Shown in pieces: positions 1-64,000 of a DNA stretch of 64,000 nucleotides. The position numbers and the translations under genes are program-made. Location: assembly GCF_024749045.1 (NCBI RefSeq), contig NZ_CP087184.1, positions 1,426,001 through 1,490,000 of the forward strand, read 5' to 3'. Position 1 is the first letter of the stretch, and each line of letters opens with the position of its first letter. The stretch is from Pseudomonas sp. B21-028. GTDB taxonomy: Bacteria > Pseudomonadota > Gammaproteobacteria > Pseudomonadales > Pseudomonadaceae. Under the pieces are notes generated by a model. That model saw only the letters and a program-made list of their open reading frames with translations, was not told the DNA's origin and searched no databases.

Positions 1-585
1 CTGGGCCGCCTTGACCAGATCGGCCAGGCCGATGATCGACACCAGCGCCGTGGCCTTGAGCATCACCATCCAGTTGTTGCCGATACCCGGCAGGGCAAAG
101 CGCATCATTTGCGGAAACACCACGAAGCGGAAGCGCTGGCCACGCTTGAGGCCATACGCGGTGGCGGCTTCGACCTGGCCTCTTGGCACCGCGAGGATCG
201 CGCCGCGAAAGGTCTCGGTGAAGTACGCGCCATAGATGAAGCCCAGGGTAATCACCCCTGCGCCGAATGGGTCGATCTCGATGTATTCCCATTCCATGAA
301 GTCGGTAAAAGAGGTCAGCCAGGTTTGCAGGCTGTAGAAAATCAACAGCATCAGCACCAGGTCCGGCACGCCGCGAATCAGCGTGGTGTAGAGCTGGGCC
401 GGGATTCGCAGCAGTTTGACCGGGGACAGCTTGGCGCTGGCACCCAGCAGGCCGAGCAAGACGCTCAACAATAGCGACAGGGCCGCCAGTTTGATGGTCA
501 TCCAGGTGCCTTGCATCAGCAGTGGGCCAAAGCCCTTCAGGCTGAAGGCGGAGAGCCCCAGATTTTGTAGGAGTTGTTCGAGCAT
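1..585 (-). CDS. Amino-acid ABC transporter permease (HisQ/HisM family), 3' part beyond window
   Basis: Inner-membrane permease subunit of a polar/basic amino-acid ABC importer. 195 codons are visible. The start is the ATG complementary to 583-585, and the reading frame is open to the window edge, so the C-terminus is missing. The N-terminal half has a hydrophobic segment (WMTIKLAALSLLLSVLLGLL, about residues 28-47) and the family motif TLIRGVPDLVLMLLIFY (about 68-84). The cytoplasmic EAA loop that contacts the ATPase is visible near residue 140 as EAATAYGLKRGQRFRFVVFP. It lies 58 bp downstream of the periplasmic binding-protein gene on the same strand, with a stem-loop between them, the arrangement of hisJ-hisQ operons. 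A lysine/arginine/ornithine/histidine substrate is inferred from the neighbouring binding protein. Confidence 0.85.
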   Translation of the reverse strand, partial: MLEQLLQNLGLSAFSLKGFGPLLMQGTWMTIKLAALSLLLSVLLGLLGASAKLSPVKLLRIPAQLYTTLIRGVPDLVLMLLIFYSLQTWLTSFTDFMEWEYIEIDPFGAGVITLGFIYGAYFTETFRGAILAVPRGQVEAATAYGLKRGQRFRFVVFPQMMRFALPGIGNNWMVMLKATALVSIIGLADLVKAAQ

Positions 586-611
586 GAAAGGAGGCCTTTG
601 GCAGTCAAAAA

Positions 612-637
612 GCGCCCATCCGTGATCGGATGGGCGC
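612..637 (-). terminator. Perfect 10-bp intercistronic stem-loop in the amino-acid transporter operon
   Basis: gcgcccatcc (612-621) pairs perfectly with ggatgggcgc (628-637) around a 6-nt loop. It lies between the binding-protein stop and the permease start. There is no U-run, so it is probably an mRNA-stabilising or attenuating hairpin that raises expression of the binding protein over the permease, rather than a full terminator. Confidence 0.55.
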
Positions 638-643
638 CGCGCA

Positions 644-1426
644 TTATTTGCCGCTGTACAGATTCAGATCGCCAAAGTGTTTTTTCTGGATTTCGACGTA
701 CGTGCCGTCGTCGTGTAACGCTTTGATACCTTTATCCAAAAGTGCCTTCAGCTCTTTGTTACCTTTGTTGATACCGATGGCGGTCTTGGAAGGCAACAGT
801 TCGCTATCCACCGGTTTGCTGACTTCATAGTCGGCACCCTTTGGCGTTTTCATGAAGCCCAGCTCGGCTTGCAGCATGTCCTGGATCGCCGCATCAAGGC
901 GACCGGAGGTCAGGTCGGCATAGACCTGGTCCTGGTTGGCATAGGCTTGGGTCTTGACGCCGGCCTTGTCCAGCACGGCCTTGGCGTAGGCTTCCTGAAT
1001 GGTGCCTTGCTCATAACCGACGGTCTTGCCTTTGAGCGAGGCGACATCTGCGCTCAGGCCCGAGCCCTTCTTGAATACATAAGCCGTTGGGCCAGAGAAC
1101 AGTTCGCTGGAGAAGTCGATGACTTTTTCCCGCGCAGGGGTCACGGTCATGGACGAGATCACACCGTCGAATTTCTTGGCCTTGAGGCCGGGGATCATGC
1201 CGTCGAAATCGCTTTCGACCCATTTGCATTTGACCTTCAATTCGGCGCAGATCGCGTTGCCCAGGTCGATATCGAAACCTACCAGGCTGCCATCGGCGGC
1301 CTTGGATTCAAATGGGGCATAGGATGGGTCGACACCAAAACGCAGTTCCTTGTATTCCTTGGCCGTGGCGGCGCCGGTGGCCATGCACAATGCCAGTGCA
1401 GAAAGGGTCAGCAGTGCTTTTTTCAT
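644..1426 (-). CDS. Periplasmic basic-amino-acid-binding protein (HisJ/ArgT/LAO family)
   Basis: A 260-aa substrate-binding protein of an ABC importer. A Sec signal peptide (MKKALLTLSALALCMATGAATA, cleaved near residue 22) precedes the type II solute-binding fold. LRFGVDPSYAPFESK and VGFDIDLGNAICAEL are hallmarks of the lysine/arginine/ornithine/histidine branch. Other family motifs visible are DFDGMIPGLKAKKFD, SMTVTPAREKVIDFS and GRLDAAIQD. Length is typical. The start is the ATG complementary to 1424-1426, directly before the signal peptide; in-frame upstream sequence has no signal-peptide logic and overlaps a repeat. It heads the operon whose permease follows downstream. The exact ligand cannot be read from sequence. 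Confidence 0.9.
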   Translation of the reverse strand: MKKALLTLSALALCMATGAATAKEYKELRFGVDPSYAPFESKAADGSLVGFDIDLGNAICAELKVKCKWVESDFDGMIPGLKAKKFDGVISSMTVTPAREKVIDFSSELFSGPTAYVFKKGSGLSADVASLKGKTVGYEQGTIQEAYAKAVLDKAGVKTQAYANQDQVYADLTSGRLDAAIQDMLQAELGFMKTPKGADYEVSKPVDSELLPSKTAIGINKGNKELKALLDKGIKALHDDGTYVEIQKKHFGDLNLYSGK

Positions 1427-1839
1427 TATCGAGTCCCTAAAACCATGATGAGCGCTTGTGGCGCATAAGTTTTTGTTACCGGTGAAGATAAGAACGGTAA
1501 GACGGCATAAAGGTAGCAATTTCCGAACCAGAGTGCCGAACAAGCGTTTTAAAAGTTTCTGCGGCAGACGTGAAGCGCGTTGGTGCGCGGAGGAGATCGT
1601 ACAACAAAAGGCGCACCGGGATGGTGCTCTGTAGGGCCGGCAAGGTGCATGTTCTGTGGCGAGGGGATTTATCCCCGCTGGGTCGCGAAGCGGCCCCTTG
1701 GCGCTGTCTGACACACCACAGTGGCTGAAGTTTTTTGGGGCTGCTTCGCAGCCCAGCGGGGCGGTGCGACGTTTCGATAAATCCCCTCGCCACAATTGAT
1801 AGTGCAGCCACAGAGAGTGATAGTGCAGTTACAGAGAGG
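1427..1839. other. 413-bp intergenic region between ligase and transporter operon
   Basis: No credible gene. It holds the upstream region of the binding-protein gene (about 1427-1640) and a palindromic repeat at 1655-1794. The ligase gene ends at 1840. The helicase and phosphoesterase genes that often follow such a ligase in pseudomonads are not here. Confidence 0.6.
1655..1794. repeat. Dispersed 'tgtggcgagggga' palindromic element, copy 1
   Basis: About 140 bp with inverted ends: tgtggcgaggggatttatcc at the left, and its complement, ending cctcgccaca, at the right. Inner arms gctgcgaagc-type / gcttcgcagc pair around a variable centre. The right arm carries the insert ggtgcgacgtttcg, also present in copies at 4651 (mirrored) and 39620. 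Five full copies of this family occur in the window, all intergenic. Confidence 0.85.
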
Positions 1840-3528
1840 TTACTTCAGCAGATCCTGAAGCGTTGCCAGGGTATCGGCCTCGTCAACGGTCTTGTCCTGG
1901 CGCCAGCGTAACATCCTCGGAAACCGCACCGCGATTCCGCTCTTGTGGCGCTTGGACAAGGCGATGCCCTCGAAGCCCAACTCGAAGACCAGGGTGGGCG
2001 TGACGCTGCTGACCGGGCCGAACTTCTCCACGGTGGTCTTGCGCACGATGCTGTCGACCTGGCGCATTTCTTCATCGGTCAGCCCCGAATAAGCCTTGGC
2101 GAACGGCACCAGACTGCGCTCGCGGCTGCCCGGCGGGTTGTCCCAGACGGCGAACGTGTAGTCGCTGTACAGGCTGGCGCGCCGACCGTGACCGCGTTGG
2201 GCGTAGATCAACACGGCGTCGACGCTGAACGGGTCGATTTTCCATTTCCACCACACGCCCATGTCCTTGGTCCGGCCGACGCCATACAGCGCGTTGCGCG
2301 CCTTGAGCATCATGCCCTCGACGCCGAGGCTACGGGACGCTTCGCGCTGGCGGGCGAGGTCGAGCCAGTCCTGGCCGGAGACGATCGGCGACGGCAGTAG
2401 TACCGGGCTTTGGGCGTCCGCAATCAATGCCTCCAATTGCTCACGGCGCTCGGCCTGGGGACGGCTGCGCCAATCCGCTCCTTGCCATTCCAGCAGGTCG
2501 TAGGCCATCACCACCACCGGCGCGTCTTCGAGGACTTTCTTGCTCAGGGTCTTGCGACCGATGCGCTGTTGCAACAGGGCGAACGGTTGTACGGCCGGTT
2601 GCAGTGGCGCGTCCGCATCGAAGGCATCCGCGGTCACCGGTTGTGAGGTTTTCCAGACCACGATTTCGCCGTCGATTACCGTGCCGTCGGGCAGCACCGA
2701 TGCCAGGGAATGCAATTCAGGGAAGCGCTCGGTCACCAACTCTTCGCCTCGGGACCAGACCCACAGATGCCCGTCGCGCTTGATCACCTGGGAGCGGATG
2801 CCGTCCCACTTCCATTCCACCTGCCAATCGCTGGCCGGCCCTAGCAGCGCCTCGAACTGATCTACCGGAGCGGACAAGGCATGGGCCAGGAAAAACGGGT
2901 ACGGCTGGCCGCCGCGTTGGGCATGTTCATCTTCGGATTCGGCGGCGATCAGCTTGAGGTAACCCTCGGCCGTCGGGCGATGGGACAGGTCGGTATAACC
3001 CACCAGGCGCTGGGCGACCCGCTTACTGTCCAGCCCGGCCATCCCGGCGAGCGCCCGGGTCACCAGCAGTTTGGACACCCCGACCCGGAAACTGCCAGTG
3101 ATGAGCTTGATGCAGAGCATAAGGCTCGAACGGTCGAGCTGTGCCCACAAAGTGGGCAGCTGCTGCGCCAATACCTCCGGTGTTTCGCCCCGTAGCGGCA
3201 GCAGTTTCTCTTCTATCCACAGCGCCAGGCCTTCGGCAGAGGTGTGGGGAGACTCCGGCAACACCAGGGAAATGGTTTCGGCCAGGTCGCCCACGGCCTG
3301 ATAGCTTTCTTCGAACAGCCAGGGTGACAAGCCGGAGACCTGTACGGCCAGGTCCCGGAGGATTTTCACCGGTACCAGTTGCCGGGGACGGCCACCGGAC
3401 AGAAAGTACACGGCCCACGCTGCGTCCTGGGGCGGCGCCTGGGTGAAGTAGCGTTGCATCGCGGCCAGCTTGGCATTGCTGGAGGTGGTGGCGTCCAGGT
3501 CGGCGTAGAGCTCGGCGAAGGCTTTCAC
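1840..3528 (-). CDS. ATP-dependent DNA ligase (ligase-associated repair cluster type)
   Basis: A 562-aa ligase that seals DNA nicks through an enzyme-adenylate intermediate. An N-terminal DNA-binding domain (about 1-205) precedes the nucleotidyltransferase domain. Motif I is KWDG with the adenylated lysine at K240. Downstream are EGMMLKA and WWKWKIDPF (motifs IV/V region) and an OB-fold C-terminus. Start: GTG complementary to 3526-3528, overlapping the TGA of the exonuclease gene as GTGA; an in-frame arginine-rich upstream extension is exonuclease sequence read in another frame. The pairing with a metallo-beta-lactamase exonuclease matches the P. putida PP_1105-type ligase cluster. That cluster usually also has an Lhr-type helicase and a phosphoesterase, which are not adjacent here. 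Confidence 0.93.
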   Translation of the reverse strand: MKAFAELYADLDATTSSNAKLAAMQRYFTQAPPQDAAWAVYFLSGGRPRQLVPVKILRDLAVQVSGLSPWLFEESYQAVGDLAETISLVLPESPHTSAEGLALWIEEKLLPLRGETPEVLAQQLPTLWAQLDRSSLMLCIKLITGSFRVGVSKLLVTRALAGMAGLDSKRVAQRLVGYTDLSHRPTAEGYLKLIAAESEDEHAQRGGQPYPFFLAHALSAPVDQFEALLGPASDWQVEWKWDGIRSQVIKRDGHLWVWSRGEELVTERFPELHSLASVLPDGTVIDGEIVVWKTSQPVTADAFDADAPLQPAVQPFALLQQRIGRKTLSKKVLEDAPVVVMAYDLLEWQGADWRSRPQAERREQLEALIADAQSPVLLPSPIVSGQDWLDLARQREASRSLGVEGMMLKARNALYGVGRTKDMGVWWKWKIDPFSVDAVLIYAQRGHGRRASLYSDYTFAVWDNPPGSRERSLVPFAKAYSGLTDEEMRQVDSIVRKTTVEKFGPVSSVTPTLVFELGFEGIALSKRHKSGIAVRFPRMLRWRQDKTVDEADTLATLQDLLK

Positions 3529-4550
3529 GATGCGTCCTCGTCCGTGGTGGCGATGACGTCTTCTTCGTCGTCGCCGTATTCGGTGCTGAAACCCTGGGCG
3601 TCGAGGCCGAGTTCGCACAAATGTCGCACCAGCACCCCCACCGACCCGTGCGTGACCATGACCCGCTCGGCGCCGGTCTGCTCAATGGCCCAGAGCAGGC
3701 CGGGCCAGTCGGCGTGATCGGAGAGCACGAAGCCCCGATCCACGCCACGCCGCCGTCGAGTGCCCCGCAGGCGCATCCAGCCGCTGGCGAAGGCATCGCT
3801 GTAATCGCCGAAACGGCGCATCCAGGTGCTGCCACCGGCCGATGGCGGGGCGATGACCAGGGCCTGGCCCATGATCGGGTCATTTTTCTTGACGTCACCG
3901 GCATAAATCGTCGGTGGCAAATGAACCCCGGCGTCGCGGTAGACCCGGTTCAACGGCTCCACCGCCCCGTGAGCGAGGATCGGGCCCAGGCTGGCGTCGA
4001 TGCCATGGAGAATCCGCTGGGCCTTGCCGAAGGAATAGCAGAACAGCACGCTGGCCCGGTTGACGGCGATGTTTGCGCGCCACCACTGATTGATCTCGTC
4101 GAATATCTGCGCCTGAGGTTGCCAGCGATAGATGGGCAGGCCGAACGTGGATTCGGTGATGAACGTATGACATCTCACCGGTTCGAACGGCGTGCAGGTG
4201 CCGTCGGGTTCGACCTTGTAATCCCCGGATGCCACCCAGACCTCGCCTTCATGTTCCAACCGCACCTGGGCCGATCCCAGTACGTGGCCGGCGGGATGAA
4301 AACTCAAGGTTACGCCGTGATGTTGCAGGCGCTCGCCGTAGGGCAGGGTCTGCAAATGAATGTCCTGGCCCAGTCGCGACCGCAAAATACCTTCACCGGG
4401 AGCGGCTGCCAGGTAGTGTTGATTGCCGCCGCGGGCATGGTCACCGTGGGCATGGGTGATGACCGAGCGCTCAACCGGACGCCAGGGGTCGATGTAGAAA
4501 TCCCCGGGCGGGCAGTACAGACCTTCGGGGCGGGCAATGACAAGATCCAT
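3525..4550 (-). CDS. Ligase-associated exonuclease, metallo-beta-lactamase/CPSF fold
   Basis: A 341-aa predicted metal-dependent nuclease of the beta-CASP/MBL class that accompanies the ATP-dependent ligase in a bacterial DNA-repair cassette. The zinc-binding motif is THAHGDHAR (His33, His35, Asp37, His38). Further MBL features are FHPAGHVLGSAQ and VASGDYK. LSDHADWPGLLWAIE and VTHGS near the C-terminus resemble late MBL motifs. Translation is coupled to the ligase through a 4-nt overlap. The start ATG is complementary to 4548-4550, and no upstream gene is close. The biochemical role (end resection before ligation, perhaps at alkylated or crosslinked DNA) is inferred from the family. Confidence 0.88.
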   Translation of the reverse strand: MDLVIARPEGLYCPPGDFYIDPWRPVERSVITHAHGDHARGGNQHYLAAAPGEGILRSRLGQDIHLQTLPYGERLQHHGVTLSFHPAGHVLGSAQVRLEHEGEVWVASGDYKVEPDGTCTPFEPVRCHTFITESTFGLPIYRWQPQAQIFDEINQWWRANIAVNRASVLFCYSFGKAQRILHGIDASLGPILAHGAVEPLNRVYRDAGVHLPPTIYAGDVKKNDPIMGQALVIAPPSAGGSTWMRRFGDYSDAFASGWMRLRGTRRRRGVDRGFVLSDHADWPGLLWAIEQTGAERVMVTHGSVGVLVRHLCELGLDAQGFSTEYGDDEEDVIATTDEDAS

Positions 4551-4650
4551 GCAATCACCGGGGCGATGGGCTTGTCAGGTAGAGGCGATGGCGGGAAGAG
4601 AAGTTCTATCGGGTTTGGGTACGACAAGATCAGGAGACAAGATAGACAAA

Positions 4651-4796
4651 TGTGGCGAGGGGATTTAGCGAAACGTCGCACCGCCCCGCTGGGCTGCGAA
4701 GCAGCCCCAAAGTAGCAACTCAATTTGCCTGACACACCGAGTTGTCTGGTTCTAGGGCCGCTTCGCAGCCCAGCGGGGATAAATCCCCTCGCCACA
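4651..4796. repeat. Dispersed 'tgtggcgagggga' palindromic element, copy 2
   Basis: About 146 bp. The left end is tgtggcgaggggatttagcg followed by the aaacgtcgcaccgcc insert. The right end mirrors copy 1, with cagcggggataaatcccctc then gccaca. It lies in the 254-bp gap between the exonuclease start and the acylase stop; nothing else is visible in that gap. Confidence 0.85.
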
Positions 4797-4804
4797 GAGG
4801 GAAA

Positions 4805-7255
4805 CTACTTACCCGGCACCAGGGTCAGCCGAGTCTTGCCATACCCCCGATCAAAGTTCTGCGGTTGCAGCGGCAGGTTCTGGTACTGCCCCTTGATCCA
4901 CGGATCGATGCCATTGAGGTAGTTGGGGCTGGCCGGGTTGCCCGACTGACCCGCGCCGCCCTGGACCATCAACGGTTCGGGCTGGCCGAAATCGACGATG
5001 AAGCGCATGTCCGGCGCTTGGGTGGCGTTGAAGTCCTGGCCCCAGGCGAATGCCGCGACGTTGAGCGTGGTGGCATCGCCGCCGGCCGATAGCGGACCGC
5101 GTACGACCTGGCCGCTGCCGTTCTTCCAGGCGTAGCTGTGCAATTTGCCCCACTGCCAGGCCTTGTGGTCGCCACCCAATTGGCTATCACCGGCACTGAT
5201 GGTCGCCGCCAAGCTGCGGGCGAGGATAACGGCCTTGTCTTCTTTCTGCGGCGTACGCAGGTCATCCCAGAACGGGCTGTCTTCGCGGCCCAGCAAGTGA
5301 TCGGCCTGGGCCGAATAGGACAGTTGGCCGTTGGCAACCAGCGCTTTCCACGCCGGGCTGCTTTCCGGGCCCAGTTCGTCGAGGAAAATCTGCTTCATGC
5401 TTTCTTGCAGGAACAGTTCATAGATGGCCGCGTCGGCAGAGGTCGGGTTGAGTCGGCCATCGAACGCCATCAGGCGGGTATAGGCTTCGCGGGCCTTGGC
5501 CCGGTCAGCCACTGGCAGGGTTTCGATGGCCTGTTTGAGGGGCTGGGCCATGCCCGGAGCCTCAAAGACTTTCTTGAGTTTGGCGGCGAACGTCGTGGTC
5601 TGGTCGTATTGCATGGCAGTCAGGCTGCGGATGTCGTGCTTGCTGGCGCCGGCCAGTTCGGCCAGGCGCTCGCCACGTTCCGGTGCGGCCCAGGAGTTGG
5701 ACAGCTGCATGCCGTAGCCATGGGGAATGACCCGCTGGTTGGCGTTGCCCAGCCAGCCCTGGCTCGGATCCTGATCGTAAGGATGCGCCATCGGGTCGGC
5801 GTAGCCTTCCCAGTCGTAGCGACCGTCCCAGCCCGGCGACGGCAACAGGCCTTCGCCTTCACGGCGGTTCGGATAGCGCCCGGTGACCTGCCAGCCGATG
5901 TGGTTGGCGTCGGCAAACACCAGGTTCACCGCCATGGCCCGGATTTCACGGCTGGCGTCGGAGGCTTTCTCGGCGCTCTGTGCCCGGGACAGGTCGAAGA
6001 ATGCGTCCAGGGTCTTGTCGTCGGTGAGGCTCGGCGTCTGCAAGGCCAGGCCAAAGCCATTGGCCGTGGCCAGGCTCTGAACGCTGTTGAGCAGTGGGCC
6101 ATGGCGGGTTTCGTACACGGCTTCACGAATCGACCGCTGACCTTTGACGAAGTAGGTCTCGTTGCGCAGCATCGCCGGCTGCCATTTGCCGTTGACCTCG
6201 TAGGACAAACCATTGCCCTGACGTCGGATTTTTTCCAGGAACAGGTCCTGGTTGTCCCCTTGGACGCTGGTCATGCTCCAGGCCACGTCACCGTTGTAGC
6301 CCGCCAGAATCAGAGGGATGCCAGCCACGGAAACCCCGGCCGCCTGATACTTAGGCGCGCGGATCTGCACCACGCTCCACAACGACGGCACGCCCAGCGG
6401 TCCATGGCTGTCACTCGCCAGCAGGCTCTTGCCGTTGCGGCTGCGTTGCGGGGCCATGGCCCAGCTATTCGAAGACGTGGCACCCAACAGGTTCAGTTCG
6501 GCCAGCTGGCGGCTGGCGTTGTTGATGTCGTTCAGGCCCGGAATCTGGCCGTTGAGCCGGACACCCTGGAGCTTGTCGGCTTCGCCCTGGGGCAGGGGTT
6601 CGTCCGGGTAGGACGGGTTCAGCCAGGCCAGCTTGTCCTGGTTGACTGTCTGGGCCATGACCAGGGCGGCGATTTCTTCCGGCAGGTTGGCCGATTGGCT
6701 GAAGTTCAGCAGGCAGAACATCAGCGCCGAATCTTCCGGTTTCCAGTATTCGGGCTTGTAACCGGTGGCGGCCAGGTCCGGCGGCAGTTTGTCGCGGTAG
6801 CGGAACAGGTAGGCGTTGACGCCACGGGCGTAGACTTCGAAGAAGCGCTTGAGTCGCGGCGACGAAGCCTTGTACAGCTCGTCGGCACTCTTCTTCAGAT
6901 TGATCGCACGCATGTAGCGGTCGACGTCCAGCCGTTCGGCACCGGACATCTCCGCCAGCCGACCCTGGGCCAGCAGGCGCATGGTCACCATCTGGGTAAT
7001 GCGGTCGCTGGCGTGGACATAGCCGAGGGCGAACAGCGCATCATGGAAGCTGTTGCTCTCGATCAGCGGCATGCCCATGGCATTGCGCCGAACCGAGACG
7101 TTCTGCGCCAGTCCCTTGAGTGGTTGCACGCCGGAAGTCGGTGGCACAGTGTCCTGGGTATTCCAGGCCTGGCAGCCGCTCAAACCGAGCACACCGGCCA
7201 CGGCGGCGGCAATGCCGAGCCGGGGGAAGAAAAAATTAGAGGCTGGCGAGGCCAT
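4805..7255 (-). CDS. Penicillin-acylase family N-terminal-nucleophile amidohydrolase, predicted lipoprotein
   Basis: An 816-aa Ntn-hydrolase of the penicillin G/AHL/cephalosporin acylase family, hydrolysing an amide of unknown identity. The signal peptide ends in the lipobox LSGC (lipidated Cys28), so the protein should be membrane-anchored rather than freely periplasmic. The alpha segment precedes the autocatalytic junction. The predicted catalytic serine is Ser262, first residue of the beta chain (SNSWAMAP), with [17 protein letters not shown] downstream as in other acylases. Later family features are [15 protein letters not shown] and [13 protein letters not shown]. Start: ATG complementary to 7253-7255, with AGGAG 8 nt upstream. 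Single gene between two palindromic repeats. Quorum-signal or siderophore amide substrates are possible but unproven. Confidence 0.9.
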
Positions 7256-7616
7256 GACAAAGCTCCTGCGGGAGGGGGCGGCAAATAAAGGCGCTACGTT
7301 AGTGAGCAGGAGGGGCCCGCGCAAGCGGGGGCGGGGGTTATTTGTGGATTTGGATGAAACTCCATGCTCGACGGTACGCCTGGTTTTCTGTGGCAAGGGG
7401 ATTTATCTGTGGCAAGGGATTCATCGGTGGCGAGGGGATTTATCTGTGGCGAGGGGATTTATCCCCGCTGGGCTGCGAAGCGGCCCCAAAAGTAGCTCAG
7501 TCAACACAAAATCGAAGTGAGTGAAAAAGGGGGCCGCTTCGCAGCCCAGCGGGGATAAATCCCCTCGCCACAGATGAATCCCTTGCCACCGATAAATCCT
7601 TCTCGCCTCAGGTTGT
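7256..7616. other. 361-bp intergenic region dominated by an extended palindrome
   Basis: The short promoter/leader of the acylase gene lies next to 7256. The remainder is the enlarged palindromic repeat at 7389-7607. The convergent GST gene ends at 7617. No gene is supported. Confidence 0.6.
7389..7607. repeat. Dispersed palindromic element, copy 3, with tandemly multiplied ends
   Basis: The core is the usual element (about 7445-7571). Its terminal unit of about 19 bp (gtggcgaggggatttatc and variants) is repeated four times on the left, beginning near 7390, 7409, 7427 and 7445. The right arm carries the complementary units (ending near 7571, 7589 and 7607), with matching sequence variants (atgaatccc / gggattcat). 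The whole forms one very long imperfect palindrome of about 219 bp. Confidence 0.85.
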
Positions 7617-8261
7617 TCAGGATTTCGGTGGATTGATCTTATCCACCAGCGCATAGGCCCTTACCGTGGCCGGGCGCTCCTTGATGCGATTGAACCAGCG
7701 CTGCAGGTTCGGGAAGTCTTCCAGGCGCTGGCTTTGCCATTGATGGGAAACCGTCCAGGGGTAGATCGCCATGTCGGCGATGCTGTATTCGCTGCCCGCC
7801 ACGAAATCACGGTCCGCCAGGCGTCGATCCAGCACGCCATACAGGCGAGCGGTTTCGTCGACGTAGCGCTTGATCGCGTAGGGAATCTTTTCCGGAGCGA
7901 ATCGGCTGAAGTGATGGTTCTGCCCGGCCATCGGCCCCAGGCCGCCCATCTGCCAGAACAGCCATTGCAGGACCTCCTGTCGTCCGCGCAGGTCCTGTGG
8001 AATGAAACGGCCGGTTTTTTCCGCCAGGTACAGCAGGATCGCGCCCGACTCGAACAGCGAGATCGGCTCGCCACCGTCGGCGGGCTCATGGTCGACGATG
8101 GCCGGGATGCGGTTGTTGGGGGCGATCTTCAGGAAATCCGGTTTGAATTGCTCGCCCTGGCCGATGTTGACCGGATGTACCTTGTAAGGCAGGCCGACCT
8201 CTTCGAGGAACAGCGAGATCTTATGGCCGTTGGGGGTGGTCCAGTAATACAGGTCGATCAT
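7617..8261 (-). CDS. yfcG: YfcG-type glutathione S-transferase / disulfide-bond oxidoreductase
   Basis: A 214-aa cytosolic thioredoxin-fold protein (residues about 1-85) plus an all-helical C-terminal domain. The N-terminus MIDLYYWTTPNGHKISLFLEE, the IPAIVDH and FESGAILLYLAEKTG segments and LQWLFWQMGGLGPMAGQNHHF match E. coli YfcG closely in order and wording. That enzyme has glutathione-dependent disulfide reductase activity and little classical transferase activity. The TPNGHK segment takes the place of a catalytic Tyr/Ser/Cys, as in YfcG. Length equals the family norm. It is a single gene divergent from the downstream hydrolase and convergent with the acylase. Confidence 0.9.
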   Translation of the reverse strand: MIDLYYWTTPNGHKISLFLEEVGLPYKVHPVNIGQGEQFKPDFLKIAPNNRIPAIVDHEPADGGEPISLFESGAILLYLAEKTGRFIPQDLRGRQEVLQWLFWQMGGLGPMAGQNHHFSRFAPEKIPYAIKRYVDETARLYGVLDRRLADRDFVAGSEYSIADMAIYPWTVSHQWQSQRLEDFPNLQRWFNRIKERPATVRAYALVDKINPPKS

Positions 8262-8416
8262 GGAGGGCTCCAGATGAGACAGCGTGATGAATGGACAGCA
8301 ATCGATGGCAGGAGGTCGTCTTCTTTTACCCGAAGGCTTGCCTGTAGGCAGAGGTGATGCTCCAGTGTGGAAAATTCAATGACCGGGCAAGCGAAAAAAT
8401 CGGAATGGAGTTGGAA

Positions 8417-8974
8417 ATGGAGCTAGAGAACAACGCAGCGTTGATCCTCATCGATCAACAAAAAGGCATCCTGCATCCCAGGCTCGGTTCTCGCAACAAC
8501 CCCGAGGCAGAGTTGCGCATGCTCGAACTGCTGGTCTTCTGGCGAGATTCGGCGCGGATGGTGATCCATGTCCACCATCTGTCCCGTTCGCCGGAATCGG
8601 TGTTCTGGCCTGGTCAACAGGGGGTGGAGGTCCAGGAACGGTTCGAACCGCAGGAAGGGGAGTGGCTGATCCACAAGGACGTGCCGGACGCATTCTGTGC
8701 CACTCACCTGGAGGCTGACTTGCGCCGGGCGGGGATCGGACAAGTGGTGATCGTTGGCGTGGCGACGAACAACTCGGTGGAGTCCACGGCGCGTACGGCA
8801 GGCAACCTGGGTTTCGATACCTGGGTGGCCGAGGACGCCTGTTTTACCTTTGACAAGGCCGATTATTTCGGCAGGCCCCGTTCGGCCGAGGAGGTACACG
8901 CCATGTCCCTGGGCAACCTGCACGGCGAGTATGCGACGGTGGTCAGCGTGAAGCGGATTCTGGAGGCGGGCTGA
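8417..8974 (+). CDS. Isochorismatase-fold (cysteine-hydrolase-like) protein with Ser at the catalytic Cys position
   Basis: A 185-aa alpha/beta hydrolase of the isochorismatase-like superfamily. LILIDQQKG supplies the first Asp and IHKDVPDAF the Lys of the usual Asp-Lys-Cys triad. In the third motif, GVATNNSVESTARTAGNLGF, the expected Cys is Ser. The enzyme may therefore act like the isochorismatase subgroup, which also lacks the Cys, or be altered in activity; the substrate is unknown. Start: ATG at 8417 is preferred because GGAG lies 6 nt upstream; in-frame starts at 8405 (ATG) and 8354 (GTG) lack a good ribosome site. No operon partner. Confidence 0.8.
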   Translation: MELENNAALILIDQQKGILHPRLGSRNNPEAELRMLELLVFWRDSARMVIHVHHLSRSPESVFWPGQQGVEVQERFEPQEGEWLIHKDVPDAFCATHLEADLRRAGIGQVVIVGVATNNSVESTARTAGNLGFDTWVAEDACFTFDKADYFGRPRSAEEVHAMSLGNLHGEYATVVSVKRILEAG

Positions 8975-8977
8975 TCA

Positions 8978-9113
8978 TGTGGGAGCGGGCTTGCTCGCGA
9001 AAGCGGTTTGCCGGCCAACATGGGTGTTGAATGTAATGGCCTATTCGCGAGCAAGCCCGCTCCCACACTGAATACCGCAGGTCATCCTGTGGGAGCGAGC
9101 CTGCTCGCGATGA
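8978..9113. repeat. REP doublet plus a single REP ('gtgggagcgagcctgctcgcga' family)
   Basis: 8978-9067 is a REP pair in inverted orientation (gtgggagcgggcttgctcgc ... gcgagcaagcccgctcccac). It is followed by a lone REP at about 9088-9112. It fills the gap between the hydrolase and the SEC-C gene. Confidence 0.9.
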
Positions 9114-9149
9114 CGATTCAATCGGCGAAGACAGGCTCCGCCGCGGCCA

Positions 9150-9353
9150 TCAAGCGCCGTGGCACTTCTTGAATTTCTTGCCATTGCCGCAGGGGCAAGG
9201 GTCGTTGCGGCCGACATCCTTCAAGGCATTGCGCACCGGCTCCTGGTGGGCATGGCCGCAGTTCGGACCGTGGACGTGGCCGTGGTCATGATCGTGGTGA
9301 TGGTCGTGATCGTGGTTGCAATCAGGACCGTGAACGTGGGGTTGTTGGGTCAT
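9150..9353 (-). CDS. Small His-rich SEC-C motif protein
   Basis: A 67-aa protein with two parts. Residues 1-37 are extremely His/Asp-rich ([16 protein letters not shown]), resembling Ni/Zn storage or metallochaperone tails, with Cys residues at CNHD and NCGH. Residues about 45-67 form a SEC-C zinc motif ([19 protein letters not shown]; CxC...CH), as found at the C-terminus of SecA. Predicted cytosolic metal-binding protein; the function is not established. It ends a compact minus-strand cluster, starting 5 nt after the stop of the LEA-type lipoprotein gene. Confidence 0.85.
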
Positions 9354-9358
9354 CGGGG

Positions 9359-9844
9359 TTACTCCGCAATAAAATCGGCGGCGATTATCACGCCATTGCG
9401 TTTCAGGTGCACGTAGTGGGCGATGAATAATCCGGTTTCCAGCTCACCTTCCAGACGATAGGGGATCTGTTGGCGGGGTTTTTCGAGCAGTTTCACCACT
9501 TCCCGCACCTGCGGCCACAGATTGGTGCGGATCGGTATCTTGAAGTCGCCGCTTTGCCCGGGAGGGACGGTGAGCCAGTGCTCATGCTCACCTTCGGTCA
9601 GCAGCAGGTCGCCCAGATGGATCCGGTAGGTCAGACCGCGCACGGTCAGGTCGCTGTCGCCGGGGTTATCGACCCGCAAATGCAGTATGAACCGCTGTTC
9701 CAGCAGCCGGGCCCGCACCACCTCGACCTTGACCAGATGTACCTGCGGCTCGGATGCCTCGTCGGTTAGCCAGGACGCACAGCCGCCAAGCCCGATGAAC
9801 AGCAGCAGGCAGGTGATGCGTAGCGTGTGTAATGGATGGGTCAT
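9359..9844 (-). CDS. LEA14/WHy-domain lipoprotein
   Basis: A 161-aa predicted outer- or inner-membrane lipoprotein. The N-terminal signal [20 protein letters not shown] ends in the lipobox GGC (Cys about 22). The rest is a late-embryogenesis-abundant type 2 (WHy) beta-sandwich: [21 protein letters not shown], then [10 protein letters not shown] and LPRE-like strands. The NP motif characteristic of LEA14 is present (VDNPGD). In bacteria such proteins are linked to stress protection, but the specific role is unknown. Start: ATG complementary to 9842-9844, chosen because it immediately precedes the signal peptide. Adjacent to two SEC-C genes in the same direction. Confidence 0.82.
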
Positions 9845-9908
9845 TGTCCGCGCCTCTGCTTCCAGTCTAGCCCGCTGATACAGGGGCAAGCGTCGGACAT
9901 TTCCGAAA

Positions 9909-10397
9909 TCAGCGAGCGAAGTAGCCTGCGCAGCACTTCTTGAACTTGTGCCCGCTGCCGCACGGGCAACTGTCGTTGCGCCCGGTCTTGACCGGTACGG
10001 TCGGGTCGATGAAATACCAGCGCCCCTCGTTCTGCACGAATGACGACTGTTCGCGATGGGCGTGTTCCCCCTGGCCGTCGTGCCAACGCGCGGTGAAGGT
10101 GACAAAGGCATGCTCCGGCTGCCCACCGAACACCTCGCTGCTTTCCACCTCCAGCCCCAGCCACGTGCTTTTGCTGCTCCACTCACTGATGGAGAGGCGA
10201 TCGAGGCCCTCCTGCTGGGCGGGCAGGGTGGTGCTCACCAGGTAATCCACCAGCCCCAGCACATAGGCACTGTAGCGCGAACGCATCAGGGCTTCGGCGC
10301 AGGGGGCCGGGTGGCCGTCGTGATAATGGCCGCAGCAGGCGTTCAACGGGTTGCCACTGCCACAGGGACAAATGGTTGCGTTCAAGCTTGTGTTCAC
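9909..10397 (-). CDS. ychJ: YchJ family protein with two SEC-C zinc motifs
   Basis: A 162-aa homologue of E. coli YchJ. An N-terminal SEC-C-like motif ([19 protein letters not shown]) precedes the YchJ middle domain ([47 protein letters not shown]). The protein ends in a second SEC-C motif, [18 protein letters not shown]. Both clusters should bind zinc. The biochemical function of YchJ is unknown. Start: GTG complementary to 10395-10397, 2 nt after the TAG of the upstream DUF6231 gene, implying coupled translation. A longer in-frame extension exists but reads back through the neighbouring gene. Confidence 0.88.
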
Positions 10398-10399
10398 GG

Positions 10400-10897
10400 C
10401 TACCACCAATATTTTCCGAAGTTTTCGGGGTTGGCCCAAAAACGTGAATTGAGCCAATCGGGGACTTGTTTGTATTCAAGCAGATCGTAGGTAAACAGGG
10501 TCAGCACCTGTTCCTCGCGCTGGAACCGCTCACTGGCTTGCAGGGCCAGGGAAAAGAAGTCCGTTTCCTGCCAGCCACAGGCATCGAGGTCAGCCAACAC
10601 GGCGATACGGCTGGCGTTGAGATTACGAATGCCGCCCAGCAGGTTCAGACCGTCGCGCTTGGGCACGTGTTCCAGGCAATCGAGTGCCAGGGCCAGGTCG
10701 AAGCGCTGTCCGGCCACCTCCACCGGCAGCGGGCCGGGAGCAACCTGGACCACTTCGGTGTCGGGATGCGCCTGCTGGAACGCCTCGAGGGCGGGAAAGC
10801 TGCTGGCGCCGACCAACAGCAGTTTTCGCGGGGCATAACGGTCAAGCACGGCGGCCAGTGCTTGCTGGGGTGTGCGCGATGAAATGGCAACGGTCAT
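10400..10897 (-). CDS. DUF6231-type protein, methyltransferase-like fold
   Basis: A 165-aa protein resembling a short Rossmann methyltransferase: [15 protein letters not shown] is a glycine-loop-like start, and [15 protein letters not shown] resembles methyltransferase motif IV (DxLEHV). The classical GxGxG is degenerate (VGASS), so S-adenosylmethionine binding is doubtful. It corresponds to a Pseudomonas-restricted conserved family annotated DUF6231, with the characteristic C-terminal ENFGKYWW. Start: ATG complementary to 10895-10897 with GAGG about 9 nt upstream. It is the first gene of a minus-strand run continuing with ychJ. No function is assigned. Confidence 0.75.
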
Positions 10898-11088
10898 TGA
10901 AATTCCTCGATCAGAACCGCCACGATAGCCTGCCTGGACAACGTGGCCTAGAGCGGTTTGCATCAAAACGTGCCGAACGGCCGCAAATACTGGACAAAAT
11001 CCGCGATAGCGCGGTGCTGGCGCAGATCCGAACTCGGGTCTTTACTCCCCAGAATCGGTGCAAAGCCGATCCCTCAAGGAGAAACCCG

Positions 11089-11784
11089 ATGAGCATAGTT
11101 CGGACAGCGTTACCCCTGGTTCTGCTAACCGGTGTGTTGACTGGTTGCGCAGGTTTGCAAAAAACCGACTGGCCGACCTGTGCGGCCGTCGGCGGCGTGG
11201 TTGGCGCGGGACTGGGCGCCACTGAAAGCACCTCCTGGGCCGGCGGCGGCGCGCTGTTTCTCGGCACCATGGCGGCGGCCTATTGCTGGGTGCACGGAGA
11301 CGGTGATGAAGACGGCGACGGTGTGCCGGACAGCCGCGACAAGTGCCCGGGCACACCGAAAGGCGTGCAGGTCGACGCAGATGGTTGCCCGCCGCCCGCT
11401 CCAGCGCCGATGGCCGAGGAGCCGGTTGTCGTCAAAGAGGAAACCATCGTGGTTCGCGATGTGCATTTCGAATTCAACAAGTCCACGTTGACGGCGGCCG
11501 ACAAAGAGGTGCTGAGTGGCGTTGCCACCCGCCTGAAACAGGAGTCGTCCACTGCCCAGCTGCGGGTAACCGGTCATACCGACAGTGTTGGCAGCAATGC
11601 CTACAACCAGCGACTGTCGGAGAAACGGGCCAACTCAGTGGTGCAGTACCTGGTCGAAAGCGGCGTGCCTCGCGCCAGTTTCGTCTCGGTTGCCGGTGCC
11701 GGTGAGAGTCAGCCGGTGGCCGACAACAACACCGCCGATGGACGCGCCATGAACCGTCGCACTGAAATCAAGATAAACCGCTGA
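11089..11784 (+). CDS. OmpA-family peptidoglycan-associated lipoprotein with calcium-type repeat
   Basis: A 231-aa envelope protein. Signal peptide with lipobox LTGC (Cys about 20); a Gly/Ala-rich segment (about 33-65, possible membrane insertion); a thrombospondin-type-3-like acidic stretch (DGDEDGDGVPDSRDKCPGTP), typical of Ca-binding linkers in OmpA proteins; a Pro-rich hinge; then a C-terminal OmpA domain with VHFEFNKSTLTAADKEVL, VTGHTDSVGSNAYNQRLSEKRA and NRRTEI. The Asp and Arg of the peptidoglycan-binding motif (TGHTD, LSEKR) are present. Start: ATG at 11089 with AAGGAG upstream. Followed by a hairpin at 11803. Monocistronic. Confidence 0.9.
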   Translation: MSIVRTALPLVLLTGVLTGCAGLQKTDWPTCAAVGGVVGAGLGATESTSWAGGGALFLGTMAAAYCWVHGDGDEDGDGVPDSRDKCPGTPKGVQVDADGCPPPAPAPMAEEPVVVKEETIVVRDVHFEFNKSTLTAADKEVLSGVATRLKQESSTAQLRVTGHTDSVGSNAYNQRLSEKRANSVVQYLVESGVPRASFVSVAGAGESQPVADNNTADGRAMNRRTEIKINR

Positions 11785-11802
11785 CCCCCTGTGGTGGTGA
11801 GT

Positions 11803-11834
11803 CTGTCGTGGTGAGGGTTCCCTCGCCACGACAG
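11803..11834 (+). terminator. Hairpin downstream of OmpA-type lipoprotein gene
   Basis: A 14-bp stem (ctgtcgtggtgagg / cctcgccacgacag, one G-T pair) with a 4-nt loop starts 18 nt after the stop codon and is followed by gttttcc. Likely an intrinsic terminator with a weak T-tract. The arm resembles the end of the 'tgtggcgagg' repeat family and may derive from it. Confidence 0.55.
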
Positions 11835-11952
11835 GTTTTCCAGCCAATGCCTGCGCCCTTGTCACATGGATTAAATTTGCTCCGCCCTCTGGCTTAACCA
11901 GCGCGCAAGCCGTTACTGTGCGTGCAAAGAATAATGTTCACCTGGGGGGCGT

Positions 11953-12225
11953 ATGAAGGTGTTTTGGGGGCTGGGGCGCTTGTTGACCCTGCTGTTCTGG
12001 CTGGTGGTGCTGGTCAATCTGGTCGTGCCGTTCGTCCATCCGCTGCATGTGTTGGTCAATCTTGCCGGGGTGCTGTTGCTGGCGGTCCACTTGCTTGAGC
12101 TGCTGTGGTTTCGGGCCAGTTTTCGTGGCTTGCCCTCGCCCGGTCGTGAACGCCTCAGAGTGCTGCTGTTCGGCATCTTTCATCTGCAAACCCTCCCGAC
12201 TGCCGCAGAGGCCTCCCATGCGTAA
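11953..12225 (+). CDS. DUF1145 family small membrane protein
   Basis: A 90-aa inner-membrane protein with two hydrophobic spans: LLTLLFWLVVLVNLVVPFV (about 10-28) and VLVNLAGVLLLAVHLLELL (about 32-50). A basic C-terminal cytoplasmic tail follows. The FW..V..NL..PF.HPLH pattern matches the DUF1145 (YhhL-like) family, whose role is unknown. Its stop overlaps the start of the next gene by 8 nt (ATGCGTAA), so the two are translationally coupled. Confidence 0.8.
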   Translation: MKVFWGLGRLLTLLFWLVVLVNLVVPFVHPLHVLVNLAGVLLLAVHLLELLWFRASFRGLPSPGRERLRVLLFGIFHLQTLPTAAEASHA

Positions 12226-12976
12226 ATTGTGTCTGCTCGCTGCATTCGTGTGCCCATGGGCGTGTGCTCAAGTGGTCCAGGTAGAAACCCACTCGTTGAT
12301 GCGTCTGCCCAATACCGCCAGCACCTTGACCCTGGAGCGGCTGGAGGTGGCCGACTACGGCACGTTGCTGGTGCCGTCGAACGTCACTCAATTGTCCATT
12401 GGCCAATTGCACCTTGGGCGCGAAGCGCGGATCGCCATCGTGCCTGCGCAACAGCCGCTGGCAATGAGCGTGACCCAGGCTGAACTGGCTGATGGCAGCC
12501 AGATCACTTCCCGCGGCGCGCGGGGCTCCTATACCAAGGCTGCACGGCCGGGGCGCGATCTCAACCTGCGTTTCAATGCGTTGAATGCACCAGTGCTGTC
12601 GGTGGATGCTCGTGGCGGCACGGGTGCGCCAGGCTACGTGGGCCTTGACGGTGCCAACGGGCAGGCCCCGGGTTGCACCTGGGGTTCGGCCGGACGCGGT
12701 GCCGATGGCAGCAATGGCAGTGATGGCCAGCCGGGGGCGACCGGTGCGCTGGTGCGCCTCGAACTGCCCCGGGATTACCCGGCTGAGCGGATCAAGGTTG
12801 TGGTCGATGGCGGCGCCGGCGGTGCGCCGGGTCCCGGTGGCAAGCCTGGCGCCGGCGGCAAGGCCAAGGGTTGTTTCGTCTACACCGCCGACGGCGGTAA
12901 AAGTGGCCGCCCGGGAACCGCCGGCCAGCCGGGTCCTGCCGGAGCAGCGGGGACGGTGACCGTACAACGGTTCTAA
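12218..12976 (+). CDS. Secreted collagen-like (Gly-X-Y) protein
   Basis: A 252-aa exported protein. Signal peptide MRKLCLLAAFVCPWACA, then a beta-rich domain of unknown type (about 20-135) with THSLMRLPNTASTLTLERL. Two glycine-triplet tracts follow: about 128-178 (GGTGAPGYVGLDGANGQAPG and GADGSNGSDGQPGATG) and about 203-248 (GGAGGAPGPGGKPGAGG, then GGKSGRPGTAGQPGPAGAAG). They are separated by a strand-like segment, VRLELPRDYPAERIKVVV. Cysteines (GCTWG, GCFVY) could form disulfides. Such collagen-like proteins occur in pseudomonads without firm function. Start: ATG at 12218, overlapping the DUF1145 stop. Confidence 0.75.
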   Translation: MRKLCLLAAFVCPWACAQVVQVETHSLMRLPNTASTLTLERLEVADYGTLLVPSNVTQLSIGQLHLGREARIAIVPAQQPLAMSVTQAELADGSQITSRGARGSYTKAARPGRDLNLRFNALNAPVLSVDARGGTGAPGYVGLDGANGQAPGCTWGSAGRGADGSNGSDGQPGATGALVRLELPRDYPAERIKVVVDGGAGGAPGPGGKPGAGGKAKGCFVYTADGGKSGRPGTAGQPGPAGAAGTVTVQRF

Positions 12977-12988
12977 GTCTGGAGGGAA

Positions 12989-13083
12989 CCCTGTGGGAGC
13001 GAGCCTGCTCGCGATAGCAATCTATCCGTCACATCAGGGCTGACTGACCGGACGCTATCGCGAGCAGGCTCGCTCCCACAGGG
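12989..13083. repeat. REP doublet (gtgggagcgagcctgctcgcgatagc family)
   Basis: Inverted REP pair with flanking ccctg/caggg. Left arm begins ccctgtgggagcgagcctgc; right arm ends gcaggctcgctcccacaggg. The central about 40 bp is unrelated to other copies. Lies between convergent genes. Confidence 0.9.
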
Positions 13084-13096
13084 GGCTGTTCGAATT

Positions 13097-13561
13097 TCAG
13101 AACATTGGTCGGGCCGCGGCAATCGCGACCACCAGCAATCCGATCAGCAGGTTGATTCCCACCAGTTTGCGGATTTTTCCCAGCACAGACGCAGCGGCCG
13201 GCCAGTCCTGCGCCGCCACGGCGCTGCGCAATGCCGGCAACTGCAAGCCCTGGATGCGGATGAACAGTGCCGTCATCACCACATACAGCCCCATCATGAT
13301 CTGTACGTAACGCGGTGCCGCTTCGAAACCGGCGAAGCGTACGTGGATCAGGCCTACACCGCTGATCGGCAAAAGCACCACAGCCACCCAGACCCAGATG
13401 AAAAAACGTTGAAATACTTCTACCCACAGTTTCAGCCGGGCAGGGCCCTCAAGCGCCGTCATTGCGGCGGGGCGCAGGATCATCCAGGCGAAGAACATGC
13501 CGCCGACCCAGACCAGGGCCGCCAGTAAATGCAGGGTGTAGATGAAGGCAAAGGGTGTCAT
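13097..13561 (-). CDS. CopD-domain membrane protein
   Basis: A 154-aa protein with four predicted membrane spans and the CopD-like pattern: FIYTLHLLAALVWVGGMFFAW at the start, an LEGPARLKLWVEVFQRFF loop, YVQIMMGLYVVMTALFIRI, and a final GINLLIGLLVVAIAAARP. His11 and the WVGG motif of span 1 are the features shared with CopD/PcoD copper-import proteins and YkoC-like haem-type membrane proteins. No cop genes are nearby, so copper transport is only a family-level guess. Divergent from dinG with a 98-bp gap. Confidence 0.78.
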   Translation of the reverse strand: MTPFAFIYTLHLLAALVWVGGMFFAWMILRPAAMTALEGPARLKLWVEVFQRFFIWVWVAVVLLPISGVGLIHVRFAGFEAAPRYVQIMMGLYVVMTALFIRIQGLQLPALRSAVAAQDWPAAASVLGKIRKLVGINLLIGLLVVAIAAARPMF

Positions 13562-13659
13562 TGAGTTACTCCGTTCTGCGCAGGATTCATTAGCGGGGTA
13601 TGATAGCCGCCGATCCGAACCACTGAAAATTTATCCAGCGTTTTTAGCGCCCGACATTC

Positions 13660-15804
13660 ATGATCAGCACCGAACTCAAAACCACGATCCAGGGCGCCTA
13701 TTCGCGTTTTCTCGAAGCCAAGAGCCTCAAGCCGCGTTATGGCCAGCGCCTGATGATCGCCGAAGTGACGAAAGTCCTGGGTGACATCGCCACTGATGAC
13801 GAAGGCCGGCGCGGTGGCGATCCTGCCGTCGTGGCGGTGGAGGCCGGTACCGGTACCGGCAAGACTGTCGCCTACAGCCTGGCGGCGATCCCCACGGCCA
13901 AGGCCGCCGGCAAGCGCCTGGTCATCGCCACGGCCACCATCGCCCTGCAGGAGCAGATCGTCTTCAAGGACTTGCCTGACCTGATGCGCAACAGCGGGTT
14001 GAACTTCAGCTTTGCACTGGCCAAGGGGCGCGGGCGCTACATGTGCCTGTCCAAGCTCGACATGTTGCTGCAAGAAGGCCAGGCGCAGACGGCCACGGCC
14101 CAGCTGTTCGAAGAAGAAGGCTTCAAGATCGAAGTCGATGAGGCCAGTCAGAAGCTGTTTACCAGCATGATCGAGAAACTGGCCGGCAATAAGTGGGACG
14201 GCGACCGCGACAGCTGGCCCACTACCCTGGAAGATGCCGACTGGGCTCGCCTGACCACCGACCACAGTCAGTGCACCAACCGTCATTGCCCGAACTTTGG
14301 CCAGTGTGCCTTCTACAAGGCCCGCGAAGGCATGGGCAAGGTCGACGTCATCGTCACCAACCACGACATGGTACTGGCGGACCTGGCCCTGGGCGGTGGC
14401 GCGGTGCTGCCGGACCCGCGCGATACAATCTACGTATTCGACGAAGGTCACCACTTGCCGGACAAGGCCATCGGTCACTTCGCCCATTACACCCGCTTGC
14501 GTTCCACCGCCGACTGGCTGGAAACCACCGCCAAGAACCTCACCAAGCTGTTGGCCCAGCATCCGCTGCCGGGCGACCTGGGCAAGTTCATCGAGCAAGT
14601 CCCCGAGCTGGCGCGGGAGATCAAGACGAACCAGCAGTTCATGTTCACCGCCTGCGAACAGGTGGCCGACTTCAAGCCGGGCGAGGATGTCGAGGGCCGC
14701 GAGCGGCCACGCCATCGTTTCGTCGGCGGCGTCGTCCCCGAGCACATGCGCGAAATGGGCATCGAGCTGAAGAAGGGCTTTGCCCGCCTCACCGACCTGT
14801 TCACGCGCCTGACCGACCTGCTCAAGGAAGGGATGGATGGCGAGGTCAATATCGGCATCGCCAGCAACCAGGCCGAGGAATGGTACCCGCTGTTCGGCAG
14901 CCTGTTGTCCCGTTCCCAGGGCAACTGGGAGCTGTGGACGGCCTTCACTACTGAGGACCCGGAGGACAATCCGCCGATGGCGCGCTGGCTGACCCTGGCC
15001 GAAAGCGGTTCGCTGTTCGATATCGAGGTCAATGCCAGCCCGATCCTGGCGGCGGACATGTTGCGTCGCAATCTGTGGAACGTGGCCTACGGGGCCTTGG
15101 TGACGTCCGCCACGCTGACTGCGCTTGGCACGTTCGATCGCTTCCGCATGCGCGCCGGCCTGCCGAAAACCGCCGTGACCGCCGTGGTTCCGAGCCCGTT
15201 CCATCACGCCGACGCCGGTGTGTTGCGGGTACCGGACCTGAAGGCCGATCCACGGGATGCCGCCGCGCACACCGCCGCGATCATCCGTGACCTGCCGGAA
15301 CTGGTGGAGGGGGCGCGGGGCACCCTGGTGCTGTTTTCTTCGCGCAAACAGATGCAGGACGTGTTCGACGGTCTCGACCGTGACTGGCGCAAGCAGGTGT
15401 TCATCCAGGGCAACCTGTCGAAGCAGGAGACCCTGAACAAGCACAAGGCGCGGGTCGATGGCGGGGATTCCAGCGTACTGTTCGGCCTGGCGAGCTTTGC
15501 CGAAGGGGTGGACCTGCCCGGTGCCTATTGCGAGCACGTGGTGATCGCCAAGATCCCGTTCTCGGTCCCGGATGACCCGGTGGAAGCGGCATTGGCCGAA
15601 TGGATCGAAGCCCGCGGCGGCAACCCGTTCATGGAGATCTCCGTGCCGGATGCCTCGCTGAAACTGGTCCAGGCCTGTGGCCGTTTGCTGCGTACCGAAG
15701 AAGACCGCGGCACCATCACCTTGCTCGACCGTCGCCTGGTAACTCAGCGCTACGGTAAGGCGATTCTCAATGCGTTGCCGCCGTTTCGGCGGGAGATTTC
15801 CTAG
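13660..15804 (+). CDS. dinG: ATP-dependent DNA helicase DinG (Fe-S, XPD-like)
   Basis: A 714-aa superfamily 2 helicase that unwinds DNA 5'-3' and helps remove R-loops and resolve replication-transcription conflicts. Walker A is EAGTGTGKT (61-69). The Fe-S cluster is supported by four Cys at 129, 205, 210 and 216 (MCLSK; CTNRHCPNFGQC). Motif II is DEGH (261-264). The second RecA domain has TSATL, LFSSRKQM, FAEGVDLPG and QACGRLLRTEEDRGTI. Length agrees with E. coli DinG. Start: ATG at 13660; no better ribosome site is visible. No LexA-like palindrome was recognised in the 98-bp upstream gap. Confidence 0.96.
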   Translation: MISTELKTTIQGAYSRFLEAKSLKPRYGQRLMIAEVTKVLGDIATDDEGRRGGDPAVVAVEAGTGTGKTVAYSLAAIPTAKAAGKRLVIATATIALQEQIVFKDLPDLMRNSGLNFSFALAKGRGRYMCLSKLDMLLQEGQAQTATAQLFEEEGFKIEVDEASQKLFTSMIEKLAGNKWDGDRDSWPTTLEDADWARLTTDHSQCTNRHCPNFGQCAFYKAREGMGKVDVIVTNHDMVLADLALGGGAVLPDPRDTIYVFDEGHHLPDKAIGHFAHYTRLRSTADWLETTAKNLTKLLAQHPLPGDLGKFIEQVPELAREIKTNQQFMFTACEQVADFKPGEDVEGRERPRHRFVGGVVPEHMREMGIELKKGFARLTDLFTRLTDLLKEGMDGEVNIGIASNQAEEWYPLFGSLLSRSQGNWELWTAFTTEDPEDNPPMARWLTLAESGSLFDIEVNASPILAADMLRRNLWNVAYGALVTSATLTALGTFDRFRMRAGLPKTAVTAVVPSPFHHADAGVLRVPDLKADPRDAAAHTAAIIRDLPELVEGARGTLVLFSSRKQMQDVFDGLDRDWRKQVFIQGNLSKQETLNKHKARVDGGDSSVLFGLASFAEGVDLPGAYCEHVVIAKIPFSVPDDPVEAALAEWIEARGGNPFMEISVPDASLKLVQACGRLLRTEEDRGTITLLDRRLVTQRYGKAILNALPPFRREIS

Positions 15805-15913
15805 GAGACCGTGATTTTGTGGTTGGCCAGCCGTCCCGTGACGGTTTCCAAAACCACCAATGGCTGAAACAATGCGGCCACTTGAGAAAGTCTTTGTTTC
15901 AAAGGAGTTGCGG

Positions 15914-17059
15914 GTGCAGATTCAAGGCCATTATGAACTTCAGTTCGAGGCGGTACGCGAAGCCTTCGCAGCGCTGTTCGATGATCCCCAGGAGCGCGGC
16001 GCGGCGCTGTGCATCCAGGTCGGCGGCCGGACGGTGATCGATCTGTGGGCCGGTACGGCTGACAAGGACGGCCATGAGGCCTGGCACAGCGATACCATCG
16101 CCAATCTGTTTTCCTGCACCAAGACCTTCACCGCGGTCACTGCTCTGCAGCTGGTGGCCGAGGGCAAGTTGCAACTGGACGTCCCGGTTGCCCGGTACTG
16201 GCCCGAATTTGCCGCGGCCGGCAAGCAATCCATTACCCTGCGCCAATTGCTCTGCCATCAGGCTGGATTGCCGGCGTTGCGTGCATTGCTGGCGCCCGAA
16301 GCCTTGTATGACTGGAGCACGATGGTCGACGCCCTGGCTGCCGAAACGCCTTGGTGGACACCGGGGGATGGCCATGGTTATGCCGCGATCACCTACGGCT
16401 GGCTGGTCGGTGAGCTGCTGCGCAGAGCCGATGATCGAGGGCCCGGAGAGTCCATCGTGGCACGGGTTGCCAGACCGTTGGGCCTGGATTTCCACGTCGG
16501 CCTCGCGGACCAGGAGTTCCATCGCGTGGCTCATATCGCTCGCGGCAAAGGCAACGTTGGCGATGCGGCAGCGCAACGTCTGCTCCAGGTGACGATGCGC
16601 GAACCCACCGCCATGACCACCCGGGCCTTCACCAATCCGCCATCCGTCCTGACCAGCACCAACAAGCCCGAGTGGCGACGCATGCAGCAACCGGCCGCCA
16701 ACGGCCACGGCAATGCCCGCAGCATCGCCGGGTTCTACGCCGGTCTGCTGGATGGCAGCCTGCTGGAAGGTGAAATGCTCGATGAACTGACCCGCCAGCA
16801 CAGCTTCGGCGAGGACAAGACGTTGCTGACCCGGACCCGTTTCGGCCTGGGCTGCATGTTGGACCAGCCGGATGTAGCGAATGCCACCTATGGCCTGGGC
16901 CCGCGGGCATTCGGTCATCCGGGGGCAGGTGGCTCCATCGGGTTTGCCGATCCGGAGCATGACGTGGCGTTCGGCTTCGTGACGAACACGCTGGGGCCTT
17001 ACGTGTTGATGGATCCGCGCGCGCAGAATCTGGCGCGGGTGCTTGCCACTTGTCTGTAA
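15914..17059 (+). CDS. Serine hydrolase of the class C beta-lactamase/esterase (EstB) family
   Basis: A 381-aa penicillin-binding-protein-fold hydrolase, probably a cytoplasmic esterase since no signal peptide is present. The catalytic SxxK is SCTK (in ANLFSCTKTF). The second motif is a Tyr in GYAAITYGWLVGELL. The third region is GHPGAGGSIGFADP, replacing the KTG of true beta-lactamases. Start: GTG at 15914, with GGAG exactly 6 nt upstream (15904-15907), is preferred to an in-frame ATG at 15860 that lacks a ribosome site. Substrate unknown. It sits between dinG and an OmpA-type gene, a neighbourhood also seen in other pseudomonads. Confidence 0.85.
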   Translation: MQIQGHYELQFEAVREAFAALFDDPQERGAALCIQVGGRTVIDLWAGTADKDGHEAWHSDTIANLFSCTKTFTAVTALQLVAEGKLQLDVPVARYWPEFAAAGKQSITLRQLLCHQAGLPALRALLAPEALYDWSTMVDALAAETPWWTPGDGHGYAAITYGWLVGELLRRADDRGPGESIVARVARPLGLDFHVGLADQEFHRVAHIARGKGNVGDAAAQRLLQVTMREPTAMTTRAFTNPPSVLTSTNKPEWRRMQQPAANGHGNARSIAGFYAGLLDGSLLEGEMLDELTRQHSFGEDKTLLTRTRFGLGCMLDQPDVANATYGLGPRAFGHPGAGGSIGFADPEHDVAFGFVTNTLGPYVLMDPRAQNLARVLATCL

Positions 17060-17175
17060 AACGTTCCTGAAGGGGCGCGCATCGGAACCTGGTGTCCTTT
17101 TCGGTTTCAAAGCGTCTGTTTATGTGCCCGGACAGGGTCCTGTATTTTTCATTTACATCATTTTGTGGATATCCA

Positions 17176-18288
17176 ATGTTATCGAATAAATCCCTCGCTC
17201 TGGCGCTGTGCTTCGCGATCACCGGTTGCGCGCAAACTCCACAAAATGATGCCGAGGGCGGCAGTGGCTGGTGGCCGTTCGGCTCTTCCGACCAGGCTGC
17301 GGTCAAAGAGGCGGCGCCTGCGGCTCCTCTGAAGCCGGCGGCCGTTGCGCCGCAGGCCAAGGCCGAGAGCGCCAGCCACTGGTGGTGGCCGTTTTCTTCC
17401 GATGACGCAGCCAACAATGCGGCGCCAAAAGACCCGGTCAAGGCTGAAGCCAAGCCTGCACCGAAGGCCCCGACGCCTGTAGCCAAGGCCGAAACGCAAA
17501 GTGGTGGGAAATGGTGGTGGCCGTTCGGCGGCAAGGAACAGGAAGCCACCAAGGCGGCACCGTTGCCCGATCCGAAAGTCACCCAGGCCTGGCTCGACGA
17601 CTACGAGCCAAAGCTGCGCACCGCCATCGAGGGTAGCAAACTCCAGCTGGAGCGCCGCGACAACGTGCTGGTGGTCACGGCGCCAGTGGACAGTTCCTTC
17701 AACCCGGATCGTCCGGCCATGCTGCTGCCGGTGACCCTTGGCCCGTTCACTCGCGTGGCGAAAGTCCTGGAAGCCGACCCGAAATCCGCCGTGCTGATTC
17801 TGGGCCACGCCGACACCTTGGGTGCCGCGCCGGCGAACCTGAAGCTCAGCCAGGAGCGTGCCCAGTCCGTGGCGGCGATTTTCCGTCTCAGTGGTTTGCA
17901 ACGTGATCGCCTGATGCTGCGAGGCATGGGCTCCGTAGAGCCACGTGCGGCCAATGACAGCGTTGAAGGTCGCGCCTTGAACCGTCGTGTGGAATTGCTG
18001 GTGACGCCACAGAACACCCTGGTCGCGCTGCTCGGCAAATACAATATGCCAGCCCCGGCACCGGTCACGCTGGTGGCCGCCCAGGACGTGAAGCCAGCTG
18101 TCCCGGCGCCTGCGACCCAGAAAGCCACGGCCCCGGCCACTAAAAAGGCGCCGGCCAAGAAAGCCGCCACCAAGGCTCCAGCGAAGAAAGCCCCGGCCAA
18201 GAAGGCCACCCCGGCGAAGAAACCTCAGCCGGCCAAGGCCGCCACCGATGCCAAGAAAGTCGCGGCCGCCGATACTCCCAAGCAGTGA
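17176..18288 (+). CDS. OmpA-domain lipoprotein with WWPF repeats and Lys/Ala/Pro tail
   Basis: A 370-aa lipoprotein. The lipobox ITGC places the acylated Cys near residue 18. Residues about 30-120 form a low-complexity Ala/Pro/Lys linker carrying three copies of a tryptophan motif (WWPFGSS, WWWPFSS, WWWPFGG) about 40 residues apart. An OmpA-like domain follows (about 165-285: VDSSFNPDRPAMLLPV, LILGHADTLG, LSQERAQSV, NRRVEL). The last 70 residues are a histone-H1/AlgP-like run of KKAPAKKA-type repeats. The conserved peptidoglycan Asp is present (GHADT). ATG at 17176. Directly upstream of pdxH (24-bp gap). Confidence 0.85.
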   Translation: MLSNKSLALALCFAITGCAQTPQNDAEGGSGWWPFGSSDQAAVKEAAPAAPLKPAAVAPQAKAESASHWWWPFSSDDAANNAAPKDPVKAEAKPAPKAPTPVAKAETQSGGKWWWPFGGKEQEATKAAPLPDPKVTQAWLDDYEPKLRTAIEGSKLQLERRDNVLVVTAPVDSSFNPDRPAMLLPVTLGPFTRVAKVLEADPKSAVLILGHADTLGAAPANLKLSQERAQSVAAIFRLSGLQRDRLMLRGMGSVEPRAANDSVEGRALNRRVELLVTPQNTLVALLGKYNMPAPAPVTLVAAQDVKPAVPAPATQKATAPATKKAPAKKAATKAPAKKAPAKKATPAKKPQPAKAATDAKKVAAADTPKQ

Positions 18289-18312
18289 TAGGTGAACCAC
18301 AAGGAGTGCGCC

Positions 18313-18960
18313 ATGACCCAAACGCTGGCTGATATGCGCCGCGACTACACCCGCGATGGCCTGACCGAGACGCAAGCCCCGGCCGAGCCCTTTGCGCTGT
18401 TCCACCAATGGTTCGCCGAAGCGGTGAAAACCGAACAGGCCCCGGTGGAGGCCAACGCCATGACCCTGGCCACGGTGGACGCCGATGGCCGTCCGCACTG
18501 CCGGATCCTGTTGCTCAAGGGGTTGGATACCCAGGGCTTCACGTTCTTCACCAACTACGACAGCGCCAAGGGCCAGCAACTGGCCGCGAATCCGTTCGCT
18601 GCCATGACGTTCTTCTGGCCGACCCTGGAGCGTCAGGTGCGCATCGAGGGCAAGGTGGTGAAGGTCACGGCGCAAGAGTCCGACGCCTATTACCAGGTTC
18701 GCCCCCTGGGCAGTCGTCTCGGCGCCTGGGCCTCGCCCCAGAGCCGGGTAATTGCCGGTCGTGGCGAGCTGGAAGATTTGCTCAAGGCCACCGAACAACG
18801 CTTCAGTGATAGCCAGCCCCACTGTCCGGAACATTGGGGAGGTTATCGCTTACTGCCCGAGCGCATCGAATTCTGGCAGGGGCGCCCGAGCCGCCTGCAT
18901 GACCGCCTCAATTACCGTCTGCAAGGGACGGACTGGACTCGCGAGCGTCTGGCGCCTTAG
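18313..18960 (+). CDS. pdxH: Pyridoxamine 5'-phosphate oxidase
   Basis: A 215-aa FMN enzyme that oxidises pyridoxine or pyridoxamine phosphate to pyridoxal 5'-phosphate, the last step of vitamin B6 synthesis and salvage. Family signatures: [22 protein letters not shown] (FMN site), [25 protein letters not shown], the C-terminal dimer segment ending [13 protein letters not shown], and YRL near the end. Start: ATG at 18313 with AAGGAG 8 nt upstream. Its 3' end overlaps the convergent small membrane-protein gene by 53 nt. It probably shares a transcript with the preceding OmpA-type gene. Confidence 0.97.
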
Positions 18961-19192
18961 CAACGGCATAACCTGTCGCAGCGGCTTGAAGCCATTGCGG
19001 CAGGTCCCGTCGCTTGATCCCTTGTTCTCGGGAGCGGGCTAGCTGTTGCAGCATGTAGGTTTTCTTCTGCTCATCCTGCCCCGCCAATGACAGCGCCAGA
19101 TCGCGGTCCATCCAGCGTTTGATCCGCACGTACAACCACCAGTGGAAGTACAGACCGGCGACGGTGGTCGCGACGATGATGAAATAATCCAT
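18908..19192 (-). CDS. Conserved small membrane protein, unknown function
   Basis: A 94-aa protein with one N-terminal membrane span ([20 protein letters not shown]) and a basic, helical cytoplasmic part: [16 protein letters not shown], then [29 protein letters not shown]. The gene is convergent with pdxH and overlaps its last 53 nt. I accept it because the span/basic-helix layout is sensible, and a small hypothetical gene occupies this place in other Pseudomonas (recalled synteny, not searched). No function can be proposed. Confidence 0.65.
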
Positions 19193-19363
19193 GCAAAATC
19201 CTTGGTCTGATGACGCAGGTTTCGGAAATTGACGCTACTGTTGGGTGAATTTTTCGGGTGTGTCTGTATCCCACCTGAATGAAAACAATTTTATCCCGGC
19301 CAAGCCGTGACAGGCGTCAAGCTGCGGAGTTTAATAGTTCCCTGTCTTTTGGAGTTTGATGCT

Positions 19364-19828
19364 ATGCGTAAGTCTGTTTTGCTGGTTGCTTCCTTTTCCA
19401 CGATGGCGATGTTGCTCACTGGCTGTCAGTCGAGCCTGACCGGTGACTCTTACTCCCGTGACGAAGCGCGTCGCGTGCAGACCATTCGCATGGGGACCAT
19501 CGAATCCCTGCGTCCGGTCAAGATCGAAGGCACCAAGACCCCAATCGGCGGTGCCGCCGGTGCGGTGGTGGGCGGCGTCGGTGGCAGCGCCATCGGTGGC
19601 GGCCGTGGCAGTATCGTTGCTGCCGTGATCGGTGCCGTGGCTGGCGGCCTGATCGGCTCCGCGACTGAAGAAGGCCTGACCCGTACCCAAGGCGTGGAAA
19701 TCACCGTTCGCGAAGACGACGGCAGCATGCGCGCCTACGTGCAACAGGTTCAGGAAAACGAAGTGTTCCGCGTGGGTGAGCGGGTTCGTATTTCCACTGT
19801 GGGTGGGACGAGTCGCGTATCGCACTAA
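19364..19828 (+). CDS. Glycine-zipper outer-membrane lipoprotein (SlyB/Pcp type)
   Basis: A 154-aa lipoprotein. Signal peptide with lipobox LTGC (Cys about 21); a conserved pre-zipper segment (RRVQTIRMGTIESLRPVKIEG); a double glycine zipper with alternating Gly/Ala (GGAAGAVVGGVGGSAIGG then IVAAVIGAVAGGLIGSATEE), and the C-terminal beta-domain VEITVREDDGSMRAYVQQ. The layout matches the SlyB/PcpA (17-kDa antigen) family, which stabilises the outer membrane in enterics. ATG at 19364 with GGAG upstream; a strong terminator follows at 19873. Monocistronic. Confidence 0.9.
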   Translation: MRKSVLLVASFSTMAMLLTGCQSSLTGDSYSRDEARRVQTIRMGTIESLRPVKIEGTKTPIGGAAGAVVGGVGGSAIGGGRGSIVAAVIGAVAGGLIGSATEEGLTRTQGVEITVREDDGSMRAYVQQVQENEVFRVGERVRISTVGGTSRVSH

Positions 19829-19872
19829 GCTGGATCGGGTAAGCGTTTCTCTGGTTTTAACGCCTGCTCAAG

Positions 19873-19913
19873 AAAACGGCGCTTCGTCCATTGGAGGAAG
19901 CGCCGTTTTTTTT
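19873..19913 (+). terminator. Intrinsic terminator of the glycine-zipper lipoprotein gene
   Basis: aaaacggcgcttc (19873-19885) pairs perfectly with gaagcgccgtttt (19897-19909). The T-run extends to 19913 (eight T). Classic rho-independent terminator. Confidence 0.9.
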
Positions 19914-19927
19914 GAGCGTACGCGTTC

Positions 19928-20023
19928 CCCTGTGGGAGCGAGCCTGCTCGCGATAGCGGTGGGTCAGCTTGAATAAATGCTGGATGTGCCGACGCTACCG
20001 CGAGCAGGCTCGCTCCCACAGGG
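19928..20023. repeat. REP doublet (gtgggagcgagcctgctcgcgatagc family)
   Basis: Inverted REP pair (ccctgtgggagcgagcctgc ... gcaggctcgctcccacaggg), flanked by two intrinsic terminators of convergent genes. Confidence 0.9.
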
Positions 20024-20043
20024 AGATAGCGTTTGCTTCAAGA

Positions 20044-20073
20044 AGAAGGGATCGCTATACAGCGATCCCTTCT
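20044..20073 (-). terminator. Terminator downstream of nhaA
   Basis: A perfect 13-bp stem (agaagggatcgct 20044-20056 / agcgatcccttct 20061-20073) with a 4-nt loop starts 13 nt after the nhaA stop. Read on the minus strand it is followed by tctt, a modest U-tract. Confidence 0.75.
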
Positions 20074-20085
20074 AGCGCGGGCGTA

Positions 20086-21273
20086 TCAGGAGGACAACGC
20101 GGAAGGCTTGCGACTGGCCGCCGCTGCTACTGTGTAGCCTAGCAGTGCCGCGAGGATCGACCCCGTGAGTATGCCCATCCGGTCCATGCCGGCATACTCG
20201 CTGGCGCCGGGTTCGAAAGCCAGGGAGCCGACGAACAGGCTCATGGTGAAACCGATCCCGCACAGGATCGCCACCCCCAGTATCTGACCCCAATTGGCGC
20301 CGCTGGGCAGATTGGCGATGCCGATTTTCACGGCCAGCCAGGTCAGGCCGAATACGCCGACGGTCTTGCCCAGCAACAGGCCGACCGCGATGCCCATTGG
20401 CACGTGGTGGGTGAAGCTCTCAACGGTGACACCGCTCAGGGACAAGCCGGCATTGGCGAAGGCGAACAGCGGCAGGATGCCGTAGGCCACCCAGGGGTGC
20501 AGGGCATGCTCCAGGGTCAACAGCGGCGAGGTTTCGGCGTTTTTCGTGCGCAACGGAATGCAGAACGCCAACGTGACCCCGGCCAGGGTCGCATGGACTC
20601 CACTCTTGAGCACGCAGACCCAGAGAATCAGGCCAACGATCAGGTAGGGGCCGAGCCTGACCACGCCCATCCGGTTCATCGCCACCAGTAGGGCGATGCA
20701 TCCGGCCGCCAGCATCAGCGACAAGGTCGACAGGGCGCCGGAATAGAAAATGGCGATGATGATAATGGCACCCAGGTCGTCGATGATCGCCAGGGTCATC
20801 AGGAACAGCTTGAGTGAAACCGGCACTCGCTTGCCCAGCAAGGCCAGCACCCCAAGGGCGAAGGCGATGTCGGTGGCCGTGGGGATGGCCCAACCCGAAA
20901 GGGCCGCTGGATTGTCACGGTTGAGATACCAGTAGATCAGCGCAGGCACCACCATGCCGCCAATCGCCGCCGCCCCCGGCAGGACAATTTGCGAAGGCTT
21001 CGACAATTGCCCATCGAGCACTTCCCGTTTGACCTCCAGGCCGATGAGCAGGAAGAACATCGCCATCAGGCCATCGTTGATCCACAGCAGCAGTGGCTTG
21101 GCGATTTTCAAGGCGCCGACCTGGACCACCACGGGGGTATCCAGCAAGCCGCCATACAGCCAGGATAGGGGCGAATTGTTGATGATCAGGGCCAGCACCG
21201 CGGCGGCAATCAGCAACAGGCCGCTGGCAGCTTCCAGCTGAAAAAAACGGGTCAGGGAGTTACGTAGAGGCAA
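20086..21273 (-). CDS. nhaA: Na+/H+ antiporter NhaA
   Basis: A 395-aa inner-membrane antiporter exchanging internal Na+ or Li+ for external H+ in pH and salt homeostasis. It has about 12 predicted spans. The ion-binding aspartates are in [19 protein letters not shown]. Other NhaA landmarks are [42 protein letters not shown] and [15 protein letters not shown]. Start: a TTG complementary to 21271-21273 is preferred, because the protein then begins at the family-typical [15 protein letters not shown] and GGAG sits 7 nt upstream. An in-frame ATG at 21306 would add 11 residues. Ends at a hairpin terminator. Confidence 0.95.
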
Positions 21274-21528
21274 GATCGCTCTCCATTCGTCAATCAAAGT
21301 GCCCACACCCTAACCCGTACTGTTAGTTGTTAAAACAGAAGTTATATTCTTTTTTGTTATATGTCGTTACAAGGCCGGTGTGGCGGTCGGGCAGTTGCAG
21401 GGCATATTGGACCTTAGCTGTACCTGTGCGTGATGTCGGTTTTTTCCTAAGCTTATGACTGGTTTTCCCATATCCAGTCCTGACCGCCAGGCTTTCCCCG
21501 CGTCGAACCTATTCCTGCGAGAAAACAC

Positions 21529-22623
21529 ATGAACGACCACCGTCAGTGGGCACGCGAAGCGATTCGCATCATTGAAGCCGATTTCCAGCGCAGCGCCGAC
21601 ACGCATCTGATTCCGCTGCCACTGCCGGGTTTTCCGGGCATCGAGTTGTACTTCAAGGATGAATCCAGCCATCCCACCGGCAGCCTCAAGCACCGACTGG
21701 CTCGTTCGCTGTTTCTCTATGCACTGTGTAATGGCTGGCTCAAGCCCGGCGCCCCGGTGATTGAGGCTTCCAGTGGCTCGACGGCCATTTCCGAGGCCTA
21801 TTTCGCCAGGTTGCTGGGCCTGCCGTTCATAGCCGTCATGCCGGCGACGACGTCCCGGGAAAAAATTGCACAGATCGCTTTCTATGGTGGCCAGAGCCAT
21901 CTGGTGAACGATCCTACGCAGATCTATGCCGAGTCCGAGCGGCTTGCCCGTGAGCATGACGGGCACTTCATCGACCAGTTCACCTACGCCGAACGCGCCA
22001 CGGACTGGCGGGCCAATAACAACATTGCCGAGTCGATCTTCCAGCAGATGCGTTTCGAGCAGCACCCGGAGCCGAGCTGGCTGATCTCCAGTCCTGGCAC
22101 CGGAGGAACCACCGCGACCCTGGGTCGCTATGTTCGTTATCGGCAGCACGGTACCCGCGTACTGTGTGCCGACGCCGAGCGTTCGGTGTTCTTCGACTAC
22201 TACCGCAGCGGCGATGCCAGCCTGCGCCTGGAGTGCGGCTCGCGGATCGAAGGGATCGGCCGGCCACGGGTGGAAGCGTCATTCCTGCCCAAAGTCATTG
22301 ATGCAATGGTCAAGGTACCCGATGCCTTATCGCTGGCGGCGATGCACTACCTGGCCCAGCACTTGGGACGACGGGTCGGTGGGTCCAGCGGCACCAACCT
22401 GATCGGCGCGCTGATCGCCGCGAAGCGGATGGTGGAAGCCGGAGAGTCGGGGTCGATCGTGGCGATCCTGTGCGACGGCGGCGAGCGTTATGCGACGACG
22501 TATTACGACCCGGCGTGGCTCAAGGCCCAGGGGTATGAGTTGGATGGGTTGATGGACGCGGTAGCGGCGAGTGCGGAGCGCGGCGAGGCGTTGCCGGAGA
22601 CGGTGCTGCGGGCCAATATCTGA
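21529..22623 (+). CDS. PLP-dependent enzyme of the cysteine synthase/cystathionine beta-synthase fold
   Basis: A 364-aa fold-type II PLP enzyme. The internal-aldimine lysine lies in the motif [11 protein letters not shown] (Lys about 54). [19 protein letters not shown] is the substrate/cofactor asparagine-loop equivalent, [15 protein letters not shown] is the phosphate-binding glycine loop, and GGSSGTN lies near the C-terminus. The LKHR variant and extra C-terminal 60 residues set it apart from CysK/CysM. It resembles the group annotated L-cysteine desulfhydrase/lyase or 'cysteine synthase family', so breakdown of cysteine is as likely as synthesis. Monocistronic, with an AT-rich upstream region (21310-21360). 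Confidence 0.82.
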
Positions 22624-22644
22624 AACCTTCCAGACACTGGAAAT

Positions 22645-22769
22645 CCCTGTGGGAGCGAGCCTCTGTGGGAGCAAGGCTTGCCCGCGACAATATCGCCTCG
22701 GTAGCAGGATAAACCGAGGCGTAGGCATCGCGGGCAAGCCTTGCTCCCACAGGGCTCGCTCCCACAGGG
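22645..22769. repeat. Nested REP element: REP doublet inside a split outer REP pair
   Basis: The outer arms ccctgtgggagcgagcc and ggctcgctcccacagg enclose a complete inner doublet, tgtgggagcaaggcttgccc ... gggcaagccttgctcccaca. One of four such composites in the window (also at 46321, 55709, 60981). Confidence 0.85.
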
Positions 22770-22795
22770 GATGGCGGTGCACACCTGAAACGGGA

Positions 22796-24409
22796 TCAGC
22801 CTTCCAGACCGAGGATATCCCGTGCCACCGCTTCGGCAATGCGGATCCCGTCCACGCCCGCCGACAGGATCCCGCCCGCGTAGCCGGCGCCTTCACCTGC
22901 CGGGAACAGGCCCTTCACGTTCAGGCTCTGCAGCGACTCGTTGCGAGTGATGCGCAGCGGCGATGAGGTGCGGGTTTCGATCCCGGTCAACACGGCGTCG
23001 TGCAGCGAGTAGCCGCGAATCTGTTTCTCGAAGGCCGGCAGGGCCTCGCGGATGGCTTCGATGGCGAAGTCCGGCAGGGCCAGCGCCAGGTCGCCCAGCG
23101 CAACCCCGGGTTTGTAGGACGGCTCGACGCTGCCCAGTGCCGTGGACGGTTTGCCGGCGATGAAATCCCCCACCAGTTGCGCCGGGGCTTCGTAGTTGCT
23201 GCCGCCGAGCACGAAAGCGTGGGACTCCAGGCGTTCTTGCAACTCGATCCCGGCCAGTGGGCCGCCCGGGTAGTCCACTTCCGGGGTGATACCCACGACG
23301 ATGCCGGAGTTGGCGTTGCGTTCGTTGCGCGAATACTGGCTCATGCCGTTGGTCACGACGCGGTTCGGCTCGGAAGTCGCCGCTACCACGGTGCCGCCCG
23401 GGCACATGCAGAAGCTGTACACCGAACGGCCGTTCTTGGCGTGGTGCACCAGTTTGTAGTCGGCGGCGCCGAGTTTCGGGTGGCCGGCGTATTTGCCCAG
23501 GCGTGCGCTGTCGATCAGCGATTGCGGGTGTTCGATACGGAAACCCACCGAGAATGGCTTGGCTTCCATGTACACGCCACGGCTGTGGAGCATGCGGAAG
23601 GTATCCCGGGCGCTGTGGCCCAGGGCCAGGATCACATGCCTGGAATGAATGCGCTCACCGCTGGCCAGTTCGACACCGACCAACTGGCCGTCCTCGATCA
23701 GCACATCCGTGACCCGCTGCTGGAAGCGTACTTCGCCGCCGAGGGCGCGAATCTGCTCGCGCATGGTTTCCACCACGCCCGTCAGGCGGAAGGTGCCGAT
23801 GTGCGGCTTGCTGACATAGAGGATTTCTTCCGGGGCACCGGCCTTGACGAATTCGTGCAGTACTTTGCGACCGAGGAACTTCGGATCCTTGATCTGGCTG
23901 TAGAGCTTGCCGTCGGAAAACGTTCCCGCGCCGCCTTCGCCGAATTGCACGTTGGATTCGGGGTTGAGCACACTTTTGCGCCACAGGCCCCAGGTGTCCT
24001 TGGTGCGCTGGCGTACTTCCGGGCCGCGTTCGAGAATGATCGGCTTGAAGCCCATCTGCGCCAGCAACAAAGCGGCGAAGATGCCGCACGGGCCGAAACC
24101 GACCACGATCGGCCGCTCGCCCAGGTCTGCCGGTGCCTGGCCGACCATCTTGTAGCTGACATCCGGCGCTTCGTTGACGTTACGGTCGTCGGCGAACTTG
24201 CGCAGCAGGCCGGCTTCATCGCGTACCGTCAGGTCGAGGGTGTAGATGAAGCACAGTTCGGAAGACTTTTTCCGCGCGTCGTAGCTGCGCTTGAACAAGG
24301 TGAAGTCGAGCAGGTCATCGCTGGGGATGCCCAGGCGCTGCAGGATGGCAGGGCGCAGGTCTTCTTCGGGATGGTCGATCGGCAGCTTGAGTTCGGTGAT
24401 TCGTAACAT
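22796..24409 (-). CDS. FAD-dependent oxidoreductase (COG2509-type dehydrogenase)
   Basis: A 537-aa predicted flavoprotein dehydrogenase. An N-terminal alpha/beta domain of about 95 residues (LRITELKLPIDHPEEDLRPAI, KRSYDARKKSSELCFIYTLD) precedes the FAD-binding Rossmann core PIVVGFGPCGIFAALLLAQMG (GxGPxG, about 100-120). It continues with NVQFGEGGAGTFSDGKLYSQ, YSFCMCPGGTVVAATSEPN, and the C-terminal FAD motif GLFPAGEGAGYAGGILSAGVDG. The architecture is that of the widely conserved COG2509 family, whose substrate is unknown. Single gene; the ATG is complementary to 24407-24409. Confidence 0.9.
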   Translation of the reverse strand: MLRITELKLPIDHPEEDLRPAILQRLGIPSDDLLDFTLFKRSYDARKKSSELCFIYTLDLTVRDEAGLLRKFADDRNVNEAPDVSYKMVGQAPADLGERPIVVGFGPCGIFAALLLAQMGFKPIILERGPEVRQRTKDTWGLWRKSVLNPESNVQFGEGGAGTFSDGKLYSQIKDPKFLGRKVLHEFVKAGAPEEILYVSKPHIGTFRLTGVVETMREQIRALGGEVRFQQRVTDVLIEDGQLVGVELASGERIHSRHVILALGHSARDTFRMLHSRGVYMEAKPFSVGFRIEHPQSLIDSARLGKYAGHPKLGAADYKLVHHAKNGRSVYSFCMCPGGTVVAATSEPNRVVTNGMSQYSRNERNANSGIVVGITPEVDYPGGPLAGIELQERLESHAFVLGGSNYEAPAQLVGDFIAGKPSTALGSVEPSYKPGVALGDLALALPDFAIEAIREALPAFEKQIRGYSLHDAVLTGIETRTSSPLRITRNESLQSLNVKGLFPAGEGAGYAGGILSAGVDGIRIAEAVARDILGLEG

Positions 24410-24555
24410 GACGGGATCCGGTTCGCGGGGCGCACAACTGCGCCAGGGCGTTCTTCAAACCGGCGATTATAAGCTGCAATCCCCGGAACCCATACCGTGG
24501 TGTTCAACTTAAGGAAGTAAATGAACCTGTGGCGAGGGCAGGTTTTAAATGAGCA

Positions 24556-25233
24556 TCAGTCGTTACGCGCACCGCCAAAGTAGGCGCAGCCACGCTGGAC
24601 CACGCCGTTGACCCGCAACTCGGCACTCATGTGCCGGACGCTGCCGCTGGTGCTGTCGATGCAACGCTGGGGGGCGACCCACAGCTCGACTTTCTGGCCA
24701 TTCGCTTCGGTACTCAGGTCGAAACGGCCATCCCCCAGTTGCTCTTCAACGTAAGGCACCGCCAGCGCGGGCTGGCCGTCACGTTCCAGCACAAGGCCCT
24801 TGCCGCTGGCCTTGAGGCTCCACTCCGGACCGTGGCCGGTGGCGTGCAGCACCAGCCGTTTGAAATCGCCATCGTCGCAGGCCGTGCCCGAGCGTTCCAG
24901 GCGATACAACTGCTCCAGGTCCAATTGGCTGTCGGCGCCCGCCGTGGCGCTGGAGACGATATGGCCGCGTACGTCGGCGAACAGCTTGCCGCGCTCATCG
25001 GCCAGGCCGGCGGCTTGTTGCAGCACGCTGGTGCCGCCGCTGTCATTGACGATGTAGCGGCGTTGTTCCTGGCACGGCTGGAACACCAGCTTGCCGTCGG
25101 CCGCCGTGAGTTCGCCTTGCATGCGCGTCTGGCCGGCGTGGGATGCGCTCTGGCGCGGGGCGTCGAGCAATTGGCAGCCGGCGAACAGGGGAAGGAGGGC
25201 AATACACAACAGGGAACGGGCGGCACGCATCAT
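24556..25233 (-). CDS. Predicted envelope lipoprotein (COG3650-like)
   Basis: A 225-aa protein with a signal peptide and lipobox FAGC (Cys about 20). The mature part is beta-rich, with two similar halves. LTAADGKLVFQPCQEQRRYIV and LVLERDGQPALAVPY resemble META/COG3650 lipoproteins. Paired cysteines at FQPC/TACDDGDF and RCIDS/RGCAYFGG could form disulfides. Two adjacent Met codons compete for the start (25233 and 25230), with no consequence for the signal peptide. It is monocistronic and its function is unknown. Confidence 0.78.
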   Translation of the reverse strand: MMRAARSLLCIALLPLFAGCQLLDAPRQSASHAGQTRMQGELTAADGKLVFQPCQEQRRYIVNDSGGTSVLQQAAGLADERGKLFADVRGHIVSSATAGADSQLDLEQLYRLERSGTACDDGDFKRLVLHATGHGPEWSLKASGKGLVLERDGQPALAVPYVEEQLGDGRFDLSTEANGQKVELWVAPQRCIDSTSGSVRHMSAELRVNGVVQRGCAYFGGARND

Positions 25234-25309
25234 TGGGTCTCCAGACAGGTGCCGCCACGTTACTCAGACTGATCCCGCATCACAAGCAGGAGCGTAGGCA
25301 AGGTGCTAT

Positions 25310-25909
25310 TCAACCTACGTGAAAGGTCTGACCAGTTTGTAGGCCTTCGACACTCTTGGCGTAGGCTAACGCCACATAGGCGGCCGCAACCGGTTCGTAG
25401 CCGCGGAAGTAAGGGGCGTATTTGTCCATGGACTCCAGCAGCACGTTCGGGCTCACCGAGTTGACTCGCAGGCCCCGTGGCAACTCGATGGCCGCGGCTC
25501 GTACGAAGCTGTCCAAGGCGCCGTTGACCAGCGCCGCCGAAGCGCCGCTTTTGATCGGGTCGTGGCTCAGCACACCGCTGGTGAAGGTGAAGGAGGCGCC
25601 GTCGTTGGCGAATTCCCGACCGATCAGCAGCAGGTTCACCTGGCCCATCAGCTTGTCCTTCAAGCCGAGGGTGAAACTTTCCTCGGTCATGTCACCCAGC
25701 GGTGCGAACGTGACGCTGCCGGCGGCGCAGATCAGCGCATCGAAGCGCCCGGTTCTTTCGAACAGGGCGCGGATCGAGGCGCTGTCGCTGATGTCGACGT
25801 GCAATTCTCCGCTGTTGCGGCCAATTCGAATGATTTCGTGGCGTGGCGCCAGTTCGTTGGCAATGGCCGAACCAATGGTGCCGTTGGCGCCGATCAACAG
25901 GATTTTCAT
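25310..25909 (-). CDS. Atypical short-chain dehydrogenase/reductase
   Basis: A 199-aa SDR-fold protein with the nucleotide motif LLIGANGTIGSAIANEL (GxxGxIG) and RIGRNSGELHVDIS, which suggests NADP(H) binding through the Arg after strand 2. LICAAG corresponds to NNAG. The catalytic YxxxK is absent: after the conserved Ser (FTSGVLS) the equivalent stretch reads GASAALVNGAL. A short SDR subgroup with this replacement exists, so the gene is probably intact but mechanistically unusual. ATG complementary to 25907-25909 with AGGA upstream. Divergent from a LysR gene 104 bp away, a likely regulator. Confidence 0.85.
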   Translation of the reverse strand: MKILLIGANGTIGSAIANELAPRHEIIRIGRNSGELHVDISDSASIRALFERTGRFDALICAAGSVTFAPLGDMTEESFTLGLKDKLMGQVNLLLIGREFANDGASFTFTSGVLSHDPIKSGASAALVNGALDSFVRAAAIELPRGLRVNSVSPNVLLESMDKYAPYFRGYEPVAAAYVALAYAKSVEGLQTGQTFHVG

Positions 25910-26013
25910 GGACTGTTCCTCAGTGGGTTGAACGAGGTTGCAGTTTAGAGTGGTTTTTTCCATTGATAAGCGTGCTAATAGGCAACCTTTGGTTTTCAAT
26001 TGGAAACAATCCA

Positions 26014-26928
26014 ATGAGCGAGATGGATGACCTGGCGGCGTTCGCCGTGTTGATCGATGCCGGCAGCTTTACCCTGGCGGCCCAGCAATTGGGATGCAGC
26101 AAGGGCCAGTTGTCCAAGCGCATCAGCCTGCTGGAAAGCCGCTTTTCGGTGGTGTTGCTGCAGCGCACCACCCGGCGCCTGAGTCTCACGGCGGCCGGGG
26201 CGGCCTTGCTACCCCAGGCCCAAGCGTTGTTGGTTCAAGTGGAAAGGGCGCGTCAGGCCCTGGCCCGATTGAAAGACGATATTTCCGGGCCGGTGCGCAT
26301 GACGGTTCCGGTGTCGTTGGGCGAAACCTTCTTTGAGGGATTGCTGCTGGAATTTGCCCGCACGTATCCCGACGTGCAGATCGAACTGGAACTCAACAAC
26401 GGCTATCGCGACCTGACCCGGGACGGTTTCGACCTGGCGATCCGCTCCGACGCCGCCATCGATGAGCGACTGGTCGCCCGTCCGTTGCTGGCGTGGCACG
26501 AGATGACCTGCGCCAGCCCGGCCTATCTCGATCAGTATGGCGAACCACAAACGCCTCAGGCGCTGGCTGAGCATCGCTGCCTGCTCAACAGCCACTACAG
26601 CGGTCGGGAAGAGTGGCTGTACCACCAGCAACACGAACTGCTGCGGGTCCGGGTATCGGGACCGTTTGCCAGCAATCACTACAGCTTGCTGAAAAAAGCC
26701 GCCTTGGCGGGTGCCGGAATCGCCCGGCTGCCGTCCTACCTGCTGAATGAAGAATTGGTTGATGGGCGCTTGTGCTGGCTCCTACGGGATTTTCAGACCC
26801 GTCGCATGCCGATGTACCTGGTGCACCCCTATCAGGGCGGCTTGCCCAAGCGCACCCAGGTGCTGGCCGATTACCTGATTGCCTGGTTCAAGCGCAGTGG
26901 TGAGGCGCTGGACCGGCTCCAGCAATAA
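26014..26928 (+). CDS. LysR-family transcriptional regulator
   Basis: A 304-aa LTTR. N-terminal winged helix-turn-helix (DLAAFAVLIDAGSFTLAAQQLGC, KGQLSKRISLLESRF, LLQRTTRRLSLTAAG) and C-terminal substrate-binding domain beginning at GPVRMTVPVSLGETF. FDLAIRSDAAIDERLVARPL places it in the large AaeR/DsdC-like branch active on organic effectors. Start: ATG at 26014. It is divergent from the atypical SDR gene, and such pairs are usually regulator and target, with LTTR sites (T-N11-A) in the shared 104-bp region. Effector unknown. Confidence 0.9.
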   Translation: MSEMDDLAAFAVLIDAGSFTLAAQQLGCSKGQLSKRISLLESRFSVVLLQRTTRRLSLTAAGAALLPQAQALLVQVERARQALARLKDDISGPVRMTVPVSLGETFFEGLLLEFARTYPDVQIELELNNGYRDLTRDGFDLAIRSDAAIDERLVARPLLAWHEMTCASPAYLDQYGEPQTPQALAEHRCLLNSHYSGREEWLYHQQHELLRVRVSGPFASNHYSLLKKAALAGAGIARLPSYLLNEELVDGRLCWLLRDFQTRRMPMYLVHPYQGGLPKRTQVLADYLIAWFKRSGEALDRLQQ

Positions 26929-26948
26929 TGAGGCATCACGCCAGCCTT

Positions 26949-27037
26949 TGTGGGAGCGAGCCTGCTCGCGATAGCGGAGGGTCAGTCAACCATTGTGTAA
27001 AGCTGGCATTGCTATCGCGAGCGGGCTCGCTCCCACA
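26949..27037. repeat. REP doublet overlapping the 3' end of the DoxX-like gene
   Basis: Inverted pair tgtgggagcgagcctgctcg ... cgagcgggctcgctcccaca. Its right arm (27012-27037) supplies the stop codon and last seven codons of the convergent DoxX-like gene. Confidence 0.9.
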
Positions 27038-27497
27038 CGGCAATCCGGTGGTCGACGGACAGCACGCCGGGGCCGCGAGCCATCAGGTAAAGCAACACCG
27101 CTGCCCAGGTGCCGTGGGTCGGATAGGCATCGGGATAGACGAACAGCTGAATGGTCAGGGTCATGCCCAGCAGCGCCAGTGCCGAAAACCGCGTGGCAAA
27201 CCCCAGCAGAATCAGGATCGGAAAGAAGTGCTCGGCGAACGCGGCGAGGTGTGCGGCGATGTCCGGAGACAGCAGCGGGATGGCGTATTCACTCTTGAAT
27301 AACGGGATGGTTGAGTCGGCCAGGTGCGGCCATCCGAGCTGGAAGGTGCCGTCGATCAGGTCGATGGCCAAGCCTTCGACCTTGGTTTGCCCGGATTTCC
27401 AGAACACCGCCGCGATGGAAAACCGCGCAATGAATGCGATCAGGCTGTGGGGGATTTTCTCCAGCAGGGTAATGACGCGGGTGACGGGGCTGTTCAT
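27012..27497 (-). CDS. DoxX-family membrane protein of the HvfABC/bufferin-type operon
   Basis: A 161-aa inner-membrane protein with four predicted spans: SLIAFIARFSIAAVFWKSGQ, FFPILILLGFATRFSALALLG, LTIQLFVYPDAY and GTWAAVLLYLMARGPG. It is the DoxX-like partner (called HvfV or BufD in described systems) that accompanies DUF692/DUF2063 genes, with an unknown role, perhaps electron or quinone related. Its ATG overlaps the HvfC stop (ATGA, 27494-27497). The last residues (WERARSR) and the TAG stop lie entirely in a REP sequence, so the natural C-terminus has been replaced or extended by repeat insertion. Confidence 0.88.
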   Translation of the reverse strand: MNSPVTRVITLLEKIPHSLIAFIARFSIAAVFWKSGQTKVEGLAIDLIDGTFQLGWPHLADSTIPLFKSEYAIPLLSPDIAAHLAAFAEHFFPILILLGFATRFSALALLGMTLTIQLFVYPDAYPTHGTWAAVLLYLMARGPGVLSVDHRIAVWERARSR

Positions 27498-28255
27498 GGC
27501 GATACCTTGTCGTGATGCAGGCGGGTAATGGCGCCGTGACTGATCAGCAGTGCCAGGGTTTGTGCAACGTCGAACGTGGGAGCACCGGCCAGGGCCTGCC
27601 CGAGCGGTTGGCCGTTGTGCAAGTTGCGGATAAAGCTGAAGGCACCAGGGTCGAGGGCAAACACTTCAACCTCGAGTCCATTGCGCAGGACCAATGCGCA
27701 TTGCCCCTGGTTCGGGTCGATCTCGGCGAGCGTCATATCTGTCTGATGGGCGACCCAGATCGCGACGATCGCGAACGCTGAATCGAGCAGGCGCACGGAC
27801 AGATGAAAGGTGACGCACAGACCGTCCAGGGATTGTGGATCGGCCATAGCCGCGGCGATCTGCTCATGGCCCAAGGAGTGAGCGTCAGCGGCGTGATAGG
27901 CGACGGTGCGCAACCTTTCCAGCCGGGCAACATCTGCCAGGTATGGCAGGGAAAACGCCGGTTCGAAGCTTTCAATAAAGTCGGCCAGATCCGCGCCATA
28001 GCCACTCATCACCGGGCTGTGGGGCGCTGAGGTTTGCACATGAGCGGCCGCCATGGCGCGGAAGAATTCATCGCCGACCAACTGCCGGACCACCGGGTAG
28101 GCGTCCGCCAATGCGTTGATCAGCGAACCCTGGACGTTGTTGCGATACACGGCGAAACGGCTCGCCGGGTCCGCACCGTTGGCGCAGCACAAGCCATCCG
28201 GACACGGTTGCCGGATGTCGAGCAGGGCTGCGGTGAACGCGGCTTGGCTGCTCAT
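27494..28255 (-). CDS. HvfC/BufC-type DUF2063 protein, partner of the DUF692 enzyme
   Basis: A 253-aa protein of the DUF2063 ('putative DNA-binding domain') family. The N-terminal conserved domain is [39 protein letters not shown] and [51 protein letters not shown] and a C-terminal small domain follow. In characterised relatives it acts as the peptide-recognition partner of the DUF692 iron oxidase, forming a HvfB-HvfC enzyme that modifies cysteines of the HvfA precursor. It overlaps both neighbours by 4 nt (ATGA), so the operon is tightly coupled. The DNA-binding label of the family is probably misleading. Confidence 0.88.
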
Positions 28256-29139
28256 GTCGGCCTCCTCGCTGACTGCAACAGCGCGTCGGCCTGATGGGCT
28301 TCGGCCAACAGGACGCCGAAGGCGGGTACCTGGTTATCCCGCTCGATCAGGGTGGCCACCGGACCGACCCGCTCCAGCGCCTGTCGGTACAGAGTCCAGA
28401 CCGCCAGATCGATGGGCGCGCCATGATCATCGATCAGCAAACGGTCGCCCAGGTTGTCGGAGTCTTCGGCAAACCCGGCCAGATGAATCTCGCCGACGGC
28501 CTGCAGCGGCAGGGCATCGAGGTAGGCCAGTGGATCGCGTTGATGATTGATGCAGGAAACGTAGAGATTGTTGACGTCCAGCAACAGTCCGCAGCCAGTA
28601 CGGCGAATGACTTCGCTGATGAAGTCCGCCTCGTCGAGGGTCGAGCGCTGGAACGCCAGGTAGGTGGCAGGGTTTTCCAGCAGCATCGGGCGCTTGAGGG
28701 TGTCCTGCACTTGTCCGATATGGGCGCAGACGCGGTTCAAGGTCGGTGCGTCGTAAGCCAGGGGCAGCAGGTCGTTGAGGAACACCTGGCCATGGCTCGA
28801 CCAGGCCAGGTGTTCGGAAAAGGCTTGGGGCTGATAGCGGTCGATCAGTTCGGCGAGGCGCTGCAGGTGTGTCGCATCCAGCTTGCCCTCGCTACCGATG
28901 GACAGGCCGACGCCGTGCAGCGACAGCGGATACAGCTCGCGGATCAATCCTAGGAGATGGTGGAACGGACCACCGTCCACCATGTAGTTTTCGGCGTGGA
29001 CTTCAAAGAAACCGATGTCCGGCCTTGAACCGAGCACTTGCTCGAAGTGCCCGGCCTTGAGCCCCAGCCCGGCACGGGTCGGGAGCTCGACGTTGGCTGC
29101 TTGAGTGCCGGTAGAAGCAAATGCGTAAGACGTGGTCAT
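28252..29139 (-). CDS. DUF692/MNIO multinuclear non-heme iron oxidase (HvfB/BufB type)
   Basis: A 295-aa TIM-barrel enzyme of the DUF692 family, iron-dependent oxidases that convert cysteine in small precursor peptides to oxazolone-thioamide or related groups. Metal-ligand regions visible in order: [68 protein letters not shown], and [11 protein letters not shown] followed by DDHG. Start: ATG complementary to 29137-29139; an in-frame GTG at 29148 would add three residues. It lies 25 nt downstream of the small Cys-containing precursor gene and overlaps the DUF2063 gene by 4 nt. The predicted product is a copper-binding modified peptide. Confidence 0.9.
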
Positions 29140-29164
29140 GGTCGACACTCAGGCGGGCGGTGGA

Positions 29165-29470
29165 TCAGGACTTGGCTTTGTAGGCTTCGAGCTGACCGAA
29201 ACCGGTGGGCGAGGTCTTGCTCATGGTGGTCATGCAAGTGCCTTTCGGGACGAGCTTCCAGGCGTTGCTTTGGTAGTCCATCTTGGCGGTACCGGCGCAG
29301 GTGGTACCGGCGCCGGCGGCGCAATTGTTTTGCCCTTTCATGGCCACGCCGAAGCATTTTTCCATATTGTCGTCAGCGGCGTGGACGGTCGATACGGCGG
29401 CGATGCTCAACGCGGAGCCGAGGGCCAGGACCAGGGCGGAGGCGGACAGGGTACGGGTGGTAGCGGACAT
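29165..29470 (-). CDS. HvfA/bufferin-type precursor peptide (DUF2282), predicted copper-binding RiPP
   Basis: A 101-aa exported small protein. The signal peptide ends STVHA (cleavage near residue 31), leaving about 70 residues with exactly four cysteines: C39 (EKCFG), C50 (QNNCA), C58 (TTCAG) and C79 (KGTCM). These contexts match the DUF2282 'buf' peptides, whose cysteines are modified by the DUF692/DUF2063 enzyme to bind copper. Start: ATG complementary to 29468-29470 with GGAG 7 nt upstream; an upstream in-frame extension lacks a signal-peptide layout. It heads the four-gene operon, as expected for the most abundant product. Copper function is inferred from the family. Confidence 0.87.
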
Positions 29471-29628
29471 GATGCTTCTCCAGTTCTTCTTGGGAAATGA
29501 ACCGGCTTCAGCGCCGGTCTGCTGAACTAGAGAGGGGAGGTGGGGAAGTGTTACAGCGAGTTTCGAATTATTTTTTATCACCGTGAAATTGTGTGCTGAA
29601 AGGGATTAAAAGAGGCATCTCCATCCTT

Positions 29629-29760
29629 TGTGGCGAGGGGATTCATCCCCGCTGGGCTGCAAAGCAGCCCCAAACCAGGCAACTCGGTGAGTCAGGCAGA
29701 TTGAGGCTGCTGTGATGGGGGCTGCTTGGCAGCCCAGCGGGGATGAATCCCCTCGCCACA
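29629..29760. repeat. Dispersed 'tgtggcgagggga' palindromic element, copy 4
   Basis: About 132 bp between the precursor-peptide promoter and the livF terminator. Ends tgtggcgaggggattcatcc / ggatgaatcccctcgccaca pair perfectly over 20 bp. The shared variant (attcat) on both arms shows compensatory or copied change. Flanking ctt/aag extends the pairing. Confidence 0.88.
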
Positions 29761-29784
29761 AAGGTGTTCACTTCTAGCGGGTGC

Positions 29785-29811
29785 AAAAAAAACGGCCCGA
29801 AGGCCGTTTTT
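29785..29811 (-). terminator. Intrinsic terminator of the liv operon
   Basis: aacggcc (29791-29797) pairs with ggccgtt (29802-29808) around a cgaa loop. The A-run 29785-29792 gives eight U on the minus strand, 15 nt past the livF stop. A T-run on the other side makes it partly bidirectional. Confidence 0.88.
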
Positions 29812-29825
29812 GTTATTGCAACCGC

Positions 29826-30527
29826 TCAACCACCCAGGTACGCCTCGCGCACCTTCGGATCGGTCAGCAGCGCTTCACCGGTGCCCTGCATCACCACGCG
29901 ACCGTTCTCCAGCACATACGCCCGGTCGGCGATTTTCAGGGCCTGGTTGGCGTTCTGCTCCACCAGGAACACTGTCACGCCATCCTTGCGCAGCTGTTCG
30001 ATGATGTCGAAGATCTGCTGAATGATGATCGGTGCCAGGCCCAGGGAGGGCTCGTCGAGCAGCAGCAGCTTGGGCTTGCTCATCAGCGCGCGGCCGATGG
30101 CGAGCATTTGCTGTTCACCACCGGACATGGTGCCGCCGCGCTGAGTAAAGCGTTCTTTCAGGCGTGGGAAAAGGTGCAGGACCTTGTCCATCTGTTCCTG
30201 AAAATCGCCCTTGTCGGTGAAGAATCCGCCCATGGCGAGGTTCTCTTCCACGGTCAGCCGGGCAAACACCCGACGGCCTTCCGGCACCACCGCAATGCTC
30301 TTGCGCATGATCTCTGACGAGTCCTGGCCCACCAGTTCCTCACCCATGTAGCGGATGCTGCCGCTGTGGGCCTGGGGCGAACCGCAGAGGGTCATCAGCA
30401 GGGTGGACTTGCCAGCACCGTTGGCGCCGATCAGCGTCACGATTTCGCCCTGGCGCACGTCCACGTTGACGCTGTGCAGGGCCTGGATCTTGCCGTAGAA
30501 GGTGGAAACGTTTTCGAACTGCAGCAT
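29826..30527 (-). CDS. livF: Branched-chain amino-acid ABC transporter ATPase LivF (BraG)
   Basis: A 233-aa ABC ATPase powering high-affinity uptake of leucine, isoleucine and valine, paired with LivG. Walker A GANGAGKST, Q-loop, signature MSGGEQQMLAIGRAL, Walker B KLLLLDEPSLGLAP and the H-switch region FLVEQNA. The LivF-specific absence of the extra LivG insert and the N-terminus MLQFENVSTFYGKIQAL agree with the family. Last gene of livHMGF; its ATG is immediately adjacent to the livG stop, with no gap. Confidence 0.96.
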   Translation of the reverse strand: MLQFENVSTFYGKIQALHSVNVDVRQGEIVTLIGANGAGKSTLLMTLCGSPQAHSGSIRYMGEELVGQDSSEIMRKSIAVVPEGRRVFARLTVEENLAMGGFFTDKGDFQEQMDKVLHLFPRLKERFTQRGGTMSGGEQQMLAIGRALMSKPKLLLLDEPSLGLAPIIIQQIFDIIEQLRKDGVTVFLVEQNANQALKIADRAYVLENGRVVMQGTGEALLTDPKVREAYLGG

Positions 30528-31295
30528 TTACGCTTCCCCCAGGTAGGCTTTGATCACTTCAGGATTGTCCCGGATCTGTTCCGGCGTGCCGTTGGCCAGG
30601 GGAGTGCCCTGGTTGATCACCACGATGTGGTCGGAAATGCTCATGACCAGTTTCATGTCGTGCTCGATCAGCAGCACCGTGACGTTGTGCTCCTCACGCA
30701 GCACGCCGATCAGGGCTTTCAGGTCTTCGGTTTCCCTCGGGTTCAGGCCGGCGGCCGGTTCGTCGAGCATGAGGATCCGCGGACGGGTCATCATGCAGCG
30801 GGCGATTTCCAGGCGCCGCTGTTGACCGTAGGCCAGGGTGCCGGCGGTACGGTTGGCGAACTCCGTGAGATTGACCTTTTCCAGCCAGTACTCGGCGTAC
30901 TCCATCGCTTCGCGTTCGCTCTTGCGGAACGACGGGGTCTTGAACAGACCAGCGAAGAAGTTGGTGTTCAGGTGACGATGCTGGGCGATCAAGAGGTTCT
31001 CGATGGCCGTCATGTCCTTGAACAACCGCACGTTCTGGAAGGTGCGCACCACGCCCTTGAGGGCGATCTTGTGCCCCGGCAGGCCCTGGATCGGCTCGCC
31101 GTCCAGCAGGATGCTGCCGCCAGTTGGCTGGTAGAAGCCGGTCAGGCAGTTGAACACCGTGGTCTTGCCCGCGCCGTTCGGCCCGATCAAGGCAACCACC
31201 TGTTTCTCTTTCACGGTCAGGGCCACGCCATTGACCGCCAGCAGGCCGCCGAAGCGCATGCTTAGGTTTTCAACCTTGAGGATCTCGCGGCTCAT
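30528..31295 (-). CDS. livG: Branched-chain amino-acid ABC transporter ATPase LivG (BraF)
   Basis: A 255-aa ABC ATPase with Walker [10 protein letters not shown], the LivG-type long insert after the Q-loop ([20 protein letters not shown], then [21 protein letters not shown]), signature [15 protein letters not shown], Walker [14 protein letters not shown], switch His in LLIEHDM. Start ATG complementary to 31293-31295 overlaps the livM stop by 4 nt. Forms a heterodimer with LivF on the membrane complex LivH/LivM. Confidence 0.96.
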
Positions 31296-32545
31296 TTGCG
31301 CAGCTCCATGTGGGGGCGTTGCATAGGCAGCAGACCTTGAGGACGCCAGATCATCATCAGCACCATCAAGGCGCCGAACATCAACATGCGGTATTCGCTG
31401 AACTCACGCATCATTTCGGGTAGCAGGATCATCACGATGGCGGCCAGGATCACACCCAGCTGCGAGCCCATCCCGCCCAGCACCACGATGGCGAGGATGA
31501 TCGCCGACTCGATGAAGGTGAAGGATTCCGGCGTCACCAGGCCCTGGCGGGCAGCGAAGAAGCTGCCGGCGAAACCGGCGAAAGCGGCACCCAGGGTGAA
31601 GGCCGACAGCTTGATCACGGTCGGGTTGAGACCCAGGGCACGGCAGGCGATTTCGTCTTCGCGCAGCGCTTCCCACGCACGGCCGATGGGCATGCGCAGC
31701 AGGCGGTTGATGACGAACAGCGCGGCCAGGGCCAGCAACAGTGCAACCAGGTAGAGGAACACCACTTTGCTCACCGGGTTGTAGGTCAGCCCGAAGAACT
31801 CGTGGAAGGTCTGCATGCCCTCGGCCGCATTGCGGTCGAAACTCAATCCGAAGAAGGTCGGCTTGGGAATGTTGCTGATGCCGTTGGGGCCGCCGGTGAG
31901 GTCGGTGAGGTTACGCAGGAACAAGCGGATGATCTCACCGAAGCCCAAGGTCACGATGGCCAGGTAGTCGCCCCGCAGGCGCAGCACCGGGAAGCCCAGC
32001 AGGAAGCCGAACGTGGCCGCCATCATCCCGGCGATCGGCAGGCAGATCCAGAAGCTCAGGCCCAAGTAGTGGGAGAGCAGCGCGTAGCTGTAGGCGCCCA
32101 CCGCGTAGAATCCCACATAACCCAGGTCAAGCAGCCCGGCCAGGCCGACCACGATGTTCAGGCCCAGGCCCAGCAACACGTAGATCAGGATCAGGGTGGC
32201 GATATCCACTGCCCCTCGGGAGCCGAAGAACGGCCAGATCAGGGCAACCACGATCAGGCCGATGATGATCCGGCGCTGGGTGCGTGGCAGGGTCAGGAAC
32301 TGGCTGACCTTGGGCGAAACCAGCGGGCCATGGCTGGAGCGCAGCACGGCGTTGACCTGTTGGCTGAACAGCACCCGCAGGAACATCAGCACCGAGCACA
32401 AGGCAATGACGCTCAGCGTCAGCGGGCCGGTACCGTGCACTTCAAGGTTGACGCCGACAATGCTCAGCTTGAGGCCGAGCACCGGAAAGGCTACGGCCCA
32501 GACCAGCAGGGCGCTGAACAGCGCCTGTTTAAGATATTTGCTCAT
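31292..32545 (-). CDS. livM: Branched-chain amino-acid ABC transporter permease LivM (BraE)
   Basis: A 417-aa inner-membrane permease. An N-terminal extension with spans (about 1-100: [21 protein letters not shown]) precedes the LivM core, which includes [53 protein letters not shown], the ATPase-contact EAA-like loop [19 protein letters not shown], and [20 protein letters not shown]. Length and N-terminal extension match Pseudomonas BraE. Overlaps its neighbours by 4 nt on both sides. Confidence 0.96.
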
Positions 32546-33465
32546 ACTTTCTCAACCTCCGGGCGGCCCAGGATGCCGGTCGGCCGGAACAACAGAACCA
32601 GGACCAGGAGACCGAACGCAACCACGTCCTTGTACTGGTCTCCGAAGATATCGGCGCCGAATGCTTCGGCCACCCCCAGCACCAGCCCGCCGAGCATCGC
32701 CCCCGGAATACTGCCGATGCCACCCAGTACCGCCGCGGTAAAGGCCTTCAGGCCTACCAGGAAACCGGCGTTCGGGTTGATCACGCCGTACTGCATGCTC
32801 AGCAGCACGGCAGCGACGGCCGCCAGCGCGGCACCGATGACGAAGGTCAGGGCGATGATGTTGTTGGTGTTGATGCCCAGCAGGTTGGCCATCTTGATGT
32901 CCTCGGCACAGGCGCGACAGGCGCGGCCCAGGCGGGAACGGGAGATGAACAGGGTCAGGCCGAGCATGGCGATCAGGGTCACGACGAAGACCACGATCTG
33001 CATGTAGGAAATCAGGACTTCTTCAGCACCGCCCGGGCCGAAGGAGAAACTCCCCGGGATCAGGTTGGGAATGGACTTGTCCTTGGAGTCCTGGGACAGC
33101 AATACGGTGTTTTGCAGGAACAACGACATGCCGATGGCGGAAATCAGCGGAATCAGACGGTTGCTGCCACGCAAGGGCTGGTAGGCAACACGCTCGATAC
33201 TGTAGCCATAGGCACTGGTCACGACGATCGACGCTATGAACGCGGCGGTCATCAACAGCGGCAGTGAGTGGATACCCAGCATGGCCAGCCCGGCAAGGGC
33301 AATGAACGCCACGTAGGAACCGATCATGTAGACCTCGCCATGGGCGAAGTTAATCATTCCAATGATGCCGTAAACCATTGTGTAGCCAATGGCTATCAAG
33401 GCATAGGTGCTGCCAATGGTCAGGCCATTAACCAGCTGTTGGAAAAAGTGATAGATCTCAGGCAT
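32542..33465 (-). CDS. livH: Branched-chain amino-acid ABC transporter permease LivH (BraD)
   Basis: A 307-aa permease. [49 protein letters not shown] is the LivH start, recognised by segments such as [38 protein letters not shown] is the coupling loop, and [20 protein letters not shown] the conserved late span. Eight or more predicted spans. First gene of livHMGF, separated from livK by 274 bp containing a terminator and a second hairpin, which should lower its expression relative to livK. Confidence 0.96.
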
Positions 33466-33641
33466 TACAGCGCTCCTAAAAACCCGATACGCATTTCACT
33501 GGTGGAGTCATGTTCCGGCCTTGTGCTGTGTTCTGTGAGCACATTTGCACAAAGCGTTTGCCAGCGAACCGCTGGTGACGGTTTTAAGATTTTCAGGTGA
33601 ACCAGCGCCCGGATCGCGGGTGCCTGGCCCATAAACCTCGT

Positions 33642-33672
33642 AAAACAAAGCCCACTGCTTGCACAGTGGGCT
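33642..33672 (-). terminator. Intrinsic terminator/attenuator between livK and livH
   Basis: agcccactg (33649-33657) pairs with cagtgggct (33664-33672), loop cttgca. Reading on the minus strand it is followed by the U-rich ttgtttta (33642-33648). Expected to end most livK transcripts, with read-through supplying livHMGF. Confidence 0.8.
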
Positions 33673-33683
33673 CGTTGACCGTG

Positions 33684-33730
33684 AGTGTCCTGTCTCACAA
33701 AAAAAGAACGTATGTGTGAGACAGGACACT
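33684..33730 (-). terminator. Long hairpin directly after livK
   Basis: agtgtcctgtctcac (33684-33698) and gtgagacaggacact (33716-33730) form a perfect 15-bp stem with a 17-nt A-rich loop, beginning 9 nt past the livK stop. It sits in tandem with the U-tailed terminator. Likely stabilises the livK 3' end against exonucleases. Confidence 0.75.
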
Positions 33731-33739
33731 AGGCCTGGC

Positions 33740-34867
33740 TTACTGAGGGGAAACTTCGGTTTTCGGTTTGCCGAAGTGCCACTGGTAGACCACGAATTTG
33801 AAGTCCTTCAGGTCGCCTTTCTCGTTGAACGACAGTTCGCCGGTCGGGGTCTTGAAGGTGCCTTTGTGGATGGCTTCGGAAACCTTGGCGGTGTCTTCGC
33901 TCTTGGCGGCCTTGATACCTTCGGCGATCAGCTCGACGGCGGAGTAGGCCGGGAACACGAACGGGCCGCTTGGATCCTTGCCGTCGGCCTTGATGGCCGC
34001 AACGATTGCCTGGTTCTCGGGATCGGCGTCGAAGGATTTCGGCAGGGTCACCAGCAGGCCTTCGGAAGCGCCCTGGGCAATTTGCGAGATGGAGTCGTTG
34101 CCGACGCCTTCAGGCCCCATGAACTTGGCGTTCAGGCCTTTTTCCTTGGATTGACGCAGGATCAGGCCCAGCTCTGGGTGGTAGCCGCCGTAGTAAACGA
34201 AGTCGACGTTGTTCTGCTTGAGCTTCTGGATGATCGAGGAGAAGTCCTTGTCACCGGCGTTCAGGCCTTCGAATACGGCGACTTTCACGCCTTTCTTCTC
34301 GAGGGTCTGCTTGACGGCGCTGGCGATGCCTTCACCGTATTGCTGTTTGTCGTGCAGGACCGCAACGACTTTCGGCTTGACGTGGTCGGCGATGTAGTTG
34401 CCGGCGGCAGGGCCTTGGGCGCTGTCCAGGCCGATGGTGCGGAAGACCAGCTTGTAGCCACGGGCGGTGATTTCCGGGCTGGTGGCTGCTGGGGTGATCA
34501 TGATCACGCCTTCGTCTTCGTAGATGTCCGAAGCCGGTTGGGTGGAGCTGGAGCACAGGTGGCCGACGACGAACTTGACGCCATCGTTGACCACTTTGTT
34601 CGCCACGGCTACGGCCTGTTTAGGGTCGCAGGCATCATCGTATTCCATGGCTTCGAGCATCTTGCCGTCGACGCCGCCCTTGGCATTGATGTCCTTGATG
34701 GCTTGTTTCGCGCCAACGAATTGCATATCGCCGTACTGGGTCACCGGACCGGTTTTCGGACCGGCGATGCCGATCTTGATGGTGTCGGCGGCGAACGAAT
34801 GGCTGGCAACCCCGGCCAGAACCATAGCGGCAAACAGTTTGGAAATCTGCTTAGTAGCCTTAGTCAT
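33740..34867 (-). CDS. livK: Branched-chain amino-acid-binding protein LivK/BraC
   Basis: A 375-aa periplasmic type I binding protein for Leu/Ile/Val (and often Ala/Thr in Pseudomonas BraC). Sec signal peptide ISKLFAAMVLAGVASHSFA (cleaved near residue 26), mature start ADTIKIGIAGPKTGPVTQYG. Further motifs: YDDACDPKQAVAVANKVVND, VVGHLCSSSTQPASDIYEDE (Cys pair typical of the family), and YYGGYHPELGLILRQSKEKG. Transcribed from its own promoter in the 337-bp region upstream. The downstream hairpins separate it from the permease genes. Confidence 0.96.
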   Translation of the reverse strand: MTKATKQISKLFAAMVLAGVASHSFAADTIKIGIAGPKTGPVTQYGDMQFVGAKQAIKDINAKGGVDGKMLEAMEYDDACDPKQAVAVANKVVNDGVKFVVGHLCSSSTQPASDIYEDEGVIMITPAATSPEITARGYKLVFRTIGLDSAQGPAAGNYIADHVKPKVVAVLHDKQQYGEGIASAVKQTLEKKGVKVAVFEGLNAGDKDFSSIIQKLKQNNVDFVYYGGYHPELGLILRQSKEKGLNAKFMGPEGVGNDSISQIAQGASEGLLVTLPKSFDADPENQAIVAAIKADGKDPSGPFVFPAYSAVELIAEGIKAAKSEDTAKVSEAIHKGTFKTPTGELSFNEKGDLKDFKFVVYQWHFGKPKTEVSPQ

Positions 34868-35204
34868 AGTGCTCCACTCATGCTGTTGTAGTTTTTATAG
34901 TCCTGGCGCCGTAGCAGCAGAACCGGGTCAGATATCTTGGATATCCCCTCGGAAAATGCCCCCGGCAACTGTACCGGTACAGTGTAGAGCGCCGGTTGTT
35001 GGCAAGGGAAGCTGGCGCTTGGGGGCAAATTCAGGGGGTGTCGCCTTATTGAAAGAAAAAGACAGAATAGCGGCGGTAGTGCCGGGTCAAACCGACACCC
35101 CCGTGGCTTTACTGCGTTTTTCAATCGTACTCCAATTGCTACCGGGTTTTTCTGCCAGACCACCGACGTTATCATTCGCGCCGATTTCTTTTCCGGACAG
35201 TCCC
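34868..35204. promoter_or_regulatory. 337-bp intergenic region between livK and the DUF2288 gene (divergent)
   Basis: No gene is supported. It must contain both divergent promoters. Symmetrical sequences seen: gatatc-ttg-gatatc (34931-34945); a perfect 16-bp palindrome actgtaccggtacagt (34968-34983), which could be an operator; and the long-range inverted pair gggggtgtcg (35034-35043) / cgacaccccc (35093-35102). Which regulator binds is unknown. Confidence 0.5.
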
Positions 35205-35510
35205 ATGAATCAAGAACCTAGCACCCTCTATGCCAAACTGCTTGGAGAAACTGCATCCATTACCTGGAAAGAACTGGAGCCGTTCTTTGCCAAGGGTGCC
35301 CTGTTATGGGTCGAACCTGCACTGGATTTGATCGCTGCCGCCGAGGCTGTCGCTCAGGACGAAGGCGATAAAGTCGCCGCCTGGCTGGCCGCCGGGCAGC
35401 TCGCCAAGCTGTCTGAAACGCGGGCGCTGGATTTTCTGGAGCGCGATCCAGTGCTGTGGGCGGTGGTGGTTTCGCCCTGGATAATGATCCAGGAAAGGGC
35501 GTCGAATTGA
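35205..35510 (+). CDS. DUF2288 family protein
   Basis: A 101-aa soluble acidic protein. The motif order YAKLLGETASITWKELEPFFAKGALLWV, LDLIAAAEAVAQDE and WLAAGQLAKLSETRALDFLERDP is the DUF2288 pattern found across gammaproteobacteria and cyanobacteria. Function unknown. ATG at 35205; no strong ribosome site is apparent. Followed by a hairpin terminator at 35638. Monocistronic. Confidence 0.85.
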   Translation: MNQEPSTLYAKLLGETASITWKELEPFFAKGALLWVEPALDLIAAAEAVAQDEGDKVAAWLAAGQLAKLSETRALDFLERDPVLWAVVVSPWIMIQERASN

Positions 35511-35637
35511 TCAATGCACCAAATTGGTTCGTGGTTGAATCGAATAAAAGTGTGTAGCTGAGTAGCGTGATGGCACCCTGCCGTGGTGAAACGCCACAGG
35601 GCAGGGTGACGTATACGTAACGGGAACAGTTCATGGG

Positions 35638-35653
35638 GCAGCCTTCGGGCTGC
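35638..35653 (+). terminator. Terminator-like hairpin downstream of the DUF2288 gene
   Basis: gcagcc/ggctgc stem with a stable ttcg tetraloop, followed by ttaattgtttc. Located 128 nt after the stop. Confidence 0.6.
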
Positions 35654-35690
35654 TTAATTGTTTCTGGATGTTGTTTCCGGTAGTCCTACA

Positions 35691-35767
35691 GGCCGCTATC
35701 GCGAGCAGGCTCGCTCCCACATTGGATTGCGGTTTCCTGTGGGAGCGAGCCTGCTCGCGATAGCGGC
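35691..35767. repeat. REP doublet in tail-out orientation
   Basis: ggccgctatcgcgagcaggc ... ctcgctcccac followed after 17 bp by tgtgggagcgagcctgctcg ... gatagcggc. The conserved ends face inward, opposite to the usual doublets in this window. Ends 20 bp before the tubulin-like stop codon. Confidence 0.88.
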
Positions 35768-35787
35768 GCCGCGGTCCTAAGCCGACC

Positions 35788-37965
35788 TCAATAAGTCCTG
35801 CCAGTATGGTTATTAAGCGAAATAACCTTGGTCTTGCCAATGCGATGACGGTAGATCTCGCGCAGGTACTTGATGGCTTTCTTCACGCAATCACGGGACA
35901 GGCGGATGTCGTTGATCGAGACGAATTTGTCCTTGTCGCTGATCAGCTCGCGGTATTTCTTTTCGTACATCGGCTTGATCGCGTACCAGTTGGTGTCGAG
36001 GATTTTCGCCGGGTTCTCGAATTCGTTGAGCAGTTCGTCTATCCGTTCCTCATCGAAGTCTTCATTGATGATGAAGTCCAGGATCGAGTTGTCCAGGGTG
36101 TCGTCGAAGCGGTACGGGTTGCGGGCGAAGCAGCGTTTGATGAAGGCCACGATCAGGGTCAGGAAATCATCCGACAGGCATGGGCTCTTGGCGATCAGGG
36201 TGGTCAGCGACAGGTTGGCCGAGGCGCCGATCACCAGGGCATAACGCTTGAGCGTGGTGTTGGGGAACAGGCTGTTGAGGTGGGTCTTGAGCCGGTTCAG
36301 GTCCATGTAAGACAGCTTGTAGTCCTTGGGCAGCGAAACGATGGACACCACCGAGGAGCAGTTCTTGAAGAAGTGCAGGTCATGCAGCGCGGCGGCGTCG
36401 TAGCCGGAATTCTTGTACTGCTCCAGCGAGGCCCGGTAGCGCTTGGATTCGATCGGCAACAGGCTGATGCCTTCGATGGCCTGGGTCACTTTATTGAAGT
36501 GCGGCAGGTCGATGGAGCGGAAGAACAGGTCGTCGATGTTCAGGCGTGGCGGTTCTTTGTCGAACACCTTGAACTTGTCGCCGCTCGGCGCCGGGGTTTC
36601 CGGGACGACGGATTCGGCATAGGCAATCGCCACGGGACCGGCCAGGCTCATGAACAGGTCGTTGGCGTCCAGGCGGATGGTTTCACCGATGTCGATGCCG
36701 GCGCGACGGAAATAGTTCTGGTCGTAGTCGGTGGTGACCGCCTGGGCCGTCAGGATGTTGAAGATCTGTTGGGAGATGTACTGGTTGGCGTGCTTCTCCA
36801 TGGCGTTGACGTCGATGTTCTGGATGTTGCCGTCATCGTTCTCTTCGGCGTAGCGCATGATGTCGTTGGAGATCAGCATCATTGCGTTCCAGGGGCGGAT
36901 ACGGCCCATGACGCTGGCTTCGCTGCTGTCTTCATTGGCGAAGTTGTACGAGAAGTCCCATTCTTCCGACAGGTACTTGCACAGCAGGCGTCCGGCGTTG
37001 ATGTGCAGGGCTTCGGACATTTCGCTGCGGTGATCGGAAATGTTCGGCAGTACGCAGATGCCGCTGGTGAAGATCGGTTCGAAGACGAAAGAGTGGCCAC
37101 TCTTGCCGTCGTGCTCGTCCATCGGCTTGGTGTCGAACGTCTTGTTCATGTACGAATGCTGCTGGGCCAGGCCGAACTCCGAGGCCATGCCCGAACCGGT
37201 ACCGCCGCCGGCGCTGAAGATCGAGAAGTACAGGCGCGACTGGTTGGCCTTGATGCCGCAGCTGTCGATCAGGTACGAGTGGATCATCTTCCAGTCGGGG
37301 CTGGAGAAGCGCTGGGTATCCTTGTTCAGGATGATCTTGGCCAGGTACTGGCCCAGGATCGGCGCGTTACCGGCGCCACCGGCATGGACTTCCGACAGGT
37401 CCATGATTTTCATCTTGCTGTAGTCGCGCAGGAAGCCGGTCTTTTCGCCCTTGCGTGAGAAGCGGATGCGTCCGGCGATGTCCTTGTCCAGGTCGCCGAG
37501 CATCACCAGCGGCTCCACCAGGAACACCGGTTTGCTCGCCTTGCCGGTGCCCAGGCGCAGGTTGTTGCGGATCCACTGCGCGGGACGGTAGCCCTTGTCG
37601 CTGTAGGCCTTGTCTTCGTTGTTGAATTCGTTGAGGTAGAACTTGCGGGCGTTGTAGACCAGCTCGGCCACGTCCAGGGCGATGTTGGAGCCGCAACGCC
37701 CCAGGCCGATCAGGCACACCGACGGGAATTCCTGCTGGTCGCGTTCGCTCTCGTCGTCCACCAGATGGGGAGGACGGGGAAATACGATGTCGCGCAAGCC
37801 ATCGAGGTTGTCGAGGATGCGGTCGGTGTTGGTCTCGGTGAAATACAGATACTGCTGCGTCTCCAGGGGACGCGAGCTGGTCGATGACTTCGGGGTCTCA
37901 GGGCCGTTGGCGGCCGGGCCCAGGGTCAGATCGGATACCGCAGTGGCTGTTTTTTTTGAGGTCAT
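35788..37965 (-). CDS. Tubulin/FtsZ-like GTPase, large chromosomal type
   Basis: A 725-aa protein that I assign to the tubulin/FtsZ superfamily from its nucleotide loops. A T1-like glycine loop, CLIGLGRCGSN (about 84-94), closes the first strand of a Rossmann-like fold. A T3-like AGGAGNAP is at about 195-202. The tubulin signature SAGGGTGSGM (251-260) matches GGGTG[ST]G of tubulin and FtsZ exactly. A possible T7 catalytic loop is NIDVNAME (383-390). The first about 80 residues are Ser/Thr/Pro-rich. The C-terminal 300 residues show no recognised domain and end in a basic stretch. It is about twice the size of FtsZ or phage PhuZ and resembles the poorly studied 'tubulin-like' Pfam group. No signal peptide or membrane span. 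Monocistronic; base composition as neighbours. Function unknown. Confidence 0.8.
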   Translation of the reverse strand: MTSKKTATAVSDLTLGPAANGPETPKSSTSSRPLETQQYLYFTETNTDRILDNLDGLRDIVFPRPPHLVDDESERDQQEFPSVCLIGLGRCGSNIALDVAELVYNARKFYLNEFNNEDKAYSDKGYRPAQWIRNNLRLGTGKASKPVFLVEPLVMLGDLDKDIAGRIRFSRKGEKTGFLRDYSKMKIMDLSEVHAGGAGNAPILGQYLAKIILNKDTQRFSSPDWKMIHSYLIDSCGIKANQSRLYFSIFSAGGGTGSGMASEFGLAQQHSYMNKTFDTKPMDEHDGKSGHSFVFEPIFTSGICVLPNISDHRSEMSEALHINAGRLLCKYLSEEWDFSYNFANEDSSEASVMGRIRPWNAMMLISNDIMRYAEENDDGNIQNIDVNAMEKHANQYISQQIFNILTAQAVTTDYDQNYFRRAGIDIGETIRLDANDLFMSLAGPVAIAYAESVVPETPAPSGDKFKVFDKEPPRLNIDDLFFRSIDLPHFNKVTQAIEGISLLPIESKRYRASLEQYKNSGYDAAALHDLHFFKNCSSVVSIVSLPKDYKLSYMDLNRLKTHLNSLFPNTTLKRYALVIGASANLSLTTLIAKSPCLSDDFLTLIVAFIKRCFARNPYRFDDTLDNSILDFIINEDFDEERIDELLNEFENPAKILDTNWYAIKPMYEKKYRELISDKDKFVSINDIRLSRDCVKKAIKYLREIYRHRIGKTKVISLNNHTGRTY

Positions 37966-38248
37966 TGTGCGCCGTAGCCTGAACTGGTGGGTTGGACGAC
38001 CGCTGTCATCGAACCATCGCGGATGAAAGAAGCTTCATGATGAATCGGCCACCGGGACATGATCTTTAATCAAGAGCCGGCAAAATGATGGCAATTGTTA
38101 CAGTTTGTTGATCGGCATCAATAAACGGCTCGTGCCCCATGGTCGGGTATCAGCGCTGCGAATGATTGGAGACAGCCCCCGCGCTGCTGTCTAGATTGCA
38201 GATTCCGGGCTCGGATGCCTCGCCCATAACAATAAAGAGACGGAATCA

Positions 38249-39598
38249 ATGCAGAACTCGACCCAAGCGGCGAATGCCTGGCGCATTCTGTTCCTGTTGT
38301 TTCTGGCCAACCTGTTCAATTTTTTCGATCGCACCATTCCGGCGATCATCATCGAGCCGATCCGCATGGAATGGAGCCTCAGCGACTTCCAGATCGGCAT
38401 CATCGGCACTGCGTTCACCATCGTGTACGCCATTGCCGGCCTGCCGCTGGGGCGCATGGCCGATACCGGTTCGCGCAGCAAGTTGATGGGCTGGGGGCTG
38501 GCGGCCTGGAGCGGGCTGACGGCCGTCAATGGCCTGGTGGGCAGTTTCTGGGCGTTCCTGTTGGTGCGCATGGGCATCGGCATTGGCGAGGCCAGTTATG
38601 CGCCGGCTGCCAACTCGCTGATCGGTGACCTGTTCCCGGCCCACCGTCGGGCGCGGGCCATGGGGATCTTCATGCTGGGCCTGCCGATCGGATTGCTGTT
38701 GGCGTTCTTTACCATCGGGGCGATGGTCAAGGCCTTCGACAGCTGGCGCGCGCCGTTCTTTATTGCGGCGGTGCCGGGGCTGGTGCTGGCGGTCTTCATG
38801 TTCTTTATCAAGGAGCCCAAGCGCGGTGCTGCGGAAACCGTGCCGGTGTCTCAGGAGAAAATCGACCGGCCGATCCGTCGGGTGCTGGCGATTCCCACTT
38901 TTCTGTGGCTGGTGCTGGCGGGGTTGTGTTTCAACTTCGCCACCTATGCCTGCAACTCGTTCCTGGTGCCGATGTTGCAGCGTTACTTCCTGATGCCCCT
39001 GCACGAAGCCGCCGTGGCCACCGGGATCATGGTGGGCGTGACCGGGTTGTTCGGGCTGACCCTGGGCGGCTGGATCGCCGACAAGATTCATCAGCGCGTT
39101 GCCAATGGCCGGTTGCTGTTCGCTGGGTTCAGTCTGATCATTTCCACACTGACCACGGCTTGGGCATTGCATGCCGGACGGATTGAAATCGGCGTGTTCG
39201 TTGCGGTGTTCAGCGTCGGTTGGCTGTTTGCCTATACCTTCTATACCTGCGTGTACACGGCGATCCAGGACGTCGTGGAGCCGCGCCTGCGGGCGACGGC
39301 GATGGCGTTGTTCTTTGCCGGGCTGTACCTGCTCGGCGGCGGCCTGGGGCCGGTGGTGGTCGGCGGTCTGTCGGACTACTTCGCCCGCACGGCCATGGCC
39401 GCTGCCGGTGTCCCGCAGATGACCGAGGCGTTCAAGGCCATCGGTTTGCACGACGCGATGTACCTGATTCCGGTGGCGCTGTTCCTGACCATGGTGTTCC
39501 TGTTCCTGGCATCGCGCTGTTTCGCCCGCGATGCCAGGCGGATGAAGGAGGGGATGAGTGCGCAGGTGGAGCCGGGGATTGTGGTGGCGACGGCTTGA
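38249..39598 (+). CDS. MFS transporter, spinster-like family
   Basis: A 449-aa, 12-span major facilitator. LFLLFLANLFNFFDRTIPAI opens span 1; the loop 2-3 motif is GRMADTGSRSKLMGWG; GIGIGEASYAPAANSLIGDLFP is the span 4-5 signature of the spinster/Bcr-like organic-solute group; EPRLRATAMALFFAGLYLLGGGLGPVVVGGLSD lies in the C-terminal half. No adjacent catabolic genes on the same strand identify the substrate. ATG at 38249 after an AT-rich 283-bp region shared with the tubulin-like gene's promoter. Confidence 0.85.
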   Translation: MQNSTQAANAWRILFLLFLANLFNFFDRTIPAIIIEPIRMEWSLSDFQIGIIGTAFTIVYAIAGLPLGRMADTGSRSKLMGWGLAAWSGLTAVNGLVGSFWAFLLVRMGIGIGEASYAPAANSLIGDLFPAHRRARAMGIFMLGLPIGLLLAFFTIGAMVKAFDSWRAPFFIAAVPGLVLAVFMFFIKEPKRGAAETVPVSQEKIDRPIRRVLAIPTFLWLVLAGLCFNFATYACNSFLVPMLQRYFLMPLHEAAVATGIMVGVTGLFGLTLGGWIADKIHQRVANGRLLFAGFSLIISTLTTAWALHAGRIEIGVFVAVFSVGWLFAYTFYTCVYTAIQDVVEPRLRATAMALFFAGLYLLGGGLGPVVVGGLSDYFARTAMAAAGVPQMTEAFKAIGLHDAMYLIPVALFLTMVFLFLASRCFARDARRMKEGMSAQVEPGIVVATA

Positions 39599-39619
39599 GG
39601 TAGGACAATGTGAGGCTTT

Positions 39620-39760
39620 TGTGGCGAGGGGATTTATCCCCGCTGGGGTGCGAAGCGCCCCCAAGTCTGTCTGCCACTATGTGATATCAAATAGACCTCA
39701 AGGGGGCTGCTGCGCAGCCCAGCGGGGCGGTGCGACGTTTCGCTAAATCCCCTCGCCACA
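39620..39760. repeat. Dispersed 'tgtggcgagggga' palindromic element, copy 5
   Basis: About 141 bp. Left end tgtggcgaggggatttatcc; right end carries the ggtgcgacgtttcgctaaat insert, then cccctcgccaca, as in copy 1. Lies between the convergent MFS genes. Confidence 0.85.
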
Positions 39761-39820
39761 GGTTTTGTATTTCAACTCTCGGTTTTGTATTTCATTCAGA
39801 GTTTTGTGTTTCAAGGCAAC
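39761..39820. repeat. Three tandem about 20-bp repeats
   Basis: ggttttgtatttcaactctc, ggttttgtatttcattcaga and gttttgtgtttcaaggcaac lie head to tail between the palindromic element and the end of the DHA2 transporter gene. The shared core is gttttgtrtttca. Confidence 0.75.
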
Positions 39821-41355
39821 TACCGAACCTGTTCCTCCCGCCCACGCAACAGTCTATTCGGCATCGCCACTGCTGCCGCCAACCCCAGCAGCGATACCGC
39901 CGCGCTGATCAGCAGCAGATGCCGGAACGTGATCTGCAACTCCTGACGCAGTGCGTTCCGTGCTTCGCCCGGGGCGGCATTCAGGCCGTCCAGCAGGATG
40001 TTGCCGGAATGGCCTTCGCCAATCAGCGACGAGCCGGCGAGTTGGGCGAAACCTGAGTCCTGCAGCAAGGCCAGCAGCAACGCCGACATCAGCGCCACGC
40101 CCACCGCGCCGCCCAGGGAGCGGAACAGGTTGGTGGTGCTGGTGGCGACGCCGATATCCCGTTGTAGCACCGAGTTTTGCGAACCCACCAGTGAGGTGGG
40201 GAACTGCATGCCGGAGGCGATGCCGCCGAGCAGCATGAACAGGCTACTGAGCCAGAACGCGTCGGGCGCCGTGCAAGCCATGCCGAGGATGGCGAAGGGG
40301 AAGAGCAGGGCGCCGCTGAGGATCATCGGTTTGTAGCGGCCCGTGATCGAGGTGCGACGTCCGGCGAAATACGCGCCGATCGGCAAGCCCATCGCCAGCG
40401 GCAGCAGGTGCAAGGCCGCGCTGTCGGCGCCGGCACCGGTCACGCTCTGGAAGCGCAACGGCACCAGCACCGTCAGGGAAATCGCCTGGAAACTGGTGAA
40501 AAATACCGTGCACCAACACAACACCGCGCTGCGGTTGACGAACAGGTGCATCGGCAGCAAGGGCTCCCGGGCGCGGCGTTCGTGCCAGACGAACACGCCC
40601 AGTGTCACCACCGCGCACCCCAGCAGGCCCAGTACGCCACGGCTGTGCCAGGCCTGTCCCTGGCCGACCTGGGTGATGCCCAGCAGCAAGGCGCTCAGGC
40701 CGATGATCAGCAACACGGTGCCCAGGTAGTCGATGATCGGCGTGCGTTGCGGCACCGACAGCCCGACGAGGGTGCGGCGGGCCACCAGCCAGGCCCCCAG
40801 GCCCAGCGGCAGGTTGATCCAGAACACCCAGCGCCACGACAGGTACTCGGTCATGTAGCCGCCCAGCACCGGCCCGGCCACGCTGGCCACCGCGTACATG
40901 CTGCTGAAGTAGCCCTGATAGCGGCCACGCTCGCGGGGCGGCACGATGTCGCCGATGATCGCCTGGCTCACGGAGATCATCCCGCCGGCGCCGATGCCCT
41001 GGATGATCCGCGCCAGCACCAGCTGTTCCATGCTTTGCGCCAGGCCACAGAACAGCGAGGCGAGGGTGAACAGCCCCATGCCGAACAGCATCAGCGGCCG
41101 GCGACCATAGAGATCGCCCAGCTTGCCGTAGATCGGCACCGCCACGGTCATGGCGACCATGTAGCCGGAAATGACCCAGGCCAACAGGCTGAGGTCCTTG
41201 AACTGGGCGGAGATGGCTGGCATCGAAACAGCGACGATGGTCTGGTCCAGCGCACCGAGGAAAATCGCCAGCATCAGGGCCACCAGTACGCTGCGGATGG
41301 CGGGCTGCTGGACGTTGAGGGTATTGAGCTGAGTCACGGTAGAACCTGCGGGCAT
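39820..41355 (-). CDS. DHA2-family MFS multidrug efflux transporter (EmrB/QacA type)
   Basis: A 511-aa, 14-span drug:proton antiporter. SVLVALMLAIFLGALDQTIVAVSMPAI contains the family motif LDxTIVNVALP in span 1. GKLGDLYGRRPLMLFG is motif A, RIIQGIGAGGMISVSQAIIGD is motif B, and YFSSMYAVASVAGPVLGGYMTEYLSWRWVFWINLP is motif C and the following loop (recognised in segments). No membrane-fusion partner is adjacent. Start uncertain: ATG at 41355 is given; an in-frame GTG at 41337, behind a weak AGG, would shorten it by six residues and is equally plausible. It follows pobA (52 bp) on the same strand and may be co-transcribed. Confidence 0.88.
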   Translation of the reverse strand: MPAGSTVTQLNTLNVQQPAIRSVLVALMLAIFLGALDQTIVAVSMPAISAQFKDLSLLAWVISGYMVAMTVAVPIYGKLGDLYGRRPLMLFGMGLFTLASLFCGLAQSMEQLVLARIIQGIGAGGMISVSQAIIGDIVPPRERGRYQGYFSSMYAVASVAGPVLGGYMTEYLSWRWVFWINLPLGLGAWLVARRTLVGLSVPQRTPIIDYLGTVLLIIGLSALLLGITQVGQGQAWHSRGVLGLLGCAVVTLGVFVWHERRAREPLLPMHLFVNRSAVLCWCTVFFTSFQAISLTVLVPLRFQSVTGAGADSAALHLLPLAMGLPIGAYFAGRRTSITGRYKPMILSGALLFPFAILGMACTAPDAFWLSSLFMLLGGIASGMQFPTSLVGSQNSVLQRDIGVATSTTNLFRSLGGAVGVALMSALLLALLQDSGFAQLAGSSLIGEGHSGNILLDGLNAAPGEARNALRQELQITFRHLLLISAAVSLLGLAAAVAMPNRLLRGREEQVR

Positions 41356-41407
41356 CACGCCAGAGCGGCGAGTGGGGACGGAGCCCGCAGTGTAAGTCGG
41401 TAGTCGG

Positions 41408-42646
<1,239 letters not shown>

Positions 42647-42771
42647 TTATGAATCGAGTCCTTGCATTTTTTCCTTGCGGGCCTGTCAATTGAAGGGGAA
42701 AACTGAGCCGATACCTGTACTTTCTGCCAATCGGTGCGATTATCGCCCGCTACCCGAGGCCGATCCTCGTT

Positions 42772-43665
42772 ATGAAGAAAACAGACCTGCCTTCGATCCC
42801 GGTGTTCAAGCTCTACGGCGAAAGCCAGGATTGGCCGACGCCAGACTTGCTGCACTGCGAGACCATTTCCAAGCGCAGTCGCGAGCATCAATGGGAAATC
42901 AAACCCCACCGGCATGCGGACCTCTGCCAGTTGCTGTTCGTCTTCAAGGGCCGGGCGGAGCTGGAAATCGAAGGCCAGCGCACCCAGCTCGACGAGCCGG
43001 CGGTGCAGATCCTGCCGCCGCTGTCGGTCCACGGCTTCCGATTTTCCGAAGACGTGGAAGGCTACGTGGTGACCCTGGCGGCGCCGCTGGTGACCCACCT
43101 GCAAGGGCAGTTGGGCCATTCGGTGAACATCCTGGCCCAGGCCGAGAGCTACCCGGCGGGTGAAAATGCCGACTACCTCAACAGCCTGTTCAGCGCCTTG
43201 CAGAGCGAGTACATGGGGCATCAACCGGCCCGGGAAATGCTCATGCACGCGCTGGTCAACGTGATCATGGTCTGGGTCAGCCGCCAGGTCATGCAGCGAC
43301 GGACCCAGACCCAGCGCCCGCAGCGGGCCCGGGAATACCTCAATGGGTTCATTCAACTGGTGGAGGAAACCTATCGCGAGCACGTCAAGGTGGAAGACCT
43401 GGCCCATCGCCTGGGCATTTCCGTGTCGCACCTCAACGGCACCTGCCGCGAGCTGGCGGGACAGCCGGCGTTGCAGATCATGCACGAGCGTCAACTGCTG
43501 GAGGCCAAGCGAATGCTGACCTACACCGGCATGACCATCTACGAGATTTCCGAGATGCTCGGGTTCTCCGACCCGACCAACTTCACCCGCCTGTTCCGCC
43601 GCCGTGTCGGCATCTCGCCCAAGGCTTTCCGGGACCGGCTCAAGACCGATCAGCAGGACGACTGA
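42772..43665 (+). CDS. pobC: AraC/XylS-family activator of pobA (PobC, also called PobR)
   Basis: A 297-aa regulator. N-terminal cupin effector domain (PHRHADLCQLLFVFKGRAELEIEG, VQILPPLSVHGFRFS) and C-terminal double helix-turn-helix: VKVEDLAHRLGISVSHLNGTCRELAG then MTIYEISEMLGFSDPTNFTRLFRRRVGISP. In P. putida an AraC-family protein, PobC, divergent from pobA, activates it with 4-hydroxybenzoate; size and position agree. The 173-bp divergent region 42599-42771 should hold its operator; no site was defined by eye. Confidence 0.9.
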   Translation: MKKTDLPSIPVFKLYGESQDWPTPDLLHCETISKRSREHQWEIKPHRHADLCQLLFVFKGRAELEIEGQRTQLDEPAVQILPPLSVHGFRFSEDVEGYVVTLAAPLVTHLQGQLGHSVNILAQAESYPAGENADYLNSLFSALQSEYMGHQPAREMLMHALVNVIMVWVSRQVMQRRTQTQRPQRAREYLNGFIQLVEETYREHVKVEDLAHRLGISVSHLNGTCRELAGQPALQIMHERQLLEAKRMLTYTGMTIYEISEMLGFSDPTNFTRLFRRRVGISPKAFRDRLKTDQQDD

Positions 43666-43672
43666 GCGCGCT

Positions 43673-43849
43673 TCAGCGCAGGGCGTTCAGGGTCGCGTTG
43701 TGCGGAATGCAGCGTTCGAAGTTGCAACTGGCGTATTCACGGGGCAGTTGCCTGGCCTGCTCGACCCGGTAGGCCGCCGTGCCATACAACGCAAGCGTAG
43801 CGGCGCAGGTCACGAAGATGGCGAGGCGTCTTTTTGTCCTGATGTTCAT
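43673..43849 (-). CDS. Small membrane-anchored protein, unknown function
   Basis: A 58-aa protein: basic N-terminus (MNIRTKRRLAIFV), one hydrophobic span (about 9-26) and a short likely periplasmic tail with two cysteines in CNFERC. ATG complementary to 43847-43849 with AGAGGT upstream, which decides it over a longer in-frame start at 43894. Its stop lies 8 bp from the convergent pobC stop. No family recognised; accepted on the signal/anchor layout and ribosome site only. Confidence 0.5.
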   Translation of the reverse strand: MNIRTKRRLAIFVTCAATLALYGTAAYRVEQARQLPREYASCNFERCIPHNATLNALR

Positions 43850-43963
43850 GGCGATGACCTCTGAACGAATACCCTGGGGTACTGTTTTCAGCATAGGTCA
43901 GCGGGGGGGAGTTGCCAGTGGGGTGGAAGGTGCAATTACCCTGGCATTCAGGACACTGATATC

Positions 43964-44050
43964 CCCTGTGGGAGCGAGCCTGCTCGCGATGGCGGTGGAG
44001 CTGTCACATCCCTGTCGACTGACAGGCCGCTATCGCTCGCTCCCACAGGG
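43964..44050. repeat. REP doublet, right arm truncated
   Basis: Left arm ccctgtgggagcgagcctgc is intact. The right arm reads ccgctatcgctcgctcccac, missing about 8 bp (the gagcaggc part) relative to other copies. Confidence 0.85.
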
Positions 44051-44072
44051 TGTCGGGGGTAGCCAGATCGAA

Positions 44073-44432
44073 TTACGCCAAATGCTCGGGCTTCACCGGA
44101 TCGCCCGGTTTCACATCCAGTTGCTTGCGCACATCCTCGAACATGTCGTCGTAGTACGTGTGCAGCGAGCCGATGCTGGCGCTCTTCGGCATGCCATATT
44201 TTTGCGCGATGTTTGTGGCGTGCCGGGCAAAGTCGAAGGCCAGGTCCTTGGGCAGGAAAAAGCTCTCGTCCACGCTCTTGTCCTCGACCGTGCCGTGCAA
44301 CCGGAACGACATGCCGGTGCCTTCCTTGGGATCCTGGGCCACTTCGTAATCGATGCAGAGGTTGTAGCTGAAATCATCCGTGTTCAGCGCACGGCGCTCT
44401 ATGTGCAGGTGACCGGGTTGGAACATGGCCAT
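44073..44432 (-). CDS. DUF5064 family protein
   Basis: A 119-aa soluble protein. FQPGHLHIERRALNTDDFSYNLCIDYEV and GTGMSFRLHGTVEDKSVDESFFLPKDLAFDFARHATNIAQKYG match the Pseudomonas-restricted DUF5064 family in motif order (recognised, not searched). Predicted beta-sheet first half and helical second half. Start ATG complementary to 44430-44432, chosen because AGGAG lies 9 nt upstream; a further in-frame ATG at 44474 lacks one. Function unknown. Confidence 0.78.
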   Translation of the reverse strand: MAMFQPGHLHIERRALNTDDFSYNLCIDYEVAQDPKEGTGMSFRLHGTVEDKSVDESFFLPKDLAFDFARHATNIAQKYGMPKSASIGSLHTYYDDMFEDVRKQLDVKPGDPVKPEHLA

Positions 44433-44510
44433 GAGCGGCTCTCCTTCGTCAGTATGCAAAGGCAGACCTGGCATCTGCCTTACAAGTTTCCTTTTTCGGT
44501 GGGGGTGAAG

Positions 44511-45857
44511 TCACCACTGTGCTCGATGTTCCCCCAGATTCGCAGCCGGTAGCGTCCACTGCAGCGGTGTACCAACGAGCTTCATCGGCACCTGCAATCG
44601 ATGCGCCGGTCCCCACGGCGTCTGTTCCACCAGTAACCCTTGATCGTTGGCGTCCTCCGGTCGTAGCGCATCCTGACCGCCGGCAGCCTGCTCGATCAAC
44701 AGCTTGGCCGTGCGTGCCAGTGACAGGTGTGCCGAACCGCCGCGGCCGTTCTCCAGACGCCGGGCCAGCAACACCACGGCGCTGGCGGCCATCAGGTAAC
44801 CGGTGCCGTGGTCCAGCGCCTGGACGGGCAGCGGTGTCGGTTTGTCGGTCTGTTTCCAGGCCATGCCGGCATCAGCGATGCCGCTGCTCATCTGCACCAG
44901 GCTGTCGAAGCCGCGCCGGTTCTGCCACGGCCCGCTCCAACCGTAGGCGTTGAGGCTGACATCGATCAGGCCAGGAGCGATCCTGTGGCGTTGCTCGGCG
45001 CCGTAGCCCAGGCGCTCCAGGGCGTCGGCCCGGTAGCCATGCAGGAGGATGTCGGCGTCCTTGAGCAGTGCTTCGAACGCGGCGCGGTCGTCGGGCTGAT
45101 GCAGGTTGAGGCGGGCGCAACGTTTGCCGAGGGTGACTTCCGGGACCACGCCGGGCTCGTTCCAGGTCGGTGGGTCGATCCGCAGGACGTCGGCGCCCAG
45201 GCCGGCGAGGAAGCGGCTGGCGACGGGACCGGCCAGCACGCGGGTCAGGTCCAGCACCTTGAGGCCGGCCAGTGGTTGGGCCATGGAGCCGGGCCAGGGG
45301 CTGCGGTGTGCCTCGACGTTTTCAGTGAAATGCACCAGCGGCTCGGCATTCACTGCCCTGCCTTGGGGATGCGCTTGCCAGGCCTGCCACGAGCGCATCT
45401 CGGCGGCGCAGCCACCGGCGTCGACGACGGCTTGTTCCAGTTCGGTCTTGTTCCAGCGGATCACTTTGCTCGCCATGTCGGCGCGGTCAACGCAGGCACC
45501 GAGGACCTTTTCCGCCGCCCGTCGATGATGCGGCGCATTGGTGTGCAGGCGAATCCAGCCGTCGGCGGTGGCGTAGTCACCGGCCACCGGGTCCCACATC
45601 GGCGGCACGCTCCAGCCAATGGGGCGCAGGGACGTGGAAAACCAGAACGAGGCCAGGCGTCGGTCGACCTCGAGGGACGGCAAGCGGCCAGTCTGTTGGT
45701 TAATGAGCTCTGCTATCGCTTGGCCGGCCACGGCGATACTGGCGCTGGCCAGCTCCGTGACGGCGAACGCCGAAGGCAGGGCGCCGTCACTCGCGAAGCG
45801 GATCGGGGTCGTGGGCAAGCCGAGGGCGGCTTGCATGGATGCGAGTAGATCTGTCAT
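44511..45857 (-). CDS. CaiB/BaiF-family CoA-transferase, two-domain form
   Basis: A 448-aa type III CoA-transferase homologue. The canonical N-terminal family motif (GLKVLDLTRVLAGPVASRFLAGLGADVLRID) appears only around residues 217-247, then LGKRCARLNLHQPDD, DILLHGYRADALERLGYG, and LNAYGWSGPWQNRRGFDSLVQMSSGI. The first about 210 residues therefore form an extra, probably degenerate CoA-transferase-like half, as in fused family members. Substrate unknown. ATG complementary to 45855-45857 behind GGAGG. It is not clearly in an operon; it is transcribed away from ybaN-like and haem genes. Confidence 0.85.
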   Translation of the reverse strand: MTDLLASMQAALGLPTTPIRFASDGALPSAFAVTELASASIAVAGQAIAELINQQTGRLPSLEVDRRLASFWFSTSLRPIGWSVPPMWDPVAGDYATADGWIRLHTNAPHHRRAAEKVLGACVDRADMASKVIRWNKTELEQAVVDAGGCAAEMRSWQAWQAHPQGRAVNAEPLVHFTENVEAHRSPWPGSMAQPLAGLKVLDLTRVLAGPVASRFLAGLGADVLRIDPPTWNEPGVVPEVTLGKRCARLNLHQPDDRAAFEALLKDADILLHGYRADALERLGYGAEQRHRIAPGLIDVSLNAYGWSGPWQNRRGFDSLVQMSSGIADAGMAWKQTDKPTPLPVQALDHGTGYLMAASAVVLLARRLENGRGGSAHLSLARTAKLLIEQAAGGQDALRPEDANDQGLLVEQTPWGPAHRLQVPMKLVGTPLQWTLPAANLGEHRAQW

Positions 45858-45902
45858 CGGAGGCCCTCCGGATGTGAGAGGCCGAGCATAGATCAAAACG
45901 GT

Positions 45903-46295
45903 TTATTCGGACGCCTGCGCTGTTGCAGACGGACGGGACCAGATCCACAGATTGCCCGCGCCCATGCCCGTCAGGGCCAGGTAGACCGGCCAGCCATGCT
46001 CGAGCGTTGCCAGCATCAGTGCCGCGCAGAACAGCATGCCGAGGGTTGCGCCCACCTTGGCCCGACGCGGAATGACCTTGCCGTTGCGCCAGTTGTACAG
46101 CATCGGCCCGAACAGCCGATGGCGCTCCAGCCAGGCACTCAGGCGTGGCGAGCTGCGAGTCGCGGCCCAGGCGGCCAGCAGGATGAACTCGGTCGTCGGC
46201 AGGCCAGGCACGACGATGGCGACCAGGCCGATGGCGAGGCTGGTGTAGGCGAGCAGGCCGAAGAGTAGTTGGACGGCTTTGTTGGGGTGGTTCAT
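45903..46295 (-). CDS. ybaN: YbaN/DUF454 family inner-membrane protein
   Basis: A 130-aa membrane protein with three to four spans. QLLFGLLAYTSLAIGLVAIVVPGLPTTEFILLAAWAATRSSPRLSAWLERHRLFGP is the DUF454 hallmark (segments VVPGLPTTEF and FGPMLYNWRNGKVIP). ATG complementary to 46293-46295. In other Pseudomonas a ybaN-like gene lies near haem oxygenase or ferric uptake genes, and here it is downstream of the haem operon on the same strand but separated by a nested REP. Function unknown. Confidence 0.85.
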   Translation of the reverse strand: MNHPNKAVQLLFGLLAYTSLAIGLVAIVVPGLPTTEFILLAAWAATRSSPRLSAWLERHRLFGPMLYNWRNGKVIPRRAKVGATLGMLFCAALMLATLEHGWPVYLALTGMGAGNLWIWSRPSATAQASE

Positions 46296-46320
46296 ATGTC
46301 TCTGTTCAGTGATGCACAAC

Positions 46321-46439
46321 CCCTGTGGGAGCGAGCCCGTGGGAGCAAAGCTTGCTCGCGACGAACGAAAACACGGTCGATGGATCGAGGCGTCTTCATC
46401 GCGAGCAAGCTCGGCTCCCACACAGGCTCGCTCCCACAG
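46321..46439. repeat. Nested REP element (REP doublet inside split outer REP)
   Basis: Outer arms ccctgtgggagcgagcc / ggctcgctcccacag enclose gtgggagcaaagcttgctcg ... cgagcaagctcggctcccac. The interior (gaacgaaaacacggtcratg) is almost identical to that of the copy at 55709, showing dispersal of the whole composite. Confidence 0.88.
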
Positions 46440-46455
46440 TGGCTTGCGGCGTCTA

Positions 46456-47046
46456 TCAGGCCAACTCAGCGCTATAGGCCTGTTTCAGCAACACCGTAAA
46501 CCGGTTGAAGGCGTCCAGCGCGCCTTTGTCCGCCTCGGCTTCCTGCTGTTCGGTGAGGCTCAGTTCATCAAGGATACGGGTGAAGGTCTTCCAGCCTTCG
46601 GCGCGGCCGCCCGCCGGTTCGGCCAGGTGGCGGGCGCCGAAGGTTTCGCTCAGCCCCAGGTTTACTGCGCGCTTGATCAGGAACGCCGCGCCCAACTTCG
46701 AGCCTTCCGAAACGAACAACCAGCCCAGGGCCTCGGCCATGGTCGGGTTGTCCAGCGCGCCGGCCACCGGGGTCGGGACATCGGTGTCCAGGTCCGCCAG
46801 GTCGGCCTTGGCCGCTTCGGCACGGCAGCGGGCCGGCAGGTCGGGGATCAGGGCGGATAGCTGCGCGTCGTTGTACAGCGCCACCAGTTCCGACTGGAAC
46901 AGGTACTGGGCGACGACGAAACGGGCAAAGCTGGCCGGGGTTTCGAACGGGGCGTGGGCCTTGACCAGAGCGTCGAGCTTGCCGTGGGGCTTGTGGGTGA
47001 TCTGGTTGAGGCGTTGGGAGCGGGCGGTGGGACGTTGGGTGGTCAT
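46456..47046 (-). CDS. hemO: Biliverdin-producing heme oxygenase (HemO/PigA type)
   Basis: A 196-aa heme oxygenase that opens imported heme to biliverdin, CO and Fe2+. The proximal haem ligand is His21 (THKPHGKLDALV, equivalent to the NEPHQRL of P. aeruginosa PigA). The distal helix is ALGWLFVSEGSKLGAAFLIKRA, and GARHLAEPAGGRAEGWKTF matches PigA. ATG complementary to 47044-47046. It follows the haem receptor gene in the same direction, so uptake and degradation are probably co-regulated, although a REP doublet (47097-47181) intervenes. Confidence 0.95.
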   Translation of the reverse strand: MTTQRPTARSQRLNQITHKPHGKLDALVKAHAPFETPASFARFVVAQYLFQSELVALYNDAQLSALIPDLPARCRAEAAKADLADLDTDVPTPVAGALDNPTMAEALGWLFVSEGSKLGAAFLIKRAVNLGLSETFGARHLAEPAGGRAEGWKTFTRILDELSLTEQQEAEADKGALDAFNRFTVLLKQAYSAELA

Positions 47047-47075
47047 GAATAATCCTTCGAATGGAAACAAGTCGC

Positions 47076-47181
47076 TGTTGTGGCGAGGGGAACCACTGTG
47101 GGAGCAAGGCTTGCCCGCGATGCAGACGATGCGGTCCTTTAGAAACCGAGGCGCCTGTATCGCGAGCAAGCTTTGCTCCCA
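47076..47181. repeat. Partial 'tgtggcgagg' end plus REP doublet between haem receptor and hemO
   Basis: ttgtggcgagggga (about 47078-47091) is an isolated end of the larger palindromic family. It abuts a REP pair at 47097-47181 (tgtgggagcaaggcttgccc ... gcgagcaagctttgctccca). Confidence 0.82.
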
Positions 47182-47211
47182 CCTATGAAACTGTTTGCTG
47201 TGGTCAGCGGA

Positions 47212-49803
47212 TCAGATATCCCAGATCAGGTTGACCGCGAAGTTGCGCCCCGGCGCCGTCAGGCGGTCGAGGTTGGCGGGGCTCAGCACGGCCGCTTCGC
47301 CGACGCTGTCGTAGCCGCGCACGTCGTCCCACAGCCAATACTTCTTGTCGGTGAGGTTGTAGAGACCACCGCTGACGGTGATGTCCTGGGTCACCTTGTA
47401 GAAACCGGTCAGGTCGAGTATTCCGAACCCGGGCGTCTTGAACTGGCTGCTGACGCCATCCGGCGAGTTGAAGTTGCTGTCATCGACACGGTTTTTCTTC
47501 CTGACCAGGGTCCAGGTGAGCAAGCTGCCGTAATCGTCCTGGTCGTAACCCAGGCCGAACACGCCGGTCAGCGGGTTGACGCTGTTGATCGGCTGGCCGG
47601 TGTCGTCGTTGCGACCGTAGGCGTAGGCCACCGAGCCCTGGGTATAGAGGCCCTGAGGCGCACCCAATACGTCCAGGTCCAGGCGGCCCTTTATCTCGGC
47701 GCCCTTGATGGTGGCGTGCTTGATGTTGTTGCTCTGGAAGGTCAACTGATCGGCGCCGGGGGTGATGGCATCTTCGTTGATGAAATCCCGGTACTTGTTG
47801 TAGAACACCGCCACGTCGAACGAACCGGAGTCGAACCGGCCACGCAAGCCGGTCTCGTAGCTTTTGCTTTTTTCCGGTTCCAGGTCGGGGTTGGGTTTCA
47901 CGCTGTAGCCGACGTCGGGATTATCGAAACGGCCATACAGGGCCTTGGCGGTCGGGGTGCGGAAGCCTTCGGCGTATTGGCCGTAGCCGGTGTACTGGCC
48001 GGTAAAGGCGTAGGTCAGGCCGAACTTGGGCGAGACGCGATGCCAGGTCTTGTTGCTGTCGCTGACCTGGCCGCCGCCGGTCGGGTCCACGGTGTCGAGG
48101 AAGGCCTGGGTGAGGCGCGGCTTGAGCTGGGTGTAGTCGTAGCGCAGGCCCGGGGTGAAGGTCCACTTGTCCCAACCGATCTGGTCCTGGGCGAACAGGC
48201 TGTAGGTGTTGATGGTCGGGTCCGGGAAGTCGCTGGCCTTTGCCAGTACGTCCCGGGTACTGATGGCGCCGACGGCGGAACAACCGACGCCGACCGCCAG
48301 GCACACGCCATTGCCGCTGCGCGAGCCGGTGACTTTCTGTTGCTTGATCGTGGTGCCGTAGGTCAGTGCGTGATCGGTGTCGGCGAGGCTGAAGGCCTTG
48401 TCCAGTTGTGCGTCGAACACCCATTGTTTGTCTTCGTAGAGGGTTTCCCGGGTACGTAGGACCTGGCGGGTGATCGGGAAGTAGAACTCGGCGGTGCTCT
48501 CGTCGGTCTTGGCGATCTGGTGATTCAGGCTCCACTTGATGTTGTCGGCCAGCAGGCTGTCGAGGGCGAAGCTGTGCTCCAGGCCGAAACGCTCGCGGGT
48601 GACGGTGTCGTTGCCGGTGCGCCACTGGTACATGCCGCCCGGCAGGATGCTCGGGGGGATGGTCGGCTGGCCGTTGAAAAAGGGGCCGCCGTAGGCGCTT
48701 TTCAGATCGGTGTCGCGGTCGTCCTTGTACTTCTCGTAGACCAGGCCCAGGCGCGCATCGTCGCTGTAGTTCCAGCCGAGTTTGGCCAGTACGTTGCTGG
48801 CGCGCACGTCCTCCGGGTTGGCCGCGGTGCGGTCCAGGCCGGTGCCGTTATGGCTGCCGTAGGATTCGGTTTCATGGCCGTCGCGCTGGCTGTAGTGCAG
48901 CAGGCCGTCGAATGTCCCGCTGCGGCCGGCGACGGTGGCGGATTTGAGCCAGCTTTCGTCGGCGGAGCTGTAGCCGGTCTTCAGACGGGCACCGACGTCC
49001 TGGCCGGGTTTGATGATGTCATCCGGATCCAGGGTGAAATAGCTGACGGCGCCGCCGATGGCATTGCTGCCATAGAGCACCGACGCCGGACCGCGGAGGA
49101 TTTCCACGCGCTTGATGATTTCCGGGTCGACGTAGTTGCGCTGGGTCTTGGCGTAGGGGCCATTGAAGAAGCCGTCGGGAATCGCCACGCCGTCGACCTG
49201 GGTCAGGATCCGGTTGCCGTCGATGCCGCGGATGTTGTAGCCGCTGATGCCGCCGCGCTGGCCTGCGCCGCCCACCGACACGCCGGGCTCGTTGCGCACC
49301 AGGTCCTTGAGGGTGTTGACGTTGTTGCGGTCCAGTGCCTGGCGGTCATGGACACTGACGGTACTGGGCACGCCGCTGATGTCCTGCTCCTGGCGAGTGG
49401 CACTGATGGTCATCTGTTGCAGGTTCACCACATTGCCGGCGCTGCGCTTCTCCAGGACGATGCTGTTGTCACCCAGTTTGCGGTAGCTCAGGTTGGTTCC
49501 CGCCAGCAGGCGCTCTAGGGCTTTCTCCGGTGGCAGCGAACCGCTGACGCCGGGCGATGCGACGCCTTCGGCCAGCTCGGCCGGCAGCCCCACTTGCCAG
49601 CCGGTGACGGCCATGAACGCGTTCAGGGCCGATACCAGGGGTTGCTGGGCGATGACGAAGGTGTAGTCGCCGATGTTGCGGGCTGGCGGTTGTGTCGCAG
49701 CGGCCAGGACGGCGGGCGCGATGCCTGCCATGAGGATGGCAGCAGTCAACAACGACAGCGTGCGGGAAGGGGCAAGGAACCGGCAGGTAAGGCGAGAGGA
49801 CAT
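47212..49803 (-). CDS. hxuA: TonB-dependent haem receptor with N-terminal signalling domain (HxuA-like)
   Basis: An 863-aa outer-membrane receptor. Signal peptide (about 1-35), then a secretin/TonB short N-terminal signalling domain (about 46-117: DYTFVIAQQPLVSALNAF ... GDNSIVLEK) that contacts the FecR-type protein. A TonB box-like QQMTISA, plug (VSVHDRQALDRNNVNTLKDLV, RNYVDPEIIKRVEILRGPASVLYGSNAIGGAVSY) and 22-strand barrel follow, ending in IWDI. FRTP and PNPDLEPE correspond to the FRAP/NPNL haem-receptor motifs, but no His lies between them. ATG at 49803 with GGAG upstream. Gene order sigma, anti-sigma, receptor, haem oxygenase suggests hxuIRA; haem specificity is inferred from hemO. Confidence 0.9.
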   Translation of the reverse strand: MSSRLTCRFLAPSRTLSLLTAAILMAGIAPAVLAAATQPPARNIGDYTFVIAQQPLVSALNAFMAVTGWQVGLPAELAEGVASPGVSGSLPPEKALERLLAGTNLSYRKLGDNSIVLEKRSAGNVVNLQQMTISATRQEQDISGVPSTVSVHDRQALDRNNVNTLKDLVRNEPGVSVGGAGQRGGISGYNIRGIDGNRILTQVDGVAIPDGFFNGPYAKTQRNYVDPEIIKRVEILRGPASVLYGSNAIGGAVSYFTLDPDDIIKPGQDVGARLKTGYSSADESWLKSATVAGRSGTFDGLLHYSQRDGHETESYGSHNGTGLDRTAANPEDVRASNVLAKLGWNYSDDARLGLVYEKYKDDRDTDLKSAYGGPFFNGQPTIPPSILPGGMYQWRTGNDTVTRERFGLEHSFALDSLLADNIKWSLNHQIAKTDESTAEFYFPITRQVLRTRETLYEDKQWVFDAQLDKAFSLADTDHALTYGTTIKQQKVTGSRSGNGVCLAVGVGCSAVGAISTRDVLAKASDFPDPTINTYSLFAQDQIGWDKWTFTPGLRYDYTQLKPRLTQAFLDTVDPTGGGQVSDSNKTWHRVSPKFGLTYAFTGQYTGYGQYAEGFRTPTAKALYGRFDNPDVGYSVKPNPDLEPEKSKSYETGLRGRFDSGSFDVAVFYNKYRDFINEDAITPGADQLTFQSNNIKHATIKGAEIKGRLDLDVLGAPQGLYTQGSVAYAYGRNDDTGQPINSVNPLTGVFGLGYDQDDYGSLLTWTLVRKKNRVDDSNFNSPDGVSSQFKTPGFGILDLTGFYKVTQDITVSGGLYNLTDKKYWLWDDVRGYDSVGEAAVLSPANLDRLTAPGRNFAVNLIWDI

Positions 49804-49907
49804 CGATAGCGCTCCGTGTCGCATCTGTTATAGGTGCAGATTGGCATCGATAGATGCGAATCAGTTGCATTGGCTATAACGAGACGAATCAGCGAAGGCT
49901 ATCGAGT

Positions 49908-49926
49908 AAAAATAATTCTCATTTAG
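49908..49926 (-). promoter_or_regulatory. Possible Fur-box-like site before the haem receptor gene
   Basis: aaaataattctcattta resembles half to two-thirds of the Fur consensus (gataatgataatcattatc). It overlaps the end of the FecR-type gene, about 105 bp upstream of the receptor start. Weak match by eye. Confidence 0.35.
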
Positions 49927-50885
49927 TTCAGGATCACCAGCGCGGGGAATTCCTGAAGCTGTGCAGAGGTGATGTGAGCCAGGGAGCGAACCACGTCCAG
50001 CGGCTGGTCGAGGCGGTAGTTACCGGTCACCGCGACTTGGGCCAATTGCTCGTTGCGGTTGATGATCCAGCCGGGGTAATAGCGCCGCAGTTCGGCCAGA
50101 ACCTGGCTCAGCGGCCGGTTCTCGAACACCAGCCGACCCTGGACCCAGGCCAGGTCGGTGCTGGCGTCGAGCGGGGCCGGGCGGTCGAAGCCGTTGGGGC
50201 CGATGCGGATGCTTTCTCCGGCCGAGAGCCGGACATGGGTGTCGTTGCGGTTGGCCCGCAGGTCCACGTCGCCACGCTGGACCTGAACCTGGGCCACGCC
50301 GTCGAGGTAGCGCACCGCGAACGTGGTGTTGCTGACACTGGCGGTGACCGGCCCGGCGTCGATCTCCAGTGGCAGGCTGCGAGTGTCGGGCACCTCGAAA
50401 AACGCTTCGCCCTTGTACAACCGGGCCACGTGGCGCTGTTCGTTGAAGGTGCTGGAAAAGGCCGAGTCGGTGTTGAGCAGGACCTTGGAGCCGTCCTCCA
50501 GTTGCACGCGCTGGCGTTCACCGACCACCGTCAGGTGATCGGCCTGGAAATGCAGGGGCAGGTCGCTGAAATTGAACAAGCCGAGAAACAGCACGGCAGC
50601 GGTGGCCAGGGGTTTCCAATGGGCGCGCAGGCGTGACAACGCGCTCACCCTGGAGGCGGCCTGGAGCTGTCGGGCACTCTCTTTTACTTGCGGGCCGTTC
50701 CAGAGGGTCTGGGCCCTGAGGAATGCTTCGCCATGGCGCGGATCAGCCGCCAGCCAGACCTGGAATTGCCGGGCCTGCTCCTGGCTGGGGTTGTCCAGCA
50801 GGATCAGCCAGTCCAGCGCCTGCTCCATGGCATGGGCGGTGTCCTGTGCTGACGCAGACTCGGGAGCGTGGTAATTATCCGTCAC
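49923..50885 (-). CDS. hxuR: FecR-family anti-sigma factor / signal transducer (HxuR-like)
   Basis: A 320-aa inner-membrane regulator passing receptor occupancy to the ECF sigma factor. The N-terminal cytosolic DUF4880-type anti-sigma domain is ALDWLILLDNPSQEQARQFQVWLAADPRHGEAF. One membrane span (about 92-110, LATAAVLFLGLFNF) is followed by the periplasmic FecR domain (VGERQRVQLEDGSKVLLNTDSAF, VARLYKGEAFFEV, TFAVRYLDGVAQVQVQRGDV) and the C-terminal region binding the receptor signalling domain. Located between the sigma and receptor genes, all on the minus strand. Confidence 0.92.
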   Translation of the reverse strand: MTDNYHAPESASAQDTAHAMEQALDWLILLDNPSQEQARQFQVWLAADPRHGEAFLRAQTLWNGPQVKESARQLQAASRVSALSRLRAHWKPLATAAVLFLGLFNFSDLPLHFQADHLTVVGERQRVQLEDGSKVLLNTDSAFSSTFNEQRHVARLYKGEAFFEVPDTRSLPLEIDAGPVTASVSNTTFAVRYLDGVAQVQVQRGDVDLRANRNDTHVRLSAGESIRIGPNGFDRPAPLDASTDLAWVQGRLVFENRPLSQVLAELRRYYPGWIINRNEQLAQVAVTGNYRLDQPLDVVRSLAHITSAQLQEFPALVILN

Positions 50886-50977
50886 GGTGGTTACTCGGCA
50901 TTGGTGGCAAGCGACAAACTACGAGCGGCAAGCAACGGATGGCAAGCATGCGCTGCTTGTGGCTTGTCGCTTGAAGC

Positions 50978-51484
50978 TTATAACTGACAACTCCTCACAC
51001 AGATCGCCATGATCAGTTTCAGTTCCTTTTGCACGGTACTCAGGGACACACCCAGCTCTGCGGCGATGTCCTGATAACCATGGCCATGCAGGCGGCTGAG
51101 AATGAAAATCCGCTGTTGACGCGGACTCAGCGCTTGCAGGCTGACGTTGAGGCGCTCAAGCATCTGTTCGGCATGGGCGGCGTCTTCGGCGCTGCTCTGG
51201 GGCGCGACCACATTGTGGACGACCTCCAGCGGCACATCGTCCAGCACGGTCCGGGACTGCATGCGTCGGGCACGCAAATGATCCCGCGCCAGGTTGCGGG
51301 CGGTCTGGAAGACAAAGGGTTCGAGGTGCTCGACGGTGCGTTCGCCCACGGCGCGGGAGACCCGCAGATAGGTTTCCTGGAGCAGGTCTTCGGCGGTACT
51401 GGGGTTGTTGACCATGCGCTCGAGGGTGCGCAGCAGGGGTATGCGCTGGGCGAGGAAGACGTGGTGAAAGCGCGATTGACTCAC
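50978..51484 (-). CDS. hxuI: ECF sigma factor, FecI family (HxuI-like)
   Basis: A 168-aa iron-starvation sigma factor. Region 2: TLERMVNNPSTAEDLLQETYLRVSR and FVFQTARNLARDHLRARRMQSR. Region 4: ALSPRQQRIFILSRLHGHGYQDIAAELGVSLSTVQKELK, a helix-turn-helix reading the -35. A Fur-type palindrome lies 20-50 bp upstream of the ATG (complementary to 51482-51484), so the operon should be Fur-repressed and then self-amplified through receptor signalling. The 92-bp gap to the FecR gene contains no repeat. Confidence 0.93.
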   Translation of the reverse strand: MSQSRFHHVFLAQRIPLLRTLERMVNNPSTAEDLLQETYLRVSRAVGERTVEHLEPFVFQTARNLARDHLRARRMQSRTVLDDVPLEVVHNVVAPQSSAEDAAHAEQMLERLNVSLQALSPRQQRIFILSRLHGHGYQDIAAELGVSLSTVQKELKLIMAICVRSCQL

Positions 51485-51503
51485 GGTGAGGCCCGATCCG
51501 ATT

Positions 51504-51534
51504 CGAGTAGATGATAATGCTTATCATCTACTCG
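51504..51534 (-). promoter_or_regulatory. Fur box within a 31-bp perfect palindrome upstream of the ECF sigma gene
   Basis: Arms cgagtagatgataa (51504-51517) and ttatcatctactcg (51521-51534) are perfect complements around tgc. The core gatgataatgcttatcatc closely matches the Fur consensus. It sits 20 bp upstream of the sigma-factor start codon, where bound Fur would block transcription. Confidence 0.85.
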
Positions 51535-51573
51535 ATGGGTCAAGCCCGGATTTCATCACTACCCGAAAACCAC

Positions 51574-51663
51574 TGTGGGAGCGAGCCTGCTCGCGATAGC
51601 GGTGTGTCAGTCGAAAAAAATGCTGACTGACATACCGCTATCGCGAGCAGGCTCGCTCCCACA
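51574..51663. repeat. REP doublet between the haem operon promoter and gap
   Basis: Inverted pair tgtgggagcgagcctgctcg ... cgagcaggctcgctcccaca. The inner edges are also related (gtgtgtcagtcg / tgactgacatac), extending the hairpin. Confidence 0.9.
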
Positions 51664-51687
51664 AAAGAGCTCAACAGCCGTGCTCGA

Positions 51688-52689
51688 TCACTCGGCGTTG
51701 CACAACGCCAGGCAGTTATCGAGCATGCGGTTGGAGAAGCCCCATTCGTTGTCATACCAGGCCAGTACCTTGAGCAGCTTGCCGCTGACCTTGGTGTGGT
51801 TGGCGTCGAAGATCGACGACAGCGGGTTGTGGTTGAAGTCACTGGAGACCAGCGGCAGGGTGTTGTAGCCGAGGATCTTCGAATGCTGGCTGGCCTGGCG
51901 CAGCAGTTCGTTGACGTCTTCGGCCGAGGCTTCGCGCTTGAGCTGCACGGTCAGGTCCACCAGGGACACGTTGATCACCGGCACGCGTACGGCCATGCCG
52001 GTCAGCTTGCCCGCCAGTTCCGGCAGCACCAGGCCCACCGCTTCGGCGGCACCGGTCTTGCTCGGGATCATGTTCTGGGTGGCCGAGCGGGCGCGGTACG
52101 GGTCGGTGTGGTAGACGTCGGTCAGGTTCTGGTCGTTGGTGTAGGCATGGATGGTGGTCATCAGGCCGCTTTCGATGCCCAGCTCGCGATGCAGCACCTG
52201 GGCCACCGGGGCCAGGCAATTGGTGGTGCACGAAGCGTTGGAAATGATCTGGTGGGACTGGCGCAGGATGTCGTGGTTCACGCCATACACCACCGTGGCG
52301 TCGGCGCCCTTGGCCGGGGCCGAGATGATCACCTTGCGGGCGCCGGCGCTGATATGGGCGGCGGCTTTGACGCGGTCGGTGAACAGCCCGGTGCACTCGA
52401 ACACCACATCGATCTTCTCGGCGGCCCAAGGCAGTTCGGCCGGGTTGCGGATGGCGCTGACCGCGATGCGGTCGCCATTGACCGTCAGGCTTTCGTTATC
52501 GTGCTGCACCTCGGCATCGAAAGTGCCGTGGACGGTGTCGTACTTGAGCAGATGAGCATTGATTGCACTGTCGCCCAGGTCGTTGATGGCGACGATCTGC
52601 AAGTCGCGACGATAGCCTTGGGTATACAGTGCACGGAGGACGTTGCGGCCGATGCGGCCAAAACCATTGATTGCGATTCGAAGAGTCAT
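51688..52689 (-). CDS. gap: Glyceraldehyde-3-phosphate dehydrogenase
   Basis: A 333-aa dehydrogenase oxidising glyceraldehyde 3-phosphate to 1,3-bisphosphoglycerate, the catabolic step after Entner-Doudoroff cleavage. NAD motif [15 protein letters not shown] (8-22), catalytic Cys154 in [12 protein letters not shown] with the base His in TIHAYTNDQ, phosphate-binding [17 protein letters not shown], and [13 protein letters not shown] at the C-terminus. Divergent from edd over a 229-bp region with two HexR-type boxes, the conserved Pseudomonas gap-1/edd arrangement. Confidence 0.96.
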
Positions 52690-52711
52690 TAACTGCGCCG
52701 CCGTCGATTTG

Positions 52712-52726
52712 TTGTTGGAATTACAA
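52712..52726 (-). promoter_or_regulatory. HexR-type operator on the gap side
   Basis: ttgt-N7-acaa (TTGTTGGAATTACAA), the HexR consensus half-sites at exact spacing, lies 23-37 bp upstream of the gap start codon. HexR represses these genes until 2-keto-3-deoxy-6-phosphogluconate accumulates. Confidence 0.8.
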
Positions 52727-52773
52727 GATTATTCGCATAAAAATAGAAAACAAGCCTTTTTGATGGCAATATT

Positions 52774-52788
52774 TTGTTTTATCTACAA
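52774..52788 (+). promoter_or_regulatory. HexR-type operator on the edd side
   Basis: ttgt-N7-acaa (TTGTTTTATCTACAA) lies 131-145 bp upstream of the edd start. It is a second copy of the consensus in the same divergent region, consistent with joint control of gap and edd-glk-gltR. Confidence 0.8.
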
Positions 52789-52918
52789 CGAGTGACCTGA
52801 ATCAACTGGTCCGATTGGTCAAAAACCGTTTGTCGCCTTCTCTATCACGGGGCGCGCAACCGGCTCTGACCAGCATAGACAATCAGGTCGCCACACCCGT
52901 TAGCCTGGAGTTCTACAC

Positions 52919-54745
52919 ATGCATCCCCGCGTTCTTGAGGTCACCGAACGGCTTATCGCCCGCAGCCGCGCCACGCGTCAGGCTTACCTTGCATTGATCC
53001 GCGGTGCTGCCAGCGACGGTCCGATGCGCGGCAAGCTGCAATGCGCCAACTTCGCCCATGGCGTGGCCGGTTGCGGCAGCGAAGACAAGCATCACCTGCG
53101 GATGATGAACGCCGCCAACATCGCCATCGTGTCGTCCTACAACGACATGCTCTCGGCCCACCAGCCCTACGAAACCTTCCCGGAACAGATCAAGAAGGCC
53201 CTGCGCGAGATCGGCTCGGTCGGCCAGTTCGCGGGCGGCACGCCGGCCATGTGCGACGGCGTCACCCAGGGCGAGGCGGGGATGGAGCTGAGCCTGCCGA
53301 GTCGCGAAGTGATCGCGATGTCCACGGCGGTGGCGTTGTCCCACAACATGTTCGACGGCGCGCTGATGCTCGGCATCTGCGACAAGATCGTCCCGGGCCT
53401 GATGATGGGAGCGCTGCGCTTCGGTCACCTGCCGACGATTTTCGTGCCCGGCGGGCCGATGGTGTCCGGCATTTCCAACAAGGAAAAGGCTGACGTGCGC
53501 CAGCGTTACGCCGAGGGCAAGGCCACTCGCGAAGAGCTGTTGGAGTCGGAGATGAAGTCCTACCACAGCCCCGGCACGTGTACCTTCTACGGCACCGCCA
53601 ACACCAACCAGCTGCTGATGGAAGTGATGGGCCTGCACTTGCCGGGCGCCTCGTTCGTCAACCCGAACACCCCGCTGCGCGATGCCCTGACCCGCGAAGC
53701 GGCGTTCCAGGTGACGCGCATGACCAAGCAGAGCGGCAACTTCATGCCCATCGGCGAAATCGTCGACGAACGCTCGCTGGTCAATTCCATCGTCGCGCTG
53801 CACGCCACCGGCGGCTCGACCAACCACACCTTGCACATGCCGGCCATCGCCATGGCGGCGGGTATTCAATTGACCTGGCAGGACATGGCCGACCTCTCCG
53901 AGGTGGTGCCGACCCTGAGCCACGTCTACCCGAACGGCAAGGCCGACATCAACCACTTCCAGGCGGCGGGCGGCATGTCGTTCCTGATCCGCGAACTGCT
54001 GGAAGCCGGCCTGCTCCACGAAAACGTCAACACCGTGCTCGGTCACGGCCTGAGCCGCTACACCCAGGAACCGTTCCTTGAGGATGGCGAGCTGGTGTGG
54101 CGCGACGGCCCGATCGAAAGCCTCGACGAAAACATCCTGCGCCCGGTGGCCCGTGCGTTCTCGCCGGAAGGCGGCTTGCGGGTGATGGAAGGCAACCTGG
54201 GCCGTGGCGTGATGAAAGTCTCCGCCGTGGCCCTGGAGAACCAGATCGTCGAAGCGCCGGCCATGGTTTTCCAGGACCAGCAGGACCTGGCGGACGCGTT
54301 CAAGGCCGGGCTGCTGGAGAAGGATTTTGTCGCGGTAATGCGCTTCCAGGGGCCACGCTCCAACGGCATGCCGGAGCTGCACAAGATGACCCCGTTCCTC
54401 GGTTCGTTGCAGGATCGCGGTTTCAAAGTGGCGCTGGTGACCGACGGGCGCATGTCCGGCGCCTCGGGGAAAATTCCGGCGGCGATCCATGTCAGCCCCG
54501 AAGCTTACGTCGGCGGTGCGTTGGCCCGGGTGCAGGAGGGCGATATCATCCGTGTCGACGGCGTCAAAGGCACCCTGGAATTGAAGGTGGACGCCGAGGA
54601 ATTTGCCGCACGCGAACCGGCCAAGGGCCTGTTGGGCAACAACATCGGCACCGGTCGCGAACTGTTCGGTTTCATGCGCATGGCCTTCAGCTCGGCAGAG
54701 CAGGGCGCCAGCGCCTTCACGGCTGCACTGGAGACGATTAATTGA
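52919..54745 (+). CDS. edd: Phosphogluconate dehydratase (Edd)
   Basis: A 608-aa [4Fe-4S] dehydratase converting 6-phosphogluconate to 2-keto-3-deoxy-6-phosphogluconate. ILVD/EDD family motifs: [37 protein letters not shown] (segment SYNDMLSAH), [20 protein letters not shown] with a cluster Cys, [15 protein letters not shown] with another, and [13 protein letters not shown] with the third. [16 protein letters not shown] is near the C-terminus. Start ATG at 52919. The stop overlaps the TTG start of glk. Confidence 0.97.
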
Positions 54746-55698
54746 AACTGGCCCTGGTCGGTGACATCGGTGGGACCAACGCGCGCTTCGCGTTGTGGAA
54801 GAACCACAACCTGGAAAATGTCCAGGTGCTGGCGACGGCGGATTACGCCTGTCCTGAAGATGCCATCAAGGTGTACCTGAGCGGCATGGGCCTGGCGCCT
54901 GGCGCCATTGGCTCGGTGTGCCTGTCGGTGGCCGGCCCGGTGGCGGGCGATCTGTTTCGCTTCACCAATAACCACTGGCGCCTTAGCAACCTGGCGTTCT
55001 GCAAGACCTTGCAGGTCGAGAAGCTGTTGCTGGTCAACGACTTCTCAGCCATGGCCCTGGGCATGACCCGCTTGCGCCCCGATGAGTACCGGGTCGTGTG
55101 CGAAGGCACCCCGGAGCCGATGCGTCCGGCGGTGGTGATCGGGCCGGGCACGGGGCTGGGCGTCGGTACATTGCTGGATCTGGGTGACGGTCGCTTTGCG
55201 GCGTTGCCGGGGGAGGGCGGTCATGTCGACCTGCCGATGAGCAGCTCGCGGGAAACCCAGCTCTGGCAGCACATCTACAACGAGATCGGTCACGTCAGCG
55301 CCGAAACCGCCCTGAGCGGCAGCGGCTTGCCCCGGGTGTATCGGGCGATCTGCGCGGTGGACGGGCATGAGCCCGTGCTCGATACTCCCGAATCCATCAC
55401 CGCCGCCGGCCTGGCCGGTGACCCCATCGCCCTGGAAGTGCTGGAGCAGTTCTGCCGCTGGCTGGGACGCGTGGCCGGCAACAACGTGCTGACGGTGGGC
55501 GGCCGAGGTGGTGTATACATCGTCGGCGGGGTGATCCCCCGGTTTGCCGATTTCTTCCTCGAAAGCGGCTTCGCCCGCTGCTTCGCCGACAAGGGCTGCA
55601 TGAGCGATTACTTCAAGGGCATTCCGGTCTGGCTGGTCACCGCGCCGTACTCCGGCCTGATGGGCGCGGGCGTGGCGCTGGAGCAGTCGGCCAGCTGA
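54742..55698 (+). CDS. glk: Glucokinase
   Basis: A 318-aa ATP-dependent hexokinase-family enzyme phosphorylating cytoplasmic glucose delivered by GtsABCD. ATP-phosphate motif [14 protein letters not shown] at the N-terminus, [13 protein letters not shown] containing the catalytic Asp, [13 protein letters not shown], and [10 protein letters not shown]. The start is TTG at 54742, overlapping the edd stop (TTGA), so translation is coupled. Length matches bacterial Glk. Confidence 0.95.
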
Positions 55699-55708
55699 AA
55701 TGCAGTCC

Positions 55709-55830
55709 CCCTGTGGGAGCGAGCCTGTGGGAGCAAAGCTTGCTCGCGATGAACGAAAACACGGTCAATGGATCGAGGCGTCTTTATCGCGAGCAAGCTC
55801 GGCTCCCGCACAAGCCCGCTCCCACAAGGG
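55709..55830. repeat. Nested REP element, near-identical to the copy at 46321
   Basis: Outer cctgtgggagcgagcctgtg / cccgctcccacaag and inner gcaaagcttgctcgcgatga ... tatcgcgagcaagctcggct. The 20-bp interior gaacgaaaacacggtcaatg differs from that at 46321 by one base. It lies between glk and gltR without ending the operon context. Confidence 0.88.
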
Positions 55831-55902
55831 TTTGTGGTGTGTTTATAGGCTTTCCCCATCAGGCATAATCCGCACTAATCCAAACAACAAGGACGCGGCC
55901 CC

Positions 55903-56634
55903 GTGAGTTCAGTAAACAAATCGATTTTGTTGGTCGACGACGACCAGGAGATTCGCGAGCTGCTGGACACTTACCTCAGTCGTGCGGGGTTCCAGGTGCG
56001 GACCACGCCCGATGGCGCCGGGTTTCGCCAGGCGTTGAACGACGCGCCGAGCGATCTGGTGATCCTCGACGTGATGCTGCCCGACGAAGACGGCTTCAGC
56101 CTGTGCCGCTGGGTTCGCCAGCACCCGCGCCAGGCCCACGTGCCGATCATCATGCTCACTGCCAGTTCCGACGAGGCCGACCGGGTCATCGGCCTGGAAC
56201 TGGGGGCCGATGATTATCTCGGCAAGCCGTTCAGCCCGCGTGAATTGCAGGCGCGCATCAAGGCCCTGTTGCGCCGGGCACAGTTCGGCCAGGAGCGCTC
56301 CGGCGGTGAGGTGCTGGCCTTCGACGAGTGGCGGCTGGACATGGTCAGCCATCGGCTGTTTCACACCGACGGCGAGGAAGTGATTCTCTCCGGCGCCGAT
56401 TTCGCCCTGCTCAAGCTGTTTCTCGATCATCCCCAGGAAATCCTCGACCGCGACACCATCGGCAACGCCACCCGGGGTCGGGAGCTGATGCCCCTGGACC
56501 GGATCGTCGACATGGCGGTCAGTCGCCTGCGCCAGCGCTTGCGTGATACCGACAAGCCGCCACGGCTGATCCGCACGGTGCGCGGCAGTGGTTATCAATT
56601 GGCGGCCAATGTGGTTGCCAGCAATGGTCATTGA
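55903..56634 (+). CDS. gltR: Two-component response regulator GltR
   Basis: A 243-aa OmpR-family regulator of glucose transport. Receiver domain with LVDDDQEIR and phosphoacceptor Asp56 (LVILDVMLPDEDGF), then Thr/Lys switch residues (MLTAS, GKPFSPREL). A winged-helix output domain follows (DEWRLDMVSHRL, LLKLFLDHPQEILDRD, RQRLRDTDKPPRLIRTVRGSGYQL). The start is GTG at 55903. In P. aeruginosa GltR with GtrS controls the glucose transport genes. The gtrS ATG lies inside its last codons, giving an 11-nt overlap. Confidence 0.93.
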   Translation: MSSVNKSILLVDDDQEIRELLDTYLSRAGFQVRTTPDGAGFRQALNDAPSDLVILDVMLPDEDGFSLCRWVRQHPRQAHVPIIMLTASSDEADRVIGLELGADDYLGKPFSPRELQARIKALLRRAQFGQERSGGEVLAFDEWRLDMVSHRLFHTDGEEVILSGADFALLKLFLDHPQEILDRDTIGNATRGRELMPLDRIVDMAVSRLRQRLRDTDKPPRLIRTVRGSGYQLAANVVASNGH

Positions 56635-58093
56635 CTGGGCCAGGAAAGTCGCCCGACGGGTGCCGGTGCCGCGCTCGCTGCTTGGAAGGATGCTGTTGCT
56701 GACCTTGCTGGTGGTACTGTTCGCCCAGACGTTGTCCAGCGTCATTTGGGTGTCGCAACTGCGCGCCACCCAGCTCGAAGGCCTGGTCACCAGCGCCCGC
56801 AGCCTGGCCCATTCGATGACGGCCAGCGTCAGCTACCTGCGTTCGTTGCCGGTGGCGTACCGGCCGCTGGTGCTGGACCAATTGCGCAGCATGGGCGGCA
56901 CGCGGTTTGTCGTCACGCTCAATGACAAGCCCCTGGGCATGGACGTGCTACCGGTCACGCCGCGCAAACTGGCGGTGCTCAAGGCGGTGGACGAAGTGCT
57001 GCGCAGGTCCCTGGGCAATAACACCGATATTTCCGTGACTTTCGTCAGCCCCGACGACCTACGGATTTTCAACGGCGGACTGAAGCTCGACGAGTTACCA
57101 CGCTCGTGGGCTCATTACGCCTTGACGCTTGAACCCGTGAACCCGCCGGTGCTGGTCACGCAGATCCAGATGGCGCCGGGCGAATGGTTGTACATCGCCT
57201 CGCTGCTGCCCGAACCCTACACCAGCCTCGAAGAGCAGGACCTGCCGAAGCAACAGGTCGGCTTCATCGTCCTGACCAGCAGCCTGTTGCTGCTGTTCAT
57301 CGGCTTGCTCGTGCACTGGCAGAGCCGGCCACTCAAGCGCCTGGCCCGGGCGGCCCGGGACATGTCTCTGGGCGCCGAAGTGGAACCGGTGGCCGAAGGT
57401 GGCGGCAGCGAAGTGGTCGAGGTGGGCCGGGCATTCAATGCCATGCGAGAGCGCATCAGCCGCTACCTGACCGAGCGCAGCCAGTTGTTCAGCGCGATTT
57501 CCCATGACCTGCGCACGCCGATCACCCGCCTGCGGCTACGGGTCGAACTGCTGGAGGATGAGAACCTGCAGGCCAAGTTCGGCCGCGACCTGGACGAGTT
57601 GGAATTGCTGGTCAAAGGGGCGCTGCAATGCGTCAAGGACACCGACATCCATGAAAACATCGAGCCGGTGGACCTCAACCATGTGCTCGATTGCCTGGTG
57701 GAACCTTACCTTGCCCCCAACGGCAACGGCCGTGTGACCCAGGATGGCCGGGCACTGGCGCCGTATCCCGGCAAGCCGCTGGCGCTCAAGCGCTGCATCG
57801 GCAACCTGATCGACAACGCCTTGAAATACGGGCAGAACGCCCATCTGCACATCGACGACGATGAAACCGCATTCGTCCTGCACGTCGACGATGAAGGTCC
57901 GGGCGTGCCGGAGCAGCGTCTCGAGCAGGTTTTCGAACCGCATTTCCGTCTGGCCGGGCAGCAGCAGGGATATGGCCTGGGGCTGGGTATCGCCCGCAAC
58001 ATTGCCCACAGCCATGGTGGCGAGGTGAGCCTGCAGAACCTGCGCGAGGGTGGGTTGCGGGTGACGTTGCAGCTGCCTCGCAGTGTCGATTAG
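56624..58093 (+). CDS. gtrS: Sensor histidine kinase GtrS
   Basis: A 489-aa membrane kinase. First span (about 22-43, MLLLTLLVVLFAQTL), a periplasmic sensor of about 165 residues, a second span (VGFIVLTSSLLLLFIGLLV, 212-230), HAMP (PLKRLARAARDMSLG), and dimerisation/phosphoacceptor helix with His294 (SAISHDLRTPITRLRLR). ATPase boxes: GNLIDNALKYG, DEGPGVPE, GYGLGLGIARNIA. In P. aeruginosa GtrS senses 2-ketogluconate and 6-phosphogluconate. Start ATG at 56624; an upstream in-frame ATG (56609) and GTG (56588) are alternatives. Confidence 0.92.
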   Translation: MVIDWARKVARRVPVPRSLLGRMLLLTLLVVLFAQTLSSVIWVSQLRATQLEGLVTSARSLAHSMTASVSYLRSLPVAYRPLVLDQLRSMGGTRFVVTLNDKPLGMDVLPVTPRKLAVLKAVDEVLRRSLGNNTDISVTFVSPDDLRIFNGGLKLDELPRSWAHYALTLEPVNPPVLVTQIQMAPGEWLYIASLLPEPYTSLEEQDLPKQQVGFIVLTSSLLLLFIGLLVHWQSRPLKRLARAARDMSLGAEVEPVAEGGGSEVVEVGRAFNAMRERISRYLTERSQLFSAISHDLRTPITRLRLRVELLEDENLQAKFGRDLDELELLVKGALQCVKDTDIHENIEPVDLNHVLDCLVEPYLAPNGNGRVTQDGRALAPYPGKPLALKRCIGNLIDNALKYGQNAHLHIDDDETAFVLHVDDEGPGVPEQRLEQVFEPHFRLAGQQQGYGLGLGIARNIAHSHGGEVSLQNLREGGLRVTLQLPRSVD

Positions 58094-58103
58094 CGAGACC
58101 GCG

Positions 58104-58190
58104 TTATCGTTCATCGCGAGCAGGCTCGCTCCCACAAGGGGTCCAAGGCGCTCACACCCCCTGTGGGAGCGAGCCTGCTCGCGATGGCGT
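58104..58190. repeat. REP doublet, ends facing inward
   Basis: tcatcgcgagcaggctcgct then, after about 20 bp, tgtgggagcgagcctgctcg. Same tail-in layout as the pair at 35691. Directly abuts the shared glucose promoter module at 58201. Confidence 0.87.
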
Positions 58191-58200
58191 CTTCTGTTTT

Positions 58201-58266
58201 GTAACGGAGTGGTGACATAACTCGCCCCTTTCGTTACCTGCCCTCCGTCCTCCCTTGTTTAGACTC
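58201..58266 (+). promoter_or_regulatory. Glucose-gene promoter module, copy A (epimerase gene)
   Basis: Ordered blocks GTAAC (58201), TGACAT (58213), CGTTACCTG (58232) and TGTTTAGA (58256) recur at exactly the same spacing upstream of gtsA. TTTAGA is a plausible -10, and TTACCT about 18 bp upstream a weak -35. The GTAAC/CGTTAC pair is an inverted repeat that may be the operator. GltR is the obvious candidate regulator. Confidence 0.7.
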
Positions 58267-58298
58267 CCTGCGTCAAAAACAACAAAAAGGTACGCCTG

Positions 58299-59558
58299 AT
58301 GGACACCTTCCAACCGGCCTTCAGCAGTTGGCTGAACGCACCTGCCCACCAGCAATGGCTCGCCGCCGAAGGCTTGCGGTTGCTGGCATTCGCCAAGGCG
58401 TCGAGGCTGCCGGACGGTTTCGGCAACCTGGACGAGCGCGGCTGCCTGCCGACCGGGGCCCGGGCTGAAACCATGAACACCGCCCGCATGACCCACAGCT
58501 TCGCCATGGCCCATGTCCAGGGTCTGCCGGGTTTCGCCGAATTGGTGGACCACGGCATCGAGGCCCTCAGCGGCCCTTTGCGGGACGCCGAATACGGCGG
58601 CTGGTTTGCCACGACGCAACCCCATGAAGACGACACCGGCAAAGCCGCCTACCTGCATGCTTTCGTGGCCCTGGCCGCCAGTTCCGCCGTGGTGGCCCAG
58701 CGTCCCGGTGCCCAGGCGCTGCTGGACGAGGCCGTGCGGGTCATCGACACGCATTTCTGGAGTGAGGAAGAGGGCGCCCTGTGCGAATCCTTCAACCGTG
58801 ACTGGAGTGTCGAGGAAGCCTATCGCGGCGCCAACAGCAACATGCACGCCACCGAAGCCTTCCTGGCGCTTGCCGATGTCACCGACGATCCGCGCTGGCT
58901 CGCCCGCGCGCTGCGCATCGTCGAACGGGTGATCCACGGCCACGCGGCGGCCAATGATTATCTGGTGGTGGAACATTTTGACCGCCACTGGCAGCCGCTG
59001 CGCGAATACAACCACGACAATCCCGCCGATGGCTTCCGGCCGTATGGCACCACGCCGGGCCACGGTTTCGAATGGGCCCGCCTGCTCTTGCACCTCGAGG
59101 CCGCTCGGGTGCGGATCGGCATGCTGACCCCGGGCTGGCTGGTCCAGGATGCGCAGAAACTGTTCGAGCAGAACTGCCGTCACGGCTGGGACGTCGATGG
59201 CGCGCCTGGCATTGTCTACACGCTGGATTGGGACAATCGCGCGGTGGTCCGCCATCGCCTGCACTGGGTCCATGCCGAAGCGGCGGCGGCTGCCAGCGCA
59301 TTGCTCAAGCGCACCGACGAGGCGCAATACGAAACCTGGTACCGGTGCTTCTGGGAGTTTTGCGAGAAGCACTTCATCGACCGGTGCAACGGCAGCTGGC
59401 ACCACGAACTCGATCCGCAGAACCGCCCCAGTGCCGACATCTGGCCGGGCAAGCCTGACCTGTATCACGCCTGGCAGGCGGTGCTGATTCCACGCCTGCC
59501 CCTGGCGCCGAGCATGGCCTCGGCCCTGGCGCAATTTTCAGCTCCGGCAACCGTGTAA
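58299..59558 (+). CDS. AGE-family sugar epimerase/isomerase (mannose isomerase-like)
   Basis: A 419-aa (alpha/alpha)6-barrel enzyme of the N-acylglucosamine 2-epimerase family, in the branch with YihS and Pseudomonas mannose isomerase, which interconvert mannose, fructose and glucose. Candidate catalytic histidines lie in ANSNMHATEAFLAL and TPGHGFEWARLLLHLE, with a third in HRLHWVHAEAAAAASALL. RMTHSFAMAHVQG is the N-terminal signature. Cytosolic, with no signal peptide. ATG at 58299 behind AAAAAGG. Its own glucose-type promoter and position between gtrS and gtsA suggest it feeds mannose or other gts substrates into glucose/fructose metabolism. Confidence 0.85.
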   Translation: MDTFQPAFSSWLNAPAHQQWLAAEGLRLLAFAKASRLPDGFGNLDERGCLPTGARAETMNTARMTHSFAMAHVQGLPGFAELVDHGIEALSGPLRDAEYGGWFATTQPHEDDTGKAAYLHAFVALAASSAVVAQRPGAQALLDEAVRVIDTHFWSEEEGALCESFNRDWSVEEAYRGANSNMHATEAFLALADVTDDPRWLARALRIVERVIHGHAAANDYLVVEHFDRHWQPLREYNHDNPADGFRPYGTTPGHGFEWARLLLHLEAARVRIGMLTPGWLVQDAQKLFEQNCRHGWDVDGAPGIVYTLDWDNRAVVRHRLHWVHAEAAAAASALLKRTDEAQYETWYRCFWEFCEKHFIDRCNGSWHHELDPQNRPSADIWPGKPDLYHAWQAVLIPRLPLAPSMASALAQFSAPATV

Positions 59559-59620
59559 CCATGTCGTGACATTTACGCATCCCTTCGTTACCTGTGAAGG
59601 GAATCCCCCTGTTTAGAATC
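59555..59620 (+). promoter_or_regulatory. Glucose-gene promoter module, copy B (gtsA)
   Basis: GTAAC (59555), TGACAT (59567), CGTTACCTG (59586) and TGTTTAGA (59610): offsets 0, 12, 31 and 55, identical to copy A. GTAAC overlaps the stop codon of the epimerase gene. Conservation of blocks but not of spacers indicates functional selection. Confidence 0.72.
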
Positions 59621-59674
59621 CATGCAGCGCAAGCCACAGGCTTGCAGGCATAACAACAAAAAAAAGGTACTCAG

Positions 59675-60961
59675 ATGAACGCGATTAATCGCCTCGCAGT
59701 TGCTGTTTCCATTGCCTCGTTGTTTCCCCTCAGTGCTTTTGCCGCCGACTCGAAAGGGACGGTCGAAGTTGTGCATTGGTGGACCTCGGGCGGTGAAAAG
59801 GCAGCTGTTGATGTCCTGAAGGCCCAAGTCGAGAAGGACGGTTTCACCTGGAAAGACGGTGCCGTCGCCGGCGGTGGTGGTGCCACGGCCATGACCGTGC
59901 TGAAAAGCCGCGCAGTCGCCGGCAACCCGCCTGGCGTTGCCCAGATCAAGGGCCCTGACATCCAGGAATGGGCGTCCACCGGGCTGCTCGACAGCGACGT
60001 CCTCAAAGGCGTTGCCAAAGAAGAGAAGTGGGACTCCCTTCTCGACAAGAAAGTCTCCGATACCGTGAAGTACGAAGGCGACTACGTGGCCGTGCCGGTG
60101 AACATCCACCGCGTCAACTGGTTGTGGATCAACCCGGAAGTCTTCAAGAAAGCCGGCATCACGAAGAACCCGACCACCCTCGAAGAATTCTATGCCGCTG
60201 GCGACAAGCTGAAGGCGGCGGGTTTCATTCCGCTCGCCCACGGTGGCCAGCCTTGGCAGGACAGCACCGTGTTCGAAGCCGTGGTGCTGTCGGTCATGGG
60301 CGCCGATGGCTACAAGAAAGCCCTGGTCGACCTGGACAACGCTGCGCTGACCGGGCCTGAAATGGTCAAGGCCCTGACCGAGCTGAAGAAAGTCGCGACC
60401 TACATGGACGCGGACGGCAAGGGCCAGGACTGGAACCTCGAGGCGGCCAAGGTCATCAACGGCAAGGCCGGCATGCAGATCATGGGTGACTGGGCCAAGA
60501 GCGAGTGGACAGCGGCCAAGAAAGTCGCCGGCAAGGATTACGAATGCGTAGCCTTCCCGGGTACCGACAAGGCTTTCACCTACAACATCGACTCCCTGGC
60601 GGTGTTCAAGCAGAAAGACAAGGGCACTTCCGCCGGTCAGCAGGACATTGCCAAGGTCGTGCTGGGTGAAAACTTCCAGAAGGTCTTCAGCATCAACAAA
60701 GGTTCGATCCCGGTTCGTAATGACATGTTGAAGGACATGGGCAAGTACGGTTTCGACTCCTGCGCCCAGACCGCCGCCAAGGACTTCCTGACCGACGCCA
60801 CGACCGGTGGCTTGCAGCCGAGCATGGCGCACAACATGGCGACCACGTTGGCGGTACAAGGCGCGTTCTTTGACGTGGTGACCAACTACATCAACGACCC
60901 GAGCGCCAGCCCTGCCGACACTGCCAAGAAACTCGGCGCTGCGGTCAAGTCCGCGAAGTAA
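59675..60961 (+). CDS. gtsA: Glucose/mannose ABC transporter substrate-binding protein GtsA
   Basis: A 428-aa periplasmic binding protein of the carbohydrate-uptake-1 family. Signal peptide [14 protein letters not shown] (cleaved near residue 24), mature start [21 protein letters not shown], then [34 protein letters not shown], and [20 protein letters not shown], typical of Pseudomonas glucose-binding proteins. ATG at 59675 preceded by AAAAAGG. First gene of gtsABCD. A nested REP after it may give the binding protein higher transcript stability than the permeases. Confidence 0.95.
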
Positions 60962-60980
60962 CGGTTAATACCTGGATCCC

Positions 60981-61099
60981 CGGGAGCGAGCCTGTGGGAG
61001 CAAAGCTTGCTCGCGATGAACATAACGCGGTCCGTCGAAAGACCGAGGCGTTTTCATCGCGAGCAAGCTCGGGCCCCACACAGGCGATTCCCACAAGGG
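60981..61099. repeat. Nested REP element between gtsA and gtsB
   Basis: Degenerate outer arms (gggagcgagcctgtgggagc / ccacacaggcgattcccaca) around the inner doublet gcaaagcttgctcgcgatga ... catcgcgagcaagctcgggc. The central loop has a further small hairpin (cggtccgtcgaaagaccg). Its position within an operon fits a role in differential mRNA stability. Confidence 0.85.
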
Positions 61100-61133
61100 A
61101 TGTCACTGTAGTTTTCAAGTACTGGATTTCCCC

Positions 61134-62042
61134 ATGAGCTCTGTTGCTGTGTTCAGCAAGGCCTCGCCGTTCGATGCGTTGCAGCGCTGGCTTCCCAAAC
61201 TGGTGCTGGCGCCCAGCATGTTCATCGTCCTGGTGGGCTTTTACGGCTACATCCTGTGGACGTTTCTTCTTTCGTTCACCAACTCGACTTTCCTCCCCAC
61301 CTATAAATGGGTCGGCCTGGCGCAATACGCCCGGTTGTTCGACAACGACCGCTGGTGGGTCGCGAGCAAGAACCTCGCGGTGTTCGGTGGCATGTTCATT
61401 GGCGTCACCCTGGTGATAGGCGTGCTGCTGGCCGTCTTCCTCGACCAGCGTATCCGTCGCGAAGGTTTCATCCGCACCATTTACCTGTACCCGATGGCGC
61501 TCTCCATGATCGTGACCGGTACCGCCTGGAAGTGGCTGCTCAACCCGGGCATGGGCCTGGACAAGCTGCTGCGTGACTGGGGCTGGGAAGGTTTTCGCCT
61601 GGACTGGCTGATCGACCCGGATCGCGTGGTGTATTGCCTGGTGATCGCCGCGGTATGGCAAGCCTCGGGCTTCATCATGGCGATGTTCCTGGCCGGCCTG
61701 CGGGGTGTCGATCAATCGATCATCCGCGCCGCGCAGATCGATGGCGCGAGCATGCCCAGGATCTACTGGAAAGTGGTCCTGCCGAGCCTGCGTCCGGTGT
61801 TCTTCAGCGCCGTGATGATCCTGGCGCACATCGCGATCAAGAGTTTCGACCTGGTGGCGGCCATGACGGCCGGTGGCCCGGGCTATTCGTCCGACCTGCC
61901 TGCCATGTTCATGTACTCCTTCACCTTCAGCCGCGGCCAGATGGGCATGGGCTCGGCCAGTGCGATCCTGATGCTCGGCGCGATCCTCGCGATCATCGTG
62001 CCTTACCTGTATTCCGAGCTGAGGGCCAAGCGTCATGACTAG
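61134..62042 (+). CDS. gtsB: Glucose/mannose ABC transporter permease GtsB
   Basis: A 302-aa MalF-like permease with six predicted spans (LVLAPSMFIVLVGFYGYILW at the N-terminus, GGMFIGVTLVIGVLLAVFL, IIVPYLYSEL at the C-terminus). EAA-loop equivalent: RAAQIDGASMPRIYWKVVLPSLRP, the ATPase contact. Overlaps gtsC by 8 nt. Start ATG at 61134 with no strong Shine-Dalgarno sequence. Confidence 0.95.
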   Translation: MSSVAVFSKASPFDALQRWLPKLVLAPSMFIVLVGFYGYILWTFLLSFTNSTFLPTYKWVGLAQYARLFDNDRWWVASKNLAVFGGMFIGVTLVIGVLLAVFLDQRIRREGFIRTIYLYPMALSMIVTGTAWKWLLNPGMGLDKLLRDWGWEGFRLDWLIDPDRVVYCLVIAAVWQASGFIMAMFLAGLRGVDQSIIRAAQIDGASMPRIYWKVVLPSLRPVFFSAVMILAHIAIKSFDLVAAMTAGGPGYSSDLPAMFMYSFTFSRGQMGMGSASAILMLGAILAIIVPYLYSELRAKRHD

Positions 62043-62880
62043 TCTCGCCACCAAACCCGGCATCAGCCTGAGTCGCATCGCGATCTACGCAGTGCTGATC
62101 CTCGCCGTACTGCTTTACCTGGTTCCGCTGGTGGTCATGCTGTTGACCAGCTTCAAGACCCCGGAGGACATCAGCACCGGCAACCTGTTGAGCTGGCCGA
62201 CCGTGGTCAGCGGCATCGGCTGGGTCAAGGCCTGGGCCTCGGTCAACGGTTACTTCTGGAACTCGATCAAAATCACCGTGCCTGCGGTGCTGATATCCAC
62301 CGCCGTCGGTGCACTGAACGGCTATGTCTTGTCGATGTGGCGCTTTCGCGGTTCGCAGCTGTTCTTCGGGTTGCTGTTGTTCGGTTGCTTCCTGCCGTTC
62401 CAGACCGTACTGCTGCCGGCCTCGTTCACCCTCGGCAAGATGGGCCTGGCCAGCACCACCACCGGCCTGGTGTTCGTGCACGTGGTGTATGGCCTGGCGT
62501 TCACCACGCTGTTCTTCCGCAACTACTACGTCAGCATTCCTGATGCGCTGGTGAAGGCGGCGCGCCTGGACGGTGCGGGTTTCTTCACCATCTTCCGCAT
62601 GATCATCCTGCCGATGTCGACGCCGATCATCATGGTCTGCCTGATCTGGCAGTTCACGCAGATCTGGAACGACTTCCTGTTCGGCGTGGTGTTCTCCAGC
62701 GGCGATTCGCAACCCATCACGGTGGCGTTGAACAACCTGGTCAACACCAGCACCGGGGCCAAGGAATATAACGTTGATATGGCGGCGGCGATGATCGCCG
62801 GGCTGCCGACCCTGCTGGTCTATGTGGTCGCAGGCAAGTATTTCGTGCGCGGGCTGACGGCCGGCGCGGTCAAGGGGTAA
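62035..62880 (+). CDS. gtsC: Glucose/mannose ABC transporter permease GtsC
   Basis: A 281-aa MalG-like permease with six spans (IAIYAVLILAVLLYLVPLVVMLLTSF start). The EAA loop is VKAARLDGAGFFTIFRMIILPMSTP, then LIWQFTQIWNDFLFGVVFSSG and the late LPTLLVYVVAGKYFVRGLTAGAVKG typical of CUT1 permeases. The start lies inside the last codons of gtsB. 2 nt separate its stop from the gtsD start, so the three genes are translated as a block. Confidence 0.95.
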   Translation: MTSLATKPGISLSRIAIYAVLILAVLLYLVPLVVMLLTSFKTPEDISTGNLLSWPTVVSGIGWVKAWASVNGYFWNSIKITVPAVLISTAVGALNGYVLSMWRFRGSQLFFGLLLFGCFLPFQTVLLPASFTLGKMGLASTTTGLVFVHVVYGLAFTTLFFRNYYVSIPDALVKAARLDGAGFFTIFRMIILPMSTPIIMVCLIWQFTQIWNDFLFGVVFSSGDSQPITVALNNLVNTSTGAKEYNVDMAAAMIAGLPTLLVYVVAGKYFVRGLTAGAVKG

Positions 62881-62882
62881 TC

Positions 62883-64000
62883 ATGGCAACGCTCGAACTT
62901 CGCAATGTAAACAAGACTTACGGCGTCGGCCTGCCCGACACCCTGAAGAACATCGAACTGTCGATCAAGGACGGTGAGTTCCTGATCCTCGTCGGGCCTT
63001 CGGGCTGCGGCAAGTCGACCCTCATGAACTGCATCGCCGGCCTGGAAACCATCACTGGCGGCGCGATCATGATCGGCGACCAGGACGTCAGCGGCATGAG
63101 CCCCAAGGATCGCGACATCGCCATGGTGTTCCAGTCCTATGCGCTGTACCCGACCATGAGCGTGCGCGAGAACATCGAGTTCGGCTTGAAGATCCGCAAG
63201 ATGCCGCAATCGGCCATCGACGAGGAAGTGGCCCGGGTTGCCAAGCTGTTGCAGATCGAACACCTGCTCAATCGCAAGCCCGGCCAGCTCTCCGGTGGCC
63301 AGCAGCAACGCGTGGCCATGGGCCGAGCCCTGGCGCGGCGGCCGAAGATCTATCTGTTCGACGAACCGCTGTCCAACCTCGACGCCAAGCTGCGGGTCGA
63401 GATGCGCACCGAAATGAAACTGATGCACCAGCGCCTGAAGACCACCACGGTTTATGTGACCCACGACCAGATCGAGGCCATGACCCTGGGCGACAAAGTG
63501 GCGGTGATGAAGGACGGGATCATCCAGCAGTTCGGCACGCCGGAAGAGATCTACACCAACCCGGCCAACCTGTTCGTGGCGAGTTTCATCGGTTCGCCGC
63601 CGATGAACTTCATTCCCCTGCGCCTGCAGCGCAAGGAAGGTCGCCTGGTGGCGCTGCTCGACAGCGGTCAGGCCCGTTGCGAGTTGCCATTGGGCCTGCA
63701 GGATGCCGGCCTGGAAGACCGCGAAGTGATTCTTGGCATGCGTCCGGAACAGATCTTACTGGCTGGCAGCGAGCCGAACGGTTTGCCGACCATTCGTGCC
63801 GAAGTCCAGGTCACCGAGCCCACCGGCCCGGACACCCTGGTATTTGTCAGTCTAAATGACACCAAAGTTTGCTGCCGCCTGGCGCCGGACGCGGCGCCAC
63901 GGGCCGGAGAAACGATGACGCTTCAGCTTGACCCGCAAAAAGTATTACTATTTGATGCTCAGACCGGCGAACGCTTAGGAGTCGCTGGTCAGGCACAAGC
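62883..64000 (+). CDS. gtsD: Glucose/mannose ABC transporter ATPase GtsD (MalK/UgpC type), 3' end beyond window
   Basis: 372 codons of a CUT1 ATPase are visible, with no stop before the edge. Walker [12 protein letters not shown]-loop [10 protein letters not shown], signature [15 protein letters not shown], Walker [17 protein letters not shown], switch [13 protein letters not shown]. The C-terminal regulatory OB-like domain starts near [15 protein letters not shown], with [10 protein letters not shown]. Family length (about 385 aa) suggests only about a dozen residues are missing. In pseudomonads the outer-membrane porin oprB usually follows. Confidence 0.95.

Follow-up and report, generated by a model that had tools for sequence, protein, structure and literature searches.

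A Pseudomonas gene of the FtsZl2 type: a tubulin/FtsZ superfamily protein that may form its own polymer

The gene considered here encodes a protein of 725 residues in Pseudomonas sp. B21-028, which we assign below to the FtsZl2 family. The window, the whole stretch of 64,000 nucleotides that was analysed, comprises bases 1426001-1490000 of one contig of 6493931 bases. The gene is thus chromosomal, as an earlier note on this DNA had claimed. That note also described the gene as standing alone and native in composition. Both descriptions agree with the surroundings (Table 1): FtsZl2 is convergent with a DUF2288 gene on one side and divergent from an MFS transporter gene on the other, and its GC3 of 0.851 lies inside the range of seven neighbours (0.63-0.87). 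A terminator-like hairpin separates the convergent genes; the pattern scan found six such sites in the region, versus 3.6 in shuffles. The closest loci, at 99% identity, are those of P. mediterranea, P. corrugata and two further Pseudomonas strains, which probably places the genome in the P. corrugata group. The braC-like gene is part of a branched-chain amino acid ABC transporter operon (29826-34867, minus strand) for a binding protein, two permeases and two ATPases, and such an operon lies near FtsZl2 in many Pseudomonas loci.

Table 1. Features of the FtsZl2 gene, its protein and its neighbours (window coordinates; the last row refers to other loci)
Feature	Position	Strand	Basis
FtsZl2 gene	35788..37965	-	ORF, 725 aa, ATG start
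T1 loop GLGRCGSN, residues 87-94	37684..37707	-	top FtsZ T1 segment match, from residue 82
Candidate T2 loop GDLDKDI, residues 157-163	37477..37497	-	invariant in 33 rows
T3 loop HAGGAGNAP, residues 194-202	37360..37386	-	top FtsZ T3 segment match, at 193; hhalign
T4 signature SAGGGTGSGM, residues 251-260	37186..37215	-	PF00091 match; segment scan
Candidate S6/T6 MLISNDIMRY, residues 363-372	36850..36879	-	Tubulin_2 match extends to 374
NIDVNAME, residues 383-390, read here as H7 start	36796..36819	-	just past T6 candidate
Candidate H7, residues 385-411, with invariant N394	36733..36813	-	conserved block
Candidate T7 RLDANDLFMSL, residues 431-441, with acids D433 and D436	36643..36675	-	431-440 invariant in 145 rows
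C-terminal region, residues 470-725 (256 aa)	35788..36558	-	no Pfam family above cut-off
Basic amphipathic C-terminal helix, residues 687-711	35833..35907	-	highest moment of the protein
DUF2288 gene, convergent with FtsZl2	35205..35510	+	PF10052, E 4.5e-29
Terminator-like hairpin between convergent genes	35636..35655	+	pattern scan
Branched-chain amino acid binding protein, braC-like	33740..34867	-	NF011933 above cut-off
MFS transporter, divergent from FtsZl2	38249..39598	+	PF07690
Large sensor-type protein, Marinomonas loci	L116:5567-8629; L189:9913-13026; L191:9969-13022		

The open reading frame and the four motifs named in the earlier note (SAGGGTGSGM, GLGRCGSN, AGGAGNAP at residues 195-202, and NIDVNAME) were located, and the protein is almost certainly a member of the tubulin/FtsZ superfamily, as had been proposed. 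This is supported by Pfam matches across the family together with a segment scan for T1, T3 and T4. With the N-terminal part alone as query, Tubulin_2 (PF13809) matches residues 197-374 (E 7.5e-4) with 19.3 bits, below its cut-off of 27 bits; PF00091 matches the T4 signature (E 0.0024) with 18.6 bits, below its cut-off of 33 bits. The search with tubulin-like models that had been suggested as a check returned both families, but neither reached its curated cut-off. At E<=0.05, Tubulin_2 matches 28 and PF00091 25 of 33 family members. When segments of the FtsZ profile were slid along the protein, T1, T3 and T4 peaked at residues 82, 193 and 245, the T4 segment with a z of 5.9 and the T1 segment barely ahead of its score at the T4 block (4.7 versus 4.6). 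At the places where T2, T5, T6, H7, T7 and the C-terminal strands were expected, the same scan did not find them. Comparison by hhalign with 31 FtsZ sequences, at default settings, aligned the T3-T4 block only (197-266, E 0.0068, probability 5.6%) and gave no alignment over H7-T7 or the C-terminal part.

These scores allow another reading, in which the protein is of an unrelated Rossmann type, binds a nucleotide or NAD and has glycine-rich loops that resemble those of the superfamily by chance. Pfam matches under the curated cut-offs would fit such a protein, as would predicted models of low confidence in which no core is recognisable. We consider it very improbable, since three separate superfamily loops occur in the right order, Tubulin_2 and PF00091 independently match most of the 33 members, no other family matches better, and an independent HHpred result for the P. 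fluorescens protein PFL_1302, given in the available text of a 2010 study, had an E of 0.0033 (PMC2875224). According to the earlier note, a match to an unrelated NAD-binding family with no tubulin match would have spoken against membership; the tubulin profiles match, and no NAD-binding family was matched in Pfam and NCBIfam profile searches. Matches to MIF4G (E 0.15 and 0.031) and malate:quinone oxidoreductase (E 0.15) are at chance level, and searches of PDB sequences, NCBIfam, PADLOC and PHROGs gave nothing relevant to the protein.

The nucleotide loops are strongly conserved. Conservation was counted in an alignment of 145 rows, which are 144 distinct rows because P0219 was entered twice, and in a smaller set of 33 rows. 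Across the 145 rows, G87 and G89-N94 of T1 are invariant, as are T3 except for A198 and T4 except for G259 (144 rows). The candidate T2 loop, which we take to resemble the DLEP loop of tubulin, is not selected by the FtsZ T2 segment in the profile scan, nor does that scan detect the S6/T6 candidate. The loops GRCGSNI, GDLDKDI, GAGN and FEPIF, set beside tubulin motifs, might place FtsZl2 nearer to tubulin than to FtsZ.

The position of T7 probably has to be revised. In the superfamily, helix H7 sits between T6 and T7. The earlier note had offered NIDVNAME as a T7 candidate, which is probably wrong: judging from the Tubulin_2 match, S6/T6 lies at about 363-374 and H7 must follow, so that a T7 loop in NIDVNAME would leave no room for H7. 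Its N383, moreover, is kept in 50 of the 145 rows; D385 and E390 are invariant. A low-confidence predicted model has a helix at residues 386-413, in the zone of the H7 candidate. The better candidate for T7, as yet unproven, is RLDANDL (431-437), in which D433 and D436 have the same spacing as the acids of NVDFAD, a motif of FtsZ. Residues 431-441 are not singled out by the FtsZ profile scan. The best match of its T7 segment, at 471-490, is within background; there D478 is N in 4/33 and 4/145 rows and N476 is kept in 75/145.

The extra C-terminal region described by the earlier note was found as well (Table 1). FtsZ_C was not matched within it at E<=10 (HMMER, filters on). Residues 538-600 had been read by eye as S8-H10-S9-S10 of FtsZ (activation domain), a reading to which hhalign and the segment scan gave no support. 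Two AlphaFold2 models, from the 33-row alignment and from the 145-row alignment of residues 36-722, are of low confidence (mean pLDDT 44 and 47). We attribute their failure to the low diversity of the family (Neff 14 at 80% in a 150-row set; hhalign Neff 2.0). Local confidence in the C-terminal region of the second model is 65-88 in parts and below 50 elsewhere, and a Foldseek search with this low-confidence model gave no match at E<=0.001. The matches in a VIA fold list depend on helices from the part modelled with low confidence, and the absence of FtsZ and tubulin among the rows listed proves nothing.

Near its end the protein has a basic amphipathic helix; in all 291 sequences compared, the moment of this helix reaches 0.45 or more. 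The protein has no evident transmembrane segment, its highest 19-residue hydropathy being 1.4. The helix might tether FtsZl2 to the membrane, an idea that we hold only tentatively and think doubtful. Its charge is mostly basic and falls to -1 in some members, and its combined helix score of 2.42 compares with 1.87 in the adjacent ABC ATPase; for both reasons the helix may merely pack on the core.

The family goes back to Makarova and Koonin, who described FtsZl2 ("FtsZ-like 2") in 2010 from PFL_1302 of P. fluorescens Pf-5; the available text of their paper gives it FtsZ-type loops, a C-terminal region of about 300 residues with no known relatives, and no gene context, and places it in Proteobacteria only, with Marinomonas among the examples (PMC2875224). 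The novelty implied by the earlier note therefore falls away: this is an already described family. The present protein shares with PFL_1302, compared by description with that text, the genus, the GGGTG(S/T)G loop, a weak PF00091 match, a long T1-T4 stretch, a C-terminal region of about 300 residues, coexistence with FtsZ, the lack of associated genes and the mention of Marinomonas, with no difference found. In the protein itself, the GGGTG(S/T)G signature occurs together with the T1 loop, residues 470-725 match no Pfam family above its cut-off, and across genera the gene has no consistently shared neighbour in the loci compared. Its own genome holds one PF00091 match at E<=0.001, the ordinary FtsZ (5.34 Mb, 397 aa), and, in a genome-wide search, no PF13809 match. 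As these features agree and the genome holds no superfamily match besides FtsZ, we infer from them that the gene is an orthologue of FtsZl2.

Comparison with other members of the superfamily sets it apart. With FtsZl1, the Tubulin_2 type, it shares its best-covering profile match (197-374) and a large C-terminal extension, but the score of 19.3 bits is below the 27 required and no vWA, OmpA or protein kinase match occurs among ten neighbouring ORFs (two of which matched nothing). It has the T1, T3 and T4 loops of FtsZ in the same order and is likewise chromosomal; unlike FtsZ, it has 725 rather than 397 residues, is patchy and not universal, scores 18.6 versus 33 bits with PF00091, and has no match to the FtsZ C-terminal domain. 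TubZ and PhuZ, which we take to be members of the same superfamily distinct from FtsZ, are presumably about half its size, and FtsZl2 differs from them in lying on a chromosome and having no relative in the plasmid and phage records searched. A superfamily survey published in 2023 kept Tubulin_2-type proteins, in its available part, separate from its main reconstructions (PMC9871819). Our literature searches found no functional study of FtsZl2 among the papers available. Two candidate papers concern, in their available parts, the FtsZ L272E mutant (PMC7327170) and FtsZ (PMC2817675), and PP_1143 of P. putida KT2440, considered as a possible FtsZl2 locus, is annotated as a 3-hydroxyisobutyrate gene in the record available.

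FtsZl2 is widespread in Pseudomonas and patchy elsewhere. A match occurs in 161 of 249 Pseudomonas genomes; 88 have none. The match is single in 159 of the 161, and the two-match genomes are assemblies of 650 and 880 contigs. FtsZl2 is further present in 29/48 genomes of Marinomonas (genus g299), 28/57 relatives, 23/390 genomes of the order, 3/369 of the class sample (own genome and one false match included) and 9/398 of the phylum sample (own genome and the broken copy in G787 included). Of 7993 candidates scored in a protein search, 663 are homologues at E<=0.001. Named sources, among the matches listed, are Rheinheimera, Arsukibacterium, Cellvibrio, Alkalimonas, Celerinatantimonas, Paraglaciecola, Corallincola and Neiella. 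We take the recognised named organisms among the best 120 of 647-663 matches per search to be gammaproteobacteria; genomes were searched within the phylum. Records of plasmids (72,556) and phages (50,697) yielded no relative, which, with the chromosomal contig, upholds the claim that this is not a plasmid or phage setting; IMG/VR viral contigs, scanned with two short peptide patterns only, also gave no match.

Some matches needed separate consideration. Apparent stops inside Marinomonas copies are read as the genes' own stops, since each of 13 loci holds an open frame of 674-696 residues. One match (G1161) shows three apparent stops, and another (G294/L118) is, by eye, a GlnE-like false match. 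The copy in G787 is truly broken and was excluded from comparisons of intact genes. It lies in pieces (L115:8901-11729), with an ORF that by eye is esterase-like (GDSL/SGNH type) between its halves, at 9988-10620.

The neighbours of FtsZl2 are conserved inside Pseudomonas, inside the Marinomonas-type genus and inside family f14, and they differ in other genera. Of 100 loci, the window included, 88 contain a relative of braC and 85 one of the MFS gene. At Pseudomonas sites that lack FtsZl2, braC and DUF2288 are adjacent in 10/10, and the MFS gene is also within the stretch in 4/10 (L208, L209, L213, L214). The DUF2288 and MFS matches are separated by 273 bases in L213 and by 2.7-3.3 kb in the other three. 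No adjacent gene was consistently common across genera when 16 loci were compared all against all, with 11 loci listed. Two looser links between genera were seen, of L114 (G092) with L116 and of an ABC-type cluster with L117.

Within single groups, several neighbours recur. A large protein with, by eye, an ammonium-transporter-like start adjoins FtsZl2 in three of five Marinomonas loci (sensor-type protein, Table 1), and in G092 a protein related to part of it is encoded two genes from FtsZl2 (L114:2056-4791). In all five Marinomonas loci (L116, L117, L189, L190, L191) a gene like exopolyphosphatase/GppA is found a few genes upstream; the family assignment was made by a profile check on L189. 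Both f14 genomes have a lipoprotein-like gene divergent from FtsZl2 (L113:164-1549, L188:3311-4750), and the protein from L188 has no NCBIfam match. The L113 protein is listed as from a Cellvibrionales bacterium.

FtsZ was found in 20/20 genomes checked, 19 of which carry intact FtsZl2, and the two proteins can be compared in their rates of change. Identities to the window's genome were taken over full length in 18 genomes. Inside Pseudomonas they are 85-97% for FtsZ and 79-94% for FtsZl2. Farther away they are 72 and 77% for G1053, 70 and 73% for G906, 67 and 76% for G092, 60-61 and 69-71% for Marinomonas, and 65-72 and 60% for G048 and G878. FtsZl2 is the more similar of the two in 6/18 genomes and full-length FtsZ in 12/18. 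The lead of FtsZl2, where it exists, is partly due to the variable tail that full-length FtsZ includes. The FtsZ core of 298 residues gives 79% for G1053, 73% for G906, 71% for G092, 67% for Marinomonas and 70-71% for G048 and G878. Between genera, the conservation of FtsZl2 as a whole roughly equals that of the FtsZ core and does not clearly exceed it; FtsZl2 is clearly less conserved than FtsZ in G048 and G878, and also less inside Pseudomonas.

The trees of the two proteins differ. An FtsZ tree of 20 genomes keeps Pseudomonas together (100/100). The FtsZl2 tree places G092 inside Pseudomonas, although the AU test does not reject a single Pseudomonas clade (p 0.056). Other groupings in it are better supported: Paraglaciecola is placed with Marinomonas (100/98) and away from Catenovulum and Aestuariibacter (100/99), and Cellvibrio, as which G1053 was taken, falls with Rheinheimera, Arsukibacterium and Alkalimonas (100/98). 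The usual taxonomic orders of these genera are assumed, and Atopomonas and Echinimonas, on long branches, are placed unsurely. The pattern suggests that FtsZl2 has moved between gammaproteobacterial genera as a lone gene, though hidden old duplications followed by losses may have produced it instead.

How might such a protein work? Because the nucleotide loops are present, FtsZl2 very likely binds GTP, which would be held through T1-T6. That it also forms a polymer of itself is somewhat favoured. Subunits would stack head to tail, an acidic T7 loop, with D433/D436 as the best candidate, would reach the nucleotide of the next subunit, and this contact would trigger GTP hydrolysis in that neighbour. 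The 2010 authors predicted filaments for FtsZl2 in the available text (PMC2875224). Our overall explanation, a GTP-binding, self-polymerising FtsZl2 orthologue, we regard as reasonably likely. The cellular role is a guess: a conditional function in the cell envelope or shape and not in division, with the C-terminal helix perhaps holding the homopolymer at the inner membrane. FtsZl2 is not the essential division protein, because canonical FtsZ is encoded in the same genome and 88/249 Pseudomonas genomes lack a match.

Alternatively, FtsZl2 might be a non-polymerising switch or sensor that binds GTP; its nucleotide core would be preserved, and its inserts and large C-terminal region would have replaced the longitudinal contact by some other function. 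The profiles recognise the nucleotide side only and leave T7 and the FtsZ/tubulin C-terminal domain unrecognised, and the whole protein is constrained rather than the core alone, as for a regulator with many contacts. We nevertheless think such a switch unlikely: the stretch that follows the putative H7, residues 431-440, contains two acids and is invariant in 145 rows, as T7 needs, and the available text of the 2010 study notes that those members of the superfamily characterised by then formed filaments (PMC2875224). FtsZl2 could also modulate FtsZ, co-assembling with its filaments or capping them and so adjusting division under some condition. The presence of FtsZ in every genome checked would suit this, as would the lack of partner genes, which a modulator of an ever-present FtsZ would not need. 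It seems quite improbable, however, because no profile match covers the longitudinal interface of FtsZ, the gene is absent from so many Pseudomonas genomes, and a direct role in division was thought unlikely by the 2010 authors (PMC2875224, in its available text).

For the favoured self-polymerising protein, a self-sufficient homopolymer would be suited to a lone, apparently mobile gene that has no consistent neighbour, and a portable, partnerless gene constrained throughout fits a homopolymer with no needs beyond universal host components. In its fullest form, which is speculative and on the whole unlikely, this explanation has a membrane-bound, self-sufficient homopolymer whose targets are host components shared by gammaproteobacteria. 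The gene would then work at once after transfer, and the whole surface of 700 residues would be constrained about as much as the FtsZ core.

New here are the findings that FtsZl2 is common in Pseudomonas and Marinomonas, strongly conserved, apparently mobile as a single gene and without a match in the plasmid, phage and viral collections searched. That a tubulin-superfamily protein with no known function occurs in about two-thirds of the Pseudomonas genomes sampled marks a genuine gap in the study of a much investigated genus. A second tubulin-type filament in Pseudomonas is directly testable, because FtsZl2 is a single gene and many species lack it. CRISPR interference in P. fluorescens SBW25 already gives ftsZ and mreB phenotypes, according to the available text (PMC6828691). 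One further genome, G878, has a second weak FtsZ-type match besides FtsZ (C166:7071-7400; 29% over 109 residues, E 2.9e-4), in a frame of 403 residues.
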